A stretch of DNA of 64,000 bases from Lentisphaeria bacterium (GTDB taxonomy: Bacteria > Verrucomicrobiota > Lentisphaeria > Victivallales > Victivallaceae). The position numbers and the translations under genes were made by a program. Below the pieces are notes generated by a model. That model was not told the DNA's origin. It saw only the letters and a program-made list of their open reading frames with translations, and searched no databases. Of this stretch, positions 1-64,000 are shown piece after piece (the first letter of the stretch is position 1; each line of letters starts with the position of its first letter). Location of the stretch: NCBI GenBank assembly GCA_022768375.1, contig JALEMG010000010.1, positions 62,001 through 126,000 on the forward strand. Direction: 5' to 3'.

Positions 1-944
1 GTTTCCGGTTCCCGCCCGTGCATCTGGATGAACCGCTGTTCCGCCCGGCGGATCTCCTGGATCAGTCGGATCATGTGCATCGGCAGCCGAATCACCCGGG
101 ACTGGGAAGCGATGATCCGGAATATCTTATGCCGGATCCACCATCCCGCGTAGGTGCCGAACCTGTATCCCAGTTTGAAGTCGAACCGTTCCAGCGCCTT
201 GATCAGCCCGAGATTGCCCTCCTGGATCAGATCGCTGAGGGGGACGCCCCGGTTGCGGAATTTCCGGGCAATGCTGACCACCAGACGCAGATTCGCCTCC
301 ACCATGCGGTCCCGCAGCCGTCGCGCGATCCGGCACGCGGCGGCCAGACGGCGCACTTCGCCGGTCAGTTCCTCCTCGGTCAGCGTCAGTTTTTCCTCCG
401 CCAGCGGCCAGCGGTCCCGGTCGACGATGCGGAATTCCCTGTTCTCCGGGAACTCCCACAGGGAAAATCCCGGGGCCAGCATTCGCAGATAACCGTTGAT
501 GATGTTGAGATACTCCTCCACCATGAAGGTCTGGATCCCGTATCGGTCGGTGGTCGCCGCCAGCGTTTCGCGCCGGGCTTCCCGTTCCGGGGTGTTCGGC
601 GGGGCGGCGGCAAACTTTTCCAGCGCGGCGTTGATGTCGTCCCGCCAATGCTCCATGGCGGCGAGATCGGGTATCTTCTTCTCCCCGAACGCGGAGGGCA
701 GGATGACTTCCGTCAGATCACATTCTCCGGCCAGCGCCTCGGTGATCAGCACCGTCCGTTCCCGGGCCACCAGTACGAAGCGGGAGACCAGACGGCGAAC
801 CTGCGCGGAGGCGGTCTCAAATTCTCCGCTCAGTTCGTTCAGCGCCTCCGGGGAGAGTTGCTCGGCGGAAAAAATTTGACGCAGATAACTCTGAAGTGCG
901 CCGGCATCTCCGTCGCCCTGATAATGAGTTCGCGTCCCGCTCAT
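1..944 (-). CDS. sigma-70 family RNA polymerase sigma factor, 3' part outside window
   Basis: This gene is open from an ATG at 944 to the window edge, so 314 codons are visible and the C-terminus (regions 3 and 4) is missing. Region 2 is unmistakable near residues 215-290: [48 protein letters not shown] and RVIRLPMHM. Region 3 begins with HGREPE. About 200 residues precede region 2 and resemble no domain I know. The melting aromatics of region 2.3 are kept (Y, F, Y, W, W). The positions equivalent to E. coli sigma-70 Q437 and T440 are H and F, so its -10 specificity may differ from the housekeeping factor. The start follows the ispD stop by four bases with GGGGGA seven bases upstream, suggesting co-transcription with ispD. 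It could be RpoD itself or an alternative group 2/3 factor. Confidence 0.93.
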
Positions 945-948
945 GGTC

Positions 949-1629
949 TTATCCCCCGCAGATTCGGCGCAGTTTTGCCAGGTCCTCCGGGGAGGTCAAC
1001 TTGAAATTCCACTGCTCCGAAAGCACCAGTTCCACCTGAAATCCGGCCCGCCGCATGATCTCGGCGTCGTCGGAGGGCGCGGCGTCGCCCAACTGCCGGT
1101 ACGCCGCCCGGAAATTCGCCAGATCGAAAACCTGCGGCGTCTCCGCCTGAAACATCCGTTCCCGCTCCACCGGACGCTCGATGAAGCGTCCCGCGGCGTC
1201 GGCCAGTTTCAGACTGTCCACCACGGGTGAAGCGGCGATCGCACCCCCGCTCCCCCGCGCCCGCGCGACGAGACGCGCCAGGAGTTCCGCCGTCGCCAGC
1301 GGCCGGGCGGCGTCGTGGACCGCCACGATCCCGGTCGTCAGCGACAGCGCCGCCAGCGCGTTGCGCACGGAGGCCGCGCGGCTGCCGCCGCCCGGAACGA
1401 ACGTCACGTCCGCTTCGGGCAGAAACTTCTCCGTCAGCGCGGCGTATTCCGCCAGCGCCGACGGCCGCACGGCCATGATCAGACAGCCGGGGGCGACCAG
1501 CGGGGCAAAATGGCGTACACAGTGGAGAAACACCGGCAAATCCCCGAGTTTCTCGGTCAATTTGTCCCGTGTTCCGTATCGCTGCGAACTGCCGCCCGCC
1601 GCGACGATCACCCCCAGGTCCGGAATCAT
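949..1629 (-). CDS. ispD: 2-C-methyl-D-erythritol 4-phosphate cytidylyltransferase IspD
   Basis: IspD transfers CMP from CTP to methylerythritol phosphate in the cytosolic non-mevalonate isoprenoid pathway. The 226-residue length is normal for the family. The N-terminal nucleotide loop [10 protein letters not shown] (residues 11-20) and the central AVHDAARPL motif with its catalytic Asp are both present, and the substrate-binding C-terminal half looks complete. The usual PKQ after the loop is replaced by a TEKLG-like stretch, so the loop is somewhat divergent. It lies between a PIG-L deacetylase gene 18 bases upstream and a sigma-factor gene 4 bases downstream, all on the minus strand, so it is probably part of a longer transcript. 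No ispF is visible beside it. Confidence 0.93.
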
Positions 1630-1647
1630 CGCGTCATCCGCGGCGAT

Positions 1648-2412
1648 TTACTTTTTCGCCGCCGGACGGGAAATGATGCTCAACGGATCGAAGTCGTCAG
1701 GACAGAATCCGTTGGGATTGTGGCGGATCCAGCCTTCCGCGAATTCGCAGAAGCCGCAGAGGTCGCCCATGACTTTGGACCGGTTGACCATGTCGTCCAG
1801 ATACGCGTCCATGCCCTGGCTCTCGTCCAGCCACTGCTTCTGGGTCTGATGGCAGTTGAGCATTTCCCGTTTGGTCGGGATCACGGAAGTCACGTCCACG
1901 AACATGTCCGGGATCACCGGGCGGTTCAACTGATCGCGCAGTGACAGCGGCAGCGAATGGTAGACGCAGACATCGGTCATTACCGGCTTGAGGTCTTCCA
2001 CGCCCCGGAAGTTGCCCATGCCCCGGCAGAAGGCGGCGCTGGTGGCCAGCCGTCCGGCGTTGATGTGGTCTTCCATGTAGTCAAAGGGACCGTGGGTCAG
2101 CACGATCTCGGGGTCCACTTCCCGGATGACCCGGACCACTTTGGTCAACTGCTCGGTGTTGTAGAACACCTCGATGTCATGGGTGATGGATTCGTGATAG
2201 ATCGCACCGATGATCTTGGCCGAAGCCATGGATTCCGCCCGGCGGCGGGCGGCCAGTTCACTGTGGGTGAGCATATTGCCGCCCAGCGCTCCGTCGGCGA
2301 TGTTCATATAATGGATCTCGTACCCCGCCTGCTTCAGCCGGATCAGCGTGCCGGCCATCATGAATTCGATGTCATCGGGATGACTGCCGATGGCGATTGC
2401 GCGTTTGCTCAT
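1648..2412 (-). CDS. PIG-L (LmbE-like) family deacetylase
   Basis: The protein is a zinc-dependent N-acetylglucosamine-type deacetylase of the PIG-L/LmbE fold. Residues 11-14 form the metal motif HPDD, followed by Ile-Glu, and a second DH motif (EDHINAG) occurs in the middle, as expected for the metal site. The 254-residue length fits the family. I use the ATG at 2412. A TTG at 2418 gives a two-residue longer product with better Shine-Dalgarno spacing (GGAG then five bases), so translation may start there, overlapping the TGA of the upstream NagB-like gene. The pairing with a NagB-like protein suggests joint work on an amino-sugar phosphate or conjugate. The substrate is not determinable from sequence. 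Confidence 0.88.
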   Translation of the reverse strand: MSKRAIAIGSHPDDIEFMMAGTLIRLKQAGYEIHYMNIADGALGGNMLTHSELAARRRAESMASAKIIGAIYHESITHDIEVFYNTEQLTKVVRVIREVDPEIVLTHGPFDYMEDHINAGRLATSAAFCRGMGNFRGVEDLKPVMTDVCVYHSLPLSLRDQLNRPVIPDMFVDVTSVIPTKREMLNCHQTQKQWLDESQGMDAYLDDMVNRSKVMGDLCGFCEFAEGWIRHNPNGFCPDDFDPLSIISRPAAKK

Positions 2413-2414
2413 GA

Positions 2415-3344
2415 TCAATGCATCTCCACGTCACAGACGCCGAAGCCCGGCCGGTAAAAGTTGAACACCACATCATCGTGCTCGCTGAGCAGCGACATCG
2501 GCACGGCGCTGTCCGCGATCTTTTTGGAGATCATGTAGGTCGTCAGCCGCATGCCGAAAGGATTGTCGTGGTGGCCGGGGTGCCAGATGGAGACCCGGTC
2601 GGCTTTCCACGTCTGCACCGGGCCGACGGTGAACGCCTTGCTCGGCACGTTCTGCACGGTGCCGCCGCCGCTGGTGCGGGCGTTCTGGATCAGCGTGATC
2701 GGGTGCAGTTCCACCAGCCGGGTGCCTTTTTTGCGGTATTCCGCAGGGGTGGGCGGATTGTCCTTGTACGCGCCCTCGCGCCGGACGGGATCGTTGAACG
2801 CCCAGTGCTTGGTCTCGCCCTGACCGCCCTGCATGATGAGGCATTTGGCGGCGTCGTAGGATTCCTCGTAGGCTTTGAGGTCGCCGTTGGGGAAGTGGAG
2901 GTTCTCCATGGGCATGCGCAGTTCGGGCCGGATGCGGGAGAAGCAGAGGTCCCAGTCGGCTTTGGCGAAGCCGAGCGGGAAGTCCATCCCGGCGGGCACA
3001 CCGCCGTCCAGCGCCCACTCGTCCATGCCCCAGAAGTGGGCGTTTTTCAGACTCAGGCCGGTCTCGTTGACGATCTGGGCGACCAGCGGCAGTTGTTCGG
3101 TGGGACCGATGGGGCCGCAGATGCCGCAGGGGTTGTCGGCGGTGGCCTGTTTCCAGCAGCGGATGTACTCCAGCGCCTCGGCGCAGTAGAACTCCTGGAA
3201 GGTGTCGAAGAGGTTGATCTTGAATCCGGGCCGCTCGAAACTTTTCAAATTGTCGATGGTGATCCGGGCCGCCGCGTCGAGGATTTCGCGGTCCAGCGTC
3301 GTGTAGTCCCACCAGTCGGCGGAAATTTTGGAATAATTTCTCAT
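2415..3344 (-). CDS. glucosamine-6-phosphate deaminase-like (NagB/SIS-related) protein
   Basis: The protein resembles glucosamine-6-phosphate deaminases: an early [12 protein letters not shown] phosphate-loop region, then [12 protein letters not shown] matching the NagB MDEY catalytic segment, and a late sugar-isomerase-like C-terminal half. At 309 residues it is longer than classical NagB, and several NagB catalytic positions are not clearly conserved, so the exact reaction is uncertain. Translation starts at an ATG behind a strong AAGGAGAG. The stop codon overlaps the possible TTG start of the PIG-L gene, indicating translational coupling. From memory, some Bacteroidota carry long NagB proteins with a C-terminal LmbE-like domain; this two-gene pair would be the unfused form. 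It likely acts in amino-sugar turnover. Confidence 0.8.
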
Positions 3345-3432
3345 TTTTCTCTCCTTTTGGTTGTGATGATTCAGGGTATGCCCTGCTTCAAAGTAACACC
3401 GGGAACTGTTTTTTGCAAGTTTTTCCGGCGGA

Positions 3433-4752
3433 TTATTCCAATTTTTCTCCGAAAATCCGAAGGCATCCCCCCCCCGGACGCACCGGATGGAGCGCGGAAT
3501 GCCGGATTCCCGGCAGCCACAGCGCCCGGCCCGAGGGGTCCCGCAGCACCGGCGGCGCGGGAAACGCCGGGACGTTCCGGTCGACGCGGAGGGTTTTGAT
3601 TTTCACCTCCCTCCCCGTACCGAATATCCGCATGGTCTCCCCGTCCCGGGGCGCGCCCACGCTCAGCGTCTCCGGCAAACTCTCCGGGTCGAAGCATGCC
3701 GCGTCGAGCGCGGTCCCCTCCGGCGATCCGGCGGTCAATTCCGCGGTGAATCGCCAGTTGCCCCAGCGCAGGACCGCTTCCCGGCGCCAGTGCCACCGGA
3801 CATCCGGCGGTACCGGTGCGTCGGGCAGGACCCGTCCGCCGGAGAGCCGCACCGTCCTGCCGCCGTCCAGCGGGACGATCCGGCTGCCCCCGGCGGCGAC
3901 GGCCGCCTGAAACCGGCGCAGCCCCTGCCGGTTGACCGGCAGGTCCGTTCCGCCCCGGTCGGATAGAAACTTCCGCAGGGCCCGGCCCAGCAGGGCGGGG
4001 GGCAGTTGCCGCCAGAAATCCACCGCCGCCGGGTCGGAACTCTCCAGCCGCGCTGCGGCTTCGGCGTCGAGAAACTCCGCTTCCAGCGTCAGCGTTTCCA
4101 GCGCCTGTGCCACCGCTTCCCGGCATCCGGGATGCGCGGCGTAAAATTCCGGCAGCAGCCGGTTGCGGAGCCGGTTGCGGAACGTGTCCGTGCCGCGGTT
4201 GCTGGCGTCCTCCGCCCAGCGGGTGACGCCCCGGCTCCGCAGAAACGCCTCCACCTCCTCCCGGCGCATCATGTACAGCGGCCGGAGAAATCGCACCCCG
4301 AAGACCACGGTGTCCGGGCGCAGTCCGGTCAGTCCGCCGGAACCGCTTCCCCGGGCCAGCCGCAGAAAGAGGTTCTCCACCCGGTCGTCCCGATGGTGTC
4401 CCAGCACCACCGCCGCATCCGGCCGGTTTCCCGCCAGTTCCCGCCAGACGGCCAGCCGCAGTTCCCTCGCCCGTGCCTCCATGCCCGGTCCGGGGGCGGG
4501 GCGGAGGTCGCGGCGGAGAAATTTTACGCCGAGTTTCCGGGCGAATTTTGCCGCGTTCTCCGCTTCGTCGTCGGCGGCCTTGCCCCGCAGATGGTGGTGG
4601 AAATGCACCGCGGTGAGGTCGAATCCCACCCGTTTGGCCGCGTCATGCGCCAGCAGCAGCGCGGCGGTGCTGTCCGCGCCGCCGGAGAAGCCCGCCCAGA
4701 CCCGGAAGTTCCGGCAGGAGGAAAAAATCGCCTGAAGATCGTCGGTTCGCAT
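3433..4752 (-). CDS. tilS: tRNA(Ile)-lysidine synthetase TilS
   Basis: TilS attaches lysine to C34 of the CAU-anticodon tRNA-Ile so that it reads AUA. The ATP-pyrophosphatase P-loop FSGGADS lies at residues 22-28, followed by HFHHHLRG and [18 protein letters not shown], which are hallmark TilS motifs. The C-terminal half carries the substrate-binding TilS domains. At 439 residues the size is usual. The ATG at 4752 is preceded by GAGGGA seven bases upstream, so I prefer it to a TTG five codons earlier. A promoter with -10 TATATT lies just upstream (4779-4806), making this the probable first gene of the minus-strand run toward the sigma-factor gene. An 88-base gap separates it from the NagB-like gene. 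Confidence 0.95.
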
Positions 4753-4778
4753 TTGCAATTCCCTCAATCACGCTTTAT

Positions 4779-4806
4779 AATATAGCGTTGCCGCGCCGTT
4801 ATGCAA
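4779..4806 (-). promoter_or_regulatory. putative promoter of tilS
   Basis: On the minus strand TTGCAT (4801-4806), 16 bases, TATATT (4779-4784). The -10 lies 26 bases upstream of the tilS ATG. It fits the recurrent promoter pattern of this window. Confidence 0.65.
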
Positions 4807-4858
4807 TATTCCGGGGCGGCGGAATCGTGGATTTTATTTTTTCAGGAGCAGAACCATC

Positions 4859-5458
4859 ATGGCCTACATCGTCGCCGCCACCGGGAATCTACACAAACTG
4901 GAGGAGTACCGCCAGTTGCTTCACGACCAGAAGATCGAACTCAGATCCCTGCGCGACTACCCCGATTACAAGGAACCGGAGGAGAACGGAGACTCCTTCC
5001 GGGCCAACGCCTCCATCAAGGCGCTCGCCGCCTGCAAGTACTGCGATGTGCCCGCGTTTGCCGACGATTCCGGGCTGGAAGTCGCGGCGCTGGGCGGGCG
5101 GCCGGGCATCCGCTCCTCCCGCTACGCGCCCACCGACGCCGAACGCATCGCCAGGGTGCTGGACGAACTCAAAGGCGTCACCGACCGCCGGGCCCGGTTC
5201 GTCTGCGTCATCGCCATCGCCGCCAACGGGGAAGTGATCGAGACCTTCGAGGGTGAAGTGGCCGGGACCATTCTGGAATCCCCCCGGGGCGAAAACGGGT
5301 TCGGATACGACCCGATCTTTCAGCCCGATGGGTTCGACAGAAGTTTTGCGGAACTCTCCTCCGAGGAGAAGAACCGCATCAGCCACCGCGCCCGGGCCTA
5401 CGCCAAAGCGCTGGAATTCGTCGAGGATGAGATGTCCATTCTCGACGACGAATTCTGA
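4859..5458 (+). CDS. rdgB: XTP/dITP diphosphatase RdgB (Ham1 family)
   Basis: RdgB hydrolyses deaminated purine triphosphates (dITP, XTP) to monophosphates and so keeps them out of DNA and RNA. The family signatures are complete: ATGNLHKLEEY at residues 7-17, FADDSGLEV near residue 66 and GFGYDPIF in the last third, with SHRARA near the end. The length of 199 residues is normal. An AGGAGCAGAACC leader precedes the ATG. It opens a plus-strand operon that continues through a pseudouridine synthase, a small membrane protein and an XPB-like helicase plus Bax1-like nuclease. Nucleotide-pool cleansing therefore sits with a likely DNA repair pair. Confidence 0.96.
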   Translation: MAYIVAATGNLHKLEEYRQLLHDQKIELRSLRDYPDYKEPEENGDSFRANASIKALAACKYCDVPAFADDSGLEVAALGGRPGIRSSRYAPTDAERIARVLDELKGVTDRRARFVCVIAIAANGEVIETFEGEVAGTILESPRGENGFGYDPIFQPDGFDRSFAELSSEEKNRISHRARAYAKALEFVEDEMSILDDEF

Positions 5459-5470
5459 ATTTTGCCGCCG

Positions 5471-6445
5471 ATGAAAGCGCTTCCCGATCCCGTCGGCCCC
5501 CGGATCATCCGCACCGCCGTGGACTGGAGCGGCGCGGGGACGGTTCTGGCGGATTATCTGGCCGGCCGCTTCACCTACCGGTCCCGCGCCGAGTGGTGCG
5601 AACGGATCGAAACCGGGGAGATCACCGTCAACGACCGACCGGCGCCGCCGGAAGTGATCCTGAACCTCCATGACGTCATCGAATACCGTCCGGGCGATCT
5701 GCCGGAGCCTTCGGCGGAGTTGGATTACCGGGTCGTTTTCGAGAGTCCGGAACTGCTGGTGATCGACAAGCCGGGGAATCTCTGCGTCCACCCGGCGGGG
5801 CCGTTTTTCCGACACACGCTGTGGCATCTCCTGCGTGTCCGGTACGGCGAAGTCCACTTCATCAACCGGCTGGACCGGGAGACCAGCGGTCTGCTGCTGG
5901 CGGCCCGGAGTGCCGCCGCCGCCAAACTTCTTTCCCGGGGGGGGCAGGTCCGGGCCAAAATCTATCAGGCGATCGTGCACGGGGATTTCCCGGAAGCGCT
6001 GGACGCGGAGGGGTTTCTCCGACCGGCGGGCGGGATCATCCGCAAGAAGCGGTGCTTCACGTTCAAGATGCCGGAGAATCCGCCTTTTGAGAGCGCGGTC
6101 ACGAAGTTCGTCCGTCTGCGGCGGGGCGGCGGATTTTCGCTGGTCCGGGCCGAACTCGGCACCGGACGGATGCACCAGATCCGGGCGACGCTGGCGGCGC
6201 TGGGGTATCCGGTGGCCGGGGACAAACTTTACGGGCCGGACGAGCGATTCTACCTGAAACAGCGGGGAGACGAACTCACCGCCGCCGACCGGGAAAGACT
6301 GATCTTTTCACGGCAGGCGCTGCACTCGGCGGAGTTGGAATTCCGCGATCCCGCCTCCGGAGAGGTGCGCCGTTTCCGGTCGCCGCTGCCCGCGGAACTG
6401 GCGGATTTTGTCAACCGAATGGAAAGGACCTGCGCTCATGGATGA
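5471..6445 (+). CDS. RluA-family pseudouridine synthase
   Basis: This enzyme isomerises uridine to pseudouridine in rRNA or tRNA. An S4-like RNA-binding segment (about residues 25-75, ITVNDRPAPPEVILNLHDVI) precedes the RluA catalytic domain. The catalytic motif FINRLDRETSG contains the nucleophilic Asp, and GRMHQIRATLAALGYPV is the conserved C-terminal loop. Length is 324 residues from the ATG at 5471; a TTG three codons earlier is possible but less likely. The start follows the rdgB stop by 12 bases. Its target (RluA, RluC or RluD-like) cannot be decided from sequence alone. Confidence 0.93.
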   Translation: MKALPDPVGPRIIRTAVDWSGAGTVLADYLAGRFTYRSRAEWCERIETGEITVNDRPAPPEVILNLHDVIEYRPGDLPEPSAELDYRVVFESPELLVIDKPGNLCVHPAGPFFRHTLWHLLRVRYGEVHFINRLDRETSGLLLAARSAAAAKLLSRGGQVRAKIYQAIVHGDFPEALDAEGFLRPAGGIIRKKRCFTFKMPENPPFESAVTKFVRLRRGGGFSLVRAELGTGRMHQIRATLAALGYPVAGDKLYGPDERFYLKQRGDELTAADRERLIFSRQALHSAELEFRDPASGEVRRFRSPLPAELADFVNRMERTCAHG

Positions 6446-6683
6446 GGAGAAACTGGACCCGCAACTGCAACGCAAACTGGACGAGGTGGAGCGCGAGGCC
6501 GCGAAGGAGCGGCGCTTCGACGGGAAACGGGGAATTTACCTGGGGCTGATCTGCTTCGGGCTGTTTTTCACCGCCGGGGTCGGCCTGCGGGCGCCGGCGG
6601 TGAACGCGCTGGCGTTCGGCGTCATCGGCGGGGTGGTCGGCTTCTTGAGCGGCGCCTGTCAGCGCCCGCCGAAACAGTCATGA
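6438..6683 (+). CDS. small two-helix membrane protein, unknown function
   Basis: This 81-residue protein starts at an ATG inside the end of the pseudouridine synthase gene and ends overlapping the helicase start in an ATGA junction, so it is translationally embedded in the operon. Residues 1-35 are charged and probably helical (EEKLDPQLQRKLDEVEREA). Two hydrophobic stretches follow (about 36-52 and 56-72), with a short polar tail. I do not recognise the family. It is probably an inner-membrane protein with a cytoplasmic N-terminus. Confidence 0.75.
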   Translation: MDEEKLDPQLQRKLDEVEREAAKERRFDGKRGIYLGLICFGLFFTAGVGLRAPAVNALAFGVIGGVVGFLSGACQRPPKQS

Positions 6684-8062
6684 TCGAACTGGCGTTCCAC
6701 CGCGGCACGCTCGCCCTCTCCGGTCCGGCGGAATTGCCCGAGCCGCTGTGCGGTCTGGCGCTGCCCGACCCCCGCAGCGGCAACTTCCGCGCCCGGGCCT
6801 GCGATTACGCCGCCATCGTGCTGGCTCTGCTCCGGAACCGCATCCCTTTCACCGACCGCGCCCGGGACTACGCGCCGCTGGAGGATCTGCGCCTCCGCTC
6901 CGTTCTCTCCCCCCGGCCTCACCAGAGCCGGGCGCTGGAAGCCTGGAAGCGGCATGACTGCCGGGGCGTCGCCGCGCTGCCCACCGGCGCGGGGAAGACG
7001 TTTCTGGCGATGCTGGCCATCGCGCATCTGCGGCGCCCCGCGCTGGTGCTGGTGCCGACCATCGACCTGCTCATCCAGTGGTGCGGGGTCATCGAACGGT
7101 TTTTCGGCATGAGACCCGGCATGCTGGGCGGCGGTTCCCGCGAGGTCCGGGAACTGACCGTCAGTACCTACGATTCGGCACTGCTCAATCTGGAATTCAT
7201 CGGCAACCGCTTCGCGCTGCTCGTCGCGGACGAGTGCCACCATCTGCCCTCCCGGGAAAACCGCATGTGCGGCAGCATGGCCATCGCCCCGTTCCGGCTG
7301 GGCCTGACCGCCACGCCGGAGTTGGACGCGGAATACGCCGCCGTCCTGCGCGATCTGCTGGGGCCGGTGGTGTGCGAGGTCGATATTGCCGAACTCGCGG
7401 GCACGGTGCTGGCGGATTACGAGGTGAAGCGCATCCATGTGGAACTCTCCGGCGACGAAGCCGCCGAATACGCCCGGCACCGGGCGGTGTACACGGGGTT
7501 TCTGCGGCGGTGGGGCATCCTTTTTTCCCGGCCTTCCGGCTGGGCGGACTTTCTCATCGCCTGCGCCCGGAAACCGGGCGGGCGGGAGGCGTTCGCGGCG
7601 TTTCTCGCCCAGCGCCGGATCGCCCGGGCCGGCCGGGCCAAACTGGACGCCGTATCCGCCATTCTGCGGGAGCATCCGGGGGAGCGGACGATCATTTTCA
7701 CCGCCGACAACGACGCCGCCTACGAGATCGGCCGCAAATTCGTTCTGCCGGTGCTGACCCACCACACCAAAGCCGCCGAAAGGAAGGAGTTTCTCGACCG
7801 TTTCCGCGCCGGGGAGTACCCGGTGCTGGTCACCAGCAGGGTGCTGAATGAAGGCGTGGATGTGCCCGCCGCCGCCGTGGGGGTGGTGGTCTCCGGTTCC
7901 GGGAGCGTTCGGGAACACGTTCAGCGGCTGGGCCGCATTCTCCGTCCCGCCCCCGGCAAGGAGCGGGCGATCCTCTACGAACTGGTCAGCGCCAACACGT
8001 CCGAGGAGTCCATCAGCGAACGGCGGCGGGCCCACAGCGCGTACCGGAGGCGGTCATGCTGA
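6680..8062 (+). CDS. XPB-like SF2 DNA helicase
   Basis: This is a superfamily 2 helicase of the XPB/Ssl2 type, 460 residues. Walker A is LPTGAGKT at residues 100-107 and the DEAH-type box is DECH at 184-187, followed by RLGLTATPE (motif III region). The C-terminal RecA lobe carries TIIFTADND, ILVTSRVLNEGVDVP-like motif V (here VLVTSRVLNEGVDVP) and the Arg-finger region HVQRLGRILRP. The N-terminal 70 residues resemble the XPB damage-recognition/insert domain, and residues 255-300 the thumb-like insert. The next gene, overlapping by seven bases, is a DUF790/Bax1 homologue, the nuclease that binds XPB in archaea. The pair probably acts as a helicase-nuclease in excision repair or fork processing. 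Confidence 0.92.
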   Translation: MIELAFHRGTLALSGPAELPEPLCGLALPDPRSGNFRARACDYAAIVLALLRNRIPFTDRARDYAPLEDLRLRSVLSPRPHQSRALEAWKRHDCRGVAALPTGAGKTFLAMLAIAHLRRPALVLVPTIDLLIQWCGVIERFFGMRPGMLGGGSREVRELTVSTYDSALLNLEFIGNRFALLVADECHHLPSRENRMCGSMAIAPFRLGLTATPELDAEYAAVLRDLLGPVVCEVDIAELAGTVLADYEVKRIHVELSGDEAAEYARHRAVYTGFLRRWGILFSRPSGWADFLIACARKPGGREAFAAFLAQRRIARAGRAKLDAVSAILREHPGERTIIFTADNDAAYEIGRKFVLPVLTHHTKAAERKEFLDRFRAGEYPVLVTSRVLNEGVDVPAAAVGVVVSGSGSVREHVQRLGRILRPAPGKERAILYELVSANTSEESISERRRAHSAYRRRSC

Positions 8063-9246
8063 ATCGGGAACACCTCGTTTACCGCCTCGTCGGGGACCGG
8101 GTCAAACCCCGGTTCATCGATCCCGCCGCGCCGAAACTGCTGACCGCGGCGGAGCAGTTCATCGCCGTCTACGCGCAGGCGGCGGCGAACGGCATGCCCC
8201 GGGGCGAACTGGCCGAACTTGCCGGCGCGCTGGTGCGGGGAGCCGACAATGTCAAACTCGCCTCCGGGTGGAACAAACTTCTGCTGGACCGGGCGGAGTT
8301 CACGACGCCGGAGGATTGGGATTATCCGGCGGTCCGGCGGGAGATTCTGCTGCGGTCCGGGAAGGAATGGCGCGCCGGGCGTCCGCCCGCGCCGCCGGAG
8401 TTCGACCTCTACGGCGACCTGCCGGATTTCGAGACCGTGCGGCGCTGGCGGGAGATCACCCCGGAACAACTGCTGCACCGCTACAATCTCGCGCTGGCGC
8501 AGGGACTGCTGGGTCAGGCCCGGATGCTGCAATTGACGCTGGTCGGACCGGAACCGGCGGAACTGCGGAAACTTCTCAAAGCGGTGAAGTTTTTCCGCCT
8601 GCTGGCCCGTTTCACCCGGACGGACGACGGCGTCGCCGTGGAGATCAGCGGACCCTGTTCCCTGTTCGGCCCCACGACCCGGTACGCGATGAATCTGGCC
8701 AATCTGCTGCCGGCGCTGGTGACGCTGCCCCGGTGGTCGCTTGCGGCGGAGATCGAGTTGAGGGCCCGGGTCCGGACCTTGAAACTCGATCAGACCAGCG
8801 GACTGGTTTCCCACTACCGGCAGTTGGCGGAGTACATCCCGGAGGAGATTCGGCTTTTTCATCGGGTCTTCGCGGAGAAATCGGCCGAATGGCGGATCGT
8901 CGGGGACACGCCGTTTCTGGATGCGGGAGAGCAGGAGATCGTCTTTCCCGATCTGTCCTTCCGCTCCGAGGCGACCGGACAGACCGTCCACGTCGAATTG
9001 TTTCACCGCTGGCACGCCGGGCAGTTGGAGCGGCGCATCGCCCTGCTTCAAAAGCACCCGGAACTGCCGCTTCTGCTCGGCATCGAACGGTCGCTCATCC
9101 CCGATTCGGACGCGCTGGACCGGCGTCTGGCCGACGCTCCCGCGCTCCGCGAGCGCTGCTGGCTCTTTCGGGATTTTCCCGGGGTGGAAACCGCGCTGCG
9201 GGCGCTGAAGCGCTTCTCCGGCGCTCAGTTGCGCAGCCAAGAGTAG
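8056..9246 (+). CDS. DUF790 / Bax1-like nuclease, XPB partner
   Basis: The 396-residue protein matches the DUF790 (Bax1) family by layout: an N-terminal MLNREHLVYR segment typical of the family, a helical middle, and a C-terminal PD-(D/E)xK-like nuclease core. In that core Asp299 (VFPDLSF) and Glu314 (VHVELFHRWH) are the likely metal ligands, with Trp319 corresponding to the W of the archaeal motif EIVGFW. In archaea Bax1 binds XPB and cuts next to bubbles in a nucleotide-excision-like reaction; that is established for archaea and inferred here. It overlaps the XPB-like gene by seven bases. Its 3' end overlaps the convergent membrane-protein gene by 22 bases. Confidence 0.85.
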   Translation: MLNREHLVYRLVGDRVKPRFIDPAAPKLLTAAEQFIAVYAQAAANGMPRGELAELAGALVRGADNVKLASGWNKLLLDRAEFTTPEDWDYPAVRREILLRSGKEWRAGRPPAPPEFDLYGDLPDFETVRRWREITPEQLLHRYNLALAQGLLGQARMLQLTLVGPEPAELRKLLKAVKFFRLLARFTRTDDGVAVEISGPCSLFGPTTRYAMNLANLLPALVTLPRWSLAAEIELRARVRTLKLDQTSGLVSHYRQLAEYIPEEIRLFHRVFAEKSAEWRIVGDTPFLDAGEQEIVFPDLSFRSEATGQTVHVELFHRWHAGQLERRIALLQKHPELPLLLGIERSLIPDSDALDRRLADAPALRERCWLFRDFPGVETALRALKRFSGAQLRSQE

Positions 9247-10823
9247 AACCGGCATGCGGCGGCGCAGCCGAGCGAGAGTTCCGGCGACACCCCGCAAACT
9301 TCGCACACCCCCGCCGCGCCGACTCCGGCGGCGATGGCGAGGAAACGCATGGGGTCTACCGGTTCCGGGATGTTCCGGCGCAGTTCGCCGTCCAACTCCG
9401 CTCCCGCGTAACCGCCGGCGAGCAGGGCGGTCAACTGCCAATACCACGGACCGCGGAGCGAGAACAGCAGCAGGATGACCGCCGCGAGGCCGAGATGACG
9501 GGCGAACTTCCGCCGTCCTTCGGCGGGGCGGCGCAGGAACCACACGATCCCCAGCATCGGCAGCAGCCGGGACACTCCCGGTACGCCGCCGACAACTTCC
9601 AGCAATTGCGGCAGCAGCAGCGTGAGGAGCATGGCGTACCCGGCGCAGTTGAACATGAGCCGGAACGCGTCGCCGTGATCGTTCCGGCCGTCCCGCCGCG
9701 GGAGGGCGCCGAGGGCCAGAAGCAGGGCGGCGGCGATGCTCGGGATGAACCACATTTCCCGGAAAACTCCGCCGGGAACGAGGCGGATGACTCGATCCTG
9801 CCAGTGCGTCAGCATCCCCGCCAGCGCGCCGGGCAGCGGCGGTTCGGGGTGACGATCCCGCCAATGCCGTTCCAGTGCCGCGTCCATGGCGTCCGGGTCC
9901 AGCGTCAGAGAGCGGCCTTTCGCGCCGACGAGGTAGGTCCCGCCGGTGCCGGGCAGGGGATGCCATTCCCAGTTCGGCGGCACGTTGCCCGATTGTGCCG
10001 CGGGATCGGCCCCGCGCCGGGTGACGGCGACGAGGGAGAAAATATTTTTCTCCGGCGCGGGGATCACCAGCACGCCGCCGGGTTTCAGATTTTCCGTCAG
10101 GGTGCGGACGCCTCCGTCGGCCAGCGGCGAGAGTGTCGCGGCGATGATGAGGTCGGCCTTTTGCCGCAGTTTCGCCGGCTGTTCCGCGTAGACGGCGTCG
10201 ACGGCGGCGAGAATTTCCCCGGCGCTGCGGCTGACAACTTCGCGGTTCCCGCCGGTCAGGATCACCCGGGCCGGTTCCGGCCCGGGCTCCACCAGCGACA
10301 GCGCGCTCAGGACCGCTCCCGGCGTCAGGGTGTCCGGCGGCGGCGGGATTTTCGGGATCAGGCCGATGACGCCGATCGCCGCAAGCATGGCGGCGATCCG
10401 GCTCCGCCGGTCGGAGAAGTTCAACGCGCCCGCGCCCAGCAGACAGAGGGGAAACGCCACCGGCGGGATCAGCGCCGGCAGCAGCGTGAGCATCGTTCCC
10501 AGCAGCAGTCCGCCGCACAAATTCCGCGACGGCAGCCACCGGGTCGAGGCGGCTTGAAGCGACCCGCCGCAACTCAGACCGAAAACCAGCGGCAGTGCCG
10601 CCGAACGCAGGTCCGCCGCAGGCAGCAGCACCGGCAGCAGGAGCGCGAAAAACTCCGCCGGCGCCCGGAACCGCTCCGGCAGGGCGCGGATCGTCAGTAT
10701 CCCCAGCCCGACGCCGATGGCGGCGAAGGCGAAGAACCAGACCTCGGGATAAGCGGCAAATTCCCCCGCCCAGAGGCCGCCCCAGCCGAGGCCGGAGAGG
10801 AAGATCAACCACTGCGTTTTCAT
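9225..10823 (-). CDS. polytopic membrane protein with a spermidine-synthase-like central domain
   Basis: The start is the ATG at 10823 (MKTQWLIFLSGLGWGG); the reading frame extends further upstream but only as the shadow of serS. The product has 532 residues. About six hydrophobic helices fill residues 1-165. A soluble middle (about 170-330) resembles a Rossmann-type methyltransferase or spermidine-synthase fold: ILTGGNREVV, then KADLIIAATLSPLADGG, then LKPGGVLVIPAPEKN. Further helices fill 370-520. This layout resembles membrane-embedded spermidine/spermine-synthase-like proteins, but no aminopropyltransferase catalytic motif is clear, so no reaction is assigned. It follows serS by 62 bases and its stop overlaps the end of the Bax1-like gene. 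Confidence 0.8.
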   Translation of the reverse strand: MKTQWLIFLSGLGWGGLWAGEFAAYPEVWFFAFAAIGVGLGILTIRALPERFRAPAEFFALLLPVLLPAADLRSAALPLVFGLSCGGSLQAASTRWLPSRNLCGGLLLGTMLTLLPALIPPVAFPLCLLGAGALNFSDRRSRIAAMLAAIGVIGLIPKIPPPPDTLTPGAVLSALSLVEPGPEPARVILTGGNREVVSRSAGEILAAVDAVYAEQPAKLRQKADLIIAATLSPLADGGVRTLTENLKPGGVLVIPAPEKNIFSLVAVTRRGADPAAQSGNVPPNWEWHPLPGTGGTYLVGAKGRSLTLDPDAMDAALERHWRDRHPEPPLPGALAGMLTHWQDRVIRLVPGGVFREMWFIPSIAAALLLALGALPRRDGRNDHGDAFRLMFNCAGYAMLLTLLLPQLLEVVGGVPGVSRLLPMLGIVWFLRRPAEGRRKFARHLGLAAVILLLFSLRGPWYWQLTALLAGGYAGAELDGELRRNIPEPVDPMRFLAIAAGVGAAGVCEVCGVSPELSLGCAAACRFYSWLRN

Positions 10824-10885
10824 TCCGTGAGACGAAGAATGCGGCGGAAGCATTCTCCCGGCCGCATTCCTGATGGTGCCGCCGA

Positions 10886-12133
10886 TTACTTGCCCGGCGC
10901 GGTGATCCGGTCGAACCCGGTGAAGGGCCGCAGGACCTCCGGCACGACGATGGAACCGTCCGCCTGCTGGAAGTTTTCCATCATGCAGATCAGCATCCGG
11001 TCCGTGGCGGCGGTGGCGCTGATGGTGTGGACGAAGCCGCGCTCGTCGCCGTCCTTGTACCGGATGTCCAGCCGCCGGCTCTGAAATTCGGTCAGATTGG
11101 TGTTGCTGGTCACTTCGCGGTAGCCGCCGAAACTGGGGAAGTAGGCTTCGATGTCGTACTTCTTGTATCCCGGCGCGCCGAGGTCGCCGACGCAGACGTT
11201 GACCACGTGGTAGGGCAGACCCAGCGTCTGAAGGATCGCTTCCTCGTTTTCCAGACAGAATTCGTGATACTTGGGCGAATCCTCCGGCTTGCAGAAAACG
11301 ATCTGCTCCACCTTGTGGAACTGGTGCACCCGGAAAATCCCTTTGGACGCCCGCCCGTAACTGCCCGCCTCGGTGCGGAAGCAGGGCGTGTAGGCGGTAT
11401 AGCACAGCGGGAGTTTCGCGCCGTCCAGCACGTCGTCGGCGTGATAGCCCACCAGCGTCTGTTCGCTGGTTCCGATGAGTGCGAGGTCCTCGCCGGTGAT
11501 GTTGTAGGTCTGATCGGCGAAAAACGGCAGATAGCCGGTGCCGAAAAGCGTCCGTTCTTTGGCCAGACACGGGGTCATGAACACCGTGAAGCCCCGGGAC
11601 GCCAGAAATTTCTGCACCCAGAAGAAAAACGCCTGCGCCAGCATCGCGCCCTGACCTTTCCAGTAGTAGAACCCGGTCTGGGCGACTTTGGCGCCCCGGG
11701 CGATGTCGAGGATGTCCAGATCCTCGCCCAACTGCTGGTGGTCCTTGATCTTGAAGTCGAAGCGCGGCAGGTCGCCGACCTTGCGGATCTCCACGTTGCC
11801 GGTGTCGTCGGTGCCCTCCGGCACGTCCGGTGCCAGCAGATTCGGCATGCGGATCAGCACCTGCCGGATGCGTTCCTGGAGGACTTCCAGTTTGTTCTCC
11901 TTTTCCCCGAGGGCGAGTTTGATCTGCTTGACCCGATCCCGGGCGGCGGGGTCTTTGGCGCACTCTTTGCTGAGACGGTTCCTGTCGCTGCGCAGGGTTT
12001 CGATCTCGCTGTTCAGCATTCGGCAGTCGGCGTCCAGTTTGACCAGACCGTCGATGTCGATGGGGTAACCGCGCCGAATGCAGTTGCGGCGCACCAGATC
12101 CGCGTTTTCCCGGATGATTCTAATGTCGATCAT
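10886..12133 (-). CDS. serS: seryl-tRNA synthetase
   Basis: SerRS charges tRNA-Ser (and tRNA-Sec). The N-terminal coiled-coil arm spans roughly residues 30-100 (SEIETLRSDRNRLSKE and KLALGEKENKLEVL). The class II core follows, with motif 2 in FRTEAGSYGRASKGIFRVHQFHKVE and motif 3 in GDERGFVHTISATAATDRMLICMMEN. The canonical motif 3 Arg context is slightly changed but complete. The 415-residue length is standard. It lies 36 bases downstream of the rpiB-glyA fusion, so serine metabolism and serine charging are neighbours. Confidence 0.97.
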   Translation of the reverse strand: MIDIRIIRENADLVRRNCIRRGYPIDIDGLVKLDADCRMLNSEIETLRSDRNRLSKECAKDPAARDRVKQIKLALGEKENKLEVLQERIRQVLIRMPNLLAPDVPEGTDDTGNVEIRKVGDLPRFDFKIKDHQQLGEDLDILDIARGAKVAQTGFYYWKGQGAMLAQAFFFWVQKFLASRGFTVFMTPCLAKERTLFGTGYLPFFADQTYNITGEDLALIGTSEQTLVGYHADDVLDGAKLPLCYTAYTPCFRTEAGSYGRASKGIFRVHQFHKVEQIVFCKPEDSPKYHEFCLENEEAILQTLGLPYHVVNVCVGDLGAPGYKKYDIEAYFPSFGGYREVTSNTNLTEFQSRRLDIRYKDGDERGFVHTISATAATDRMLICMMENFQQADGSIVVPEVLRPFTGFDRITAPGK

Positions 12134-12169
12134 AGCGTTGTTTCTCCATTCGTTTCGCGTTGCATCATG

Positions 12170-13888
12170 TCAGAACTGGGGCATGGGGAAGTTCACCATG
12201 AAGGCCTTGACTTCCTCGCCGATTTCGCGCAGCGCGGCCTCGTCCTCCCGCACCGCCACGGCCCGGTCGATGAATTCCGCCACTTTCACCATGTCCGCCT
12301 CCTTCATTCCCCGGGTGGTGATCGCCGGGGTGCCGATCCGGATGCCGCTGGTGACGAAGGGCTTCTCCGGGTCGAAGGGGATCATGTTCTTATTGGCGGT
12401 GATCCGCGCCAGATCCAGCGCATTGGCCACGGCCTTGCCGGTGGCGCCCTTCGGCCGCAGGTCGATGAGAGCCAGATGGTTGTCCGTGCCGCCGGAAACG
12501 ATGCGGAAGCCCCGGGCCGCCAGTTCGGACGCCAGTTTTGCCGCGTTGACTTTCACCTGATGCTGGTACGCCTTGAACTCCGGCTTCAGCGCTTCGCCGA
12601 AGCAGACCGCTTTGGCGGCGATGACGTGCATCAGCGGTCCTCCCTGCAATCCGGGGAAGACGGCGGAGTTGATCGCCTTGAGATACTGCTCCTTGCAGAG
12701 GATCAGTCCGCCCCGGGGACCGCGCAGCGTCTTGTGAGTGGTGGTGGTCACCACGTCGGCGTAGGGCACCGGCGATGGATGTTCGCCGGCGGCCACCAGT
12801 CCGGCGATGTGGGCCATGTCCACAAAGAGCAGCGCGCCGACCTTGTCCGCGATCCGCCGCAGTCTCGGGAAGTCGATGATCCGGGGGTAGGCGCTGGCGC
12901 CGGCGAGGATCATTTTGGGCTTGCACTCCAGCGCGAGACGTTCCACCTCGTCATAGTCGATCTGTTCGGTCTCGGCGCTGACGCCGTACGGGACCATGTG
13001 GTAGAGTTTGCCCGAGAAGTTCAGCGGGTGGCCGTGGGTCAGGTGCCCGCCGTGGTCCAGACTCATGGCCAGCACGGTGTCCCCGGGCTGGCAGAGCGCG
13101 GTGTAGACGGCCTGATTCGCACCGCTGCCGGAGTGGGGCTGGACGTTGACCGCTTCCGCGCCGAACAACTGTTTGGCGCGGGCAATGGCCAGCGTCTCCA
13201 CCTGGTCGATGAATTCGCAGCCGTTGTAGTACCGTTTGCCGGAGTACCCTTCGGCGTATTTGTTGGTCAGCACGGACCCCTGGGCGGCGCGGACGGCGCA
13301 ACTGGCGAAGTTCTCGCTGGCGATAAGTTCGATGCCGTCCCGCTGGCGGGCGGCTTCGGAGTCGATCATGGCGGCAAGTTCCGGGTCCGCGGCGCGGACG
13401 GCGGCGATGTCGTCGTAGGTGGCGGTCTCCAGTTTCCGCACCCGGCGGGTGTGACGCGCTTCATTGCTGTACGCGGTGCCGAGCCAGAGGGCGAGGAGGG
13501 ATTTCATCTCGGCCACGGACAACTGGTCGCCGCTGAGCACCAGACAGTTGGCCGCGTTGTGCAGACGGCTCAGTTCCGCGTTCTTCGGGTCCGCGACCAC
13601 CGCCGCCCGCACCCCGTGGTACCGGTTGGCGGCGATGCCCATGCCGATCCCGGAACGGCAGAACAGCACGGCCGCGTCCGCTTTGCCCGAGGATACCGCC
13701 ATCGCGGCGGCGGCCCCGAAATCCGGATAGTCGTCCCCGCTGTCCGGCGCATGCGCTCCGCAGTCCAGCACTTGATGTCCGTCGGCCCGAAGCATGGCTG
13801 CGATCTCATTTTTCGCGGCGAATCCGCCGTGATCGGCGCCCAATGCCACGGTCAGTTTGCGATTGGCGATGTCGTTGATCTCTTTCAT
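12170..13888 (-). CDS. bifunctional ribose-5-phosphate isomerase B / serine hydroxymethyltransferase fusion
   Basis: One 572-residue chain joins two complete enzymes. Residues 1-150 are Rpi[11 protein letters not shown] near the N-terminus and [14 protein letters not shown], which contains the catalytic Cys. Residues from about 155 are Gly[28 protein letters not shown] in outline, [17 protein letters not shown] with the PLP lysine, and the C-terminal [16 protein letters not shown]. The ATG at 13888 has a perfect AAGGAAAGG upstream; the upstream in-frame extension overlaps the phosphatase gene and is rejected. RpiB interconverts ribose and ribulose 5-phosphates; GlyA makes glycine and methylene-THF from serine. 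In Bacillus ywlE, rpiB and glyA are neighbours, and that order is kept here with rpiB and glyA fused. Confidence 0.95.
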
Positions 13889-13899
13889 TTGCCTTTCCT

Positions 13900-14415
13900 T
13901 CAACGTTGTATGTTGGCTTCCATTGCGAATGGTCCGTTGTTCCGTTTTATTTTCTCCGCCAGCGCCTCCAGCGCCGGAATCATCCGGTCCAGACACCGGC
14001 GGTAGGTTTCCTCATCCCCGCCGAACGGGTCGGTTATGTCGCCGCCGCCCGGCAGGTCCGGCAGCGCCGTCGTCCGTTTGGCGCATTCCGGAAATCTTGC
14101 CGCCGTCTCCCGACAGTGGGCGTGCGTCATGCCGACGATGATGTCCGCCGCCGCCGCCAGTTCCGCCGTCAGCGGACGGGACCGGAATCCCCCGCCGTCG
14201 ATGCCCCGTTCGGCCAGGACCCGCCGGGCCGCGGCGCTCATCGGCGCCCCGGCGGATGCGCAAAGTCCGGCCGATTCCGCCCTGACCCCGGCCGGAGCCG
14301 GAACCGCGTTGAAGTACGCTTCCGCCATCGGACTGCGGCAGGTGTTGCCGGTGCAGACGAAAAGCACCCGGGTGATCCCGTTTCTCCGGCGAAGTGTTTC
14401 CTTCCCGTCGTTCAC
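13900..14415 (-). CDS. low-molecular-weight protein-tyrosine (arginine) phosphatase
   Basis: The P-loop VCTGNTCRS (CX5RS) lies near the N-terminus. The general-acid loop is [16 protein letters not shown] near residue 140, where the family has DPfg. The family dephosphorylates tyrosine or, as in YwlE, arginine; the Thr in CTGNTCRS is the residue linked to arginine preference in YwlE, which is suggestive only. The start is uncertain. The GTG at 14415 gives 171 residues, but a promoter -10 (14421-14426) lies so close that the transcript would begin at or after it. A GTG at 14367 is the alternative. It lies 11 bases upstream of rpiB-glyA, matching the ywlE-rpiB-glyA neighbourhood of Firmicutes. 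Confidence 0.88.
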
Positions 14416-14420
14416 GATAT

Positions 14421-14449
14421 AATATATCCCCCCAACCTCAGGATTCCAA
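14421..14449 (-). promoter_or_regulatory. putative promoter of the phosphatase-rpiB/glyA genes
   Basis: On the minus strand TTGGAA (14444-14449), 17 bases, TATATT (14421-14426). The -10 sits in the palindrome GATATATTATATC. It lies inside the 3' end of the metF-like gene and only six bases before the longest phosphatase start. Confidence 0.6.
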
Positions 14450-15826
14450 CCCGGGACGGCGGGCCAGATGCCTTTCGCACCGCATGATCCGGACGAAAAC
14501 GCACTCCCCGCCGCCGATTTCGCATGTCCCGTCGTCCCGGACTCCGCCGCACGGCCCGTTCTCCAGACGCTTCGGGCAGGTCCGGGTGCAGTAGAAGTGG
14601 TGCTCCGGCAGCGTACAGCGGGCGCAGGAACGGCAGTCGGCCAGCAGTTTTTTCAGCAAAATGTCCCGTTCGGGCCGCCGTCGGTCCGCTTTGGCAAAAA
14701 GAAATCGTTTCAGCCGGAGGGAGAATTGTTCCGCCCACGAGAAGTCCGGCTCCTCCGGCTCGGTGATCTCCGGCGGTTCGTCGAACGGATACTGCCGCCG
14801 CAGGAACCGGTCGAAAAGATGGTAGGCGTCCACGCCGTAACTCATCTCCGCCGGGGCCTGATGCTCGTTGTATTCACCGAGCCAGTGGTCGAAGTTCCGA
14901 AATTCCTGCAGCGCCGACCTGATCCGCGAAGCCACCAGCGCCGCCCGTCCCGGGACGTCCACGCCGGAAACGATCACTCCGCTGTAACCCATCAGCCGGC
15001 AGCCGGCCACCTGCAGTTCCAGCCGGCGGTACTGGGCGGCTTCGAACTGAGCCTTCGAGCCCAGCAGTTCCCGGGCGATGAGTTTGCGGAACGCCGGGGT
15101 CATCCGGAGGCCCGGGAGCCGGCCGGAAGCGATCTTCTCCGCCCGGTCCGGCGTCAGCAGCGTCAGATGGGCCAGCAGGGGGATGAACTGCTTGCGCCGG
15201 AGCAGATACCACGCCAGCGTCTGATTCTGGAGCATGTCCCAGCCGCTCTGCGCGATGATGAACTGCGCTCCGGCGGCGATTTTCCCGGACAGGGCGTTGA
15301 AGGAGGCCAGCACCGTGTCGGCGTCGTAGTGGAACGGATTGAACACCGCTCCGGCGAAAAGCCCCTGATCCTGCATCAGACGCAACTGCTCCGTGCTGCC
15401 GCAGTAGTTGCGGGCGCGGCACTCCCGGAGGCTCAGCGGCGCCGCGTCGCCGGAAACCGGAACGACGTTGACCGCCCCGCTGTTCCGGGCCAGGTCGAGT
15501 TGAGTTTGCACCGCCGCGGCGTCCCGGCCGTCCCCGGAGAGGAAGCCCAGATTGTGCCGCCGCAGTTCTTCCGGCAGCGCGGCGGAGATCTCCATCGCGC
15601 TCCACGGCGCGCCGCGCCGGTCGGTCAAGGCCGCGCCGCCGCAGAGGTCGTTCTGACCGATCATGGTCCGGATCAGCGGCAGGATCCTTTCCGCCGCGGC
15701 CGCACAGCGGGTCTCGTTCTCCGGCGGGGAGCATTCGGCCAGAAAGATGAATTTGCCCTCCGCCAGCGCGTCCCGGAAGGGATTTCCTCCGCCGGCAAGT
15801 TGCATGTCCAGTTGCAGTTCACTCAT
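14438..15826 (-). CDS. metF: methylenetetrahydrofolate reductase (MetF) with fused MetV-type zinc domain
   Basis: Residues 1-300 are a MetF-like TIM barrel: FLAECSPPENE at the start (MetF has FEFFPP), GFLSGDGRDAA for the folate site, and FIIAQSGWDM where MetF has ITQ-F. The C-terminal 90 residues carry a Cys-rich block: CRSCARCTLPEH, FYCTRTCPKRLENGPCGG and CEIGGGECVFVRI. This matches the MTHFR C-terminal / MetV domain, normally a separate zinc protein that pairs with MetF in acetogens. The 462-residue enzyme should reduce methylene-THF to methyl-THF for methionine synthesis. The ATG at 15826 overlaps the stop of the upstream flippase gene (ATGA) behind GGAGGCGG. Confidence 0.87.
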   Translation of the reverse strand: MSELQLDMQLAGGGNPFRDALAEGKFIFLAECSPPENETRCAAAAERILPLIRTMIGQNDLCGGAALTDRRGAPWSAMEISAALPEELRRHNLGFLSGDGRDAAAVQTQLDLARNSGAVNVVPVSGDAAPLSLRECRARNYCGSTEQLRLMQDQGLFAGAVFNPFHYDADTVLASFNALSGKIAAGAQFIIAQSGWDMLQNQTLAWYLLRRKQFIPLLAHLTLLTPDRAEKIASGRLPGLRMTPAFRKLIARELLGSKAQFEAAQYRRLELQVAGCRLMGYSGVIVSGVDVPGRAALVASRIRSALQEFRNFDHWLGEYNEHQAPAEMSYGVDAYHLFDRFLRRQYPFDEPPEITEPEEPDFSWAEQFSLRLKRFLFAKADRRRPERDILLKKLLADCRSCARCTLPEHHFYCTRTCPKRLENGPCGGVRDDGTCEIGGGECVFVRIMRCERHLARRPGLES

Positions 15827-16863
15827 TTTCCGCCTCCGGCCGGGGGCAGTTTGTGTCCCGGATCGAATATGAAAAACAGTCCGCCGCTCAGACAGCAGAC
15901 GACCATGATCGCCGTGTAGAGCAGTTGCGCCGCCTCCGCCTGTCCCGCGGCCAGACCGCCGGAAACCAGCAGCGCCGCCACGGTCACGTCCCGGCCGCCG
16001 ATGCCGCCGGGAAACAGCGGGATCAGCCCGGCGATGTTGCCGAAAGTCAGCGCCGAGATCACCGTCAGCGCCCCGCCGGAACAATTCGCCCCCGCCAGCA
16101 GAAAAAACATCGGCACCACCGTCATAAGGTGTACTCCGAAGATGCTGAGCACGGTCAGTTTCACCAGCGTCCGCCAGTTGCCGCCGTAGGTGTCGATGGC
16201 GGCTTTGATCCGGGTGATCATGCCCCCGGAGTGCCGGTCGGCGAACCGCAGCAGCGGGGACATCCCCGGGATTTTTTCCAGTTGCCGGTGAAAGAATACC
16301 GCGATCCCCGCCGCCAGACCGGTCACGCAGAGCAGCAGGACCAGCAGGAAGATCAGTTCTCCGGTCAGTTTCTCCGGCATGTCGGGGAGACGGATGCCGC
16401 AGAAAAGTCGCCGGGCGGGGAACATGAGCGCCAGTGCCAGCACGAAAAGCGCCAGCATGCCGATGATCCGGTCCATCAGCACCGAGAACGCTCCTTCCGT
16501 CCGGGTCCCGTTATCCAGCCGCCGGGAGACCGCGGCCATTTTGATGACGTCGCCGCCGATGGCTCCGCCCGGAATGACCAGCGAAAAGAAATACCCCTGC
16601 ATGGTCAGCGACAGCGCCGCGCCGCCGGACATCTCCACTCCGGTCAGTTGCGCCAGGATCCGCCAGCGCCACGCACATACCCCGATGTGCGCCAGATAAA
16701 ACAGCGCCGCCGGGACCAGACAGACGTAACGGAAATCCCGCAAACTCTCCGCGATTTTCCGGGAATCGCTCCGGAACAGCAGCGCGAGGACCGCCGCGGC
16801 GATCCCGAATTTCAACAGCAACCGCAATATTTTGATGATCAACGATTGATCGGCTTTTGCCAT
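15823..16863 (-). CDS. YbhN/AglD-type flippase-like integral membrane protein
   Basis: The 346-residue protein has about eight hydrophobic helices and the lysylphosphatidylglycerol-synthetase transmembrane (UPF0104) pattern: WRILAQLTG in the first loop, then FSLVIPGGAIGGDVIKM, and late FGNIAGLIPLFPGGIGGRDV. Family members are membrane proteins linked to lipid or glycan translocation and lipid aminoacylation; no synthase domain is attached here, so it is a stand-alone flippase-type module. It is first in a two-gene unit with metF, overlapping it by four bases. A promoter with TTGAGA and TATTTT lies upstream at 16907-16935. Its substrate is unknown. Confidence 0.85.
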   Translation of the reverse strand: MAKADQSLIIKILRLLLKFGIAAAVLALLFRSDSRKIAESLRDFRYVCLVPAALFYLAHIGVCAWRWRILAQLTGVEMSGGAALSLTMQGYFFSLVIPGGAIGGDVIKMAAVSRRLDNGTRTEGAFSVLMDRIIGMLALFVLALALMFPARRLFCGIRLPDMPEKLTGELIFLLVLLLCVTGLAAGIAVFFHRQLEKIPGMSPLLRFADRHSGGMITRIKAAIDTYGGNWRTLVKLTVLSIFGVHLMTVVPMFFLLAGANCSGGALTVISALTFGNIAGLIPLFPGGIGGRDVTVAALLVSGGLAAGQAEAAQLLYTAIMVVCCLSGGLFFIFDPGHKLPPAGGGK

Positions 16864-16906
16864 TTTCTTCTCCGCCGGACCGCTTTGCTCTCAATGCAAT
16901 TTCCAT

Positions 16907-16935
16907 AAAATAGCACCGCTCCCGGCTTTTCTCAA
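16907..16935 (-). promoter_or_regulatory. putative promoter of the YbhN-like gene
   Basis: On the minus strand TTGAGA (16930-16935), 17 bases, TATTTT (16907-16912). It lies 44 bases upstream of the ATG at 16863. Confidence 0.55.
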
Positions 16936-16976
16936 GTCGTTTCCGTGATTTTTCCGCCGCAAGTTCCGGAGAATGC

Positions 16977-17005
16977 CGCCCCGGAGAGAACGGAAGGCCG
17001 GGGCG
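16977..17005 (-). terminator. hairpin downstream of yifB
   Basis: Perfect eight-base arms CGCCCCGG and CCGGGGCG with a 13-base loop lie six bases past the yifB stop. There is no U-run, so it could be a 3'-end-protecting hairpin or a Rho-assisted end rather than a strong intrinsic terminator. Confidence 0.45.
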
Positions 17006-17010
17006 CGGGT

Positions 17011-18552
17011 TCAGCCCTCCAACTCCGATTTGCGGTAGTTGATCGCCTCAAAGAGGTGTTCGTCGCCGATGTCCGCGCTGGCGGCGAGGTCCGCGATGGT
17101 GCGGGCGACTTTCAGGATGCGGCTGTAGGCCCGGGGGCTCAGGCGGAAGCGGTGGATGGCTTCCCGCAGCAGTTTTTCCCCGCCGGACGACAGGACGCAG
17201 AACCGCTGCAGCGCGCCCGGCGTCAACTGGCTGTTGGTGAAAAATCCGAGGTCCGCGTAGCGGGCCGCCTGCCGTTCCCGCGCCGCCGCCACCCGTTGAC
17301 GGATGACCGCGCTGGACTCGCCGTCCGGGGCCTTGAGCAGTTCGGATTCGGTCAGGCGGCGCACCGGCACCCGCAGGTCGATCCGGTCGAGCAGGGGGCC
17401 GGAGATGCGTTTGAGGTAGCGGCGCTTCTCCTCGGGTTTGCATCGACAGCCCAACTCCACTTCGCCCCGGCCGCAGGGACACGGGTTCATGGCGGCGCAG
17501 AGCATGAACCGGGCCGGGAAGACGCAACTGCCCGCGGCCCGGGAGACGGTGACGACGCCGTCCTCCAGCGGCTGACGCAGCACTTCCAGCACGTTGCGCT
17601 TGAATTCCGGCAGTTCGTCCAGAAACAGCACTCCGTTGTGGGCCAGACTGATCTCCCCCGGCCGCGGGTCCCGCCCGCCGCCGATCAGACCCGCGTCGGA
17701 AATCGTATGATGCGGCGCCCGGAAGGGCCGCCGGTCGATCAGCGGCTGACCGGCGCTGAGCAGTCCCAGCACGCTGTAGATGCGGCTGGTCTCCAGCGCT
17801 TCCGCGAATTTCAGCGGCGGCAATATTCCCGGCAGACGCATGGCCATCATGGACTTTCCGGTCCCCGGAGACCCGACGAGCAGCGTGTTGTGGGCGCCGG
17901 CGGCGGCGATCTCCAGCGCGCGTTTGGCGGCCAGTTGCCCTTTGACCTCGTTGAAGTCGCAGGAGATGCCGGAGGTGTCGAATTTCTCCAGTTCCGCCCG
18001 GAAAGGCGTCCCGCGGCCCCGGTTGACCAGTTCCGCCGCTTCCTTCAGCGAAGTCACCGGAAACACGGGCAGCCGGTCGGCGGCGGCCAGCGCCGCTTCC
18101 CGGGCATTGGCCCGCGGGACCAGCAGGGCCGCGACCTGACGGTCGGCGGCCAGTTTCGCCGCGATGGGCAGCGCGCCGCGCACCGGACGCAGGGAGCCAT
18201 CCAATCCCAGTTCCCCGATGGCGGCGATGCGGCCCAGCCGTTCCGGATTCGCTTCTCCGGTCGCGCCCAGAATGCCCAGCGCGATGCCGAGGTCGAAGGC
18301 TGCCCCCTCCTTGCGCAGGTCCGCCGGAGCGAGATTGACCACCGTGAATCCCCGAGGCGGGATGAATCCGGAACTCACAAACGCGGAGTACACCCGGTCC
18401 CGGCTCTCTTTCACCGCCGCGTCCGGCAGCCCGACGATGGAGATCGCGCTGTCCTTCATGCTGGTGGAGTTGACGCCGGTGAGATTCACTTCGATCTCGA
18501 TCGGAAAGGCGTCGATGCCGATCACCGTGGCGGAAAAGAGTTTGGCGACCAC
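17011..18552 (-). CDS. YifB family Mg-chelatase-like AAA+ ATPase (ComM-like)
   Basis: The 513-residue protein has the three parts of YifB/ComM: an N-terminal Lon-protease-like domain (about residues 1-170, SIVGLPDAAVKESRDRV and GELGLDGSLRPVRGALP), an AAA+ core with Walker A GSPGTGKS and Walker B HNGVLFLDELPEF, and a C-terminal domain with the Cys-rich CPCGRG and CRC signature. ComM-type proteins drive branch migration in transformation; the role here is inferred from family only. The start GTG at 18552 has GGAGG seven bases upstream, whereas the earlier GTG at 18558 sits almost on that site. It is the last gene of the rsmD, WaaP-like kinase, yifB run. Confidence 0.92.
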   Translation of the reverse strand: MVAKLFSATVIGIDAFPIEIEVNLTGVNSTSMKDSAISIVGLPDAAVKESRDRVYSAFVSSGFIPPRGFTVVNLAPADLRKEGAAFDLGIALGILGATGEANPERLGRIAAIGELGLDGSLRPVRGALPIAAKLAADRQVAALLVPRANAREAALAAADRLPVFPVTSLKEAAELVNRGRGTPFRAELEKFDTSGISCDFNEVKGQLAAKRALEIAAAGAHNTLLVGSPGTGKSMMAMRLPGILPPLKFAEALETSRIYSVLGLLSAGQPLIDRRPFRAPHHTISDAGLIGGGRDPRPGEISLAHNGVLFLDELPEFKRNVLEVLRQPLEDGVVTVSRAAGSCVFPARFMLCAAMNPCPCGRGEVELGCRCKPEEKRRYLKRISGPLLDRIDLRVPVRRLTESELLKAPDGESSAVIRQRVAAARERQAARYADLGFFTNSQLTPGALQRFCVLSSGGEKLLREAIHRFRLSPRAYSRILKVARTIADLAASADIGDEHLFEAINYRKSELEG

Positions 18553-18554
18553 CG

Positions 18555-19586
18555 TCACTCCTCCAGAATGAACGGTTCTCCGGCCACCCGGCTCAGCGCG
18601 TTGAGGTGCGGCAGTCCCCGTCCCGAATCCCGCCAGTCGGACGGCGCGGTGGGGATGTCGTAGAAGTTCAGTCTCTGCATCATCTCGATGGCGGATTCGC
18701 CGCCGGGCGGATTCTTGCATTCCGACTCCGCGTATGTTTGATTGGCCGCCGGATCGAATTTCACCAGTTTGCGGTGGGGGATCTGCACCAGATCCAGAAA
18801 GAACCCGGCCAGAAACACCGCCTTGCCGCCGGGAATTTTCACCGCGGCGGCGATTTCCGCGTCGTCGGCGCGGGAGTTGTAGAGTACGCCGTTCTCCTTG
18901 CGGGTGAATTTGGGGTACCCGCTTAAAATCTGTTTCCTCCGGCGCGGCCATTCGTCCCGGATCGCGGCGTTGTCAGCGCTCAGCATGTCCTCGTAGAATT
19001 TCCCCGGGCCGGTGATGCCGACCCGCCGGAACAACTGGAGTAGTTCCCCGCGGCGCAGGACGCCGCGAAATTCGGTGAGCACATGGAAGCGGCTGCTCTC
19101 GGGCAGATTGTTCAGCAGCCAGAGCGGCATCTGCCGCACCTGCCGCACGTCCACCAGCGCGAACGTGCGGCTTCTGGTGTTGTAAAGCAGATTGCCCAAG
19201 TGAAAGTCGGAGTGAAGAAAACCTTTGGCCAACAAGGATTTCGCCAGATCCGCGATGGTTTCGAAGAACGCCATGTCCGGCAGTTCGTGCCGCAGGAACT
19301 CATCCACCGCAACGCTGTCGGCAAAGGACCCGGTAACGAGATAGTTTCCGTCGGCGCCCCGACCGCAGAAAAGGTGATTGACCACCGGCAGACCCGCTTC
19401 CCTCAGCCGCCGGGCCGTGGCGAACTCCCGGGCGAATCCGTGATTGCTCCGGCGGTCGAACTTGATGAAGTAGTCCCCGTGCCGCCGGACCTCCCGGACC
19501 GCGCTGGACTTGACCGGGACGGCTTCGCGGAACATGGCTTCCACTTCTTCCACCGTGAATGTTTCCGTGCTGTTGTCGTAACTCAT
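18555..19586 (-). CDS. WaaP/Kdo-kinase-like lipopolysaccharide kinase family protein
   Basis: The fold is that of a protein-kinase-like sugar kinase. Residues near 40 hold the Lys strand (DYFIKFDRRSN), the catalytic loop is KGFLHSDFHLGNLLYN (HxDxxxxN), and the metal-binding Asp follows in FALVDVRQVR. This is the WaaP/KdkA family, which phosphorylates heptose or Kdo in the lipopolysaccharide core on the cytoplasmic side. Length is 343 residues. The start ATG overlaps the rsmD stop by four bases and the stop lies two bases before the yifB GTG, so the three are one operon. It may instead act on another glycoconjugate. Confidence 0.8.
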   Translation of the reverse strand: MSYDNSTETFTVEEVEAMFREAVPVKSSAVREVRRHGDYFIKFDRRSNHGFAREFATARRLREAGLPVVNHLFCGRGADGNYLVTGSFADSVAVDEFLRHELPDMAFFETIADLAKSLLAKGFLHSDFHLGNLLYNTRSRTFALVDVRQVRQMPLWLLNNLPESSRFHVLTEFRGVLRRGELLQLFRRVGITGPGKFYEDMLSADNAAIRDEWPRRRKQILSGYPKFTRKENGVLYNSRADDAEIAAAVKIPGGKAVFLAGFFLDLVQIPHRKLVKFDPAANQTYAESECKNPPGGESAIEMMQRLNFYDIPTAPSDWRDSGRGLPHLNALSRVAGEPFILEE

Positions 19587-20152
19587 TTGATCTTTCCCAA
19601 TAAAAACATCGTCCCTCCGAACCGGCGGAACTCCGCGTCGTTCAGCGCCTCATTGCCCAAAAAGTCCCCCATCGCCCCCGGCGTGTCCGGGATCTCCCAG
19701 ACGAGGCGGGCGCCGCTCAGTTCCGCCCGGAACCGCGCATCCGACGTCAGCGCTCCGAAGTGCGCCCCCGACCGGGAGTACGGCGGATCGGCGAATACGA
19801 GGTTCGGCGGCGCGGGGAGACGGTCCAGATAGCGCGCCGGAACCAGCGCGTCGAAATCCAGCACCGTCATCCGGCTCTCCGTCCCGGCGGCGGCGACCCG
19901 GCGGCAGTTTTCCCGAATGCATTTCAGATGCCGGGGATCATTCTCCACCATCACGACCGCGGCGGCTCCCCGGCTGGCGGCTTCCAGCGCCAACGCGCCG
20001 GTGCCGGCGAAAAGGTCCAGCACCGTCATTCCGGAGAAATCCCCCAGACTGTCGAACAACGCTTTGCGCGCCCGGATCGCGGTGGGCCTGACTTCCCAGT
20101 CGGTCGGCGCGTCAAGTTCAATATTTCTGGCGGTTCCGGCAATGATTCTCAT
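19583..20152 (-). CDS. rsmD: 16S rRNA (guanine-966 N2)-methyltransferase RsmD
   Basis: RsmD methylates G966 of 16S rRNA using SAM. The N-terminal MRIIAGTARNIEL matches the family's RIIaG..rgr..L opening, and TVLDLFAGTGALALEA is the SAM-binding loop. The catalytic motif is FADPPYSRSG (DPPY). The length is 189 residues. I use the ATG at 20152, because the upstream part of the open frame adds a non-family sequence. A promoter (TTGAAA, TATTAT) lies 45 bases upstream. It leads an operon with the WaaP-like kinase and yifB and is divergent from prmA, another methyltransferase of the translation machinery. Confidence 0.93.
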   Translation of the reverse strand: MRIIAGTARNIELDAPTDWEVRPTAIRARKALFDSLGDFSGMTVLDLFAGTGALALEAASRGAAAVVMVENDPRHLKCIRENCRRVAAAGTESRMTVLDFDALVPARYLDRLPAPPNLVFADPPYSRSGAHFGALTSDARFRAELSGARLVWEIPDTPGAMGDFLGNEALNDAEFRRFGGTMFLLGKIK

Positions 20153-20196
20153 GGATGTGTCTGCCCGGGCCTTTCCGTGGTTCACACTGTTCGCGG

Positions 20197-20225
20197 ATAA
20201 TATAACGCGCCAAATGGAATTTTCA
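20197..20225 (-). promoter_or_regulatory. putative promoter of rsmD
   Basis: On the minus strand TTGAAA (20220-20225), 17 bases, TATTAT (20197-20202), within the larger string TTATATTATC. Confidence 0.6.
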
Positions 20226-20246
20226 ACGGAAAGAGGGAGGGGGGAA

Positions 20247-20275
20247 CTTTAAAAACCGTGATTTTCGTGGTATGT
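20247..20275 (+). promoter_or_regulatory. possible promoter of prmA
   Basis: TTTAAA (20247-20252), 17 bases, TATGTT (20270-20275). Transcription would begin near 20282, almost on the ATG at 20283. This favours the downstream GTG at 20319 as the prmA start. Confidence 0.4.
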
Positions 20276-20318
20276 TAGGAAGATGTCATCAGAGGTTTTT
20301 CATGGAAGGAGACCGCTT

Positions 20319-21194
20319 GTGAGCGATGAACTGCTTTTCTGCATTCCGCTGGAGGACCCCTCCGGGGATTGGGAGACCGCGCCGGAACTGCTGAGCGCGC
20401 TGGAGGTGGAGTTCAGCAGCAATTTCGACCGGGAGACCGGTGCTGTCCGCCATACGGTGTACACCTCGAGCCGGGAGGCGGCGGACGCCGAGTGCGCCCG
20501 ACTGCGGACAGTGCTTCCCGTGTGGCGTGAACTCGGGGTGGAGTTGCGCATGGGGGAGGTGTTTCCCCTGCGCAAAGCGGAGTGGGCCGAGGCGTGGAAG
20601 CGGTATTTTCACCCGGTGGAAATTTCGGAACGTCTGATGGTCCGCCCCGCGTGGCGCGACGAGGCCCCGCGTCCCGGCCAGCGGGTGCTCACGATCAATC
20701 CGGGCATGAGTTTCGGCACCGGACAGCATGCCACGACGCTGTTCTGTCTCCGGCAGATCGACCGATTGGCCGCTCCGGGCAGAAGTCTGCTGGACGCGGG
20801 GTGCGGTTCCGGGATCTTGGCGATCGCCGCCGGATTGCTGGGGTACGGACGGATCGATGCATTCGATTTCGATCCGGAGGCGGTCGCGGCGGCCGGAGAG
20901 AATATCCGGCTCAACGGCCTGTCGGACCGGATCGTTCCCGAACTCGGCAACGCCGCCGACTGGCGGGCCGGGGGCGGGCGTTACGATGTGGTCTGCGCCA
21001 ATCTGCTCGGCCATCTGCTGATCGCGTTCCGCTTCAACATCGCCGGCTGGGTCGCCCCCGGCGGCCATCTGGTGCTGGCGGGGATCCTGGAAAGGGATTT
21101 TCCCAAAGTCGGCGCCGCGTATGCCGAACTCGGATTGACGGAAGTGGAACGCTTTACCGACCGGGAATGGACCGGCGGCGTGTTCCGCAGTTGA
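20319..21194 (+). CDS. prmA: ribosomal protein L11 methyltransferase PrmA
   Basis: PrmA trimethylates ribosomal protein L11. The N-terminal substrate domain runs to about residue 95. The catalytic domain holds GMSFGTGQHATTLFCL, the diagnostic PrmA loop, then LLDAGCGSGILAIAA for SAM, and DVVCANLLGHLLI where the family has NIL. I chose the GTG at 20319 because AAGGAG lies seven bases upstream; the ATG at 20283 gives 12 more residues but sits at the likely transcription start. The length is 291 residues. It is divergent from rsmD and directly upstream of the glycogen operon, whose own promoter begins at the prmA stop codon. Confidence 0.93.
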   Translation: MSDELLFCIPLEDPSGDWETAPELLSALEVEFSSNFDRETGAVRHTVYTSSREAADAECARLRTVLPVWRELGVELRMGEVFPLRKAEWAEAWKRYFHPVEISERLMVRPAWRDEAPRPGQRVLTINPGMSFGTGQHATTLFCLRQIDRLAAPGRSLLDAGCGSGILAIAAGLLGYGRIDAFDFDPEAVAAAGENIRLNGLSDRIVPELGNAADWRAGGGRYDVVCANLLGHLLIAFRFNIAGWVAPGGHLVLAGILERDFPKVGAAYAELGLTEVERFTDREWTGGVFRS

Positions 21195-21219
21195 AAAAAC
21201 GGGCCCGGCGCAGTATATT
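21191..21219 (+). promoter_or_regulatory. promoter of the glycogen operon
   Basis: TTGAAA (21191-21196), exactly 17 bases, TATATT (21214-21219), close to the sigma-70 consensus. The -35 overlaps the prmA stop codon. The leader to the first ATG is about 60 bases. Confidence 0.75.
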
Positions 21220-21287
21220 ATATCTTTAGGTGTACGCGGCGGAGGCGTCGGATTGTTTCAAACCCCATCAGGAAAGGAGTCCGTAAA

Positions 21288-21569
21288 ATGGCTGAGAAAA
21301 ATTTCCGGCGGGCAGTGATCCTGTATTACAAGGACATGCCTGGAAAAAATGTTTGTGTCGCCGGCGATTTCAGCGGGTGGCAGCCCGGACGGAAACTTGA
21401 GGACAGAAAGGGCGATGGAGCGTATCGCTGCCGTTTGCTGCTTCCCCCCGGCGAGTACCAGTACAAATTTCTGGTCGACGGAGAGTGGCGTTCCGACCCG
21501 GAAAACCCGAACTTCGTCCCCAATGAGTTCGGCTCGCTGAACAGTGTGCTGATCGTAGAAGAAAAGTAA
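21288..21569 (+). CDS. stand-alone glycogen-binding (CBM48/AMPK-type) protein
   Basis: The 93-residue protein is a single early-set carbohydrate-binding module of the CBM48/AMPK glycogen-binding type: VCVAGDFSGWQPG, then GAYRCRLLLPPGEYQYKFLVDGEWRSDPEN, ending FGSLNSVLIVEE. The GDFSGW and YKFLVDG segments hold the aromatic residues that bind the glucan. There is no catalytic domain. It has a strong AAAGGAG and opens the glycogen operon, followed 24 bases later by a glucan phosphorylase. It may tether operon enzymes to glycogen or act as a regulatory subunit; that role is inferred from context. Confidence 0.88.
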   Translation: MAEKNFRRAVILYYKDMPGKNVCVAGDFSGWQPGRKLEDRKGDGAYRCRLLLPPGEYQYKFLVDGEWRSDPENPNFVPNEFGSLNSVLIVEEK

Positions 21570-21593
21570 TCAACAACGGAACCCTGGCAAACC

Positions 21594-24140
21594 ATGGCAC
21601 TTCAACTTTACAACGTCGCTCCCCGAATCCCCTCGGAACTGGAATTTCTGGAAAAACTCGCCGGCAACATCTGGTGGTGCTGGCATCCGCTGGCGGTGGA
21701 ACTTTTCGTCCGCATGGATCCGGGGCTCTGGCGGGAGGTGAACGGAAACGCCAGGATGTTCCTGCGCAAAGTCTCCGGCCGGAGGCTGATCGAATTGTCC
21801 CATGACGCCGGGTTCCTGCGTCACCTGAAAAACGTGCAGGCCGAATTCGACCGGCAGGTCGGCAAGGTGACCGCCCCGGCAGACCGCAACGTCGCGTACT
21901 TTTCTCTGGAATACGGCATTCACGAGAGCATTCCGATCTTTTCCGGCGGACTGGGCGTGCTGGCCGGCGACCACCTCAAAGCCGCCAGCGACATGAATCT
22001 GCCGCTGGTCGCGGTGGGACTGCTCTACCGGCAGGGGTACTTCCGGCAGGTGCTGGACCGCACCGGTCTGCAGATGGAGCACTACCCCGTGGCGGAGATC
22101 CACGATCTGCCGGTGACCCGCGGCTGCGACCCGCAGGGCGAACCTGTCACCATCAGCATGCCGCTGGGCGAGCGGACGCTCTATGCCGCCGCATGGGTGC
22201 TGTGGGTGGGCAACGTGCCGCTGGTGCTGCTGGATACCGAACTGCCCCAGAATCCGCCCGATCTGCGGGAGGTGACCTGGCGGCTGTACGGCGGCGACAA
22301 GCGGATGCGGCTCCATCAGGAACTCCTGCTCGGCATCGGCGGCGTCAAGGCTCTGCTGGCCATGGGGTTCAACCCGGAGGTCTGCCACATGAACGAGGGG
22401 CACGCCGGATTCCTCTCCCTTGCCCGGCTGGAACACCTGGTCAACGATTTGAATTACGACCCGGACGTGGCGCTGGAGGTGGTGTGGCGTTCCAATATCT
22501 TCACCACTCACACTCCGGTGCCGGCGGGCAACGAGGTTTTCGACATCAATCTGGTCCGTCCGTATCTGGCGCCTTTCGCCAAGGCCGCCAAGTTCGACCC
22601 GGAGCGGATCATTTCGTGGGGGGTGCCGATCACCTCCCGGGGACATGCTTCGGAGATGTCGATGACCGTATTCGGACTGCGGATGGCGGCCAACTACAGC
22701 AACGGCGTGAGCAAACTTCACGGCGAAGTCGCCCGGGCGATGTGGAAGCACCTCTGGCCGCAGCGGTCGGCGGCGGAAATTCCCATCGGGCACATCACCA
22801 ACGGGGTCCATATCACCTCATGGGTCTCCTCCCGGTACTGCCAACTTTACGAACGCTACCTCAGCCACCGCTGGCTGAGCAACCCGGACATCGTGCAGTT
22901 GACCTCCGAACTGGCCGCGCTGCCGGATGACGAATTGTGGACCACGCACGAGTTGTGCCGACAGTCCCTGATCCGCTATGTCCGGCAACTGGTCAAACGT
23001 AACTTCCGTTACATGACCGGTTCTCCGGCGGACATGGACAAGAAGCGCCCGCTGCTTCAGCCGGACGCGCTGACCATCGGATTCGCCCGCCGGTTCGCTA
23101 CCTACAAGCGCGGCACGCTGCTGCTGCGGGATCGGGAGAGACTGCTTGCGCTGCTGCGGGACAAGAACCGCCCGGTTCAGTTCATTTTCGCCGGCAAAGC
23201 CCACCCCGCGGACAACGAGGGCAAACAACTTATCCGGCAGTTGATCGAATTCGCCCAGCAGGAGAACGTCCAGCACAAGTTCGTCTTTCTGGAGAACTAC
23301 GACATCGGCATGGCCCGCCATCTGGTGCAGGGCGTGGATGTCTGGCTCAACACCCCCCGGCGGCCGCAGGAAGCCAGCGGCACCAGCGGCATGAAAGCCG
23401 CGATCAACGGCGTCGTCAACTGCAGCATCCTCGACGGCTGGTGGGCCGAAGCCTACAACGGCGAGAACGGCTGGGCGATCGAGGGCAACGATTACTACAC
23501 CGAGGACGAAGACCGGGACAATTTCGAGAGTCAGCAGTTGTTCAATCTGCTGGAAAACGAGATCATTCCCTGCTTCTACGAGCGGATCGGCAGCGACCTG
23601 CCGACCCGCTGGGTCGCCCGGATGAAAGCGTCCATCGCCACCGGGCTGGGATTTTTCTCCAGCGCCCGCATGGTGGGCGACTACAACCGCAAATACTATC
23701 AGCCGGCGGGCAAGGCCTACGAGCAACTTACCGCCGACAACGCGGCGGCCGCGGCGAAACTGGTGGCCGCAAAGCGGCGGTTGGTGGAGAACTTCCTCGG
23801 CGACAAACTCTCCGTCGGCAATCCGGTGGTGCAGGGGTCGCTTTCCGATCTCCACGTCGGGGACAGGATCGCCGTCACCGTCACCGTCAATCTCGGCGCG
23901 CTGCGCCCGGACGAGGTGGAGGTGGATGCCTACAGCGGCAGCGCCGACGCCCATAACGAACTGACCGACAGCACCGCCACGGCGCTCGCCATGGTGGAGG
24001 ACCGCGGCAACGGCGAATACCTGTACGGCGGCGAGGTGGAATGCGGCGTGGCCGGGCGTTTCGGTCTGACCGCGAGGATCAAGGCCGCCGGCAGGGATTG
24101 GGACAACAGCGTGCCCGGATTCATGTGCTGGCCGCGCTGA
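21594..24140 (+). CDS. glgP: alpha-glucan (glycogen) phosphorylase, DUF3417 type
   Basis: The enzyme releases glucose-1-phosphate from glycogen with PLP as cofactor. The N-terminal 100 residues are the DUF3417 segment (NIWWCWHPLAVELF) found in the shorter bacterial class. The core has YFSLEYGIHESIPIFSGGLGVLAGD in outline, VCHMNEGHAGF and FTTHTPVPAGNEVF. The PLP lysine is Lys601 in ASGTSGMKAAINGV. At 848 residues it has about 100 extra C-terminal residues (after about 740) that look like a beta-rich accessory region. It is second in the glycogen operon. Phosphorylase and synthase are co-transcribed, so turnover must be set by allostery or by the CBM48 protein rather than by separate promoters. 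Confidence 0.95.
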   Translation: MALQLYNVAPRIPSELEFLEKLAGNIWWCWHPLAVELFVRMDPGLWREVNGNARMFLRKVSGRRLIELSHDAGFLRHLKNVQAEFDRQVGKVTAPADRNVAYFSLEYGIHESIPIFSGGLGVLAGDHLKAASDMNLPLVAVGLLYRQGYFRQVLDRTGLQMEHYPVAEIHDLPVTRGCDPQGEPVTISMPLGERTLYAAAWVLWVGNVPLVLLDTELPQNPPDLREVTWRLYGGDKRMRLHQELLLGIGGVKALLAMGFNPEVCHMNEGHAGFLSLARLEHLVNDLNYDPDVALEVVWRSNIFTTHTPVPAGNEVFDINLVRPYLAPFAKAAKFDPERIISWGVPITSRGHASEMSMTVFGLRMAANYSNGVSKLHGEVARAMWKHLWPQRSAAEIPIGHITNGVHITSWVSSRYCQLYERYLSHRWLSNPDIVQLTSELAALPDDELWTTHELCRQSLIRYVRQLVKRNFRYMTGSPADMDKKRPLLQPDALTIGFARRFATYKRGTLLLRDRERLLALLRDKNRPVQFIFAGKAHPADNEGKQLIRQLIEFAQQENVQHKFVFLENYDIGMARHLVQGVDVWLNTPRRPQEASGTSGMKAAINGVVNCSILDGWWAEAYNGENGWAIEGNDYYTEDEDRDNFESQQLFNLLENEIIPCFYERIGSDLPTRWVARMKASIATGLGFFSSARMVGDYNRKYYQPAGKAYEQLTADNAAAAAKLVAAKRRLVENFLGDKLSVGNPVVQGSLSDLHVGDRIAVTVTVNLGALRPDEVEVDAYSGSADAHNELTDSTATALAMVEDRGNGEYLYGGEVECGVAGRFGLTARIKAAGRDWDNSVPGFMCWPR

Positions 24141-24165
24141 AAATCGGAACGGGAAGGGAGAGACG

Positions 24166-25701
24166 ATGTGGCGGGTGAAAAAAAGCGAACCGCGCATTCT
24201 GGTGGTGACTCCGGAGATTACTTCGCTGCCCGCCGGGATGAGCGCGATGGGCTCCTATCTGCGGGCGAAAGCCGGCGGGCTGGCGGACGTTTCCGCCGCG
24301 CTGGTGGGCGCGCTGTACCGGCAGGGGGCGGACGTGCATGTGGCGCTGCCGCATTACCGGAAAATGTTTCACATCGACGTCGGCAATCTCATCAGCGACG
24401 AGTTGCGCGTCTACATGAGCAATTTGCACAACAGCCGGATTCATCTGGCCGAGGACCGGATATTCTACTACCGGGATTCGGTGTACAGCAACTATTCCGG
24501 CGATACGTTCATGCAGTCGCTGGCGTTTCAGCGTGAAGTCATCAACAACATCATCCCCCAGGTCAAACCGGATCTGATCCACTGCAACGACTGGATGACC
24601 GGACTGATCCCCGCCGCCGCGAGGCGGATGGGCATTCCGTGTCTTTTCACCGTCCACAATATCCATACCCAGAAGCGGACGCTGGCGCAGATCGAGGACC
24701 GGGGCATCGACGCGGCTCCCTTCTGGCAGTATTTGTATTATGACCGGCCGCCGTACAATTACGAGGAGAGCCGGGGGACCAACCCGGTGGACTTCCTCAC
24801 CAGCGGGATCTTCGCCGCGCACTTCATCAATACGGTGAGCCCGACGTTTCTGCGGGAAATCGTGGACGGGCGGCACGACTTCGTGCCGGACAACATCCGG
24901 CGGGAGATCGCCGGGAAGTTCCACGCCGGATGCGCCGGCGGAATTCTCAACGCCCCGGACGCGGGCTGTGACCCGGCGATCGACGAATTTCTTGAGACGA
25001 AGTATACCGGCGCCAACTGCGTCGAAGGCAAAAAGGTGAACAAGATCGCGTTTCAGGCCCGGACCGGGCTGAAAGTCGATCAGCATGCGCCGCTGTTCTT
25101 CTGGCCTCACCGTCTGGATCCGGTGCAGAAGGGGTGTCAACTGCTGGCCGACCTGACGTACGATATCGTCCACCGCTACTGGGACGACGGACTGCAGATC
25201 GCCATTGTCGCCGACGGCGAATACCAGAAAGTCTTCCGGGACATCATCGCGTATCACAATTTCTACGACCGGGTGATGGTGTGCGATTTCGACGAGGAGT
25301 TGTCCCATCTCGGATTCGCGGCGTCGGACTTCATGCTGATGCCTTCGCGGTTCGAACCGTGCGGACTGCCTCAGATGACCTGTCAATACTACGGTTCGTT
25401 GCCGGTGGTCCACGATACCGGCGGTCTGCACGACACGGTGGACCATCTCTCCGGGGACGGGAACAGCGGCAACGGCTTCGTGTTTCGGGACTACGACCGC
25501 GGCGGGTTGAGTTGGGGCGTGGACGAGGCGATGCGTTTCCACCGCCGGGACCCGGAGTGGAAGGCCCGGGTCGTCGCCCGGATCATGGACGAGGCCAAAG
25601 TGCGGTTCAATCACGATGTGACCGCGCAGGCGTACATCCGCATCTACGAATCCATGCTGGCGCGGCCGCTGATCAATCCCCACCACACGCAGGGGCGGTA
25701 G
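24166..25701 (+). CDS. glgA: glycogen synthase GlgA (GT5)
   Basis: GlgA transfers glucose from a nucleotide sugar to glycogen. The N-terminal nucleotide-sugar loop KAGGLADV is at residues 35-42 and VHNIHTQKR lies in the N-terminal Rossmann domain. The C-terminal domain carries FFWPHRLDPVQKG and the catalytic loop FMLMPSRFEPCGLPQMTCQYYGSLPVV in outline. The length is 511 residues, slightly long. The usual GWDP-like positions are altered to a Cys-containing segment near 250-285, so the sugar donor (ADP- or UDP-glucose) is not certain. It directly abuts the branching enzyme, whose ATG follows the stop without a gap. Confidence 0.93.
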   Translation: MWRVKKSEPRILVVTPEITSLPAGMSAMGSYLRAKAGGLADVSAALVGALYRQGADVHVALPHYRKMFHIDVGNLISDELRVYMSNLHNSRIHLAEDRIFYYRDSVYSNYSGDTFMQSLAFQREVINNIIPQVKPDLIHCNDWMTGLIPAAARRMGIPCLFTVHNIHTQKRTLAQIEDRGIDAAPFWQYLYYDRPPYNYEESRGTNPVDFLTSGIFAAHFINTVSPTFLREIVDGRHDFVPDNIRREIAGKFHAGCAGGILNAPDAGCDPAIDEFLETKYTGANCVEGKKVNKIAFQARTGLKVDQHAPLFFWPHRLDPVQKGCQLLADLTYDIVHRYWDDGLQIAIVADGEYQKVFRDIIAYHNFYDRVMVCDFDEELSHLGFAASDFMLMPSRFEPCGLPQMTCQYYGSLPVVHDTGGLHDTVDHLSGDGNSGNGFVFRDYDRGGLSWGVDEAMRFHRRDPEWKARVVARIMDEAKVRFNHDVTAQAYIRIYESMLARPLINPHHTQGR

Positions 25702-27702
25702 ATGGGATTCGTCCGCCGCTGCAATCGGATCGCGCCGTTGTCGGCGGACGGGTATCTTGCGCCGTATGCCGAATTTCTCCGCCGCCGCAGGGAAGCGGCG
25801 GAACGGGAGGCCGTCCGGCTGAGCGGAGGCCGGACCGGAGGGCTGGCGGCATTCGCGGACGGGGCGGAATTTTTCGGACTGCACCGGCGGCGCGGGAAGT
25901 GGATTTTCCGGGAATACGCGCCGCACGCGGAGGAGATTTTTCTGGTCGGAGATTTCTCGAACTGGGAACGCCGGGAGGCGTTTCGCCTGAAGCGTCTGCC
26001 GCACGGCGTCTGGGAAGGGGTGTTTCCGGCGGCGGCTTTTGCCCACGGAATGCACTACAAGATGGACGTGCGCTGGCCGGGCGGCGGCGGACTGCGGATC
26101 CCCGTTTACGCGAACTGGGTGAAACAGGACCCGGAGAGCAAACTTTTTTCCGCGGCGGTCTGGGCGCCGGACCGTCCGTACCGCTTTCGGAATCCGGCGC
26201 CGCCGCCGACGCATCCGGTGATCTACGAAGCCCATCCGGGCATGGCGCAGGAGGAGCCGAAAGTCGGTTCCTTTGAGGAGTTCCGCCGCCTCATCCTGCC
26301 GGAGATCGCCCGCAAAGGGTACAACACCGTGCAGTTGATGGCGGTGATGGAACATCCTTATTACGGCAGTTTCGGCTATCATGTGGCAAATTTTTTCGCG
26401 GTGTCCAGCCGCTTCGGGACCCCGGACGACTTCAAGCGTCTGGTCGACGACGCTCACGGGCTCGGACTGCGGGTCGTCATGGATCTGGTCCACTCCCACG
26501 CGGTGAAGAATGAGGCCGAGGGACCGGCCGCCATCGACGGTTCGCGGCGGACGTACTTTCGGGAGGAGGAGCACCCGGCGTGGGATTCACTGCTGTTCGA
26601 TTACGGCAGCGACGCGGTCAAGCGTCTGCTGCTCTCCAACTGCCGGTATTTTCTGGAGGAGTATCGTCTGGACGGGTTCCGGTTCGACGGCGTGACCAGC
26701 ATGCTGTACCGCCACCACGGGCTGGGGCGCTGTTTCACCTCGTATGCCGATTACTTCGGGGACGAGGTGGACGAAACCGCGCTGACGTACCTGACGCTGG
26801 CCAACCGGTTGATCCACGAACTTCGCCCGGACGCGGTCACCATCGCGGAAGACGTCAGCGGCATGCCGGGACTGGCGAATCCGGAGGGGGCGGGATTCGA
26901 TTACCGGATGGCGATGGGCGTGACGGACATGTGGTTCAAACTGCTGGACCGCCCGGACGAGACTTGGAACATGTTTCAACTCTACGGGGAACTGACCAAC
27001 CGGCGCCGGGACGAGCGTTCCATCAGTTATGTGGAATGCCACGATCAAGCCATCGTCGGCGGGCAGACCGCGCTTTTCCGCATGACCGGCGCGGCGATCT
27101 ATACCGGGATGCACCGGGATTCCGGCGATCCGGCGGTCGACCGGGCGGTGGCGCTGCACAAAATGATGCGGCTGGCGACGGCGGCGACGGCGGGGCAGGG
27201 GTATCTGAATTTCATGGGCAACGAATTCGGTCACCCCGAGTGGATCGACATGCCCCGGGCAGGCAACAACTGGAGCATGGCGCATGCCCGGCGGCAATGG
27301 AGTCTGGAAAAAGACGAGACGCTGCGCTTCTCCCAACTGGCGGCCTTTGACCGGGAACTGATCAGGATGATCGGGGAGGATGGGTTCTACGACGCGGTGG
27401 TGCAGACGGTGCGGATCGACAACGGCGGCAAGATCATCGCGTTTGAGCGCAACGGGCTCTGGTTCTTTTTCAATTTCCATCCCGTTCAAGCCTATACGGA
27501 TTGCGAGATCGAGGTTCTGGCCGGGAGTTACGCCACGGTACTGGACAGTGACGATGCCGCGTTCGGCGGATTCGCCCGGCGTACGCCCGGACAGCGCTAC
27601 TTTACCTTGCCCCGACCCTCCGGAGAAGTCGTGTCCCTGTACCTTCCGCCCCGCACCGCGCTGGTCCTCCGTTCACTTCTTTTCTCGCAGGAAAAGAAGT
27701 GA
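25702..27702 (+). CDS. 1,4-alpha-glucan branching enzyme, eukaryotic-like GH13_8 type
   Basis: The 666-residue enzyme forms alpha-1,6 branches. Order: an N-terminal segment, a CBM48 domain (about residues 60-150, ILVGDFSNWERRE-like), then the GH13 barrel. VIYEAHPGMAQEEPKVG, GYNTVQLMAVMEHPYYGSFGYHV and VMDLVHSHAVKN are typical of the eukaryotic branching-enzyme group rather than E. coli GlgB. Catalytic residues are Asp329 (FRFDGVTSM), Glu383 (TIAEDVSG) and Asp448 (VECHDQA). The last codons (SLLFSQEKK) fall inside an 11-base inverted repeat, so the C-terminal tail may come from a repeat element. It is the final gene of the glycogen operon. Confidence 0.93.
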   Translation: MGFVRRCNRIAPLSADGYLAPYAEFLRRRREAAEREAVRLSGGRTGGLAAFADGAEFFGLHRRRGKWIFREYAPHAEEIFLVGDFSNWERREAFRLKRLPHGVWEGVFPAAAFAHGMHYKMDVRWPGGGGLRIPVYANWVKQDPESKLFSAAVWAPDRPYRFRNPAPPPTHPVIYEAHPGMAQEEPKVGSFEEFRRLILPEIARKGYNTVQLMAVMEHPYYGSFGYHVANFFAVSSRFGTPDDFKRLVDDAHGLGLRVVMDLVHSHAVKNEAEGPAAIDGSRRTYFREEEHPAWDSLLFDYGSDAVKRLLLSNCRYFLEEYRLDGFRFDGVTSMLYRHHGLGRCFTSYADYFGDEVDETALTYLTLANRLIHELRPDAVTIAEDVSGMPGLANPEGAGFDYRMAMGVTDMWFKLLDRPDETWNMFQLYGELTNRRRDERSISYVECHDQAIVGGQTALFRMTGAAIYTGMHRDSGDPAVDRAVALHKMMRLATAATAGQGYLNFMGNEFGHPEWIDMPRAGNNWSMAHARRQWSLEKDETLRFSQLAAFDRELIRMIGEDGFYDAVVQTVRIDNGGKIIAFERNGLWFFFNFHPVQAYTDCEIEVLAGSYATVLDSDDAAFGGFARRTPGQRYFTLPRPSGEVVSLYLPPRTALVLRSLLFSQEKK

Positions 27703-27753
27703 AACAAGGAAAGGCGACGGCGTTACTTTCCTTTGGCTGCAAAAGAAAGTAAC
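27674..27753. repeat. tandem hairpin repeat overlapping the glgB stop
   Basis: Two inverted repeats lie 20 bases apart. The first has perfect 11-base arms CACTTCTTTTC and GAAAAGAAGTG around TCGCAG (27674-27701) and contains most of the branching-enzyme stop codon. The second has nine-base arms GTTACTTTC and GAAAGTAAC around 14 bases (27722-27753). The A/T-rich purine/pyrimidine arms differ from the surrounding DNA, suggesting a dispersed REP- or MITE-like element. Only one copy is in this window. Confidence 0.6.
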
Positions 27754-27827
27754 CAAAGAGAACGTGCTGATGCCATTCGGATCGGCGATCCCGGAACCGG
27801 TCCCCCGATGCAGTTCGCACAAAAACA

Positions 27828-27849
27828 CCCGCAAGTTCGAACTTGCGGG
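27828..27849. terminator. bidirectional intrinsic terminator
   Basis: A perfect palindrome, arms CCCGCAAGTTC and GAACTTGCGGG. Read on the minus strand it is followed by TGTTTTTGTG, ending the transcript of the 27899-28249 gene. Read on the plus strand it is followed by CATCTTTTC and can end the glycogen operon. Confidence 0.8.
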
Positions 27850-27898
27850 CATCTTTTCGCGCGTTATGTCCCGGAAGCCCCCCGGGGGCGGCGCGCCG

Positions 27899-28249
27899 TT
27901 ACCGGATCTTGTCGATATCCTCTTTGGACATGCCGAAAAATCCGACGCTGTATCCCGCCGCTTTCAGCGCATCCGAGGACTTTTTTGCCAGCAGATAGAG
28001 CGCGATCAGCGAGACGATCGGGATGAAGGCGCAGATCGCGTAGAGAACCGTCATCGGAGTCTCATGTTTCAGCGCCTGCGACACCATGATCATCGTATAG
28101 AGGCAGAACACGCTCGCCGCCAGCGTCAGAATCCCGAGCCACGGCACGAATTTGATGGCGATGGTGAGCACCAGTTGGATGGCCACGGCGAGAATCATCA
28201 TCCGCTGGAATGTGGCGATCTTTTTAAGGTCTTCCGTCTGAAAATCCAT
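27899..28249 (-). CDS. small three-helix membrane protein, unknown function
   Basis: The 116-residue product starts at an ATG preceded by GGGAGAAGGG. After a charged, probably helical N-terminus (MDFQTEDLKKIATFQRM) it has three hydrophobic segments (about 18-36, 40-60 and 68-88) and a soluble tail ending MSKEDIDKIR. I do not recognise the family. It has its own promoter at 28305-28333 and the terminator at 27828-27849, so it is probably monocistronic. Confidence 0.78.
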   Translation of the reverse strand: MDFQTEDLKKIATFQRMMILAVAIQLVLTIAIKFVPWLGILTLAASVFCLYTMIMVSQALKHETPMTVLYAICAFIPIVSLIALYLLAKKSSDALKAAGYSVGFFGMSKEDIDKIR

Positions 28250-28304
28250 TTCCCTTCTCCCTGTTTGTGGATTGACCGGTCGGGGACGCTCCCGCCCCTG
28301 ACCT

Positions 28305-28333
28305 AATATAACTGCCGCAGATGGATTTTTCAA
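28305..28333 (-). promoter_or_regulatory. putative promoter of the 27899-28249 gene
   Basis: On the minus strand TTGAAA (28328-28333), 17 bases, TATATT (28305-28310). Confidence 0.7.
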
Positions 28334-28415
28334 GGGTCCCCGTCACGGAATGCCCCGGAAGCGGTCCCCCTCCGTTCCATTTTGGTTTGGTCCGCACCCC
28401 CGCGTTGCCGCGACG

Positions 28416-29042
28416 TTACCGGACGACCGCCAGCAGTTCGACCTCGAAGATCAGCGTGGAGTGAGGCGGAATGGCATTGCCCGCGCCCTGCGCGCCGTAA
28501 CCCAGCCGAGAGGGGATGAAAAGACGGTATTTCGCCCCGGTTTTCATCAACTGCAGTGCTTCGGTCCAGCCGGGAATGACCTGATCCACCGGGAACTCCA
28601 CCGGTTCGCCCCGGGCGATGGAACTGTCGAAAACCTTGCCGTTCGGCAATTTGCCCTCGTAATGGACTTTGACGGTGTCGCGGGGACCGGGTTTGTCGCC
28701 GGAACCCTCGCGCATCACCTGATACTGGAGCCCGGACTTGGTGGTGACGACTCCGGCGATTTTGGCGTTGTCCGCGAAGAACTTTGTTTCGGCGGCGAGC
28801 AGTTCGGCGCTGCCGGCGTTCTTTTTGTTCTCGACCTCCTGCAGAAGTTGCTGGAGTTTGCGCATCTGGTCGCCGTATTCGGCATGGGACATTCGGACTT
28901 CGCCGCCGTGAAGCAGTTCGGCGACGGCGCTGCCCAGCAGCGGCAGATCGACCTTGACCGGCAACTGCCGGATGCTGGTGGCGAAGTTCAGCGCCAGCGC
29001 GTAAGCGAGGCGATCGGAGTCGGTTTTCAATTCAACAGCCAT
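28416..29042 (-). CDS. FKBP-type peptidyl-prolyl cis-trans isomerase (Mip/FkpA-like)
   Basis: The enzyme speeds proline isomerisation during folding. The N-terminal 100 residues are a helical dimerisation region of the Mip/FkpA type (AYALALNFATSIRQ; QMRKLQQLLQEVENKK). The FKBP domain follows, with VKVHYEGKLPNGKVFDSS, VIPGWTEALQLMKTGAKYRLFIPSRLGYG and IPPHSTLIFEVELL. Unlike classical FkpA it has no signal peptide, so it is probably cytoplasmic. It has 208 residues. A promoter overlaps the end of the enolase gene at 29085-29113. Confidence 0.94.
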   Translation of the reverse strand: MAVELKTDSDRLAYALALNFATSIRQLPVKVDLPLLGSAVAELLHGGEVRMSHAEYGDQMRKLQQLLQEVENKKNAGSAELLAAETKFFADNAKIAGVVTTKSGLQYQVMREGSGDKPGPRDTVKVHYEGKLPNGKVFDSSIARGEPVEFPVDQVIPGWTEALQLMKTGAKYRLFIPSRLGYGAQGAGNAIPPHSTLIFEVELLAVVR

Positions 29043-29084
29043 GGAAATTCCTCCCGGGGACGGTTATGGTTTGACACTTCCCAT

Positions 29085-29113
29085 AAGATAACCCCGGAAG
29101 CGCGGTTTTACAA
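29085..29113 (-). promoter_or_regulatory. putative promoter of the FKBP gene
   Basis: On the minus strand TTGTAA (29108-29113), 17 bases, TATCTT (29085-29090). The -35 overlaps the enolase stop codon. Confidence 0.55.
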
Positions 29114-30382
29114 CCCGTACACGGCGAGATGTCCCAATTCTTCCTCGATCCGCAGCAGCCGGTTGTATTTGGCGGTTCGCTCCGAACGGGAGAGCGAACC
29201 GGCTTTGATCTGTCCGGCGTTGAGCGCCACGGCGAGGTCGGCGATGAAGGTGTCCTCGGTCTCCCCGGAACGGTGGCTGACGATGGGCAGATATCCGCAC
29301 CGGCGGGCGAAGTCCGCCGTGTCGAAAGTCTCGGTCAGCGTGCCGATTTGGTTCGGTTTGAGCAGGATCGCATTGGCCGCGCCGGTGTCCACCCCCTGCC
29401 GCAGGTATTCGAGATTGGTGCAGAAAAGGTCATCTCCCACCAGTTGGCAGCGGTCCTCCAGCGCCGAGGTCAGGTCGCGCCAGCCGTCCCAGTCGTTTTC
29501 GGCCATGCCGTCCTCAATGGAGTCAAGGGGAAATTCGTCCGCCAGTTTGGTCAGAAACGCGATTTGTCCGGCGGCGTCGAGCACGGGGGCGTCGGCTCCT
29601 TCGAATTTCCGGTAATCGTACCGCCCGTCGACGAAAAATCCGCTGGCCGCGCAGTCCAGCGCAAGCGTCACGTCGCTGCCCGGATTCAGCCCGGCCCGGT
29701 CCGCCGCCGTCAGCAGAAATTCCAGATTTTTCTCCACATTTCCGGGGAACGGCGGCAGAAAACCGCCTTCGTCGCCCACCGTCGTCGGCAGGTGCCGTTC
29801 CGCCAGAAGCGCTTTCAGCGAGGCGAAAATCTCCATGCCCATCTCCATGGCGTCGACGAAACTCTCCGCGGACACGGGGCGGACCATCAGTTCCTGAAAC
29901 GCGCATCCGGCGTCGGCGTGAACTCCGCCGTTGAGCAGATTGAACATGGGGATCGGCAGCACATGGGCGTGAAATCCTCCCAGATGACGGTAGAGGGGGA
30001 TTTCGAGTTCCTCCGCCCCGGCCCGGGCGGAAGCCAGCGAGACGGCCAGCGTGGAATTTGCCCCGAGTTTGTCCTTGTTCGGAGTCCCGTCCAGCGTGAT
30101 CAGCATGCGGTCGATCTCCATCTGGTCGCAGCCGTCGATGCCGGTGAGTTCCGGGGCGATGCGTTCCTCGATGATCCCGACGGCTTTGAGCAGTCCCGCG
30201 CCGTGGAAGCGGCGCATATCCCCGTCCCGCAGTTCGCAGGCCTCCTTGACGCCGGTGGAGCGTCCGGCGGGGACCGAAGCGACGCCGACGACCCCGGACG
30301 CGAGACGGACCTCGGCCTCCAGGGCGGGATTTCCGCGGGAGTCGACGATCTCCCGCGCCAGTACAGCGGTAATTTCCGACAT
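29108..30382 (-). CDS. eno: enolase (phosphopyruvate hydratase), divergent
   Basis: The enzyme interconverts 2-phosphoglycerate and phosphoenolpyruvate. All catalytic and metal residues can be matched: His in GGVHADAG, Glu in FQELM, Glu in VGDEGGF, metal ligands in LALDCA, SIEDGM and GDDLFCTN, Lys in LLKPNQIGT, His in VSHRSGETEDT and Lys in IKAGSLSRSER. Normally invariant stretches have drifted: mobile loop 1 reads PAGRSTG instead of PSGASTG, and KLGANSTLAVSLA replaces KLGANAILGVSLA. Start ATG 30382 lies behind CGGAGG; the length is 424 residues. It could be the main enolase or a diverged paralogue. Confidence 0.88.
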   Translation of the reverse strand: MSEITAVLAREIVDSRGNPALEAEVRLASGVVGVASVPAGRSTGVKEACELRDGDMRRFHGAGLLKAVGIIEERIAPELTGIDGCDQMEIDRMLITLDGTPNKDKLGANSTLAVSLASARAGAEELEIPLYRHLGGFHAHVLPIPMFNLLNGGVHADAGCAFQELMVRPVSAESFVDAMEMGMEIFASLKALLAERHLPTTVGDEGGFLPPFPGNVEKNLEFLLTAADRAGLNPGSDVTLALDCAASGFFVDGRYDYRKFEGADAPVLDAAGQIAFLTKLADEFPLDSIEDGMAENDWDGWRDLTSALEDRCQLVGDDLFCTNLEYLRQGVDTGAANAILLKPNQIGTLTETFDTADFARRCGYLPIVSHRSGETEDTFIADLAVALNAGQIKAGSLSRSERTAKYNRLLRIEEELGHLAVYGL

Positions 30383-30413
30383 GATGATTCCTCCGTGATG
30401 CTCGTCAAGGAGG

Positions 30414-30442
30414 AAGATAACGCGTCGGATGGCAAAAATCAA
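30414..30442 (-). promoter_or_regulatory. putative promoter of the enolase gene
   Basis: On the minus strand TTGATT (30437-30442), 17 bases, TATCTT (30414-30419), 32 bases before the ATG. Confidence 0.6.
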
Positions 30443-30482
30443 CCCCCGCTCGGGAAAAAGTCGATTTTTTCCGAAAAACGGC

Positions 30483-30510
30483 TTGTATTTTCTCACAACG
30501 GGTGTATCTT
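30483..30510 (+). promoter_or_regulatory. putative promoter of tRNA-Asp
   Basis: TTGTAT (30483-30488), 16 bases, TATCTT (30505-30510). The tRNA begins 59 bases downstream of the -10, leaving a 5' leader of about 50 bases. Confidence 0.55.
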
Positions 30511-30568
30511 ATGTAACTGTTGACGCGCTTGATGCCGCGTTGACGGCTGATCGCAAAGGAAATGGCGC

Positions 30569-30645
30569 GGGGGAGTAGCTCAACTGGTTAGAGTGCCACC
30601 CTGTCACGGTGGATGTTGCGGGTTCGAGTCCCGTCTCTCTCGCCA
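30569..30645 (+). tRNA. tRNA-Asp (anticodon GUC)
   Basis: The cloverleaf folds completely. Acceptor GGGGGAG pairs with CTCTCTC using two G-U pairs, the D arm is GCTC/GAGT, and the anticodon arm CCACC/GGTGG encloses CTGTCAC with anticodon GTC. The T arm GCGGG/CCCGT holds TTCGAGT. The discriminator is G and CCA is encoded. A T-run follows directly. Confidence 0.95.
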
Positions 30646-30658
30646 TTTTTATTTCTGT

Positions 30659-30700
30659 AACTCCGTGCAATGCAACGCGTTGTGCGGAGTTTTGTTTTTG
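30659..30700 (+). terminator. intrinsic terminator after tRNA-Asp
   Basis: Arms AACTCCG (30659-30665) and CGGAGTT (30685-30691) enclose an inner CAACGCGTTG palindrome and are followed by TTTGTTTTTG. Confidence 0.8.
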
Positions 30701-30817
30701 CGCCGCCGTGATGTGACATTTTGTGTGACACGCCGCGTCCGCCGGCATGCCCCCGCGGGAAAGACGGACCCCCCTCTTGTTTGCAGGTCGCCGCTCCTTG
30801 ACGGAAGGGAGGGCGCC

Positions 30818-31555
30818 TCACTCCTCTGACAGGCAAGCGCGAACGTCGGCGTTGGAGTATTCGGCCACGGCGAACGAACCGCCGTCCGCACCGCGCATAT
30901 CCACCACCATCGCGGCGGGAGCCACGTGGTGGACGACGGGAATGACCACCTCTCCGGATTTGGCCTGTTTTTTGTATTCCACCCGGACCCGGTTGCAGCG
31001 GAAATCCTGCGGCAGCGCATTGCCGGCGATGGCAAAATACAGCGGACTGGTCAGGTGGCCGTTCAAGTCGAGATCGGATCGGTGCACCGTGAATGCGGGC
31101 ATCTCCGTCCCCGCGGCCGGGGGGATCGGAATTTTGCGCGGCAGACACTCCATGGGTTCGGCCTCGTCGAAATCGACATGGAGATCGGCCGGGTCCAGTT
31201 TGACCGCTTTTCCGGCCTTGAGATCGAAAAACGCTCCGGTGGCATTGGCGATCAGGCACAAGCGGTTCGCCGCGTCGCGCATGGTGATCCGGCGCAGTCC
31301 GTAGATGGACTTGCAGCCGTAGATCTTAACTGCGGTCCGCACCGTTTCGCGGAATTCCGGCAACCGCAGAATGTCGATCTGAATGGAGAACAGGAAAATC
31401 GCGAGGTGGTTGGTGCGCAGATAGCGGCAGAATTCCCGTTCCTGATATTCCTGAAACTGGCAACAGTCCATCATCATGGCCACCGCTTCGTGGAGTTTCA
31501 GCCGTCCGTCGGCGCCGGTTCTGGTGAACGGCACCATGTTTTCCATTTGGTACAT
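30818..31555 (-). CDS. acyl-ACP thioesterase (FatA/FatB-like)
   Basis: The 245-residue protein has two hot-dog halves. The first half contains the opening LHEAVAMMMDCCQFQE and HLAIFLFSIQIDI, as in bacterial acyl-ACP thioesterases. The second half has TVHRSDLDLNGHLTSPLYFAIA, matching the family's (D)xNxHv...Y motif with the catalytic Asn-His. It should release free fatty acids from acyl-ACP in the cytosol. The stop lies about 120 bases past the tRNA-Asp terminator. Its own promoter is at 31604-31631. It stands alone, divergent from a glycosyltransferase gene. Confidence 0.87.
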   Translation of the reverse strand: MYQMENMVPFTRTGADGRLKLHEAVAMMMDCCQFQEYQEREFCRYLRTNHLAIFLFSIQIDILRLPEFRETVRTAVKIYGCKSIYGLRRITMRDAANRLCLIANATGAFFDLKAGKAVKLDPADLHVDFDEAEPMECLPRKIPIPPAAGTEMPAFTVHRSDLDLNGHLTSPLYFAIAGNALPQDFRCNRVRVEYKKQAKSGEVVIPVVHHVAPAAMVVDMRGADGGSFAVAEYSNADVRACLSEE

Positions 31556-31603
31556 TTTTCGATCTCAAATTATGCGGCTTGCGCCGATTCCGGTCCGCCG
31601 CAT

Positions 31604-31631
31604 AATTTACACCCCATTCGGAAAAAGTCAA
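31604..31631 (-). promoter_or_regulatory. putative promoter of the thioesterase gene
   Basis: On the minus strand TTGACT (31626-31631), 16 bases, TAAATT (31604-31609). Confidence 0.55.
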
Positions 31632-31689
31632 ATTTCGGAGAAAAATCGTCGTCTCCCGAGTTTTTTCGGGATAAATTTCGCCCGCCGGG

Positions 31690-31718
31690 TTGCAAAGGGG
31701 AACGAATCGCATTATCTT
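31690..31718 (+). promoter_or_regulatory. putative promoter of the DUF6625-type gene
   Basis: TTGCAA (31690-31695), 17 bases, TATCTT (31713-31718), with the ATG 31 bases downstream. Confidence 0.6.
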
Positions 31719-31749
31719 AATGTCGAAATCGGTCAAACGGAGAATTTTT

Positions 31750-32730
31750 ATGCAAAAGATCACATTGATATGCTGCTATTTCGGCGGATTTCCCAATTAT
31801 TTCCCGTTGTGGCTGCGTTCCTGCGCCGCCAATCGCGGCATCGACTGGCTGATCTTCACCGATCAGACCCCGGAGGGCGTACCGGACAACGTGAAGATCA
31901 TTCCGTCGTCGCTGGAGGCGGTCCATCGCCTCTGCCGGGAAACGATCGATCCGGACATCATTTTGCCCCAGCCGTACAAGATCTGCGACTACAAACCGCT
32001 GTACGGGACGATTTTCGCGGATTATCTGAAAGGGTATGAATTCTGGGGCCACTGCGACGTGGACATGGTCTTCGGCGATCTGGAGGCGTTTTTCACTCCG
32101 GAATTGCTGGCGAAGTACGATAAAATCCTCACCTGCGGCCACCTCTCCGTCTACCGCAACACCCCGGAGGTGAACGCCCGGTTCCGCTGTTCCGGGGCCA
32201 AGTATCCTCTGCGGGATGTCCTGACGCATGATAAGATCTACGCATTCGACGAATGGCACGGCATTTTCGGCATCTACCGGGCCAACGGCTTTCCCATGTA
32301 CGATGAGGTCCCCTACGCCGCGCTTACCGGGAGCCGGAAGCGGTTCACCATGCATCGCCGCACCTCGTCCCGATATAAGAACCCGCCGCCGGACTATCCG
32401 CATCAGGTTTTTTTCTGGGAGAACGGCAAACTGCTGCGGGCTTATCTTGACTCGGAGGGGCGGGTGATGGTCGATTCGTTTCTGTACATTCACTTTTTCC
32501 GCCGCCGGTTCCCGGACCCGCCGGAATGCGACGCATTCTACTGTACACCGTCGGGATTTATCCCCAAAACGCCCGGCGTATTGCCCACGCCGCGGGAGAT
32601 TCGGAAACTCAATCCGTACTACGGTCGTCTTTACGAGTGGATCGAAAGCAAGATCCGTCGGAAGATGATGAAACGCGAAGACCACCGGCGGTTCGTCCGC
32701 CGCCGGGATTGGAAACTTTCCGGCGCCTGA
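31750..32730 (+). CDS. DUF6625-type glycosyltransferase-like protein
   Basis: The 326-residue protein begins MQKITLICCYFGGFPNYFPLWLRSC and has FWGHCDVDMVFGDLEAFF, a DxD-type motif in a GT-A-like context, then FDEWHGIFGIYRANGFPMYDE. This pattern matches the DUF6625 family found among polysaccharide genes. The C-terminus is strongly basic (RRKMMKREDHRRFVRRR). It probably transfers a sugar onto a surface glycan in the cytoplasm or at the inner membrane; acceptor and donor are unknown. The ATG at 31750 follows CGGAG. It converges with an acyltransferase gene 43 bases downstream, within a small surface-glycan group. Confidence 0.8.
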   Translation: MQKITLICCYFGGFPNYFPLWLRSCAANRGIDWLIFTDQTPEGVPDNVKIIPSSLEAVHRLCRETIDPDIILPQPYKICDYKPLYGTIFADYLKGYEFWGHCDVDMVFGDLEAFFTPELLAKYDKILTCGHLSVYRNTPEVNARFRCSGAKYPLRDVLTHDKIYAFDEWHGIFGIYRANGFPMYDEVPYAALTGSRKRFTMHRRTSSRYKNPPPDYPHQVFFWENGKLLRAYLDSEGRVMVDSFLYIHFFRRRFPDPPECDAFYCTPSGFIPKTPGVLPTPREIRKLNPYYGRLYEWIESKIRRKMMKREDHRRFVRRRDWKLSGA

Positions 32731-32773
32731 GCCGGTACCGCTTCGGTATCCGCACCCCTCGTACAGCCGCCGG

Positions 32774-33352
32774 TCAGCGCGGTTCGGCAGTTCGCATCCG
32801 GATCAGGCGGACCGGGGTCCCGGCATAAATGCCGTAGGGGACCAGTTCGCTCTTGTGCAGAACCACGGAGTGGGCGCCGATGACGCATCCGTCAGGGATG
32901 GTTGCGCCCTTGAGAATGGCGCATCCGGCGCCGATCCAGACGTCGCTGCCGATGGTGATGGGCAGACTGGTGCCGCGCTGGTCGCGGATCAACCGGTCCG
33001 CGGCAATTCCGTGATCGCTGTCCCGGATGGTGCAGAACTCGGCGATCAGCACGTTGTCGCCGATGGAGATTTTTTCATCCACGCAGATGTAGGAGTGTCC
33101 GGTGATGCGGACGTTGCTGCCGATGGACAATTCCCCTCCGGCGTGGATGTTGAGGTCGATGCCTTTGCCCAGTTTCACCGCCCGGCCCATTTTGAGTACG
33201 CCTCGCATATGGTGGGTGAAGGGATTGAACGTGCAGGAGGAGAACTTCTCCCCGCAGACGACGTCGGCATGCCGATGCAGGATTTTGTGCATGAGATGCG
33301 TCATGAAAAAACGGAATCTGAGACCGGCGGTGGCCGCACGCTTCAAGTTCAT
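32774..33352 (-). CDS. hexapeptide-repeat (LbH) acyltransferase
   Basis: The 192-residue protein is a left-handed beta-helix acyltransferase. Repeats such as IGSNVRITGHSYI, IGDNVLIAEFCTI and IGSDVWIGAGCAILKGATIPDGCVIGAHSVV span residues 75-175, and the catalytic His is in RDSDHGIA. The C-terminal YGIYAGTPVRLIR is typical of sugar O-acetyltransferases (CapG/WcaF-like). It likely acetylates a surface glycan or precursor. AGGAGG lies ten bases before the ATG. It is 28 bases downstream of a GT8 glycosyltransferase gene on the same strand, so the two are probably co-transcribed. Confidence 0.87.
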   Translation of the reverse strand: MNLKRAATAGLRFRFFMTHLMHKILHRHADVVCGEKFSSCTFNPFTHHMRGVLKMGRAVKLGKGIDLNIHAGGELSIGSNVRITGHSYICVDEKISIGDNVLIAEFCTIRDSDHGIAADRLIRDQRGTSLPITIGSDVWIGAGCAILKGATIPDGCVIGAHSVVLHKSELVPYGIYAGTPVRLIRMRTAEPR

Positions 33353-33380
33353 GGGAAACGATCCTCCTTTAATGCGGGAT

Positions 33381-34295
33381 TCAGCGCAGGAACTTCCGGT
33401 CGATGACCGAACGGTCCCACGGCAGACGCTTTTTCGGCTTGGCGATATGCGGGAAAAGCAGTGATTTGAAGTTCAGAATATGCACGATCTCGCTCCGCCC
33501 GGCGATTTTGGCGTAGTGCCGCATGGCCAGCGAGAAGGGATGGTGAAAACTTTTCCACCGCAGCCACGGTTTGTGGGTGCCGGTGTAGTGGGCGATCCCC
33601 GGATGCCGCAGCGCGGCGATCACCTCCTCCGTCGTATAACAGCCCACCGGCTCGTTGCGGAAGGTTGAAGTGATGAGGTTCCAGCGGGGATGCAGGAACC
33701 GGACGTCGTTCCGAAAGACCAGATTCAGAATGTCCTGATCGGGGTATTTCAACTTGTCCGCGAACTCCGCGAAGCACTCCTTGAATTGACCGATGATATC
33801 TTCCCGGTGCCAGCGGGCGGGGGAAAAGACCAGCACCCCGGAGTTGAAGTAGTGCTCTGCGTCCAGCCCGAGCCGCCGCGCATGGTCCGCTTTTGTCCGG
33901 ACCGCCACCGCCATGATGCTTTTGCCGGCGAAGTCCAGATCGTACAACTCCGCCAAATCGTCGAGGACGCAGAGGTCGCAGTCCAGATAGATGATCCTTT
34001 CGAGCGTCGGCAGCAGGTCCGGCAGGATCAGCCGATAATAGATCGAACGCGACCAGCGCATCTCCGGCCAGTCGCGGAAAAAGGCGTCGCCGATATGATG
34101 CCGCTCCAGTGTGACGCGCGGATATCGGGAGAGAAAGTCGAAAACCTCGAAGTCCTCCTCCGTCAGATTTTCGTAGAGAAAGTGCGCCACGAGTTCCCGG
34201 GAGGTGTGCTCCGCGGCGCCGGCCAGCGCGGTGGCGGCCAGCGGCAGGTACTTCCGGTCGGAAGCCAGCGCGATGTGTACGGGATCGCTCGCCAT
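33381..34295 (-). CDS. GT8-family glycosyltransferase
   Basis: The 304-residue protein is a retaining GT8 transferase. Residues near 8-20 match the family's LASDRKYLPLA opening, and RIIYLDCDLCVLDDLAEL contains the DxD metal motif. HYFNSGVLVFSPARW, YPDQDILN and HYTGTHKPWLRW (HxGxxKPW) complete the set. It should extend a lipopolysaccharide core or other glycan in the cytoplasm. I chose the ATG at 34295; the frame runs further upstream through the promoter and a small lipoprotein gene. Its -10 overlaps the stop codon of that gene. Confidence 0.9.
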   Translation of the reverse strand: MASDPVHIALASDRKYLPLAATALAGAAEHTSRELVAHFLYENLTEEDFEVFDFLSRYPRVTLERHHIGDAFFRDWPEMRWSRSIYYRLILPDLLPTLERIIYLDCDLCVLDDLAELYDLDFAGKSIMAVAVRTKADHARRLGLDAEHYFNSGVLVFSPARWHREDIIGQFKECFAEFADKLKYPDQDILNLVFRNDVRFLHPRWNLITSTFRNEPVGCYTTEEVIAALRHPGIAHYTGTHKPWLRWKSFHHPFSLAMRHYAKIAGRSEIVHILNFKSLLFPHIAKPKKRLPWDRSVIDRKFLR

Positions 34296-34327
34296 TGGGA
34301 AATCCGATGATTCTGTTTGCCTCTGCG

Positions 34328-34453
34328 CTAATATAGCACGGCGGCGCGGGAATTGCAAACCGTCACCGCGCCGCCGGACATGCGGACCATGCGGTCGGTG
34401 CCGGCGCATCCGGCGAAAAACAGCGGGATCAGCGGCAAAACGCCCCACTTCAT
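34328..34453 (-). CDS. 41-residue lipoprotein
   Basis: This very short gene has the marks of a real lipoprotein. The sequence MKWGVLPLIPLFFAGC ends in a lipobox (FFAGC), so the mature part is only 26 residues (CAGTDRMVRMSGGAVTVCN and a short tail). An AGGAGG lies eight bases before the ATG and a promoter (TTGGCA, GATATA) lies upstream. It resembles the small entericidin-like or anonymous lipoproteins common near envelope genes. Function is unknown. Its stop codon overlaps the -10 of the GT8 gene. Confidence 0.65.
   Translation of the reverse strand: MKWGVLPLIPLFFAGCAGTDRMVRMSGGAVTVCNSRAAVLY
34330..34358 (-). promoter_or_regulatory. putative promoter of the GT8-acyltransferase genes
   Basis: On the minus strand TTGCAA (34353-34358), 17 bases, TATATT (34330-34335), lying inside the end of the small lipoprotein gene. 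Confidence 0.65.
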
Positions 34454-34489
34454 GTGCAAGCCCTCCTGTATGCGGTTTGTCGCTCCCGG

Positions 34490-34517
34490 TATATCATCGG
34501 AGGACGGATTTTGCCAA
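34490..34517 (-). promoter_or_regulatory. putative promoter of the small lipoprotein gene
   Basis: On the minus strand TTGGCA (34512-34517), 16 bases, GATATA (34490-34495). It is back to back with the plus-strand promoter at 34526-34553. Confidence 0.45.
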
Positions 34518-34525
34518 TCCTCCGC

Positions 34526-34553
34526 TTGCATTTTTTCGGAGCGGCACTATATT
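34526..34553 (+). promoter_or_regulatory. putative promoter of the 34579-35109 gene
   Basis: TTGCAT (34526-34531), 16 bases, TATATT (34548-34553). Confidence 0.65.
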
Positions 34554-34578
34554 AGGCCACGAAGAAGAAGGGCGCCGG

Positions 34579-35109
34579 ATGGACTGGTTTTGGCAAACAT
34601 TCGCGGAGTACTCTCTGCACACCACGCTCGCGGAAACGGAACTGACGGAAGGATTGAGGCGGGAGTGCCCCCGGTGCGGCTTGACGCGGGATTGGGGACC
34701 GGCCCGGAAAATTTGCCGTCCGGCTCCGGAACGACCTGCTTTGCTGCGGCATCCCGGCGATCCGCGGTGCCTCATCCCGATTTTTTCGGATCGCAATATG
34801 TTGCGGGGGCGTGTGTTTGTCTCGGTCCGCACTTCTCCGGACGCGGGCGGGTGCAATCTGCGCATCGTGGTCCGGCCGGGACGCGGTTCTCTGGTCTTCG
34901 TGACATGCTGGCTTGCGTTCCTGATCGCTTGGAGTTGTGCCGTCGCCGCGACAGGAAATTGGAAACTTTTGGCGCTTTCCGCATTCATGTCCTTCTGGAT
35001 ATGGCTGGTTTTGGTCGTTTGCCGACGTCGTGCCGCCGAAGATATCCCGATGATCAAGACTGCGTTTGTGCTGCTGATCGACCGTTTGGAGCGCGAGAAA
35101 GCGCGGTGA
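34579..35109 (+). CDS. hypothetical membrane protein
   Basis: From the ATG at 34579 (GAAGG-type leader) the gene encodes 176 residues. The N-terminal 100 are soluble with a CPRCG pair and another Cys (KICRP) that might bind metal. Two hydrophobic helices follow (about 103-120 and 127-145, VFVTCWLAFLIAWSC and LSAFMSFWIWLVLVVC), then a short basic-acidic tail. I do not recognise the family. Codon use is less G+C-biased at third positions than its neighbours. It has a good promoter and seems monocistronic. Confidence 0.65.
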   Translation: MDWFWQTFAEYSLHTTLAETELTEGLRRECPRCGLTRDWGPARKICRPAPERPALLRHPGDPRCLIPIFSDRNMLRGRVFVSVRTSPDAGGCNLRIVVRPGRGSLVFVTCWLAFLIAWSCAVAATGNWKLLALSAFMSFWIWLVLVVCRRRAAEDIPMIKTAFVLLIDRLEREKAR

Positions 35110-35114
35110 TCGCC

Positions 35115-35142
35115 TTGCTTTTGGTTCCATGCGTGATATATT
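35115..35142 (+). promoter_or_regulatory. putative promoter of the creatininase-family gene
   Basis: TTGCTT (35115-35120), 16 bases, TATATT (35137-35142), with the ATG 41 bases downstream. Confidence 0.65.
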
Positions 35143-35182
35143 AGACGCACAACGAAACCAACCTTCGAAGGAGATAGACAAG

Positions 35183-35923
35183 ATGCAATATCTGAAAATG
35201 CTGCCGTTCCAGATTCGGGAAGCCATCGAAAAGAACACGCCGGTGATTCTGCCGCTGGGTGTGATCGAGTACCATGCCGAACATCTGCCGCTGGGCGTGG
35301 ACTGCTTCACCTGTCTGGAGTCCATCGAGAGATTGGAGCGAAAGCACCCCGAAGTGGTGGTCCTGCCGCCCTTCTGCTACGGCAGCGCGTCCTACGCGGT
35401 GGCCAAACCGGAGGGCAACGGCACGGTACATGTGGATTCCGCCAATCTGCTCAAAGTGGCCGAAGATATTTTCCGCAGTCTGCTGCGGGTCGGATTCCGC
35501 AACATTCACGGCTACATCGCGCACCAGCACGAGGAATTCACGCAGGGCATGCCCACCGATCTGGCGTTCCGGTTCGCGGCGCGGCGGGTGATCTTCGAGT
35601 TTTTGGAGAAGAACTCCGGCGAAGGGTGGTGGGGCACCGAGAAATTCAGCGCCTACTACTCCGAGGACAACAATCCTTTCAACTACATCCGCATCCATCC
35701 CTGCCTGCCGGTGCCGGAGCGGTATGGCGAGTTTCCGGTGGATTACGCCGGGAAGAACGAGACCAGCATCACGATGGCTTCCCATCCCGAAACGGTCCAC
35801 ATGGAAAAACTGGATGAGCGCATCTGGTACAGCCGGGCCGGAAAGAACGCTTCCGCCGAGTATGGCAACGCCTCGCTGGACGCCATTGTCGAAGCGATGG
35901 AGCAGACTCTCGGTCTGCGCTGA
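35183..35923 (+). CDS. creatininase-family amidohydrolase-like protein
   Basis: The 246-residue protein has the creatininase signature near residue 22: LPLGVIEYHAEHLPLGVDCF, where Glu, His and Asp normally bind two metals. The usual NGHGGN segment is replaced by YIAHQHEEFTQG, so the second half of the active site is altered. Family members hydrolyse cyclic amides or act in cofactor and riboflavin-type pathways; the substrate here is unknown. AAGGAG lies nine bases before the ATG. It converges with a Gfo/Idh oxidoreductase gene. Confidence 0.78.
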   Translation: MQYLKMLPFQIREAIEKNTPVILPLGVIEYHAEHLPLGVDCFTCLESIERLERKHPEVVVLPPFCYGSASYAVAKPEGNGTVHVDSANLLKVAEDIFRSLLRVGFRNIHGYIAHQHEEFTQGMPTDLAFRFAARRVIFEFLEKNSGEGWWGTEKFSAYYSEDNNPFNYIRIHPCLPVPERYGEFPVDYAGKNETSITMASHPETVHMEKLDERIWYSRAGKNASAEYGNASLDAIVEAMEQTLGLR

Positions 35924-35933
35924 CCCGATCGGG

Positions 35934-35956
35934 GGCGGAGAACCGCTCGCTCCGCC
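35934..35956. terminator. hairpin between convergent genes
   Basis: Seven-base arms GGCGGAG and CTCCGCC around a nine-base loop lie in the 52-base gap between converging genes. A U-rich tail is absent on both sides. Confidence 0.4.
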
Positions 35957-35975
35957 GTTCGCTTAAAACGGGGGG

Positions 35976-37034
35976 TTATTTTCCGGAAGAACGGTAATCC
36001 TTCGGGATTTGCCAGGTCCCGGAATCGGCGGCGGCGTAGACCGCGTGGACCAGCGCGGCGGAGTTGGCGGCGTCGGCAATGGACACCGCGGGCGGGCGTT
36101 TCTCCGCGACGGCCGCGAGGAAGTCGGCCAGTTGCGCGGTGTGTCCGGTTCCGTAGTAACTTTTTCCCTGCACCTCGTCCGCGGGGGGCGCGGCGGTCAG
36201 ACGCTCCCGGAGTCGGTCCGCGACTTCCGGGGCGCGGCTTTCGACATGGGTCAGCGTTTCGTCGATGAATTCCAGTTGAGCCTCGGTGCCGGTGATCGTC
36301 AGGGCGCTGCGCCACGGCGCGGCGGCGGCATTGGTGGCGCCGGCGGTGACGAACAGTCCGCCGGAAAATTCCGCGACGAAAGCGGCGGTGTCCTCGGTTT
36401 CGATGACCCCCCGGTGGGCGTGATTGGCGCATCGGGCCGCCACCCGTTTGACTTCGCCGAAAAGAAACCGCAACTGGTCGAGGAAGTGGATGGCCTGATT
36501 GATCAGCACGCCGCCGCCTTCCCCGGCGAAAGTGCCGCGCCAGGCGTCGTGTTCATAGTATTCGGCGGTGCGCAGACAGCAGAAGTTCAGATTGACCAGC
36601 AGGAGTTTTCCCAGTTTGCCCTCCCGGATCACCTCCCGCAGCGCGATGTTGCCGGGGTTGAAACGGTGCTGGAAAATGCCGGAGGCCGCCAGTTCCGGGT
36701 GGGCGGCGGCGGTTTTCACCATCGCCTCCAGATCTTCCGGGACCCGCCCGGGAACTTTTTCGCAGATGGCGTGTTTTCCCGCCTCCAGCGCGGCGCGGAA
36801 GATTTCCGCATGGCTGGCGTGGTCGGTGCAGATGCTGACCGCGTCCAGTTCGGGATCGTCCAGCATTTCCCGGTAATCGGTGTAAACGCGGGGGATGCCG
36901 AATTTTTTGGCGAGCCCGGCCGCCCGTTCCGGAATCAGGTCACAGCAGGAAACCAGTTCCGCCGACGGGATCTGCCGATACCCCGCCGCGTGGGTGGCGG
37001 CGATGACGCCGCACCCGATGATGCCGCACTTCAT
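35976..37034 (-). CDS. Gfo/Idh/MocA-family oxidoreductase
   Basis: This is an NAD(P)-dependent sugar or inositol dehydrogenase-like enzyme of 352 residues. The N-terminal Rossmann loop is GIIGCGVIAATHAAGY, and AVSICTDHASHAEIFRAALEAGKHAICEKVP contains the family Lys in EKV (usually EKP). The C-terminal domain has GGGVLINQAIHFLDQLRFLFG, where the catalytic Asp and His of the family's GGGxlxDxgxHxxD are partly changed (Asn for the first Asp). It has its own promoter at 37074-37102, divergent from a secreted protein gene. A carbohydrate-related role is inferred. Confidence 0.88.
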   Translation of the reverse strand: MKCGIIGCGVIAATHAAGYRQIPSAELVSCCDLIPERAAGLAKKFGIPRVYTDYREMLDDPELDAVSICTDHASHAEIFRAALEAGKHAICEKVPGRVPEDLEAMVKTAAAHPELAASGIFQHRFNPGNIALREVIREGKLGKLLLVNLNFCCLRTAEYYEHDAWRGTFAGEGGGVLINQAIHFLDQLRFLFGEVKRVAARCANHAHRGVIETEDTAAFVAEFSGGLFVTAGATNAAAAPWRSALTITGTEAQLEFIDETLTHVESRAPEVADRLRERLTAAPPADEVQGKSYYGTGHTAQLADFLAAVAEKRPPAVSIADAANSAALVHAVYAAADSGTWQIPKDYRSSGK

Positions 37035-37073
37035 GGTTGTAAAATCCTTCCCTCGGTCGCATGATTTTCACAT

Positions 37074-37102
37074 AATATAGTATTCCGGAACGGAAAATAC
37101 AA
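37074..37102 (-). promoter_or_regulatory. putative promoter of the Gfo/Idh gene
   Basis: On the minus strand TTGTAT (37097-37102), 17 bases, TATATT (37074-37079). It is divergent from 37115-37143 with only 12 bases between the two -35 elements. Confidence 0.65.
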
Positions 37103-37114
37103 ACGTTTTGCCGA

Positions 37115-37143
37115 TTGATTTTTGACGCGGGGCGATGTATATT
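37115..37143 (+). promoter_or_regulatory. putative promoter of the secreted CBM9-like gene
   Basis: TTGATT (37115-37120), 17 bases, TATATT (37138-37143). The leader to the ATG at 37246 is about 95 bases. Confidence 0.65.
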
Positions 37144-37245
37144 ACCCCGCAAAAGGGGCTCGCGTTTTCCGAACGGGGTGCGGGGGCGGAAGAAGCGGGA
37201 ACGATCGTCTTGGATTCACCAATCAACCGCGGAGGAGACGGGATC

Positions 37246-39345
37246 ATGAAACTGTGGATTCTTCTGAGCGTGCTGGCGGCGTGGACCTGCTTCGGACGGA
37301 CCATGGGCTTGAAGCAGTCCGACGGGGTCGCCCGGAGCGAATGTTTCACCGAGGTCAACGGCAACATCCCGTGCGCTCCGGCGGCGCAGGTGGAGGTGCG
37401 TACCGCGCCGGATCATCTGCGGGTGCTGCTGACCTCCCGGCGCGGCCCCGGCTGGAAACCGGCGATTTCCGGGAGCGGGAACGACGATCCGAAAATGTTT
37501 CGGGGCGAGACGGCGGAGGTCTTTCTGATGCCGGAGGGCGCGAAGGATTATTTTCACTTTGCCGTCAATCCGGCCGGTGCCCTCTATACCGCGTGCCGAC
37601 GGGATTTCAAGTGGGATTCGCCGGGGGTCCGTCACCGGGTCGAGGTGAAGGACGACTGCTGGCTTGCCGAATTCACCATTCCGTACGCCGATCTCGGAGC
37701 CGCTCCGCCCCGGGAGGGCGGCGTGTGGCGGGCCAATTTCGCCGTTTCCGGATACGACGCCGACCGGCGGACTTCCATGTCGTGGAGCGGCGCGGTGCTG
37801 TATCATGCCCCGAACGAATTTGGAGAACTGATCTTCGACGGCGCCGTCCGGCCGGAGGTCGCCCGCTGGCAGGTGAAGGACGACAAACTTGATGTGGAAG
37901 TTTCTCTGCCGGAGGAACTGCGCGATGGCGCCAAACTCGTCTGTCTTGCGGACGGCGTCAGACATGAGACGACAGGTCCGACGCTGAGCGTCCCGCTGTC
38001 CACGCTGGAGTTGGGGCCCAAAACGATCCTGCCGGCGGAAGTCCGCGTCGAAGTCCGCGGCAAGGTCCTGCTGCGCCGTTCCGCATGGGTCGGATATCAC
38101 GCGCCGGGACAGTTGACTTTGAACCGGTTCTATACCACGCCGGAGGACCCCGAGGTCCGGTACGAACAGACCCTGACGCCGCCGGTCCGTCTGCGGCTTT
38201 ATCGGGAGGATCGGCTGTTGAAGGAGGTCGCGGACGTTCCGGCGCAGGGGACCGTTCCCTTGCGGGACATCACTCCGGGCCGGGTGATCGTGGAGATGAC
38301 GTCGCGGAAAACCGGCCACTTCGCCCGGCGGCTGCTGATCGTGCGGGGCAACGGATTGACGCCGCCGCCGCTGAATCCCGGCGGCGTGACGCCGGACGGG
38401 GACCGCTTTCGTCTCGGCGGGCGGCCGACATTTCTCATCGGCGGCGGTTCTTCCCGGATCAAGGCTCTGCATACTCCGGAGGCGTTCAATCTTGACAGCG
38501 CCGGGTACGGCGGGATGAAACACTGCGCGGTCCTGCGGCGGGTGCCCTATGCGCGGTTTCTCCGCACCCCGGTCGAAGGATACCTCTTTCACGACAACTG
38601 GCGGGAGGTCGTGGTCCGGGCCGTCGCCGCCGCGCCGCCGGAAACCATGCATCGAATCAGTTACGAAGCGCAGTTGGCGGTGTATTTGCAGCCGGAGGGC
38701 AAACTGACCCGGCTCGACCCCGTGCCGTTTTACCGGGAGGTGTACGGTTTTCTGAAAGCCAAGTTCCCGGATCGAATTTTTACGTTGCAATGCGATGAAG
38801 GCGCGAAGATGCCGGAGTTCAAAGATTGCTGCGACGTGCTGGAAGGGGCGTTCTGGAGTTCCTCGTATGCGCGGAATCAGACCAGCAATCTGCGGCATGA
38901 CATGGAGTGTTTGCGTCGGGCCGCCGGGGGCAAACCGGCAATCTTCTGGCTGGGCGCGTCAATCCCCGATCCGGACGTCCGGCGGGCGGAGGAGTTGCGC
39001 GCCGGGGTGTACTGCGCGGTGTTCAGCGATATGGCGGGGGTGATCTTTCACCTCGGACATCAGGGAGTTCCCGCGGCGCGGGGGCGGATGTGGTCGCTGA
39101 TCTCCGGCATCAACGCGGAAATCGCTTCATGGTACCCGGGCTACGCCGCCGGACGCAAACTGGATGCCTTCGTCCGGCGGGTCGAAGGCCCTTTCATGGT
39201 CCGGGCATGGCGCGAACCCGGGCGGACCATGGTGGGGGTGGTGAACCTCTCCGCCGGGACGCGGCGGCTGGAATTGCGCTGCGCCGCCGGGACGATCCGG
39301 GACACCTTCATCGGTTACGACGCCAAAATCTACGCCCTGCCGTGA
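37246..39345 (+). CDS. secreted protein with CBM9-like domain and glycoside-hydrolase-like C-terminus
   Basis: The ATG at 37246 follows GGAGGAGACGGG. A signal peptide is clear (MKLWILLSVLAAWTCFG). Residues 25-200 resemble a CBM9/DOMON-type sugar-binding domain: KMFRGETAEVFLMP, YFHFAVNPAGALYTACRRDFKW, CWLAEFTIPYADLG and GVWRANFAVSGYD. A beta-rich middle (about 200-390) precedes a region that looks like a TIM-barrel hydrolase (FYREVYGFLKAKFPDRIFTLQCDEG, then FHLGHQGVPAARGRMWSLISG), followed by a small C-terminal beta domain (MVGVVNLSAGTRRLEL). The 699-residue protein probably acts on glycans outside the cytoplasm. The exact family is not recognised. Confidence 0.75.
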   Translation: MKLWILLSVLAAWTCFGRTMGLKQSDGVARSECFTEVNGNIPCAPAAQVEVRTAPDHLRVLLTSRRGPGWKPAISGSGNDDPKMFRGETAEVFLMPEGAKDYFHFAVNPAGALYTACRRDFKWDSPGVRHRVEVKDDCWLAEFTIPYADLGAAPPREGGVWRANFAVSGYDADRRTSMSWSGAVLYHAPNEFGELIFDGAVRPEVARWQVKDDKLDVEVSLPEELRDGAKLVCLADGVRHETTGPTLSVPLSTLELGPKTILPAEVRVEVRGKVLLRRSAWVGYHAPGQLTLNRFYTTPEDPEVRYEQTLTPPVRLRLYREDRLLKEVADVPAQGTVPLRDITPGRVIVEMTSRKTGHFARRLLIVRGNGLTPPPLNPGGVTPDGDRFRLGGRPTFLIGGGSSRIKALHTPEAFNLDSAGYGGMKHCAVLRRVPYARFLRTPVEGYLFHDNWREVVVRAVAAAPPETMHRISYEAQLAVYLQPEGKLTRLDPVPFYREVYGFLKAKFPDRIFTLQCDEGAKMPEFKDCCDVLEGAFWSSSYARNQTSNLRHDMECLRRAAGGKPAIFWLGASIPDPDVRRAEELRAGVYCAVFSDMAGVIFHLGHQGVPAARGRMWSLISGINAEIASWYPGYAAGRKLDAFVRRVEGPFMVRAWREPGRTMVGVVNLSAGTRRLELRCAAGTIRDTFIGYDAKIYALP

Positions 39346-39363
39346 CGGGAATGCCCGTCACGG
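39340..39363. terminator. hairpin overlapping a stop codon, between convergent genes
   Basis: Perfect ten-base arms CCGTGACGGG (39340-39349) and CCCGTCACGG (39354-39363) with loop AATG. The TGA of the plus-strand gene lies in the stem. No U-run follows. Confidence 0.55.
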
Positions 39364-39378
39364 GGCGGCGGCGCACGC

Positions 39379-41664
39379 CTACTTTTTCGCGGCGGCTTCG
39401 GCGGCAAGTTTCCGCAACTCGTTACGGCGGATCTTGCCGCTGGTGGTTTTGGGCAACGCGTCCATGAATTCGATCCGGCGCGGATACTTGTACGGCGCGG
39501 TGTGGGTCTTGACGTAATCCTGAATCTCTTTTTTCATCGCCTCGGTGCCGACGGTGCCGCGGGTCAGGACGATGTACGCTTCCACCACCTGGCCCCGAAT
39601 CTCGTCCGGCGCGCCCACCACGGCGCATTCCAGCACGTAGGGCATCTCCATGATGACGCTCTCGATCTCAAAGGGACCGATCCGGTAGCCGGAGGATTTG
39701 ATCACGTCGTCGGTCCGGCCCACGTACCAGAAGTAGCCGTCCTCGTCCCGCCACGCGGTATCCCCGGTGTGGTACAGTCCGTCATGCCACAACTCGGCGG
39801 TCCTGTCCGGCGCGCGGTAGTAGCCCCGGAACAGTCCGGGCAGTTGATCGGGCTCGGCGCGGACGACGATCTCGCCGACTTCGCCGTCTTTCACCGGGTT
39901 GCCGTCGGGGTCCACCAGTTCGATGGGAAAAGCCGGGGTCGGTTTGCCCATCGAACCCGGCTTCGGGGTCATGCCGAAAAGATTGGCCAGCATCACCGGA
40001 CTTTCGGACTGGCCGAAGCCCTCCATCACTTTCAGTCCGGTGGCCTTGTAGAACTGCTGAAACACTTCCGGATTGAGCGCTTCCCCGGCGATGCAGGCGT
40101 GTTCGATGCTGGAGAAATCGTACTTGGAGAGGTCTTCCCGGATGAAGAACCGGTACATCGTCGGCGGCGCGCAGAAGGTCGTGATGTGATGCTCCTTGAA
40201 CATCGGCATGATGTCCGCCGCGTCGAACCGGTCGAAGTCGTACACGAAAACCGCGCTTTCATTGAGCCACTGACCGTAGATCTTGCCCCAACTCGCTTTG
40301 GCCCACCCGGTGTCGGAGATGGTCAGGTGCAGTCCGTTGGGATTGGTGCACTGCCACCAGCGGGCGGTCATGATGTGCCCCAGCGGGTAGGAGAAACTGT
40401 GTTCCACGATCTTGGGGTAGCCGGTGGTGCCGCTGCTGAAAAACATCAGCATCGGATCGGTGGCCAGCAGGTCCGTCGGCCGGGCAAAGGTGTCGCCGTG
40501 CTTGTCGTATTCCGCGTCGAAGTCGAGCCAGCCGTCCCGCTTGCCGTTGACGATGATTTTCGTCTCCAGTTCCGGGCAGGCTTTGGCCGCTTCATCCACG
40601 AATTTGGTCACGTCTCCGTCGGCGGTGGCGACGATGGCCTTGACCCCCGCCGCCTGGAACCGGTAGACGAAATCCTTGGCCAGCAGTTGATTGCTGGCGG
40701 GAATGGCGATGGCGCCGATCCGGTGCAGCGCGTTGATGACGATCCAGTACTGCCAGTGCCGCTTCATGACCAGCATCACCCGGTCGCCCTTGCGGATGCC
40801 CAGACTGACGAAGTAGTTGGCCGCCCGGCAGGAGCCCAGCGCGATGTCGAAGAACGTGAAATCCCGCCGGACATGGTCCTTGCCCACCCATGCCATGGCC
40901 AGTTTGCCGGGGGACTGGATGGCCAGCGCGTCCACCACGTCGTAGGCGAAGTTGAAGTTCTCCGGGTATTCAAAGCGGCAGGAGACCAGTTGGCCGTTGT
41001 CGTCCACGGTCTCGTGCATGAACTTCTGACAGAGCCGCTTCTCGTTGGGATTGATGATCTGCGTCGGCTGTTTGGCCGCCACCGGCGGTTCGATTTTGGC
41101 ACCTTCGCCCTGAATGGGAATGGCCAGAAATTCGCAGTGGTCGCACTCCACGGCGACCATGCCGTGGGGCTGATTGCTGTCGTAATAGAGGCTGTCGCCG
41201 GGGGAGAGAATCTCGACTTTGGTACCGATCTGTACTTTCAGTTTGCCGGAGAGCACGTAGTCGAACTCCTGTCCCGGGTGGGTGGAGAGCGGGATCGGCA
41301 GTCCGGGCCGCTGCGGCTCGGCGACGACGAACAGCGGTTCCGTCATCCGGGATTTGAAATCCGCGGCCAACTGATGATACTTGAATTCGTTCCGCCGTTC
41401 GATCACGACGCCGGTCCCCGCCCGGGTGAGGGTGTAACTGGTGAGTTTCGGACTTTGTCCCCGGACGATGGCGTTCAGGTCCACGCCCAGCCGTTTGGCG
41501 CAGTCGTACAGAAACGAGAAATGGCTGTCCGCTTCGCCGCGTTCGTGGGCGAGGTACTGCGCTTCGGTGATGCCGGTGGCGTCCGCCATTTCCGCCGGGG
41601 ATATCTCCAGAATGGTGCGGAGTTCCCGCAGCCTCTCGCCGATGGATTTGGTCTGTTGATCCAT
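39379..41664 (-). CDS. XRE-type HTH / cupin / acyl-CoA synthetase fusion
   Basis: One 761-residue chain joins three domains. Residues 8-65 are a Cro/CI helix-turn-helix (IGERLRELRTILEISPAEMAD; ITEAQYLAHERGE). Residues about 90-175 are a cupin (HPGQEFDYVLSGKLKVQIG; LSPGDSLYYDSNQPHGM). From about 195 it is an AMP-binding acyl-CoA synthetase: FFSSGTTGYPKIVEHSF, ISDTGWAKASWGKIYGQW (typical of medium-chain synthetases), GRTDDVIKSSGYRIGPFEIE and the acylating Lys in KTTSGKIRRNELR. HTH-cupin regulators are usually separate proteins, so the enzyme may sense or regulate with its own N-terminus. ATG 41664 is chosen; a promoter lies at 41715-41743. Confidence 0.93.
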   Translation of the reverse strand: MDQQTKSIGERLRELRTILEISPAEMADATGITEAQYLAHERGEADSHFSFLYDCAKRLGVDLNAIVRGQSPKLTSYTLTRAGTGVVIERRNEFKYHQLAADFKSRMTEPLFVVAEPQRPGLPIPLSTHPGQEFDYVLSGKLKVQIGTKVEILSPGDSLYYDSNQPHGMVAVECDHCEFLAIPIQGEGAKIEPPVAAKQPTQIINPNEKRLCQKFMHETVDDNGQLVSCRFEYPENFNFAYDVVDALAIQSPGKLAMAWVGKDHVRRDFTFFDIALGSCRAANYFVSLGIRKGDRVMLVMKRHWQYWIVINALHRIGAIAIPASNQLLAKDFVYRFQAAGVKAIVATADGDVTKFVDEAAKACPELETKIIVNGKRDGWLDFDAEYDKHGDTFARPTDLLATDPMLMFFSSGTTGYPKIVEHSFSYPLGHIMTARWWQCTNPNGLHLTISDTGWAKASWGKIYGQWLNESAVFVYDFDRFDAADIMPMFKEHHITTFCAPPTMYRFFIREDLSKYDFSSIEHACIAGEALNPEVFQQFYKATGLKVMEGFGQSESPVMLANLFGMTPKPGSMGKPTPAFPIELVDPDGNPVKDGEVGEIVVRAEPDQLPGLFRGYYRAPDRTAELWHDGLYHTGDTAWRDEDGYFWYVGRTDDVIKSSGYRIGPFEIESVIMEMPYVLECAVVGAPDEIRGQVVEAYIVLTRGTVGTEAMKKEIQDYVKTHTAPYKYPRRIEFMDALPKTTSGKIRRNELRKLAAEAAAKK

Positions 41665-41714
41665 AAGAAGCAAAATCCTCAAAATAAACCAGTCATTGAA
41701 TATGCACGACCCAT

Positions 41715-41743
41715 AATATACCACATAAACGGTGGAAATACAA
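41715..41743 (-). promoter_or_regulatory. putative promoter of the XRE-cupin-ACS gene
   Basis: On the minus strand TTGTAT (41738-41743), 17 bases, TATATT (41715-41720). The start codon is 51 bases downstream. Confidence 0.65.
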
Positions 41744-41755
41744 GCGGTTGCACCG

Positions 41756-42208
41756 TCAGGAACGACGGACTTTTCGGAAAAATTCCCGGATCAGCGTCAG
41801 CGCCTCCTCCGCCAGTACGCCGGACGCGATTTCGCAGTGCCAGAGCAATCCGGGGACGGCGTTGAGGTCGAACGCTCCGCCGAAGCCGCCGGATGCGGGG
41901 TCGGATGCGCCGAAGACCACCCGTTTGACTCGGGCGTTGATGAGCATGCCGGCGCACATGGGGCAGGGTTCTTTGGTGACGTAAAAGGTGTAATCGCTCA
42001 TCCGCCAGTCGCCGGTCTGTCGTTCCAGTTCGCTCAGCAGAACAAACTCGGCGTGGGCGGAGACGGAGTGCCGTTCCTCCACGCGGTTGCGGGCGCGGGC
42101 GACGATCACCCCGTCGCGGACGGCCACCGCGCCGATGGGGACTTCTCCGGCGGCGGCGGCGGCGGCGGCTTCGGCCAATGCCGCCCGCATGAACTCCGCG
42201 TCACTCAT
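41756..42208 (-). CDS. tadA: tRNA-specific adenosine-34 deaminase TadA
   Basis: TadA converts wobble A34 to inosine in tRNA-Arg. The zinc and proton-shuttle motif is AHAEF (His and Glu), followed by the Cys pair in KEPCPMCAGMLINAR, and FGASDPASGGFGG is the family's substrate loop. An alanine-rich run (EAAAAAAAGEVPIGA) precedes the core. The ATG at 42208 overlaps the upstream lipoprotein stop (ATGA). It has 150 residues, as usual. No tRNA-Arg is in the window. Confidence 0.94.
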   Translation of the reverse strand: MSDAEFMRAALAEAAAAAAAGEVPIGAVAVRDGVIVARARNRVEERHSVSAHAEFVLLSELERQTGDWRMSDYTFYVTKEPCPMCAGMLINARVKRVVFGASDPASGGFGGAFDLNAVPGLLWHCEIASGVLAEEALTLIREFFRKVRRS

Positions 42209-42594
42209 TTTTCGGTGATCTCGACCCGGGTGACGAAGACGCGGAAAGTGAAAAAACGGATCCGCAGTGTTTTGTTGCCCCACATGTAGGTGAACGTGAA
42301 CACCGGATTCTCGGTTCCCGGCGAGTCGACGATCGCGTCGCGGTAGTAAAAAAGTTTGTTGACCGTGCCGGTTTCCCGGGTGTAATAGAGATCGACGTGT
42401 TCGATCAGCGCTTTGGCCGCTTCGTACTTCTCCTTGGAATTGGGCGGCAGGGTCGGAGACTTCAGCACCTGGATGATGTCATCGTATTTGGTCAGCACCT
42501 CGATGTCCTCCGACGGCAGTTTGTCGGAAGCGCAGCCGCACAGCAATGTGAGCAGGGCGGCGGCGAAGCGGGCGGCATAAGATTTTTTCATCAT
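42205..42594 (-). CDS. small lipoprotein, unknown function
   Basis: A lipoprotein signal peptide ends in LLTLLCGC (lipobox LCGC), giving a mature protein of about 107 residues. It has charged helical stretches (LPPNSKEKYEAAKALIEHVDLYYTRE) and a beta-like C-terminal half (FTFTYMWGNKTLRIRFFTFRVFVTRVEI). I do not recognise the family. The start is one of two adjacent ATGs; ATG 42594 lies six bases from GGAGG. It is read after tRNA-Gly and overlaps tadA by four bases. Confidence 0.75.
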   Translation of the reverse strand: MMKKSYAARFAAALLTLLCGCASDKLPSEDIEVLTKYDDIIQVLKSPTLPPNSKEKYEAAKALIEHVDLYYTRETGTVNKLFYYRDAIVDSPGTENPVFTFTYMWGNKTLRIRFFTFRVFVTRVEITEK

Positions 42595-42638
42595 CACATT
42601 CCTCCGGGAATCAGTTGCGGACGATCAGGAGAAAAAAA

Positions 42639-42712
42639 TGGAGCGGGTGACCGGAGTCGAACCGGCGTCGCCAGCTTGGGAAGCTGGAGCATGACCGTTT
42701 TGCTACACCCGC
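42639..42712 (-). tRNA. tRNA-Gly (anticodon CCC)
   Basis: The cloverleaf folds fully. Acceptor GCGGGTG pairs with CACCCGC, the anticodon arm CCAGC/GCTGG encloses TTCCCAA with anticodon CCC, and the T arm GCCGG/CCGGT holds TTCGACT. CCA is encoded. Seven T residues follow at once on the minus strand and can end the transcript. Confidence 0.95.
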
Positions 42713-42724
42713 AACCTGCCTCAT

Positions 42725-42752
42725 AATATAACCCCGGTCGGAGCGTTGTCAA
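42725..42752 (-). promoter_or_regulatory. promoter of tRNA-Gly
   Basis: On the minus strand TTGACA (42747-42752), 16 bases, TATATT (42725-42730). It has an ideal -35 and is one of the best promoters in the window. Confidence 0.8.
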
Positions 42753-42787
42753 GTGCCGACGGGGGATTTTTGTCGAAATTCGGCGTC

Positions 42788-43726
42788 TCAGTACATGTTC
42801 CGCAACCGTTCCACCCGTTTTTCAATGGGCGGATGGGTGGAGAACAGCGCTTCGCCGGGGAAGTTGATATACATGGCGGCCATGCTGCCGCCGCCGAGGG
42901 AATCGACCTCCTCCCGGGAGAATTCCTTCTTGCCGCCCAATTTCTCCAGCGCCCGCGCCAGCCCTTCGTTGTAACTGCACAGCCGCACCGCGGCGGCGTC
43001 GGCGGCGAACTCCCGCTGCCGGGAGATCGCCATCTGCAGCAGATTGGAGATCAGATACGCCAGCGGGCGGACCAGCAGCGCCAGCAGGATGATGACGAGC
43101 ACCACCGCCCCGCCGCCGGAGTCCCGGCTGTTGCGGCGGCGCCCGCCGCCCAGCATGTTCATGACGCTGACCCGTTCCAGAATGAAGGCGAGGATCAGCA
43201 GTGCGCTGATCAGAGCGACCACCAGTTGATTGAGCATGATGTCCCGGTGGATGATGTGGCCGAATTCGTGGGCTATGACGCCTTCGAGTTCCTGATCGTC
43301 CATCATCTCCAGCAATCCCTCGGTGACGCCGATGAATGCGTCGCTCTCTCCCATCCCGGAGGCGAAGGCGTTCGGCACGCGGGTGGAGATGATGTAGAGG
43401 TCGGGCGTCCGGCCGAGCCCGGCGGAAACGGCCAGTCCTTCGGTGATGTGGAGCGCCCGGCGTTCCCGCAGGTCGTTCGGATCGGCGGCCCGGCCGCGGG
43501 TCATGCCGAGGATCGCCCACTTCGCGGTGAGGATTTGGACGGGAAGGACGATGAACACCACCGCCGCGCCGATGATCAGTCCGGTCTCCACGTCGCCGAG
43601 TTCTTCGCCGATGAGGTAGGAGACGCCGAAAATCAGCGCCGCGATGACGGCGATGAGCAGGATGCTCTTGCGGAAATTTTTCCGCACTTCTTCCGCCGCG
43701 ATGAGCGGCGCGGTCATTTCACCCAT
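42788..43726 (-). CDS. HtpX-like membrane metalloprotease (M48 family)
   Basis: HtpX-type proteases remove damaged inner-membrane proteins. The zinc motif HEFGH lies in LEGVIAHEFGHIIHRD and the third ligand region is QREFAADAAAVRL. Two N-terminal helices (about 20-38 and 47-66) and two further helices (about 165-185 and 206-225) anchor it. VPNAFASGMGESDAFIGVTEGL is a typical M48 segment. It has 312 residues. It follows lemA by nine bases; lemA-htpX is a conserved pair in several bacteria. An in-frame ATG at 43717 is an alternative start. Confidence 0.9.
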   Translation of the reverse strand: MGEMTAPLIAAEEVRKNFRKSILLIAVIAALIFGVSYLIGEELGDVETGLIIGAAVVFIVLPVQILTAKWAILGMTRGRAADPNDLRERRALHITEGLAVSAGLGRTPDLYIISTRVPNAFASGMGESDAFIGVTEGLLEMMDDQELEGVIAHEFGHIIHRDIMLNQLVVALISALLILAFILERVSVMNMLGGGRRRNSRDSGGGAVVLVIILLALLVRPLAYLISNLLQMAISRQREFAADAAAVRLCSYNEGLARALEKLGGKKEFSREEVDSLGGGSMAAMYINFPGEALFSTHPPIEKRVERLRNMY

Positions 43727-43735
43727 CGGCCCGGC

Positions 43736-44299
43736 TCACAGTTTGCTGATGCGCATGTCGTCGGCGTCCCGCCGGGCGGTCTCTCCGATCTCGAACAGCG
43801 GTTCCGGCGCGAATTTGTGGACGGAAGCGACCACGCTGCCGGGGAATTGGACGATCTCCATGTTGAATCGGGCCGTCGTCATGTTGTAGCGGTTCCGGGC
43901 GTAGGCGATCTTGTCCTCGCAGTCGCGGATGTCCTCCATGAGTTTGAGGAAGGACTGGTTCGTGCCGAGCGCGGGGTAGTTCTCCGCCGTGGCCCGGATC
44001 TGGGGCAGCATGGCGGTGATCTTGTCGCTGGCGGCCATGGCCTCGGCCCGGTCGCTGCCGACCAGTCCGCTGCGGGCGGCGGTAAGTTCGGTAAGCAGCG
44101 TGCTCTCGAAGTTCATCTGCATTTTGAGCGTGTCCACCAGATTGGGGATGATGTTGGCCTTGCGCTTCAACTGCACGTCGATGCCGCTCCACGCCTCGGC
44201 AATGGCGATCTTCAGCCGGTGCAGCAGATTGAATTGACCGATCCACCAGAAAACGACGATGGCGACGACGGCGATGGTGATGATGAGACCCCAGGGCAT
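43736..44299 (-). CDS. LemA family protein
   Basis: The 187-residue protein has one N-terminal membrane helix (ITIAVVAIVVFWWIG) and the helical LemA domain: FNLLHRLKIAIAEAWSGIDVQLKRKANIIPNLVDTLK in outline, SFLKLMEDIRDCEDKIAYARNRYN and FPGSVVASVHKF. AAAGGAAAAG lies before the ATG. LemA proteins are membrane-anchored and their role is unclear, but they often accompany HtpX or TPM-domain genes. Here it is first in a lemA-htpX unit, with its own promoter at 44345-44373. Confidence 0.92.
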   Translation of the reverse strand: MPWGLIITIAVVAIVVFWWIGQFNLLHRLKIAIAEAWSGIDVQLKRKANIIPNLVDTLKMQMNFESTLLTELTAARSGLVGSDRAEAMAASDKITAMLPQIRATAENYPALGTNQSFLKLMEDIRDCEDKIAYARNRYNMTTARFNMEIVQFPGSVVASVHKFAPEPLFEIGETARRDADDMRISKL

Positions 44300-44344
44300 G
44301 GTTCTTTTCCTTTCTGTGAAGTTGTTCCGCGGACCCGGGGGAAG

Positions 44345-44373
44345 AATATAGCGTCCTTTGACGATATTTTCAA
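44345..44373 (-). promoter_or_regulatory. promoter of lemA-htpX
   Basis: On the minus strand TTGAAA (44368-44373), 17 bases, TATATT (44345-44350). It is divergent from the plus-strand promoter at 44382-44410. Confidence 0.7.
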
Positions 44374-44381
44374 GCGCGGGA

Positions 44382-44410
44382 TTGAAAATCCCGGGATTTT
44401 ATGGTATATT
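44382..44410 (+). promoter_or_regulatory. promoter of the DUF362 gene, with palindromic operator-like spacer
   Basis: TTGAAA (44382-44387), 17 bases, TATATT (44405-44410). The perfect palindrome AAAATCCCGGGATTTT (44385-44400) overlaps the -35 and fills most of the spacer, where a repressor could bind. Confidence 0.7.
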
Positions 44411-44435
44411 CTCCGGACGTCACCAGGAGCGAATC

Positions 44436-45479
44436 ATGAGATCAACCGTTTATTTTGTCCCGCTGTCCGCGCATTCGGAGGCCGGGGAGCGCGCCGCCGC
44501 CGGGCGGCGCGCTTTGGCCGAACTGCTGAAACCCTGTCCGGTGTCCGGTGCGGAACTGCCGCTGAAACTCCACTTCGGGGAACGGGGCAACCGCACCTAC
44601 CTCGCCCCGGAACTTTACGACGGTATGATCGACCTTTTGGAGGAGCGGGGGGTGAAGGTGTTTTTCACCGAGACCAGCGTGCTGTACGGTGGGGAGCGCT
44701 TCGAGGCGGCGCGGCATGTCGAACTGGCCAGAAAGCACGGATTCACCCGGCTGCCGGTGGTCATCGCCGACGGCGATCACGGGGAAGCGGCCCGGGATGT
44801 GCCGGTGGTCAACGGCAAGATGTTCCGCACCGCCGCCGTCGCCCGGATCCTGGCCGACGCGGAGCAGGTGCTGGTGGTTTCCCATTTCAAGGGGCACATG
44901 CTGGCCGGGTTCGGCGGCGCGATCAAGCAGTTGTCCATGGGATTCGCGGCCAAAGGCGGCAAAATGGCCATGCATCTGGGCGTGAAGCCCCGCATTCGCG
45001 GTTGGAAGTGCCGGGCCTGCGGCCTGTGCGCCCGCCGATGCAACGAAGGGGCGATCACCAAACGGAAAAAGTATCACATCGACCACGACAAGTGCGTCGG
45101 GTGCGGCGCGTGCTTCTCCATCTGCCCCCACCATGCGGTGTCGGTCGTCACGTGGGCGGGGTTGAAGAACGCGCTTTTCGGCGGCCGGGTGTTCCGGCGG
45201 AAACTGGTGGAGTACGCTATGGCCGCCCATCACGGCAAACGCAATTTGTACGTCACGTTTGCGGTCAACGTCACCCCCGGCTGTGACTGCGAGCCCCGGC
45301 CCATGGGCCGCTGTGTGGACGACATCGGGGTGTTCGCTTCGCTGGACCCGGTGGCGCTGGACGCGGCCTGCTACGACGCGGTGAGCGCGGCGGGGAAACG
45401 CTTCCGGGGATACGAGCAGTTGGAGTACGCCGAGACGATCGGTCTCGGGACCCGGGAATACGAGGTCGTCGCCCTATGA
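44436..45479 (+). CDS. DUF362 domain protein with two [4Fe-4S] ferredoxin motifs
   Basis: The 347-residue protein has a DUF362 core. Family-typical segments are LPLKLHFGERGNRTYLAPEL, VLVVSHFKGHMLAGFGGAIKQLSMG and the late SLDPVALDAACYDAV. An internal ferredoxin pair follows in the middle: CRACGLCARRC and CVGCGACFSICP, each binding a [4Fe-4S] cluster. DUF362 proteins are thought to work in electron transfer or cofactor chemistry; the role here is unknown. AGGAG precedes the ATG at 44436. Its stop overlaps the start of the DUF2293 gene. Confidence 0.9.
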   Translation: MRSTVYFVPLSAHSEAGERAAAGRRALAELLKPCPVSGAELPLKLHFGERGNRTYLAPELYDGMIDLLEERGVKVFFTETSVLYGGERFEAARHVELARKHGFTRLPVVIADGDHGEAARDVPVVNGKMFRTAAVARILADAEQVLVVSHFKGHMLAGFGGAIKQLSMGFAAKGGKMAMHLGVKPRIRGWKCRACGLCARRCNEGAITKRKKYHIDHDKCVGCGACFSICPHHAVSVVTWAGLKNALFGGRVFRRKLVEYAMAAHHGKRNLYVTFAVNVTPGCDCEPRPMGRCVDDIGVFASLDPVALDAACYDAVSAAGKRFRGYEQLEYAETIGLGTREYEVVAL

Positions 45480-46141
45480 GGGAGGAGTTTCAGGTCTGGC
45501 GCACCAACCGGGACCGGGAATTTCTGCATAACGGCAGGGTCGTGCGTGTGCCGGACAGTTGGGTTTTCGTTCCCTCCGGCGATCCCGGACTGACCCGGCG
45601 GCTCAAGGCGGCCGCCGACTGCTGGGTGGTGGTGCACAAGCGCAAAAACCGTGTGGAAGCCGTCGGCGTGTGGGCGGAGGCGGCCGAGGTGGAAAGGGTG
45701 CGCGGCGATCTGGCGGAGGAGCGGGCGAATCCCGCCTATCTGCGCCGTCTGGAAGCGGCGAAACAGGCGCGGATCGCTCGGCAGGACGCCTACGTGGTGG
45801 CGTTCCGGCAGGCGGTGGTGGATTTCCTGCATTTTGCGCCGTGTTACGAGGAACTGGCATGGGATCTGGCCGACGCCGTCACCGATCAGGCGGTCCCGGT
45901 GGGCAGCGGCACCGTCGCCCGCACGGAACGCATTCCGCTGGCGGAACGGGCCGCGGCCGCGGTCATCGCGTGGATGCGTCACCAGACCACCGGGTACGAT
46001 CAGATGGCCATTGCCCGGATCAAGGGGGAACGGCGGGCGGTGCGCCGGACGCTGGCGGCGGGGTCCCGGGAAATTCTCGACCGCTACCGCCGCGGCGAAC
46101 CGATCGCTCCGGACTGTCCGCTGGCCGCCGCGCTTCGATAA
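45476..46141 (+). CDS. DUF2293 domain protein
   Basis: The 221-residue protein is basic in its N-terminal half (VVVHKRKNRVEAVGVWAE). Its C-terminal half resembles DUF2293: LAERAAAAVIAWMRHQTTGYDQMAIARIKGERRAVRRTLAAGSREILDRYRR in outline. Function is unknown. The ATG overlaps the ferredoxin gene's stop (ATGA), so the two are co-translated. Confidence 0.7.
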   Translation: MREEFQVWRTNRDREFLHNGRVVRVPDSWVFVPSGDPGLTRRLKAAADCWVVVHKRKNRVEAVGVWAEAAEVERVRGDLAEERANPAYLRRLEAAKQARIARQDAYVVAFRQAVVDFLHFAPCYEELAWDLADAVTDQAVPVGSGTVARTERIPLAERAAAAVIAWMRHQTTGYDQMAIARIKGERRAVRRTLAAGSREILDRYRRGEPIAPDCPLAAALR

Positions 46142-46157
46142 ACGCGGGAATGCGGAC

Positions 46158-46185
46158 TTGACTTTCCTTCTTTGTATGCTATATT
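46158..46185 (+). promoter_or_regulatory. promoter of the pseudopilin gene
   Basis: TTGACT (46158-46163), 16 bases, TATATT (46180-46185). It leaves a long leader of about 130 bases before the ATG at 46325, in which I see no clear fold or small gene. Confidence 0.65.
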
Positions 46186-46324
46186 AACAAATGAAACCGG
46201 CGGACAGAAGCCCGCCACTTTTTCCGGAGCGGGTCTCCGGTCGCTGAAAAAATTCGCAGCGCATGTCAGAAGTCATGCCGATGCCGCCGGAGCGCGGAGT
46301 CAGAACTCCCAAGAGGCCTTTGAC

Positions 46325-47065
46325 ATGAATCCATTCCGCTTTGCCGCGTTTTCGCGGGGTCCGTCCCGTCGCGGTTTCACCTTGATCGAACTGCTGGTGG
46401 TCATCGCCATCATCGCGATCCTGGCCGCCATGCTGCTGCCCGCACTGCAAAATGCCCGTGAGCGGGCGCGGGGGACGAATTGTCTCTCCAACATGAAGCA
46501 GTTGGGGCAGGTGTATCTTTTTTATGCCACGGACAACACCGATTACCTTCCCTGCGCCAACAACATTCCGGATGCGGGGGCCAACTGGCTGGACGGCGTG
46601 GTGCAGTATTATCTGAACAAAAGCGACGCCTCCAAAAAGGCGGTGGATTTGCTGCACTGCCCGGCCGAGGACCTGTCGCTGGCGATCACCACCAACTACG
46701 GACTGAATTACCTCATCGCCACCGAAAAGATCTCCCCCACCGAGAACGCCGGGATCAAAATCTCCCGCTTCCGCAATCCGGGCAGGACCGCGATGCTGGT
46801 GGAAAATTACGGCCACCTCTGCTACTACTGTTTTATTGACGACCCCGGACGCTTTAAGGAATCTCCCCCCGGTCCGAACCGGGCGGCGTATTTCCGGCAC
46901 AACGGCAAGGCGGCGATCGCCTTTATCGACTCCCATGTGGAGAGCCGGGACAAAACCGGTGTCCCCTGCAAGGCCGGTTACCCCGGCGCGTCGGAAGCCG
47001 AACTGCTGAACACCTGGTTCAACAAGGGCGTTGTGGACGGCGGTTCGTCGTTCGGCAACTTCTGA
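46325..47065 (+). CDS. type II/IV pseudopilin-like protein with H-X9-D motif
   Basis: The 246-residue protein carries a class III leader: a basic 17-residue propeptide, then cleavage before Phe in [20 protein letters not shown] with Glu at +5. The globular part has TDYLPCANN and the late motif [17 protein letters not shown], His-X9-Asp-Ser. This is the H-X9-DG processing-associated motif of Planctomycetes and Lentisphaerota with Ser for Gly. These proteins are abundant secreted or surface proteins whose partners are unclear. AAGAGG lies eight bases before the ATG. It is not in the Tad operon and is probably exported by a separate type II-like pathway. Confidence 0.9.
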
Positions 47066-47067
47066 TC

Positions 47068-48234
47068 ATGCGGAAAATTCTTCCACTTATCCTGCTGAGC
47101 CTGACGGCGGCGGGCGGCGAACTTGCCGACGTCGCCCAATATCGCATGGATTTCGTCGGGGCGCGGACGCGGCTGTTTCGGGAAGGGCGGGAACTGGACT
47201 TCGCCGCCTGTCTGCGCGAACAGTTGCGTCTCCATCCGGCCATGCGTCCGGCGGACGCGGTCAAACTCTGCACCCAGGCGTCCCGCGGCCCGGAGCATCT
47301 GCTGGCCGAGCCGAAGCGGGCGGAAGCGGCGTTTCACCGGGAGTTCGCCGCCGTGCCGGTATCGGACGGGCCGCTGTTCGAGGTGATCGGGCCGGACTTT
47401 TGCCGGATCAACTTGGGCGCGTGGAAGCGGGCGAGCCTGCCGGAAGCGTGGCTGTGGCGCATGGCCCTCGCTTCGGCGCAGTCATGGCCGGACGGCGACG
47501 CGGTGTTCCGGGAATACCTGCGGACCGCCGAAACCGTGCTGACCGGCAAAGCCCGGACGGTGTTTCGGGAGTATCTGGCCGGATACCGGGGCGGCGCGGT
47601 GCATCACTCGCCGGAATATCACGCGGCGGAACACCCCTCCTACCGGGTGGTCAGCACCCGTCTGCTGCCGCTGCTGCCGGTCCTGAAGCGGGCGGCGGCT
47701 TTGCCGGAGCGTCCGGTCCGGGTGATTGCCGTTGACGGCCGGGCGGCATCGGGCAAGACCACGCTGGCGAAACAGTTGGGCGGGGTGCTGGCGGCGCCGG
47801 TCGTGCACATGGACGACTTTTTTCTGCCGCTTGCCCTGCGCAAGCCGGAGCGGTTCGCGGAACCGGGCGGCAACGTGCATTACGAGCGGTTCATCGCCGA
47901 GGTCCTGCCGTTTCTGCGGAGCGGCTCGTCGTTTTCGTACCGCGTTTTCGACTGTTCGATCAAGGATTTTCGCGGCGAACGCGCCGTGGCCGCCGCGCCG
48001 TGGCGCATCGTGGAGGGCGCGTACAGTCTGCACCCGAAATTCGGAGAGTACGCCGATCTGAAAATTTTCTACGACATCGCGCCGGAGGAGCAGATGCGCC
48101 GCATCCGTCGCCGCAACGGGGACGCGGCGGCAAGGGTTTTCGCGGAACGGTGGATCCCTTTTGAGGAACGCTACATCCGTGCGGCAAAAGTCCGGGAGCG
48201 CGCCGATCTGATCCTCGGGGCCGCCATTCAGTAG
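47068..48234 (+). CDS. uridine-kinase-like P-loop kinase with N-terminal accessory domain
   Basis: The C-terminal half is a uridine-kinase-like phosphotransferase: [19 protein letters not shown] (Walker A, near residue 225), HMDDFFLP and [15 protein letters not shown]. The N-terminal 190 residues contain [22 protein letters not shown], which resembles an accessory domain I recall in front of uridine kinases in some Firmicutes (DAVKLIYQ..FGPGHLI). The first 17 residues look like a signal peptide, which does not fit a cytosolic kinase; an internal ATG at 47146 would remove it, but neither start has a good ribosome site. It has 388 residues, or 362 from the inner start. The 3' end overlaps convergent ahcY by seven bases. 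Confidence 0.75.
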
Positions 48235-49637
48235 CGGTAGGAATCGCTTTTGAACGGGCCGTCCGGGGAGACGCCGATGTACTCCGCCTGTTCCGCCGTC
48301 AGCCGGGAGAGTTTCGCCCCCAGTTTTTCCAGATGCAGTCTGGCGACTTCCTCGTCCAGGGACTTGGCGATGAGGTAAACTCCGACCGGACGGTCCGGAT
48401 TGCGGGCGATGTCGATCTGGGCCAGCACCTGATTGGTGAAACTGCACGACATCACGAACGACGGATGCCCGGTGGCGCAGCCGAGATTGACCAGCCGGCC
48501 CTCCGCCGGCAGATAGACGGTGTGCCCGTCCGGGAACGTGTACGCGCTCACCGGACAGGAACTGTCCTTGATTTCCGTCTTGCGGATGCCGGGGAACTTC
48601 TCCAAGTCCGCCACGTCGATCTCGTTGTCGAAGTGCCCGATGTTGCAGACGATCGCCTGATCTTTCATCCGGAGCATGTGGTCGGCGGTGATGATGTGAC
48701 AGTTGCCGGTGCAGGTGACGAAAATATCGGCCTGGGGCAGGGCGTCCTCCACGGTACAGACCTGAAACCCTGCCATGCACGCCTGCAGCGCGCAGATGGG
48801 GTCGACTTCGCTCACCAGCACCCGCGCCCGTTCGTTGCGCATCGCCTCGGCGCAGCCCTTGCCGACGTCGCCGTAGCCGCAGACCATGGCGGTCTTGCCG
48901 GCGATCATCACATCCAGCGCCCGCTTGATGCCGTCGGTGAGGCTGTGACGGCAGCCGTAGATGTTGTCGAACTTGCTTTTGGTCACCGAATCGTTGACGT
49001 TGACGGCGGGGAAGAGCAGTTTCCCTCGCTTGAACCGCTGTTCCAGCCGGTGGACTCCGGTGGTGGTTTCCTCCGAGACGCCCCGCACGGCGGCGGCGAT
49101 CTTATGCCAGCGGCCGGGATGCAGACGCAGTTCCCGCTTGAGCAGGGCGTTGACGATCTCCAGTTCGTGACTGTCGGCGGGCGCGTCCAGAATGGACGGG
49201 TCGTCCTCGGCGGCCGCGCCCCGGTGGATGAGCAAAGTGGCGTCGCCGCCGTCGTCCACGATCTGGTCCGGGCCGCTGCCGTCGGGCCAGGTGAGCGCGG
49301 CGAGCGTGAACTCCCAGTACTCCTCAAGGCTCTCGCCCTTGTAGGCGTACACGGGGATCCCGCGTTCGGCGACGGCGGCGGCGGCGTGGTCCTGCGTGGA
49401 GAAAATATTGCAACTGGCCCAGCGGACGTCCGCGCCCAGTTCCGCCAGCGTTTCGATCAGTACCGCAGTCTGAATGGTCATGTGCAGACTGCCGGCGATT
49501 TTGATCCCGGCCAGCGGCTTCCGCGGGCCGTACTTGCGGCGCACCGCCATGAGGCCGGGCATTTCGTGTTCCGCGATGGCGATTTCCCGGCGGCCGAAGT
49601 CCGCCAGCGCGATGTCCCTGATCCGATAGTCGTTCAT
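48228..49637 (-). CDS. ahcY: adenosylhomocysteinase
   Basis: AhcY splits S-adenosylhomocysteine into homocysteine and adenosine. The NAD-binding loop is [15 protein letters not shown], and family segments [17 protein letters not shown] (here [17 protein letters not shown]), [28 protein letters not shown] in outline, and the C-terminal KSDSYRY with the conserved Lys-Tyr are all present. The 469-residue length is usual for the bacterial form. GGAGG at the end of the upstream kinase gene serves its ATG. It is the last gene of metK, adenosine kinase, ahcY. It clears the SAH made by the many methyltransferases in the window. Confidence 0.96.
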
Positions 49638-49638
49638 C

Positions 49639-50622
49639 TTACAAAGCCTCCAGTTCCGCTTTGAGTTTGTTCCACGCTTCCCGGGGAAGTTTGGTCCCCG
49701 GGTATTGGATGATCTCCGCCGCGCACCGCGCCCCCGCCGCGCCGCACCGGGCGGCGGACCGGCCCCGCCCCAGGGCGTAGAAGAATCCGGCGGCGAAATA
49801 ATCCCCCGCCGCCGTGGTGTCGACCACGCGCCCGACCCGCACCGGCGGCACGGCCTCAAGCCGGTTCTCCGAAGCGATTATGGCCCCGTCCGCGCCGAGT
49901 TTCACCACGGCGGTCCGGCAGATTTTTGCCAGCGCCCGGGCCATGGGGTCCGGTTCCTTTTTTCCGGTCAGCGCCGCCGCCTCGTCCCGGTTGGCGAAGA
50001 CCATATCCGCGTATCGCGCGATCAGCCGGGTGAAACGTTCCCGACCGGCGGTGACCAGTTCGTAATTGCACAAATCCACCGCGACGCCGACCCCGGCGGC
50101 CCGGGCTCGGAGCATGACCGGTTCGAAGATATCCGTGTTGACGAAATACCCCTCCAGCAGCACCCGGTCGTACCGGGAGAAATCGCACTGCCCGACTTCG
50201 GCGGGGGTCAGATTCAGCGAAGCGCCGAGATCGGAACGCATGGTCCTTTCCGCGTCCGGCGTCACCAGCGCGACGCAGTATCCGGTGGCGGTATCCGGGT
50301 CCGTCCGCAACTCCGAAACGTCGGCTCCGGCCATCCGCATGTCCCGGAGAAAACGCTCCCCGTCGGCGTCGCATCCGAGTTTCCCGAGCAGTGCGCCGCG
50401 CACTCCGAGTTCCGACGCGGCCATCACCGTGTTGGCCGCCGCGCCGCCCGCGCTGACGGTCACCGGGCCGGGGCAGACGGCCAGCAGTTCGGCTTTTTCC
50501 GCCGGGCCGATATTGCGCGTGCCCCCCTTGCCGCCGGAGAGCCGGGAACGGATGAACTCCTCCGGCACCTGCGCGGAATAATCCACCAGCGGCGATCCCA
50601 CTCCGAGCAGTCGCAGGGACAT
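49639..50622 (-). CDS. PfkB-family adenosine-kinase-like sugar kinase
   Basis: The 327-residue protein has both PfkB signatures: [15 protein letters not shown] for the sugar site and [18 protein letters not shown] with the catalytic Asp (DTTAAGD, usually DTxGAGD). Between metK and ahcY it most likely phosphorylates the adenosine released by AhcY to AMP, which keeps that reversible reaction moving. This is inferred from position, since sequence alone allows ribokinase or fructokinase. The stop lies one base before the ahcY ATG and the start ten bases after the metK stop, so all three are coupled. Confidence 0.87.
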
Positions 50623-50632
50623 GGCAAAATCC

Positions 50633-51817
50633 TCAGGCGCGGGGGAACGCCGCCGCCGCTGCCAGCAGTTCCGCGGTTTTGTCGCACTTCTCCCACGGGA
50701 AGATGTCCCGCCCGAAGTGTCCGTAGGCGGAGGTGTCCGCGTAGCGCCACGTTTTCCCGGGGTGTTTCAGGTCCAGCGCTTCGATGATTTTGGCCGGGCG
50801 GAGATCGAATACCTGCCGCACCACCGTTTCCAGGTCCGCGTCGTCGGCCAGTCTGCCGGTGCCGTAGGTGTCCACGTTGATGCTGAGCGGCTGGGCGACT
50901 CCGATGGCGTAGGCCACTTGGATCTCACACTTGTCGGCCAGTTGCGCCGCCACCAGATTCTTGGCGATGTAACGGCAGAAATAGGCCGCCGACCGGTCAA
51001 CTTTGGACGGGTCCTTGCCGGAGAATGCGCCGCCGCCGTGAGACCCGACCCCGCCGTAGGTGTCCACGATGATCTTGCGTCCGGTCAGCCCGGTGTCCCC
51101 GTTGGGGCCCCCGATGACGAAGTTGCCGGTGGGGTTGACGTAATAGACGATGCGGTCGTGAAGCAGCGGCGCGGGAATGACACGGGCGACGACTTCGCGG
51201 ACCTGCGCTTCCAACCACGCTTTCGGCATTTCCGGGGTGTGCTGGTGGGAGACGACGACGGATTCCACCGCCGCGGGTCTGCCGTCGATGTAGCGGATGG
51301 AAACCTGACTTTTGGCATCGGGCCGCAGATAGCGGGCCGCTTCCGCGTCGTGCTTCCGCCGCCGGGCGAACTCCGCCATGATCTGGTGGGCGTAGACCAG
51401 CGTGGCCGGCATCAGTTCCGGCGTTTCGTTGCTGGCGTACCCGAACATCATGCCCTGATCCCCGGCGCCCTGATCGGCCCGGCTGACCCCCATGCTGATG
51501 TCCGGGGACTGGCGGTGGATCGACGTGACGATCCGAACGTTTTCCGCCGAAAATCCGATGGAGGGGTCGTTGTAGCCGATATCCCGGATCGCATCCCGCG
51601 CCAATTGTTCCCAGTCGACCTCGGCCCGGGTGGTGATCTCGCCGGAGATGACCGCCAGATCGGTCGTGACCAGCGTTTCGCAGGCGACCCGACTCTCCGG
51701 GTCCCGCATCAGACAGGCGTCGAGAATGGTGTCGGAGATGCGGTCGCAGACCTTGTCGGGATGTCCCTCCGAAACCGATTCGGAAGTGAATACATGATTG
51801 GCTTTGATCTTGCTCAT
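50633..51817 (-). CDS. metK: S-adenosylmethionine synthetase
   Basis: MetK makes SAM from methionine and ATP. The family motifs are all present: [20 protein letters not shown] at the start, [12 protein letters not shown] (the ATP motif), and [19 protein letters not shown], the P-loop-like signature. Length is 394 residues. GAGG lies five bases upstream of the ATG. Between this start and pal lies an intrinsic terminator (51845-51888) with no evident promoter after it, so expression may depend on read-through or a promoter I could not see. It begins the metK, adenosine-kinase-like, ahcY unit. Confidence 0.97.
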
Positions 51818-51844
51818 AACAACCTCAAATGGGGGGCGAATCTC

Positions 51845-51888
51845 AAAAAAAACGAAGACCCGAAAGCGGGCAGCCGCCCCGGGTCGTC
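51845..51888 (-). terminator. intrinsic terminator between pal and metK
   Basis: On the minus strand a stem GACCCG/CGGGTC (51857-51862 and 51880-51885) encloses an inner GGGC/GCCC hairpin and is followed four bases later by eight T residues. It lies only 28 bases before the metK ATG. Confidence 0.8.
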
Positions 51889-51907
51889 CGGTATTTCCGC
51901 GCCGAAG

Positions 51908-52516
51908 TCAGCGGCCGGGGATCTGCATGGGAACCGGGACCCCGCGGCGGTTCTGCCGCCAGATGCTTTCCCCGGAGCCGTCGACCGCCGGTTTGTCCTT
52001 GCCGTAACTCACGGTCTTCATTCGGGCGTCGGGCACGCCGCGTCCGGCCAGATAAGCGCGGATGGCGTTGGCCCGGCGCTCGCCCAGCGCCCGGTTGTAT
52101 TCGTCGGTGCCCCGGCTGTCGCAGTGTCCCTCGATGACCAGTCCGAGGGAGGTGTGCTGATTCAAGTAGGCCGCGATCTTATCCAGATTGGCGGTTTCGC
52201 TGGGCACCAGCACATCGGAGTCGTAGGCGAAGTAGATGACCGGCATGTTGAGCCGGTTCTTGGGATCGACCGGGACCCAGCCGTCGGCGTCGGCGTTGCC
52301 GGCCAGCCGCTCGGAAGCCACCCACGGGCCCTGACCGGCGCCGCCGCCCAGCGCGGAGAACCCGTCTCCGGCTCCGGCGTTGAGGGAACCGCTGGGATCG
52401 TCCACCGCCGGTTCCACCACCGGAGCGGTGGTATCTTCGGGCGCATGAGTGGAGCCGCAGCCGCAGACCAGCAGCATCAGCACGACGACGGGGACGGAAA
52501 ACATTGCTTTGGACAT
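51908..52516 (-). CDS. pal: OmpA-family peptidoglycan-associated lipoprotein Pal
   Basis: The 202-residue protein has a lipoprotein signal peptide ending LLVCGC. After a low-complexity linker (about residues 20-85) comes an OmpA-like peptidoglycan-binding domain: PVIYFAYDSDVLVPSE, LGLVIEGHCDSRGTDEYNRALGERRANAIRAYL in outline, and VSYGKDKP. It should anchor the outer membrane to peptidoglycan, indicating a Gram-negative envelope. No tol genes are next to it, unlike the usual tol-pal cluster. A moderate promoter lies at 52584-52612. Confidence 0.92.
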   Translation of the reverse strand: MSKAMFSVPVVVLMLLVCGCGSTHAPEDTTAPVVEPAVDDPSGSLNAGAGDGFSALGGGAGQGPWVASERLAGNADADGWVPVDPKNRLNMPVIYFAYDSDVLVPSETANLDKIAAYLNQHTSLGLVIEGHCDSRGTDEYNRALGERRANAIRAYLAGRGVPDARMKTVSYGKDKPAVDGSGESIWRQNRRGVPVPMQIPGR

Positions 52517-52583
52517 GGTGACTTCTCCTTGATCTTTCAGTTTTGTATCCTGATTGCACTTCCCATAAGACCGACTCTATTAC

Positions 52584-52612
52584 AATATATCATAAGGTGC
52601 CGAAAAAATCTA
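52584..52612 (-). promoter_or_regulatory. possible promoter of pal
   Basis: On the minus strand TAGATT (52607-52612), 17 bases, TATATT (52584-52589). The -35 is poor. Confidence 0.4.
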
Positions 52613-52671
52613 TCGCGTTTTCAAGAAAATCCGCAGGTTTTTTGCGCCGCGGGCGAAATGCGGCGGCAAAC

Positions 52672-52700
52672 TTGATTTCAGCGGGGGAAAGTGATATATT
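52672..52700 (+). promoter_or_regulatory. promoter of ilvE-panC-hisD
   Basis: TTGATT (52672-52677), 17 bases, TATATT (52695-52700), with the ilvE ATG 55 bases downstream. Confidence 0.7.
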
Positions 52701-52754
52701 TAACAGTTGCAGAAAAATCGACAGGCCATGTCAAACAAAAAGGAGGTTTCGATC

Positions 52755-53765
52755 ATGCAGCCGATCAACTGGGAAGCGCTCAAATTTGAATTCATGCCGA
52801 CCCGCAGCAACATCCGTTTCCATTATGCCGACGGCAAGTGGGACGAGGGCCGGCTCACCGGAGATTTCAACATCTCGCTGTCCGTGGCCGCCAACGTGCT
52901 GCACTACGGGCAGGCGATCTTTGAAGGCATGAAGGCGTTTTGCGGCAAGGACGGCAAAATCCGTGTTTTCCGCCCCTGGGCCAACGCCAAGCGCATCAAT
53001 TCTTCCGCCCGGCAGTTGGTCATGCCGGAGTTCCCGGAGGAGAAGTTCGTGGAGGCGGTGAAAACCGTGGTCCGGGACAACATCGACTATGTGCCGCCCT
53101 ACGGCACCGGCGGTTCGCTCTACATCCGCCCGGTGATGTTCGGCACTTCGCCGCAGGTGGGCGTCAACGCCAGTTTCGAGTATGAACTGGTCATCATGGT
53201 CATGCCCGTCGGTCCCTACTACAAGGGGGGGATCAAACCCGTCGACGCCATGATCTCCGTGGATTTCGACCGCGCCGCTCCTCACGGCACCGGCCACATC
53301 AAGGCCGCCGGAAATTACGCCGCCGGACTGTATTCCAGCATGCTGGCCAAAAAACAGCACTTCCCCATCGTGCTGTTCCTCGACCCCCAGACCCACACCT
53401 ATGTGGATGAATTCACCACCAGCAACTTCCTCGCCATCACCAAAGACGGCAAGTATGTCACGCCGCTGTCGGATTCCATTCTGCCTTCGGTGACCAACGA
53501 TTCGCTGATGACCGTGGCCAAAGACCTGGGGTACGTCGCCGAACGGCGCCGGATCGCCGCGACCGAACTCAAGGATATGGCCGAACCCGCCGCCTGCGGC
53601 ACCGCCGTGGTCATCACCCCGGTGGGCAGGATCGCCTGGGGCGATCAGGTCATCGACTACGGCTGGAAGGAGATCGGGCCGAACCTTAGGAAACTTTACG
53701 ACGAACTGACCGGCATCCAGTACGGCGAGCGGCCGGACAATCACAACTGGCTGGTGGAGTGCTGA
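52755..53765 (+). CDS. ilvE: branched-chain amino acid aminotransferase
   Basis: This class IV PLP enzyme makes or degrades leucine, isoleucine and valine. The 336-residue chain has LHYGQAIFEGMKAF near residue 53, the PLP lysine in HIKAAGNYAAGLYSSMLAK, and EFTTSNFLAITKDG followed by VTNDSLMTVAKDLGY. This layout is the longer BCAT-type form (E. coli IlvE is shorter). AGGAGG lies nine bases before the chosen ATG. It is first of ilvE-panC-hisD, three unrelated amino acid and coenzyme pathway genes with short gaps. Confidence 0.95.
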   Translation: MQPINWEALKFEFMPTRSNIRFHYADGKWDEGRLTGDFNISLSVAANVLHYGQAIFEGMKAFCGKDGKIRVFRPWANAKRINSSARQLVMPEFPEEKFVEAVKTVVRDNIDYVPPYGTGGSLYIRPVMFGTSPQVGVNASFEYELVIMVMPVGPYYKGGIKPVDAMISVDFDRAAPHGTGHIKAAGNYAAGLYSSMLAKKQHFPIVLFLDPQTHTYVDEFTTSNFLAITKDGKYVTPLSDSILPSVTNDSLMTVAKDLGYVAERRRIAATELKDMAEPAACGTAVVITPVGRIAWGDQVIDYGWKEIGPNLRKLYDELTGIQYGERPDNHNWLVEC

Positions 53766-53772
53766 CGCGGAA

Positions 53773-54615
53773 ATGAAGATCTTTCAAAGCGGCGCGGAAC
53801 TGCAGAAGTACGCATTGGAACTGAAACGGAGCGGCCGGACCATCGGATTCGTTCCGACGATGGGGTTTCTCCATGACGGGCACATGTCGCTCATCGACAT
53901 CGCCCGGAAGAAGGCGGATGTGGTGATCGTTTCCATTTTCGTCAATCCGACCCAGTTCGCGCCCAACGAGGATTTCGACCGCTATCCCCGGGACTTCGAC
54001 GGCGACGTCGCCAAATGCGCCGCTCACGGCGCCGATGTGATCTACGCCCCGGAAGCGGCGGAGATGTACCGTCCCGACGCTTCCACCTGGGTGGAGGAGA
54101 CGGTGCTGTCGAAACCGCTGTGCGGGATCAGCCGTCCGACCTTTTACCGGGGCGTGACCACGGTGGTGGCCAAGTTGTTCCTGCTCGCCCAGCCGGATTT
54201 CGCGGTGTTCGGACTGAAGGACGCGCAGCAGTGCTTTGTCATTCAGCGCATGGTGCGGGACATGAACTTCCCGGTGGAGATCATTCCCGCACCGCTGGTG
54301 CGGGATGCCGACGGGCTGGCGCTGAGTTCTCGCAACCGCTATCTTTCCGCCGACGAAAGGAGCCGGGCGCTTTCCATCCACCGTTCGCTTTTGGCGGCCA
54401 AAGCCCGCATCGCGGCGGACCGCCGGACGATCGCCGCCGCGGTGGAGGAGGCGAAAGTTGCCATCACCGCCGCCGGAGGCCGGGTGGATTACGTGGAGGT
54501 GCTGGACTGCGACACGCTGCAGACGCCGACCGACGCTTCGCGCCGGGTGATTCTGGCGGCGGCGGCGTTTTTCGGGACCACGCGGCTGATCGACAACGAG
54601 ATTTTCAATCTGTAA
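53773..54615 (+). CDS. panC: pantothenate synthetase
   Basis: PanC joins pantoate and beta-alanine with ATP. The HIGH-type motif is GFVPTMGFLHDGHMSLI, and FVNPTQFAPNEDFDRYPR and GLKDAQQCFVIQRMVRDMNFPVEI are standard. The SSRNRYLS motif (LSSRNRYLSADER) is present. It has 280 residues. The start is eight bases after ilvE. No panB or panD is in the window. Confidence 0.96.
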   Translation: MKIFQSGAELQKYALELKRSGRTIGFVPTMGFLHDGHMSLIDIARKKADVVIVSIFVNPTQFAPNEDFDRYPRDFDGDVAKCAAHGADVIYAPEAAEMYRPDASTWVEETVLSKPLCGISRPTFYRGVTTVVAKLFLLAQPDFAVFGLKDAQQCFVIQRMVRDMNFPVEIIPAPLVRDADGLALSSRNRYLSADERSRALSIHRSLLAAKARIAADRRTIAAAVEEAKVAITAAGGRVDYVEVLDCDTLQTPTDASRRVILAAAAFFGTTRLIDNEIFNL

Positions 54616-54631
54616 CGGAAGTGTCTCTGTC

Positions 54632-55918
54632 ATGAAAACACTGGTCTACGGAACTTGCGGATTCGAGCGGGAGATGCGGGCGCTTTGCGAGCGTCCGGCC
54701 TTCCCGCCGGAAGCGGAACAGGCGGCGGCGGCCATCATCGCCGGGGTCCGGGAGCGGGGCGACGCCGCGCTGACGGAGTACGCGGAGAAGTTCGATCGCG
54801 TCCGCCTCGCTCCGGAGGAGTTTCTGCTGCCGCTGAAGCAGGCCCGCGCCGTCGCCGCGCAACTGCCGGCGGCGGACAAGCGGGCCATCCGGCAGGCTCT
54901 GTCCCAGGTGCGGACCTTTGCCCGGCTGACTCGGCCTCGCAACTGGATGACGGGGGTGCGCCCCGGCGTCCGGGTGGGGGAGAAGTTCACTCCCATGGAC
55001 CGGGTGGGCGTCTACATCCCCGGCGGCACCGCGCCGCTGGTTTCCACGGTGCTTCACACCGCGGGGATCGCCAAAGCCGCCGGGGTGAAGGAGATCGTGG
55101 CCATCACTCCTCCGGGCAACACTCATCCGGCGGTGATGTACGCCATGCTGCAGTCCGGGGTGACGGAGATCTGTCGGCTGGGCGGCGTTTACGGTATCGC
55201 CGCGCTGGCGCTGGGCACGCCGACGCTGCGCAAAGTGGAGAAGATCTGCGGGCCGGGCAACGCGTACGTCACCGCCGCGAAGAAACTGCTCTACGGTACC
55301 GTCGGCATCGACCTCGTGGCCGGACCGTCGGAGATCCTGATTCTGGCCGATCACACCGCGGATCCGGTTTTTGTCGCCGCCGATCTGCTCAGTCAGGCCG
55401 AACACGGCAGCGGATTGGAGCAGGCGGTGCTGGTCACCACCGACGCCGCGCTGATCCCCCGGGTGGAACGGGAGTTGAAGCGCCAGCGGGATACCCTGAA
55501 GCGTCAGGCCACCATTGACCGGGTGCTGGAACGCGGGGTGTTTTTCATTCAGGTCCCGAATCGCAGGGTCGCGGCACAGGTCGCCGGGGATTACGCGCCG
55601 GAGCATCTGGAGATCCACGCGGAACGCCCGGAGGAACTGGCCCGCATGATCCGGGCCGCCGGAGCGATCTTCCTCGGTCCGTGGACCCCGGAACCGGCGG
55701 GAGATTTCTGCGCCGGACCGTCCCACGTCCTGCCCACCGCCGGGAGCGCGAAGAAGTTCAACGGGCTGGAGACCGCCAGTTTCTGCCGCCGCACCAGTCT
55801 GGTCAAGTACACGGAAAACGCCCTGCGCCGGGAAGCGGACATCATCGCCCGTTTCGGCGCGATGGAGATGCTGGACGCCCACGGCCGCGCCGGGACTGTC
55901 CGCTTCCGGGAGGAGTGA
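54632..55918 (+). CDS. hisD: histidinol dehydrogenase
   Basis: HisD carries out the last two oxidations of histidine synthesis. The family motifs are VGVYIPGGTAPLVSTV, EKICGPGNAYVTAAKK, DLVAGPSEILILAD and LSQAEHGSG, with the zinc-ligand region near GPSHVLPTAGSA. The 428-residue length is normal. It is the last intact gene of the ilvE-panC-hisD unit. A GDPD-like remnant begins just after its stop. Confidence 0.96.
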   Translation: MKTLVYGTCGFEREMRALCERPAFPPEAEQAAAAIIAGVRERGDAALTEYAEKFDRVRLAPEEFLLPLKQARAVAAQLPAADKRAIRQALSQVRTFARLTRPRNWMTGVRPGVRVGEKFTPMDRVGVYIPGGTAPLVSTVLHTAGIAKAAGVKEIVAITPPGNTHPAVMYAMLQSGVTEICRLGGVYGIAALALGTPTLRKVEKICGPGNAYVTAAKKLLYGTVGIDLVAGPSEILILADHTADPVFVAADLLSQAEHGSGLEQAVLVTTDAALIPRVERELKRQRDTLKRQATIDRVLERGVFFIQVPNRRVAAQVAGDYAPEHLEIHAERPEELARMIRAAGAIFLGPWTPEPAGDFCAGPSHVLPTAGSAKKFNGLETASFCRRTSLVKYTENALRREADIIARFGAMEMLDAHGRAGTVRFREE

Positions 55919-55921
55919 CCG

Positions 55922-56077
55922 TTCGCGCGCCTCGGGAACGGTGTCGTCGGGCATCGGGGCGTCCCCGGCATCGCCCGGAGAATACGCTCGAGGATTTCGT
56001 CTCCGCCATCGGATCCGGCTGTGACCGGATGGAGACCGATTCCCGGCGATCACACCGGCGGCCGGTCGGAAAAGTCC
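55922..56077 (+). pseudogene. remnant of a glycerophosphodiester phosphodiesterase (GDPD)
   Basis: Directly after hisD, one frame reads VVGHRGVPGIA (55943-55975) and the next frame, shifted by one missing base where Pro is expected, reads ENTLEDFVSAIGSGCDRMETD (55978-56040). Joined, this is the N-terminal signature of GDPD enzymes (HRG, then PENT, then E-x-D). Another frame may continue with DHTGGRS near 56048. There is no start codon and about two thirds of a normal gene is missing. The rest of the 347-base gap between hisD and cpaB holds a hairpin, an A/T-rich stretch and the Tad promoter. Confidence 0.75.
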
Positions 56078-56134
56078 GCCGATCCGCCCGCGGCGGTTTC
56101 ACGTCCCGTGAATGAGACGTTCTCTGACGGGGGC

Positions 56135-56160
56135 GACTCTCCGAGCCGGCCCGGAGAGTC
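56135..56160 (+). terminator. hairpin after the hisD unit
   Basis: Perfect nine-base arms GACTCTCCG and CGGAGAGTC around an eight-base loop. The tail is not U-rich, though a separate A/T palindrome (GCAAAAA and TTTTTGC) lies 17 bases further at 56177-56191. Confidence 0.5.
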
Positions 56161-56198
56161 GGTGCGGAACAAAAAAGCAAAAAATTTTTGCGCTCCCC

Positions 56199-56226
56199 TT
56201 GAAAAAAAACTCCTCCGCGGTATATT
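56199..56226 (+). promoter_or_regulatory. promoter of the Tad operon
   Basis: TTGAAA (56199-56204), 16 bases, TATATT (56221-56226), preceded by A/T-rich DNA that could act as an UP element. The cpaB ATG is 40 bases downstream. Confidence 0.75.
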
Positions 56227-56265
56227 ACTCTAATTTCGGTCCAAATGTATAGGGTAGGGATATTT

Positions 56266-57096
56266 ATGAAAAACATCATTCCGCTGATCGTCGCCGTCAT
56301 CTTGGCTCTGGCCGCCGTATTCATCGTGAGCCGTGTTCTCGTCCAGAACGACGAGGGCACGAAAGAGCCGCAGGTTTCCGTCGTGATCGCGGCCCGGGAC
56401 TTGGACCCGGGGGAGGAGATCACCCCGGGGGCGTGCTCGTTCAAATCCATTCCGCGCTCCGCAGTGCCGAAAAACGCTTTGCTCTGGGAAAGTGTGAGTC
56501 TGGCCTACGGGCAGAAGATCCCTTATAAAATTCCGGAAGGCGATTACATCCAACTTTCCGATCTGCAGTTGAATGTTTCGCTGGCCGACTGCGTGGAAAA
56601 GGGGAAATGGCTGATCCCGGTGACGTTTTCCGATCCCGCGCTGGTGAAAATGCTGGTGCCGGAGGATGAGATCGCGATCGTCGCGTCGTACTCCGAGATG
56701 AAAATGACGCCGCCGAGTCCGGAACGTATCGTATCGGCGGTCGACCATCCCTCCGCCAACCCCGAGGTCAGCCGGAAACGCGAGACGATCGTGCTGTTCC
56801 CCTGCGTGAAAGTGACCGGAATCGCCAATGATCGTGGTTCGTTCCGGGAACCGGGCGGGAACACGGCGACGATTTTCATCTCGCTGCCCCCGCAACAGGC
56901 GACGATCCTGCTGGCCGCCCAGCGGGAGGCGGAACTTTATCCGGTATTGCGGAAACGCAATGACGCCACGGCGAGAAACCGCCGGGAACTGGGGTCGGTC
57001 AACGCCGTGACCTTCGAGCGGATGCGTGCCAATCTGGAAACCACGGAACTGCCGGATGTGATGGTGCGGAGCGGTAAACAGGCGGAGGACAAATGA
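56266..57096 (+). CDS. cpaB: Flp pilus assembly protein CpaB/RcpC
   Basis: The 276-residue protein has one N-terminal membrane helix (IIPLIVAVILALAAVFIVS) and a SAF domain typical of CpaB: SVVIAARDLDPGEEITPGACSFKSIPRSAVPKNALL in outline, positions 45-80, followed by the RcpC-like region (VTFSDPALVKMLVPEDEIAIVASY). CpaB sits in the periplasm and helps the secretin of Tad systems. The ATG at 56266 has AGGGA upstream; the in-frame ATG at 56245 is a weaker alternative. Its stop overlaps the secretin start. No Flp pilin or CpaE lies in front of it. Confidence 0.9.
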   Translation: MKNIIPLIVAVILALAAVFIVSRVLVQNDEGTKEPQVSVVIAARDLDPGEEITPGACSFKSIPRSAVPKNALLWESVSLAYGQKIPYKIPEGDYIQLSDLQLNVSLADCVEKGKWLIPVTFSDPALVKMLVPEDEIAIVASYSEMKMTPPSPERIVSAVDHPSANPEVSRKRETIVLFPCVKVTGIANDRGSFREPGGNTATIFISLPPQQATILLAAQREAELYPVLRKRNDATARNRRELGSVNAVTFERMRANLETTELPDVMVRSGKQAEDK

Positions 57097-58718
57097 AAAA
57101 GCGAATTATTTTCCTCCTTCTGGCGCTGGCGCCGGGGATGTTGTCTCTCCCCGGCGCGGAGCAGACCGCGGCGGGATCGAAGGTACAGTCTCCTTCAACG
57201 TTGGAGATCAATATCGGCAGCGCGCTGCGCCCCGAAATGGTTTCGGAACCGCTATCCATTACCTCCGGTGAAAAACGGGTGATCAATCTGCCTTTTACCA
57301 TTGAATCCTGCAAATCCAACTCCGCCAATGTGAAAATCGAGGCGGTCAACGGCAGTTCGTTTGAGATTTCCGGCGTCACTCCGGGCAAGGCGGTGGTGAC
57401 GGTCGTCGCGGGAGGGCTTGAGAAGGAGTTCAACGTCACGGTGTTCAATTCCACACTGCAGACCTATCAGGAACTCGGCCGACTGCTGGAGGAGATTCCC
57501 GAGGTGACGCTGGAACTGCGGGACGACGGATTGACGCTGATTGGTGCGATCGCGAATCCCGGACACTGGAAATACTTTCGCCGGATCATGGCGCCTTTCG
57601 CGGAACGATGCCATAATTATGTGGTGTTTCAGCCGGATGCCCAACTGATCGAGAACTTGAAGAAACAGTTGGGGGAGGCGGGGTTCCCCGTGGTGAAAAA
57701 CGGCGCGACTCCGAATCCCGGCGAACTGGCGTTTCAGTTGAGCGGCGGCGTCCTGATGATTTCCGGGGATCTGCTCTCCGAGGAGAGCATCAAAAAAGCC
57801 CAGCGGATCCTCGCTTCGCAGGAATGGCTGAACCCGGAGTGGAACGGCAACAATTTTCGCGCGGAGACGGACCTTCACGTGGCGCCGTCCCAGATCGACC
57901 TCGGAATCGTATTCGTCGGCGTGACCCGGAACCAGTTGGAACGGCTGGGCAACTCTTCGGCGAACGGCACGGTGCTGTCCTGGGATGTGATCGGCTGGTT
58001 CAAGGCTTTGTACGGCGGAAGTCCGGACGCGTTCTCCAGTCATGGCGATCAGCATGTCGGCGGTTCCGTGCTGCTGCAGTCGAATCTGAAAGGCTCGCTG
58101 ATGTTTTTCGGCGACAGCGGGATCTCCGACTTCCGCGACGCCGGTCACGTCACGCTGACCAACAACAGCAAAGAGGACGCCGTCTTTGAAAACGGCGGTA
58201 CCCGGAACGTGATGGTCTACGGCAGCGAGTCCGCCGATTTGAAGGAGATCGAATTCGGTCTGAAGTACAAGGCCCGGGCGTTGCTGCTGGAAGGCAACAT
58301 GGTGAAACTCAATCTCGATCTGGAACGGAGTCTCCCCCCGGTCAAAGTCGACAATGACTATGTCCAGCGCAAAAGCAAGACCAAGACCGAACTGCTCTGT
58401 CCGCTGGGCAAAACCGCAGTCATCGCGGGACAGAAGGAGTTGACGTTCACCAAAAACGGCCCGGCGGGGTATGCGTTTCTGCGGCATGTCCCGGTCCTCA
58501 ACTGGTTCTTCTCTTTCGAGGAGGATCAGGGCGAGGAGGTGCAGATTCTGGTTCTGGTCTCTCCGGAACTGATGCATCAGAATGTCCAGATGGCCTCCCG
58601 GCCCTCCGCGGAGACCGCCACTCTGGAAAAGGATGTCTTCACCGATGTCGATTCCAGGAATCAGGCCGCGCGGGAGAAGGAACAGCGCAACTGGTTCTCG
58701 CGGATGTTCACCTGGTGA
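57093..58718 (+). CDS. Tad-type secretin (CpaC/RcpA-like)
   Basis: The 541-residue protein has a signal peptide (MKKRIIFLLLALAPGMLSLPGA). The N-terminal part has a BON/pilotin-like pattern with SGVTPGKAVVTVVAGGLEKEFNVTV, then repeats of the CpaC type (LRDDGLTLIGAIANPGHW). The C-terminal half is the secretin domain, ending in VPVLNWFFSFEEDQGEEVQILVLVSPEL near residues 466-495, the conserved secretin end. It forms the outer-membrane pore of the Tad machine. It overlaps cpaB by four bases and is 15 bases before the ATPase gene. Confidence 0.9.
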   Translation: MKKRIIFLLLALAPGMLSLPGAEQTAAGSKVQSPSTLEINIGSALRPEMVSEPLSITSGEKRVINLPFTIESCKSNSANVKIEAVNGSSFEISGVTPGKAVVTVVAGGLEKEFNVTVFNSTLQTYQELGRLLEEIPEVTLELRDDGLTLIGAIANPGHWKYFRRIMAPFAERCHNYVVFQPDAQLIENLKKQLGEAGFPVVKNGATPNPGELAFQLSGGVLMISGDLLSEESIKKAQRILASQEWLNPEWNGNNFRAETDLHVAPSQIDLGIVFVGVTRNQLERLGNSSANGTVLSWDVIGWFKALYGGSPDAFSSHGDQHVGGSVLLQSNLKGSLMFFGDSGISDFRDAGHVTLTNNSKEDAVFENGGTRNVMVYGSESADLKEIEFGLKYKARALLLEGNMVKLNLDLERSLPPVKVDNDYVQRKSKTKTELLCPLGKTAVIAGQKELTFTKNGPAGYAFLRHVPVLNWFFSFEEDQGEEVQILVLVSPELMHQNVQMASRPSAETATLEKDVFTDVDSRNQAAREKEQRNWFSRMFTW

Positions 58719-58733
58719 GGGGCGGAGGCGGCG

Positions 58734-60398
58734 ATGAGACTTTTTCTTCCGCAGGAGGGTCGGCATATCGAATTGCTTCCCGGGTGTGTTCTGACCGTGG
58801 GGCGGGGGGAGGGCGTCGACGTCCGGATCGCCGACAAGCGAGTTTCCCGCCGACATGCCGAGATTTGCGAGGAGAACGGGAAAATCTATGTGCGGGACCT
58901 CGGCAGTCACGCCGGGAGTTGGAGAAATGACGAGCCGATCACGGAGCGGACTGAATTTCTGCCCGGTGACCGGTTGCGGGTCGCCGACTTTGAACTGCGT
59001 CTGGAGGCGGAAAATGCCGCTCCCGCTCCGGCTGCGCCGGAGAATGAACCGGGCGCGGGCATGGCCGGAGTTCACGTGCTGCCGCTGTATCAGGCGCAGT
59101 CGGATCAGCAGAATCTTTTCACCGAATCCGTGATGGAGTTGTCCAAAAAGGTCCAATCGCGTGTGCTGGAACTGCTGGACGTGAATGGCGACGGCGAAGC
59201 CGGCGTTGCCGTATCCCTGATGCGGACGCAGGTGGAACCCGTTCTTGATCAGGTCCTCCGGGAGATTCGGCACGAGATCCCCGGCGATGTTGCGCTGCCG
59301 CAGTTGCGGCAGGTTCTGCTGGACAATCTGATCGGATTGGGGCCGCTGTCGCCCCTGCTGCGGGACCCGACGATTTCCGAAGTCATGATCAACGGGCCGA
59401 ACAATATCTTTGTGGAGAGCAAGGGGTTGCAGTACCGGACCGCATCGAGGTTTCAAGGAGAGGCGCATCTGCAGTCCATCATTCAGCGCATCGTGGAGCC
59501 GCTGGGCCGGCACGTGGATGCGGCGTCGCCGATGGTCGACGCCCGTCTGGAGGACGGTTCGCGGGTGAACGCGGTGATTCCGCCGCTCGCGCTGGACGGT
59601 TCGCTGGTGACCATCCGCAAGTTTCCGTCCAAAAAACTGATGATCGAGGACTTGGAGAAATTCGGCAGTCTGACGCGCCCGATGTCGCTGTTTCTGAAAG
59701 AGGCGGTGCGGGCGCGGCGCAATATTCTGGTCTCCGGCGGTACGGGGTCGGGCAAGACGACGCTCCTGAACATCCTGTCGCAGTTCATCCCGGAAATGGA
59801 ACGGATCATCACGGTGGAGGACTCGGCGGAACTGAAGTTGACCCACGAAAATCTCTGTCGGCTGGAGGCCCGCCCCGCCAACGTGGAGGGACAGGGCCGG
59901 ATCACGATCCGCGATCTGGTGATCAATACGCTCCGGATGCGGCCCGACCGGATCATCGTGGGGGAGTGCCGCGGCGCGGAGGCGCTGGACATGCTGCAGG
60001 CGATGAATACGGGACACGACGGTTCTATGACGACCTGTCACGCCAACAATCCGCGCGATGCCCTGTCGCGGCTGGAGAACATGGTGATGATGGCCGGTTT
60101 TGAACTGCCTTCCGCGGCGATCCGGGAACAGATCGCTTCGGCGATCCATCTCATCGTGCAGCAGACCCGTCTGCCGGACGGGTCGAGAAAGATCGTGAAG
60201 ATATCCGAAGTGACCGGGCGGGAAAACGGCACGATCCTGATGCAGGATATTTTCACATTCGAGCAGGAAGGCTTCGACGAGAAATTCCACGTGATCGGGC
60301 GCCATACCGCCACGGGCAACATTCCCCGCTTCATCGACAATTTGAGACAGTCCGGCGATCTGCAGTTGGATATGTCGGTCTTTGTGCCGGAAGGATGA
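58734..60398 (+). CDS. FHA-domain fused Tad secretion ATPase (CpaF/TadA)
   Basis: The 554-residue protein fuses an N-terminal FHA domain to a CpaF-type secretion ATPase. The FHA core is VGRGEGVDVRIADKRVSRRHAEI with DLGSHAGSW (residues 22-65). The ATPase part begins near 130. GPLSPLLRDPTISEVMINGP is typical of CpaF, Walker A is GGTGSGKT with Lys341, and RPDRIIVGECRGAEALDMLQAMNTGHDGSMTTCHAN in outline holds Walker B and the His box. FHA domains bind phosphothreonine, so the motor may be controlled by a Ser/Thr kinase. It lies between the secretin and tadB. Confidence 0.93.
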   Translation: MRLFLPQEGRHIELLPGCVLTVGRGEGVDVRIADKRVSRRHAEICEENGKIYVRDLGSHAGSWRNDEPITERTEFLPGDRLRVADFELRLEAENAAPAPAAPENEPGAGMAGVHVLPLYQAQSDQQNLFTESVMELSKKVQSRVLELLDVNGDGEAGVAVSLMRTQVEPVLDQVLREIRHEIPGDVALPQLRQVLLDNLIGLGPLSPLLRDPTISEVMINGPNNIFVESKGLQYRTASRFQGEAHLQSIIQRIVEPLGRHVDAASPMVDARLEDGSRVNAVIPPLALDGSLVTIRKFPSKKLMIEDLEKFGSLTRPMSLFLKEAVRARRNILVSGGTGSGKTTLLNILSQFIPEMERIITVEDSAELKLTHENLCRLEARPANVEGQGRITIRDLVINTLRMRPDRIIVGECRGAEALDMLQAMNTGHDGSMTTCHANNPRDALSRLENMVMMAGFELPSAAIREQIASAIHLIVQQTRLPDGSRKIVKISEVTGRENGTILMQDIFTFEQEGFDEKFHVIGRHTATGNIPRFIDNLRQSGDLQLDMSVFVPEG

Positions 60399-60414
60399 GG
60401 TGAAGGCGGTGGAT

Positions 60415-61308
60415 ATGACTCCGATCATGCAGCGTTACATGATCTACCTGCTGGTGTTTGCCGCGGCGGGGGCGCTGGTCTATGTCGTCGTGCAACTGAT
60501 CCAGTCGTTCGGCATGGAGCGGTACGACCGGCAGTTGAAGGACGTGAATTCCCGCGGGCACCGGAACGATATTGGTTATTTCATCGCTCCGAAAACCCTG
60601 TTTCAGGTCCAGTTGTCCCTGGGAGTACTGATGCTGGGGATCGTGATCGCGGTCCTGCTGTTCCTGCAGGTGTTTTACTGGTATGCGCTGCTGCCGGCGG
60701 CGGGAGTGGCGTTGGGGTTGGGATTTGCGTTGCCGCCGCTGTATTTTTTGCAGAAAGTGAAAAAGCGGGCGCAGGAGTTTGAGCGCAGCATTTTGGATTT
60801 TTCCATGGGATTGACCAGCGGACTGCGGGCGGGACAGGCGCTGCCGCAGGCGCTGGAGGTTTTTTCCCGCCGCTGTGAAGGCCCGATGAAAGAGGAACTG
60901 ACCGTGGTGCTCCGGGAGTACCGACTGGGGCTGGAATTGACGGACGCGCTCCAGAGGATGTATGACCGCCTGCCGTGCGAGGATCTGCAGTTGCTGATCA
61001 TCTCCATCCGGTTGACGACACAGTCCGGCGGCAGTCTGGCGGACGTTCTGCAGCGGATTACGCAGACGATCCGCGGGCGGATTGATTTTGCCCAGAAGTT
61101 GAAGGCGCTGACGGCGCAGGGCCGTTTCGAGGCGCTGGCCATGTCCCTGGCTCCGCTGCTGGCGTTCATTCTGCTTTTCATCATCAACAATGAACTGATG
61201 CTTCCGATGGTGCAGACGCTGGTCGGCTGGTGTGCGATCGGTGTTATGCTCACGCTGGAGGTGATCGGTTATTTCGTGATTCGCGCGATCGTGGATGTGA
61301 AGGTGTAG
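60415..61308 (+). CDS. Tad inner-membrane protein TadB
   Basis: The 297-residue protein is the TadB-type platform: an N-terminal helix, two further helices (about 60-80 and 84-105), a cytoplasmic GspF-like domain (RSILDFSMGLTSGLRAGQALPQALEVF and the second SIRLTTQSGGSLADVLQ) and two C-terminal helices. The start is ambiguous: GTG at 60400 or 60409 and ATG at 60415 all lie just after the cpaF stop; I use the ATG. TadB and TadC together form the platform that the ATPase drives. Confidence 0.88.
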   Translation: MTPIMQRYMIYLLVFAAAGALVYVVVQLIQSFGMERYDRQLKDVNSRGHRNDIGYFIAPKTLFQVQLSLGVLMLGIVIAVLLFLQVFYWYALLPAAGVALGLGFALPPLYFLQKVKKRAQEFERSILDFSMGLTSGLRAGQALPQALEVFSRRCEGPMKEELTVVLREYRLGLELTDALQRMYDRLPCEDLQLLIISIRLTTQSGGSLADVLQRITQTIRGRIDFAQKLKALTAQGRFEALAMSLAPLLAFILLFIINNELMLPMVQTLVGWCAIGVMLTLEVIGYFVIRAIVDVKV

Positions 61309-61310
61309 AA

Positions 61311-62225
61311 ATGCGGGCCGTACTGATCTATTTCATGACGTTTTTGGCGGTGCTGCTGCCGTTCCTCTGGTTTCTGGTTCTTGCCGACCGCGAGAGGCGT
61401 TCGGAGTCTTCGCGGTCGCAGTCCCGGACGGAGGAGCCGCCGCTGTTCCGGATGAGTTCCGGTCCGGCGGCGCTGCTGGAGTTTCTCGGATTCGGCAGGT
61501 TGATCCGTTCTCTCTCCCCGGTGGGCTGTCGGGAACAGCAGAAGAATTTGGATTACGCCGGACTGCGGACTCTGACCCCGGAGCGGGTGTTCTGCACTCA
61601 GTGTTTTCTGCTGTGCTTTTTCGCCGGCGTGGCCGGCGCGGTCGTCTATGGCATCACCGGAGAGGAGAACCGTCAACTGTCCTCGCTGGTCGGCGCGGTG
61701 ATCGGCGCCTTCATCGGCTGGTTCCTGCCCGGTGTCATCGTCGGGAACAAGGTGGAGGAACGCAAAACCCTGATCCTGCACGCTCTGCCGTTTTCGATCG
61801 ATCTGATCACTTCCGCCATGCGGGGCGGGCTGGATTTCAGCGCCGCAGTCCGGTTTTATGTGAAACTCGGGATCCACGGGCCCCTGACCGAGGAGTATGC
61901 GTTCATGCTCCGGGAGATGGAACTTGGCGTGGTCCGGACGGAGGCGCTGCAGAATATGGCAGCCCGGATTCAGATCAAGGACTTCACCTCGTTTGCTTCC
62001 GCGGTGGTGATGGGAACGGAACTGGGCGCGTCTCTGGCCGACACTATGGAAGTGCAGAGCGAGGAGATGCGCAAACTCCGGTTTTCCATCGCGGAATGCA
62101 AGGCGCAGCGGGCTCCGTCTTTAATGCTGATCCCGATGGCGCTGTTCATTCTTCCTGCCGTATTCATCATCATACTGACGCCGGTGTTCCTGAAAATGAA
62201 GGAAGCCGGAGTCCCGCTGTTTTGA
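61311..62225 (+). CDS. Tad inner-membrane protein TadC
   Basis: The 304-residue protein is the TadC partner. One N-terminal helix (LIYFMTFLAVLLPFLWFLVL) is followed by a loop, then paired helices, and the GspF-like domain (LPFSIDLITSAMRGGLDFSAAVRFY; ASAVVMGTELGASLADTM) with a final pair of helices ending FIIILTPVFLKM. The ATG lies two bases after the tadB stop, so the two are strongly coupled. Confidence 0.88.
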   Translation: MRAVLIYFMTFLAVLLPFLWFLVLADRERRSESSRSQSRTEEPPLFRMSSGPAALLEFLGFGRLIRSLSPVGCREQQKNLDYAGLRTLTPERVFCTQCFLLCFFAGVAGAVVYGITGEENRQLSSLVGAVIGAFIGWFLPGVIVGNKVEERKTLILHALPFSIDLITSAMRGGLDFSAAVRFYVKLGIHGPLTEEYAFMLREMELGVVRTEALQNMAARIQIKDFTSFASAVVMGTELGASLADTMEVQSEEMRKLRFSIAECKAQRAPSLMLIPMALFILPAVFIIILTPVFLKMKEAGVPLF

Positions 62226-62234
62226 GGTGGCGAT

Positions 62235-63710
62235 ATGCAGAAAAACAATTACAAAATTCATTTCATCAGCGGCGGGTTGGCCGGGCGGTCGTTTGTCGTG
62301 CCTCCGGACGGGCTGCTGATCGGAAAGTCCCGCGCTGCCGCCATCCGTCCGGGTGACAAGGATATCGGGGGCGAGCACGCGGCGTTGCGGATCCAGGGTG
62401 ACCGGGTGATTTTGACGTCCATGGCGGAGACGGTTTTTGTCCGGGAGGAACAGTTGGCGCCGGGTGCCGAGTGCTCTATCGGACCGGGGACCGACGTCCG
62501 GCTGGGCAAAAATCTCGTGTTTCTGCTGCAGACGGACGAGGAAGTTCCGGAGGATGGCATGGACGACGGGGAGGAGGAAACGCAGGATGAGGCGACCATG
62601 GACGACCTCGGCGGCGCCGCGGCGGAGGATGCGGCGCCGGAAGCGCAGACCCGTTATGCTTCGGCGACGGAGTTGAAGGATCTTCGGACGTTTGCCCAGA
62701 GCCGGATCCGCCGCCGTCGGATCGTGCTGTCGGTCAGTGTGCTGCTGTTTCTTGTCATCGTGGTCGGCGGATTCCTGTATACGGAGTTCAGTGATGAGAA
62801 CCCGGTGACCTGGCCCGGGGAATTGACCGGGCAGTACCTCGACGACGAGGTCCGGTTTGAACTGCCGCCGGCGGGAAAATTCCTGATTTACTTCCCGAAG
62901 TGCAAATGGACGACGATCCGCAAAAACGCGGACGGGACCGACTGCGATGTCATGACGCTGCTGGGCCGGAAGTTGGATGTGCCGTTCCATCTGCGGCTGA
63001 AGGTGAACACCATCCCGAACGGGTATATCGTACCGAAGGATAAAAGTTTTGAACAGTGGAAGAAACTGGCGGTGGAGCGGCAGGGCATCGTATTCACTTC
63101 CCTGCCGGAGCGGAAATTCTACTCCCCGGAGACCAGCGGATACCCGTACTACGCCGTAAGTTACAAGCGGGGCGACAAGGACTCCCAGTGGCAGGGGATC
63201 GTCAGTTATCTGCGGTATCACGACCGGGAGATCATATTCCTGCGGGAAGTGCCGCTGCGTCACTTCTGGCGGGCGGAAGGGGTGCTGGAGGCGTTCAACT
63301 GCTTCGTGGCGTCGTCGGATGCCCGGTTGTCTTACTGGGAGATCCCGGAAAAGGTGTCGCTGGAGAAATCCAAGACCAGTATTTACAAGGGGCTGCTGGA
63401 GATCATGTGGGGCCACCTGATCACCAATAACTGGGAGGACGTGAAATCGCAGTTCGCCGAACTGCTTTCCGTCTCCTACCATCAGAACGATCTGGGCATG
63501 GCCCGGGATGCGCTGGTCCTCTGGCAGGAATTTCGCAAACGGCAGCAATTCTGGTATTGCCAGGAGTGTCTGGCGTACCAGAAATGCCGGTTGAATCGGG
63601 ACATGGGAGGAATGATCCGCATTCGGAATGAATGTCTTCGCAAATTCCCGGATGCCGGGGATTGCCGGCACGAGAGAATCATCAAAAACATCTGGGATGT
63701 CGAACTATGA
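62235..63710 (+). CDS. membrane protein with N-terminal FHA domain, unknown
   Basis: The 491-residue protein begins with an FHA-like domain (residues 8-100: HFISGGLAGRSFVVPPDGLLIGKS; EHAALRIQGDRVIL). The pattern is weaker than in the ATPase, since the usual SRxH is GEHA here. An acidic linker (about 100-135, DDGEEETQDEATMDD) leads to one membrane helix (about 160-182, IVLSVSVLLFLVIVVGGFLY) and a 300-residue C-terminal domain, which should be periplasmic. That domain is rich in Tyr and Trp and resembles nothing I know. Its stop overlaps the next gene's start (ATGA). It could link a phosphorylation signal to the Tad apparatus. Confidence 0.75.
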   Translation: MQKNNYKIHFISGGLAGRSFVVPPDGLLIGKSRAAAIRPGDKDIGGEHAALRIQGDRVILTSMAETVFVREEQLAPGAECSIGPGTDVRLGKNLVFLLQTDEEVPEDGMDDGEEETQDEATMDDLGGAAAEDAAPEAQTRYASATELKDLRTFAQSRIRRRRIVLSVSVLLFLVIVVGGFLYTEFSDENPVTWPGELTGQYLDDEVRFELPPAGKFLIYFPKCKWTTIRKNADGTDCDVMTLLGRKLDVPFHLRLKVNTIPNGYIVPKDKSFEQWKKLAVERQGIVFTSLPERKFYSPETSGYPYYAVSYKRGDKDSQWQGIVSYLRYHDREIIFLREVPLRHFWRAEGVLEAFNCFVASSDARLSYWEIPEKVSLEKSKTSIYKGLLEIMWGHLITNNWEDVKSQFAELLSVSYHQNDLGMARDALVLWQEFRKRQQFWYCQECLAYQKCRLNRDMGGMIRIRNECLRKFPDAGDCRHERIIKNIWDVEL

Positions 63711-64000
63711 TCAAGTTTGGAATCAGGAGGAGACGGCGGACATCCGCGTCCGGTGCTTCGGCGCGATCCGCGAAAGGGGAGCGGCGGAGATTGTCGTTCG
63801 GGAAGATCCTGACTTGGGCTCGTGCGCAGATTTCCCGTCCGGACCCCCGTAAAGCGGGCGGCGGTGTACTGCTGGAACTGCGTTGCCGGGACCAGTTGAT
63901 TCTCTCCGCCAGTACGCTTACGCTGAGCGACGTCGTCACGATCGGCAAAGCCCCGGACAACGACTGGCGGATTCCGGAAATCGACGGCACATGCGGCGCG
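63707..64000 (+). CDS. FHA-domain protein, 3' part outside window
   Basis: The open frame runs from an ATG overlapping the previous stop (ATGA) to the edge, with 98 codons visible. Residues 1-45 are strongly basic and Ser/Arg-rich (KFGIRRRRRTSASGASARSAK). Residues 55-98 look like the start of an FHA domain (LLELRCRDQLILSASTLTLSDVVTIGKAPDNDWRIP in outline). It would be the third FHA protein of the locus. Its length and remaining domains are unknown. Confidence 0.6.
   Translation, partial: MIKFGIRRRRRTSASGASARSAKGERRRLSFGKILTWARAQISRPDPRKAGGGVLLELRCRDQLILSASTLTLSDVVTIGKAPDNDWRIPEIDGTCGA

Follow-up and report, generated by a model that had tools for sequence, protein, structure and literature searches.

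A Tad pilus locus of a Lentisphaeria bacterium with a linked Ser/Thr kinase and a candidate phosphothreonine switch of its FHA-domain motor

The stretch of DNA analysed here (the window) comprises 64,000 nucleotides, positions 62,001-126,000 of contig JALEMG010000010.1, from a draft genome of 2.25 Mb (G000, the source genome). Genes were called from open reading frames and Pfam searches, and the contig was also read past position 64000, where positions in the adjoining stretch (L005) are converted to window-style coordinates by adding 55000. Open reading frames and Pfam matches confirmed the genes named by an earlier, sequence-only reading of the end of the window, namely CpaB, a secretin, FHA-CpaF, TadB, TadC and two further FHA-domain proteins:

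56245..57096, + strand: cpaB/rcpC homologue (Pfam SAF, E=1.3e-5; weak RcpC match, E=0.027)
57093..58718, + strand: cpaC secretin (Pfam Secretin, E=6.9e-10)
58734..60398, + strand: FHA-CpaF, with N-terminal FHA domain, linker and Tad motor ATPase (T2SSE, E=5.6e-64; FHA, E=9.6e-15)
58794..58982, + strand: FHA domain of FHA-CpaF; Arg24, Ser38 and His41 present, Asn position occupied by Ala60
60415..61308, + strand: tadB (T2SSF, E=2.6e-15)
61311..62225, + strand: tadC (T2SSF, E=4.7e-13)
62235..63710, + strand: FHA-TM1, with degenerate FHA domain, variable linker, TRYAS motif, one TM helix and outer part (AlphaFold2 model, family alignment)
62649..62663, + strand: TRYAS motif of FHA-TM1 (Thr139), candidate phosphorylation site
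62712..62780, + strand: TM helix of FHA-TM1, limits approximate (hydropathy; model helix 144-186)
63707..64000, then 2124 bp past the window end, + strand: FHAx2-TM2, 805 aa (Pfam FHA x2, E=2.4e-23)

The position of cpaB was identical across all full homologous loci in the locus comparison. The most likely start of tadB is the ATG at 60415 rather than the mechanically first TTG at 60382, and that of tadC the ATG at 61311 rather than the mechanically first GTG at 61230; the start of FHAx2-TM2 overlaps the end of FHA-TM1 (ATGA at 63707). A reverse-strand open reading frame of 1058 aa across the Tad region was rejected as a GC-rich mirror artefact and is not a gene. The earlier count of three FHA proteins was right, and since FHAx2-TM2 has two FHA domains, with a single TM helix and a helical solenoid on the outer side (model mean pLDDT 83.9), the locus encodes four FHA domains in all. 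A search of the genome with PF00498 also returned four FHA domains, three of them at the locus and one on another contig; the FHA domain of FHA-TM1, which is recognizable by its fold in the AlphaFold2 model, was missed because it is too degenerate and falls below the Pfam cut-off by sequence. The sole match outside the locus is a small separate FHA protein on contig C61 (L007:6551-7153, + strand).

The observation that the window itself holds no Flp pilin, prepilin peptidase or CpaE was correct, and Flp-like pilins and a peptidase are encoded 9-10 kb past it. They belong to a convergent operon with the order Flp-like pilin (two copies), prepilin peptidase (tadV), TadE-like, TadG-like, second TadE-like, a 149-aa protein, a second CpaF without an FHA domain (CpaF2) and a soluble Ser/Thr kinase of 294 aa, whose gene overlaps cpaF2; reading past 64000, as had been proposed, thus revealed the linked kinase. 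The peptidase (Peptidase_A24, E=4.7e-15) and the TadE/TadG-like proteins (Pfam Tad, E=1.5e-6) were recognized by Pfam, and the two small pilin-like open reading frames beside tadV, a pair that is kept in clade A loci (defined below), match Flp_Fap below the cut-off (E=0.006). CpaF2 (~359 aa; L005:12949-14028, - strand) lacks the FHA domain and N-terminal region of FHA-CpaF and is conserved beside the kinase; it is unusual for a Tad locus to have two motors. Directly after FHAx2-TM2 lies a gene for a 265-aa HExxH membrane protein (L005:11315-12112, + strand; window-style 66315-67112) that has an invariant, zincin-like HE-x2-H...YEE/YDE pattern, matches no Pfam family and is kept wherever a clade A locus extends that far. 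No PF16968 match for TadZ/CpaE was found, and the control genomes gave no match either. An OmpR-type response regulator is encoded directly upstream of flp (L005:18826-19620, - strand); among the loci compared it was matched in the window's genome only, and hence we did not count it in the system.

Judged by its gene content, this is a locus for a Tad (type IVc) pilus to which a kinase is linked. It shares with the Tad (Flp) pilus the presence of CpaB, secretin, CpaF, TadB, TadC, prepilin peptidase, TadE/TadG-like proteins and Flp-like pilins in one block, and differs from it in having two CpaF, three FHA proteins and a kinase (in relatives also a PP2C phosphatase), with no TadZ/CpaE found. 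The sequence-only reading had left the substrate open; given the Flp-like pilins just downstream, a Tad pilus is the likely predicted product, and we found no evidence of a separate secreted substrate.

When FHA-TM1 was used to search 100 related genomes, homologues were found in 25, falling into two groups (clades A and B), and a phylum-wide search of 289 genomes showed that the full-length family reaches other families and classes. Clade A, the group of the window, has the convergent layout described above. In clade B the order is cpaB-cpaC-FHAcpaF-tadB-tadC-FHATM1-FHAx2TM2, followed either directly by a PP2C gene or by flp-tadV-...-PP2C-cpaF2-kinase; a large membrane kinase is often encoded upstream of cpaB, and some loci carry an FHA-kinase fusion. 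A kinase was present at 31/32 testable homologous loci, comprising 11/11 in clade A (G000, G018, G037, G040, G048, G076, G081, G088, G092, G094 and G150) and 20/21 in clade B, where the one locus without it lies on a contig that starts at cpaB; PP2C was present at all 22 clade B loci with enough contig sequence to test and at 0/11 clade A loci, and since the loci share ancestry, neither tally represents independent trials. The positions of the kinase are few and fixed (beside cpaF2, upstream of cpaB, or after PP2C-cpaF2). The genes that flank the window's locus (hisD, panC, ilvE, pal and metK) were not found at the other loci tested, which indicates that the kinase belongs to the conserved block. 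In clade A, the slot in which many clade B loci carry PP2C is occupied by the HExxH protein; the window's own locus contains no PP2C, and the only PF13672 match of the source genome lies outside the locus, on contig C20. Several clade B PP2C proteins (e.g., L081:7052-7963, - strand) share a TPPTE/TPQTE-like Thr motif in their C-terminal tails.

The linked kinase matches the kinase family (Pkinase, E=2.8e-35). Kinases of clade A retain the catalytic Lys, HRD, Asn and DFG/DLG and lack a TM helix; their activity is predicted and not certain, because the Gly-rich loop is degenerate. In clade B, the loop is canonical in most kinases, which also have a TM helix; in the one case examined, carboxypeptidase-regulatory-like and Sel1 domains lie beyond it. 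With eight kinases in the source genome (5-26 in each related genome), the linked kinase may have other targets. Another Ser/Thr kinase is encoded beside a sigma-factor-like gene on the same contig, ~16 kb past the Tad kinase (L006:7837-9967, - strand).

FHA-TM1 (AlphaFold2 mean pLDDT 87.5) has outside the membrane a beta-rich domain and C-terminal helices. Between its FHA domain and the TM helix runs a linker that can be as short as tens of residues or as long as hundreds. At its cytoplasmic juxtamembrane end it carries a near-invariant TRxAS motif, after which comes a conserved Glu. The Thr, Arg and Ala of the motif are shared by 28/29 FHA-TM1 sequences, and we counted the pattern 34 times in 16,430 aa of FHA-TM1 proteins vs. 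four times in ~119,000 aa of other locus proteins. Variants in other families and classes are TRMAT, TRAAT, TQIAA and TRAVT, and one has lost the motif. The linker of one clade B protein (G095; L082:6196-8415, - strand) contains seven further near-identical 15-aa repeats (EEGEMTSVTKFASEV), each of them motif-like; another FHA-TM1 (G013, L075) has other Thr-rich tandem repeats. Conservation of this position in an otherwise free linker fits a candidate phosphorylation site at the Thr, without amounting to proof, and could alternatively be structural, with the motif capping the juxtamembrane helix. The sequence-only reading could not place the extracytoplasmic domain, and it stayed unplaced in our sequence, Pfam and fold searches: there was no sequence match among solved structures and no Pfam family, the matches listed in a fold search against the PDB were FHA domains (YscD and PscD among them), and BFVD gave weak matches only, some of them phage lipoproteins. 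A PsbP/Mog1/DcrB-like fold, suspected from the strand order, was rejected after an empty comparison with E. coli DcrB, as was homology of the outer part to an Auribacterota FHA-TM protein (54 columns only, P=0.11).

Comparison of the residues that bind phosphothreonine separates the motor from the other FHA proteins. In the motor FHA domain, Arg, Ser and His are invariant in all 24 FHA-CpaF sequences of homologous loci, and the consensus Asn (SxNG loop) is replaced by A/T/G/I/L in all 24; in FHA-CpaF proteins from many phyla, Arg is found in only 19/39 and Ser in 22/39. In the source genome, FHA-TM1 has Lys for Arg and Gly for Ser, the first FHA domain of FHAx2-TM2 has Lys for Arg and Cys for Ser, and the second has Ser for Arg with the Ser kept. 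Across the family, the first domain of FHAx2-TM2 has Arg in 21/24 sequences, the source genome being among the exceptions (its Ser and His columns are uncertain, as the alignment is shifted in that loop for some sequences), and the second keeps Ser and Asn. The FHA domain of FHA-TM1 has Lys or Arg and no Ser in clade A. The expectation that all three FHA proteins would read phosphothreonine is therefore not supported for the source genome, where only the motor retains the core and even there the Asn is missing. Because the non-motor domains are degenerate, the motor FHA domain is the only plausible phosphothreonine reader among the locus proteins of this genome. Loss of the binding residues, named beforehand as an outcome that would speak against a switch, was thus found, in part or in full, in the other FHA domains, and the motor keeps its core residues.

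These replacements also bear on an explanation in which the FHA domains play a purely structural part that needs no phosphate, like those of YscD-type T3SS ring proteins, with FHA-CpaF docked constitutively and the linked kinase acting elsewhere, e.g., on transcription or on another envelope protein. It would account for the absence of Arg from three of the four FHA domains in the source genome (two of which also lack Ser) and for the second domain of FHAx2-TM2, in which Arg is replaced by Ser (once each by Phe and Ala) in 24/24 sequences; the YscD and PscD structures among the fold matches listed, and the frequent replacement of Arg by Lys in class III CpaF of other phyla, point the same way. 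FHA-TM1 resembles the T3SS ring proteins YscD/CdsD in having a cytoplasmic FHA domain, one TM helix and an extracytoplasmic domain, but its extracytoplasmic part is unmatched to theirs and the locus contains no T3SS gene. The structural explanation, however, would leave the invariance of Arg, Ser and His in the motor at kinase-carrying loci without a reason, as well as the retention of Arg and Ser in 15/16 clade B FHA-TM1 domains and the PP2C and extra FHA-kinase fusions at clade B loci, and we give it a modest chance of being right.

Because the kinase, and in relatives also a phosphatase, is part of the same conserved block as the FHA motor, reversible phosphorylation is the probable switch of the pilus. 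On balance we favour a Tad pilus locus with its own threonine-phosphorylation switch, in which, we infer, phosphothreonine gates the docking of the motor. In response to a signal, for instance contact or envelope stress, the linked kinase would phosphorylate Thr139 of FHA-TM1 and perhaps further acidic-Thr sites in the linker; binding of phosphorylated Thr139 by the motor FHA domain would dock or activate FHA-CpaF at the TadB/TadC platform and so drive pilin polymerisation, and PP2C would reset the switch, using the enzyme in the locus in clade B and the one encoded elsewhere in the source genome. FHAx2-TM2 and the degenerate FHA domains would likely serve as scaffolds, and CpaF2 may be a retraction or constitutive motor, a division of labour between the two CpaF that is speculation. 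In the Agrobacterium T6SS, a phosphorylated membrane protein is reported to recruit an FHA protein (cited in PMC11217815), which provides a precedent for the proposed docking. The missing Asn of the motor FHA domain and the absence of PP2C from the window's locus count against gating. The kinase switch suggested by the sequence-only reading is thus supported by the linkage (31/32 loci, clade B PP2C) and by the motor Arg, Ser and His in 24/24, and the assumption that every FHA protein reads phosphothreonine is not supported; of the contrary case of a plain Flp pilin and Tad set with no kinase, Flp-like pilins and the Tad set are present, but so is the kinase.

Looking beyond the family, a scan with an FHA-CpaF profile yielded 80 named loci, of which 39 have an N-terminal FHA domain and 41 a plain CpaF, the closest being Victivallales. 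Kinases were found in the fetched flanks of 7/39 FHA-CpaF loci vs. 0/41 plain CpaF loci (Fisher p=0.005), or 5/32 vs. 0/41 without Victivallales-type loci (p=0.013), a comparison that is indicative only, as flank lengths differ and loci are related. The gene-order comparison that had been proposed showed, beyond the conserved block, the order TadB-TadC-FHA-FHA-kinase in two of three planctomycete relatives (L124, where FHA-CpaF precedes it, and L223); the third (L224) has the FHA pair and no kinase within the fetched reach, and an Auribacterota locus (L098) has an FHA pair after TadC.

The FHA-CpaF fusion itself is already known, as class III CpaF (FHA-IDR-CpaF), mostly reported from Betaproteobacteria (PMC12019362). 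These proteins likewise combine FHA domain, linker and ATPase in one polypeptide, but many of the betaproteobacterial ones in our scan carry Lys at the Arg position and Ala/Gly at the Ser position, whereas in the family described here the phosphate-binding core does not vary and the locus includes a kinase. The threonine phosphorylation pathway of T6SS (PpkA, PppA, Fha) is similar in that kinase, PP2C and FHA reader are encoded with an envelope machine (the full set in clade B), and differs in that the machine here is a Tad pilus and that the PP2C of the source genome lies outside the locus; among the locus genes, all of Tad type, there are no T6SS structural genes. T7SSd/e/f combine an FHA motor ATPase with kinase and/or phosphatase genes (PMC11217815), as here, but theirs is an unrelated FtsK-type motor in Gram-positive hosts. 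In the open-access literature searched, which yielded class III CpaF, Kil and the T7SS variants, we found no account of a kinase-linked Tad system or of a Tad operon containing a kinase-phosphatase-FHA set.

In Myxococcus the FHA-CpaF is KilF (PMC8460266), and the Kil system, with KilF and several additional FHA proteins, assembles on prey contact (PMC8460266, PMC12075869); a double-FHA-TM-TPR protein is encoded directly after FHA-CpaF in a Myxococcus locus. The Kil authors suggest a signalling role for the FHA proteins by analogy with T6SS (PMC8460266), and the word kinase is absent from the main texts (PMC8460266, PMC12075869). A Kil-type contact-dependent attack machine, in which the switch would trigger pilus assembly on touching another cell, nevertheless appears improbable, as Kil has a single ATPase, no TadG and two gene clusters, vs. 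two ATPases and a TadG-like protein here. Least probable is a Tad pilus of the ordinary kind in a lineage rich in kinases, with the linked kinase as a hitchhiker: FHA-CpaF and Tad loci are common and there are 5-26 kinases per genome, but at about one kinase per 150-320 kb the chance of finding one is ~10% per 20-25 kb block, yet it was found at 31/32 loci, at few fixed positions across families whose other neighbours differ.

Beyond motor docking, the proposed phosphothreonine switch might be self-contained and reversible and assign the Tad platform to FHA-CpaF for extension or to CpaF2 for retraction, with contact-triggered firing in Victivallales and relatives; its parts would be the kinase, PP2C, the FHA motor and the Thr motif on a membrane tether (in multiple copies in some relatives). 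We advance this version tentatively and regard it as unlikely. To our knowledge, little has been established about how Tad pili are switched on, and we know of no writer for the FHA domain of class III CpaF or for the Kil FHA proteins. Here, one conserved block offers a putative writer, a putative reader, a single candidate site and, in relatives, an eraser, which makes the question directly testable. If true, phosphothreonine gating of this motor would bring type IV filaments under a form of regulation, by threonine phosphorylation, that is known in T6SS and has been proposed for T7SS variants.
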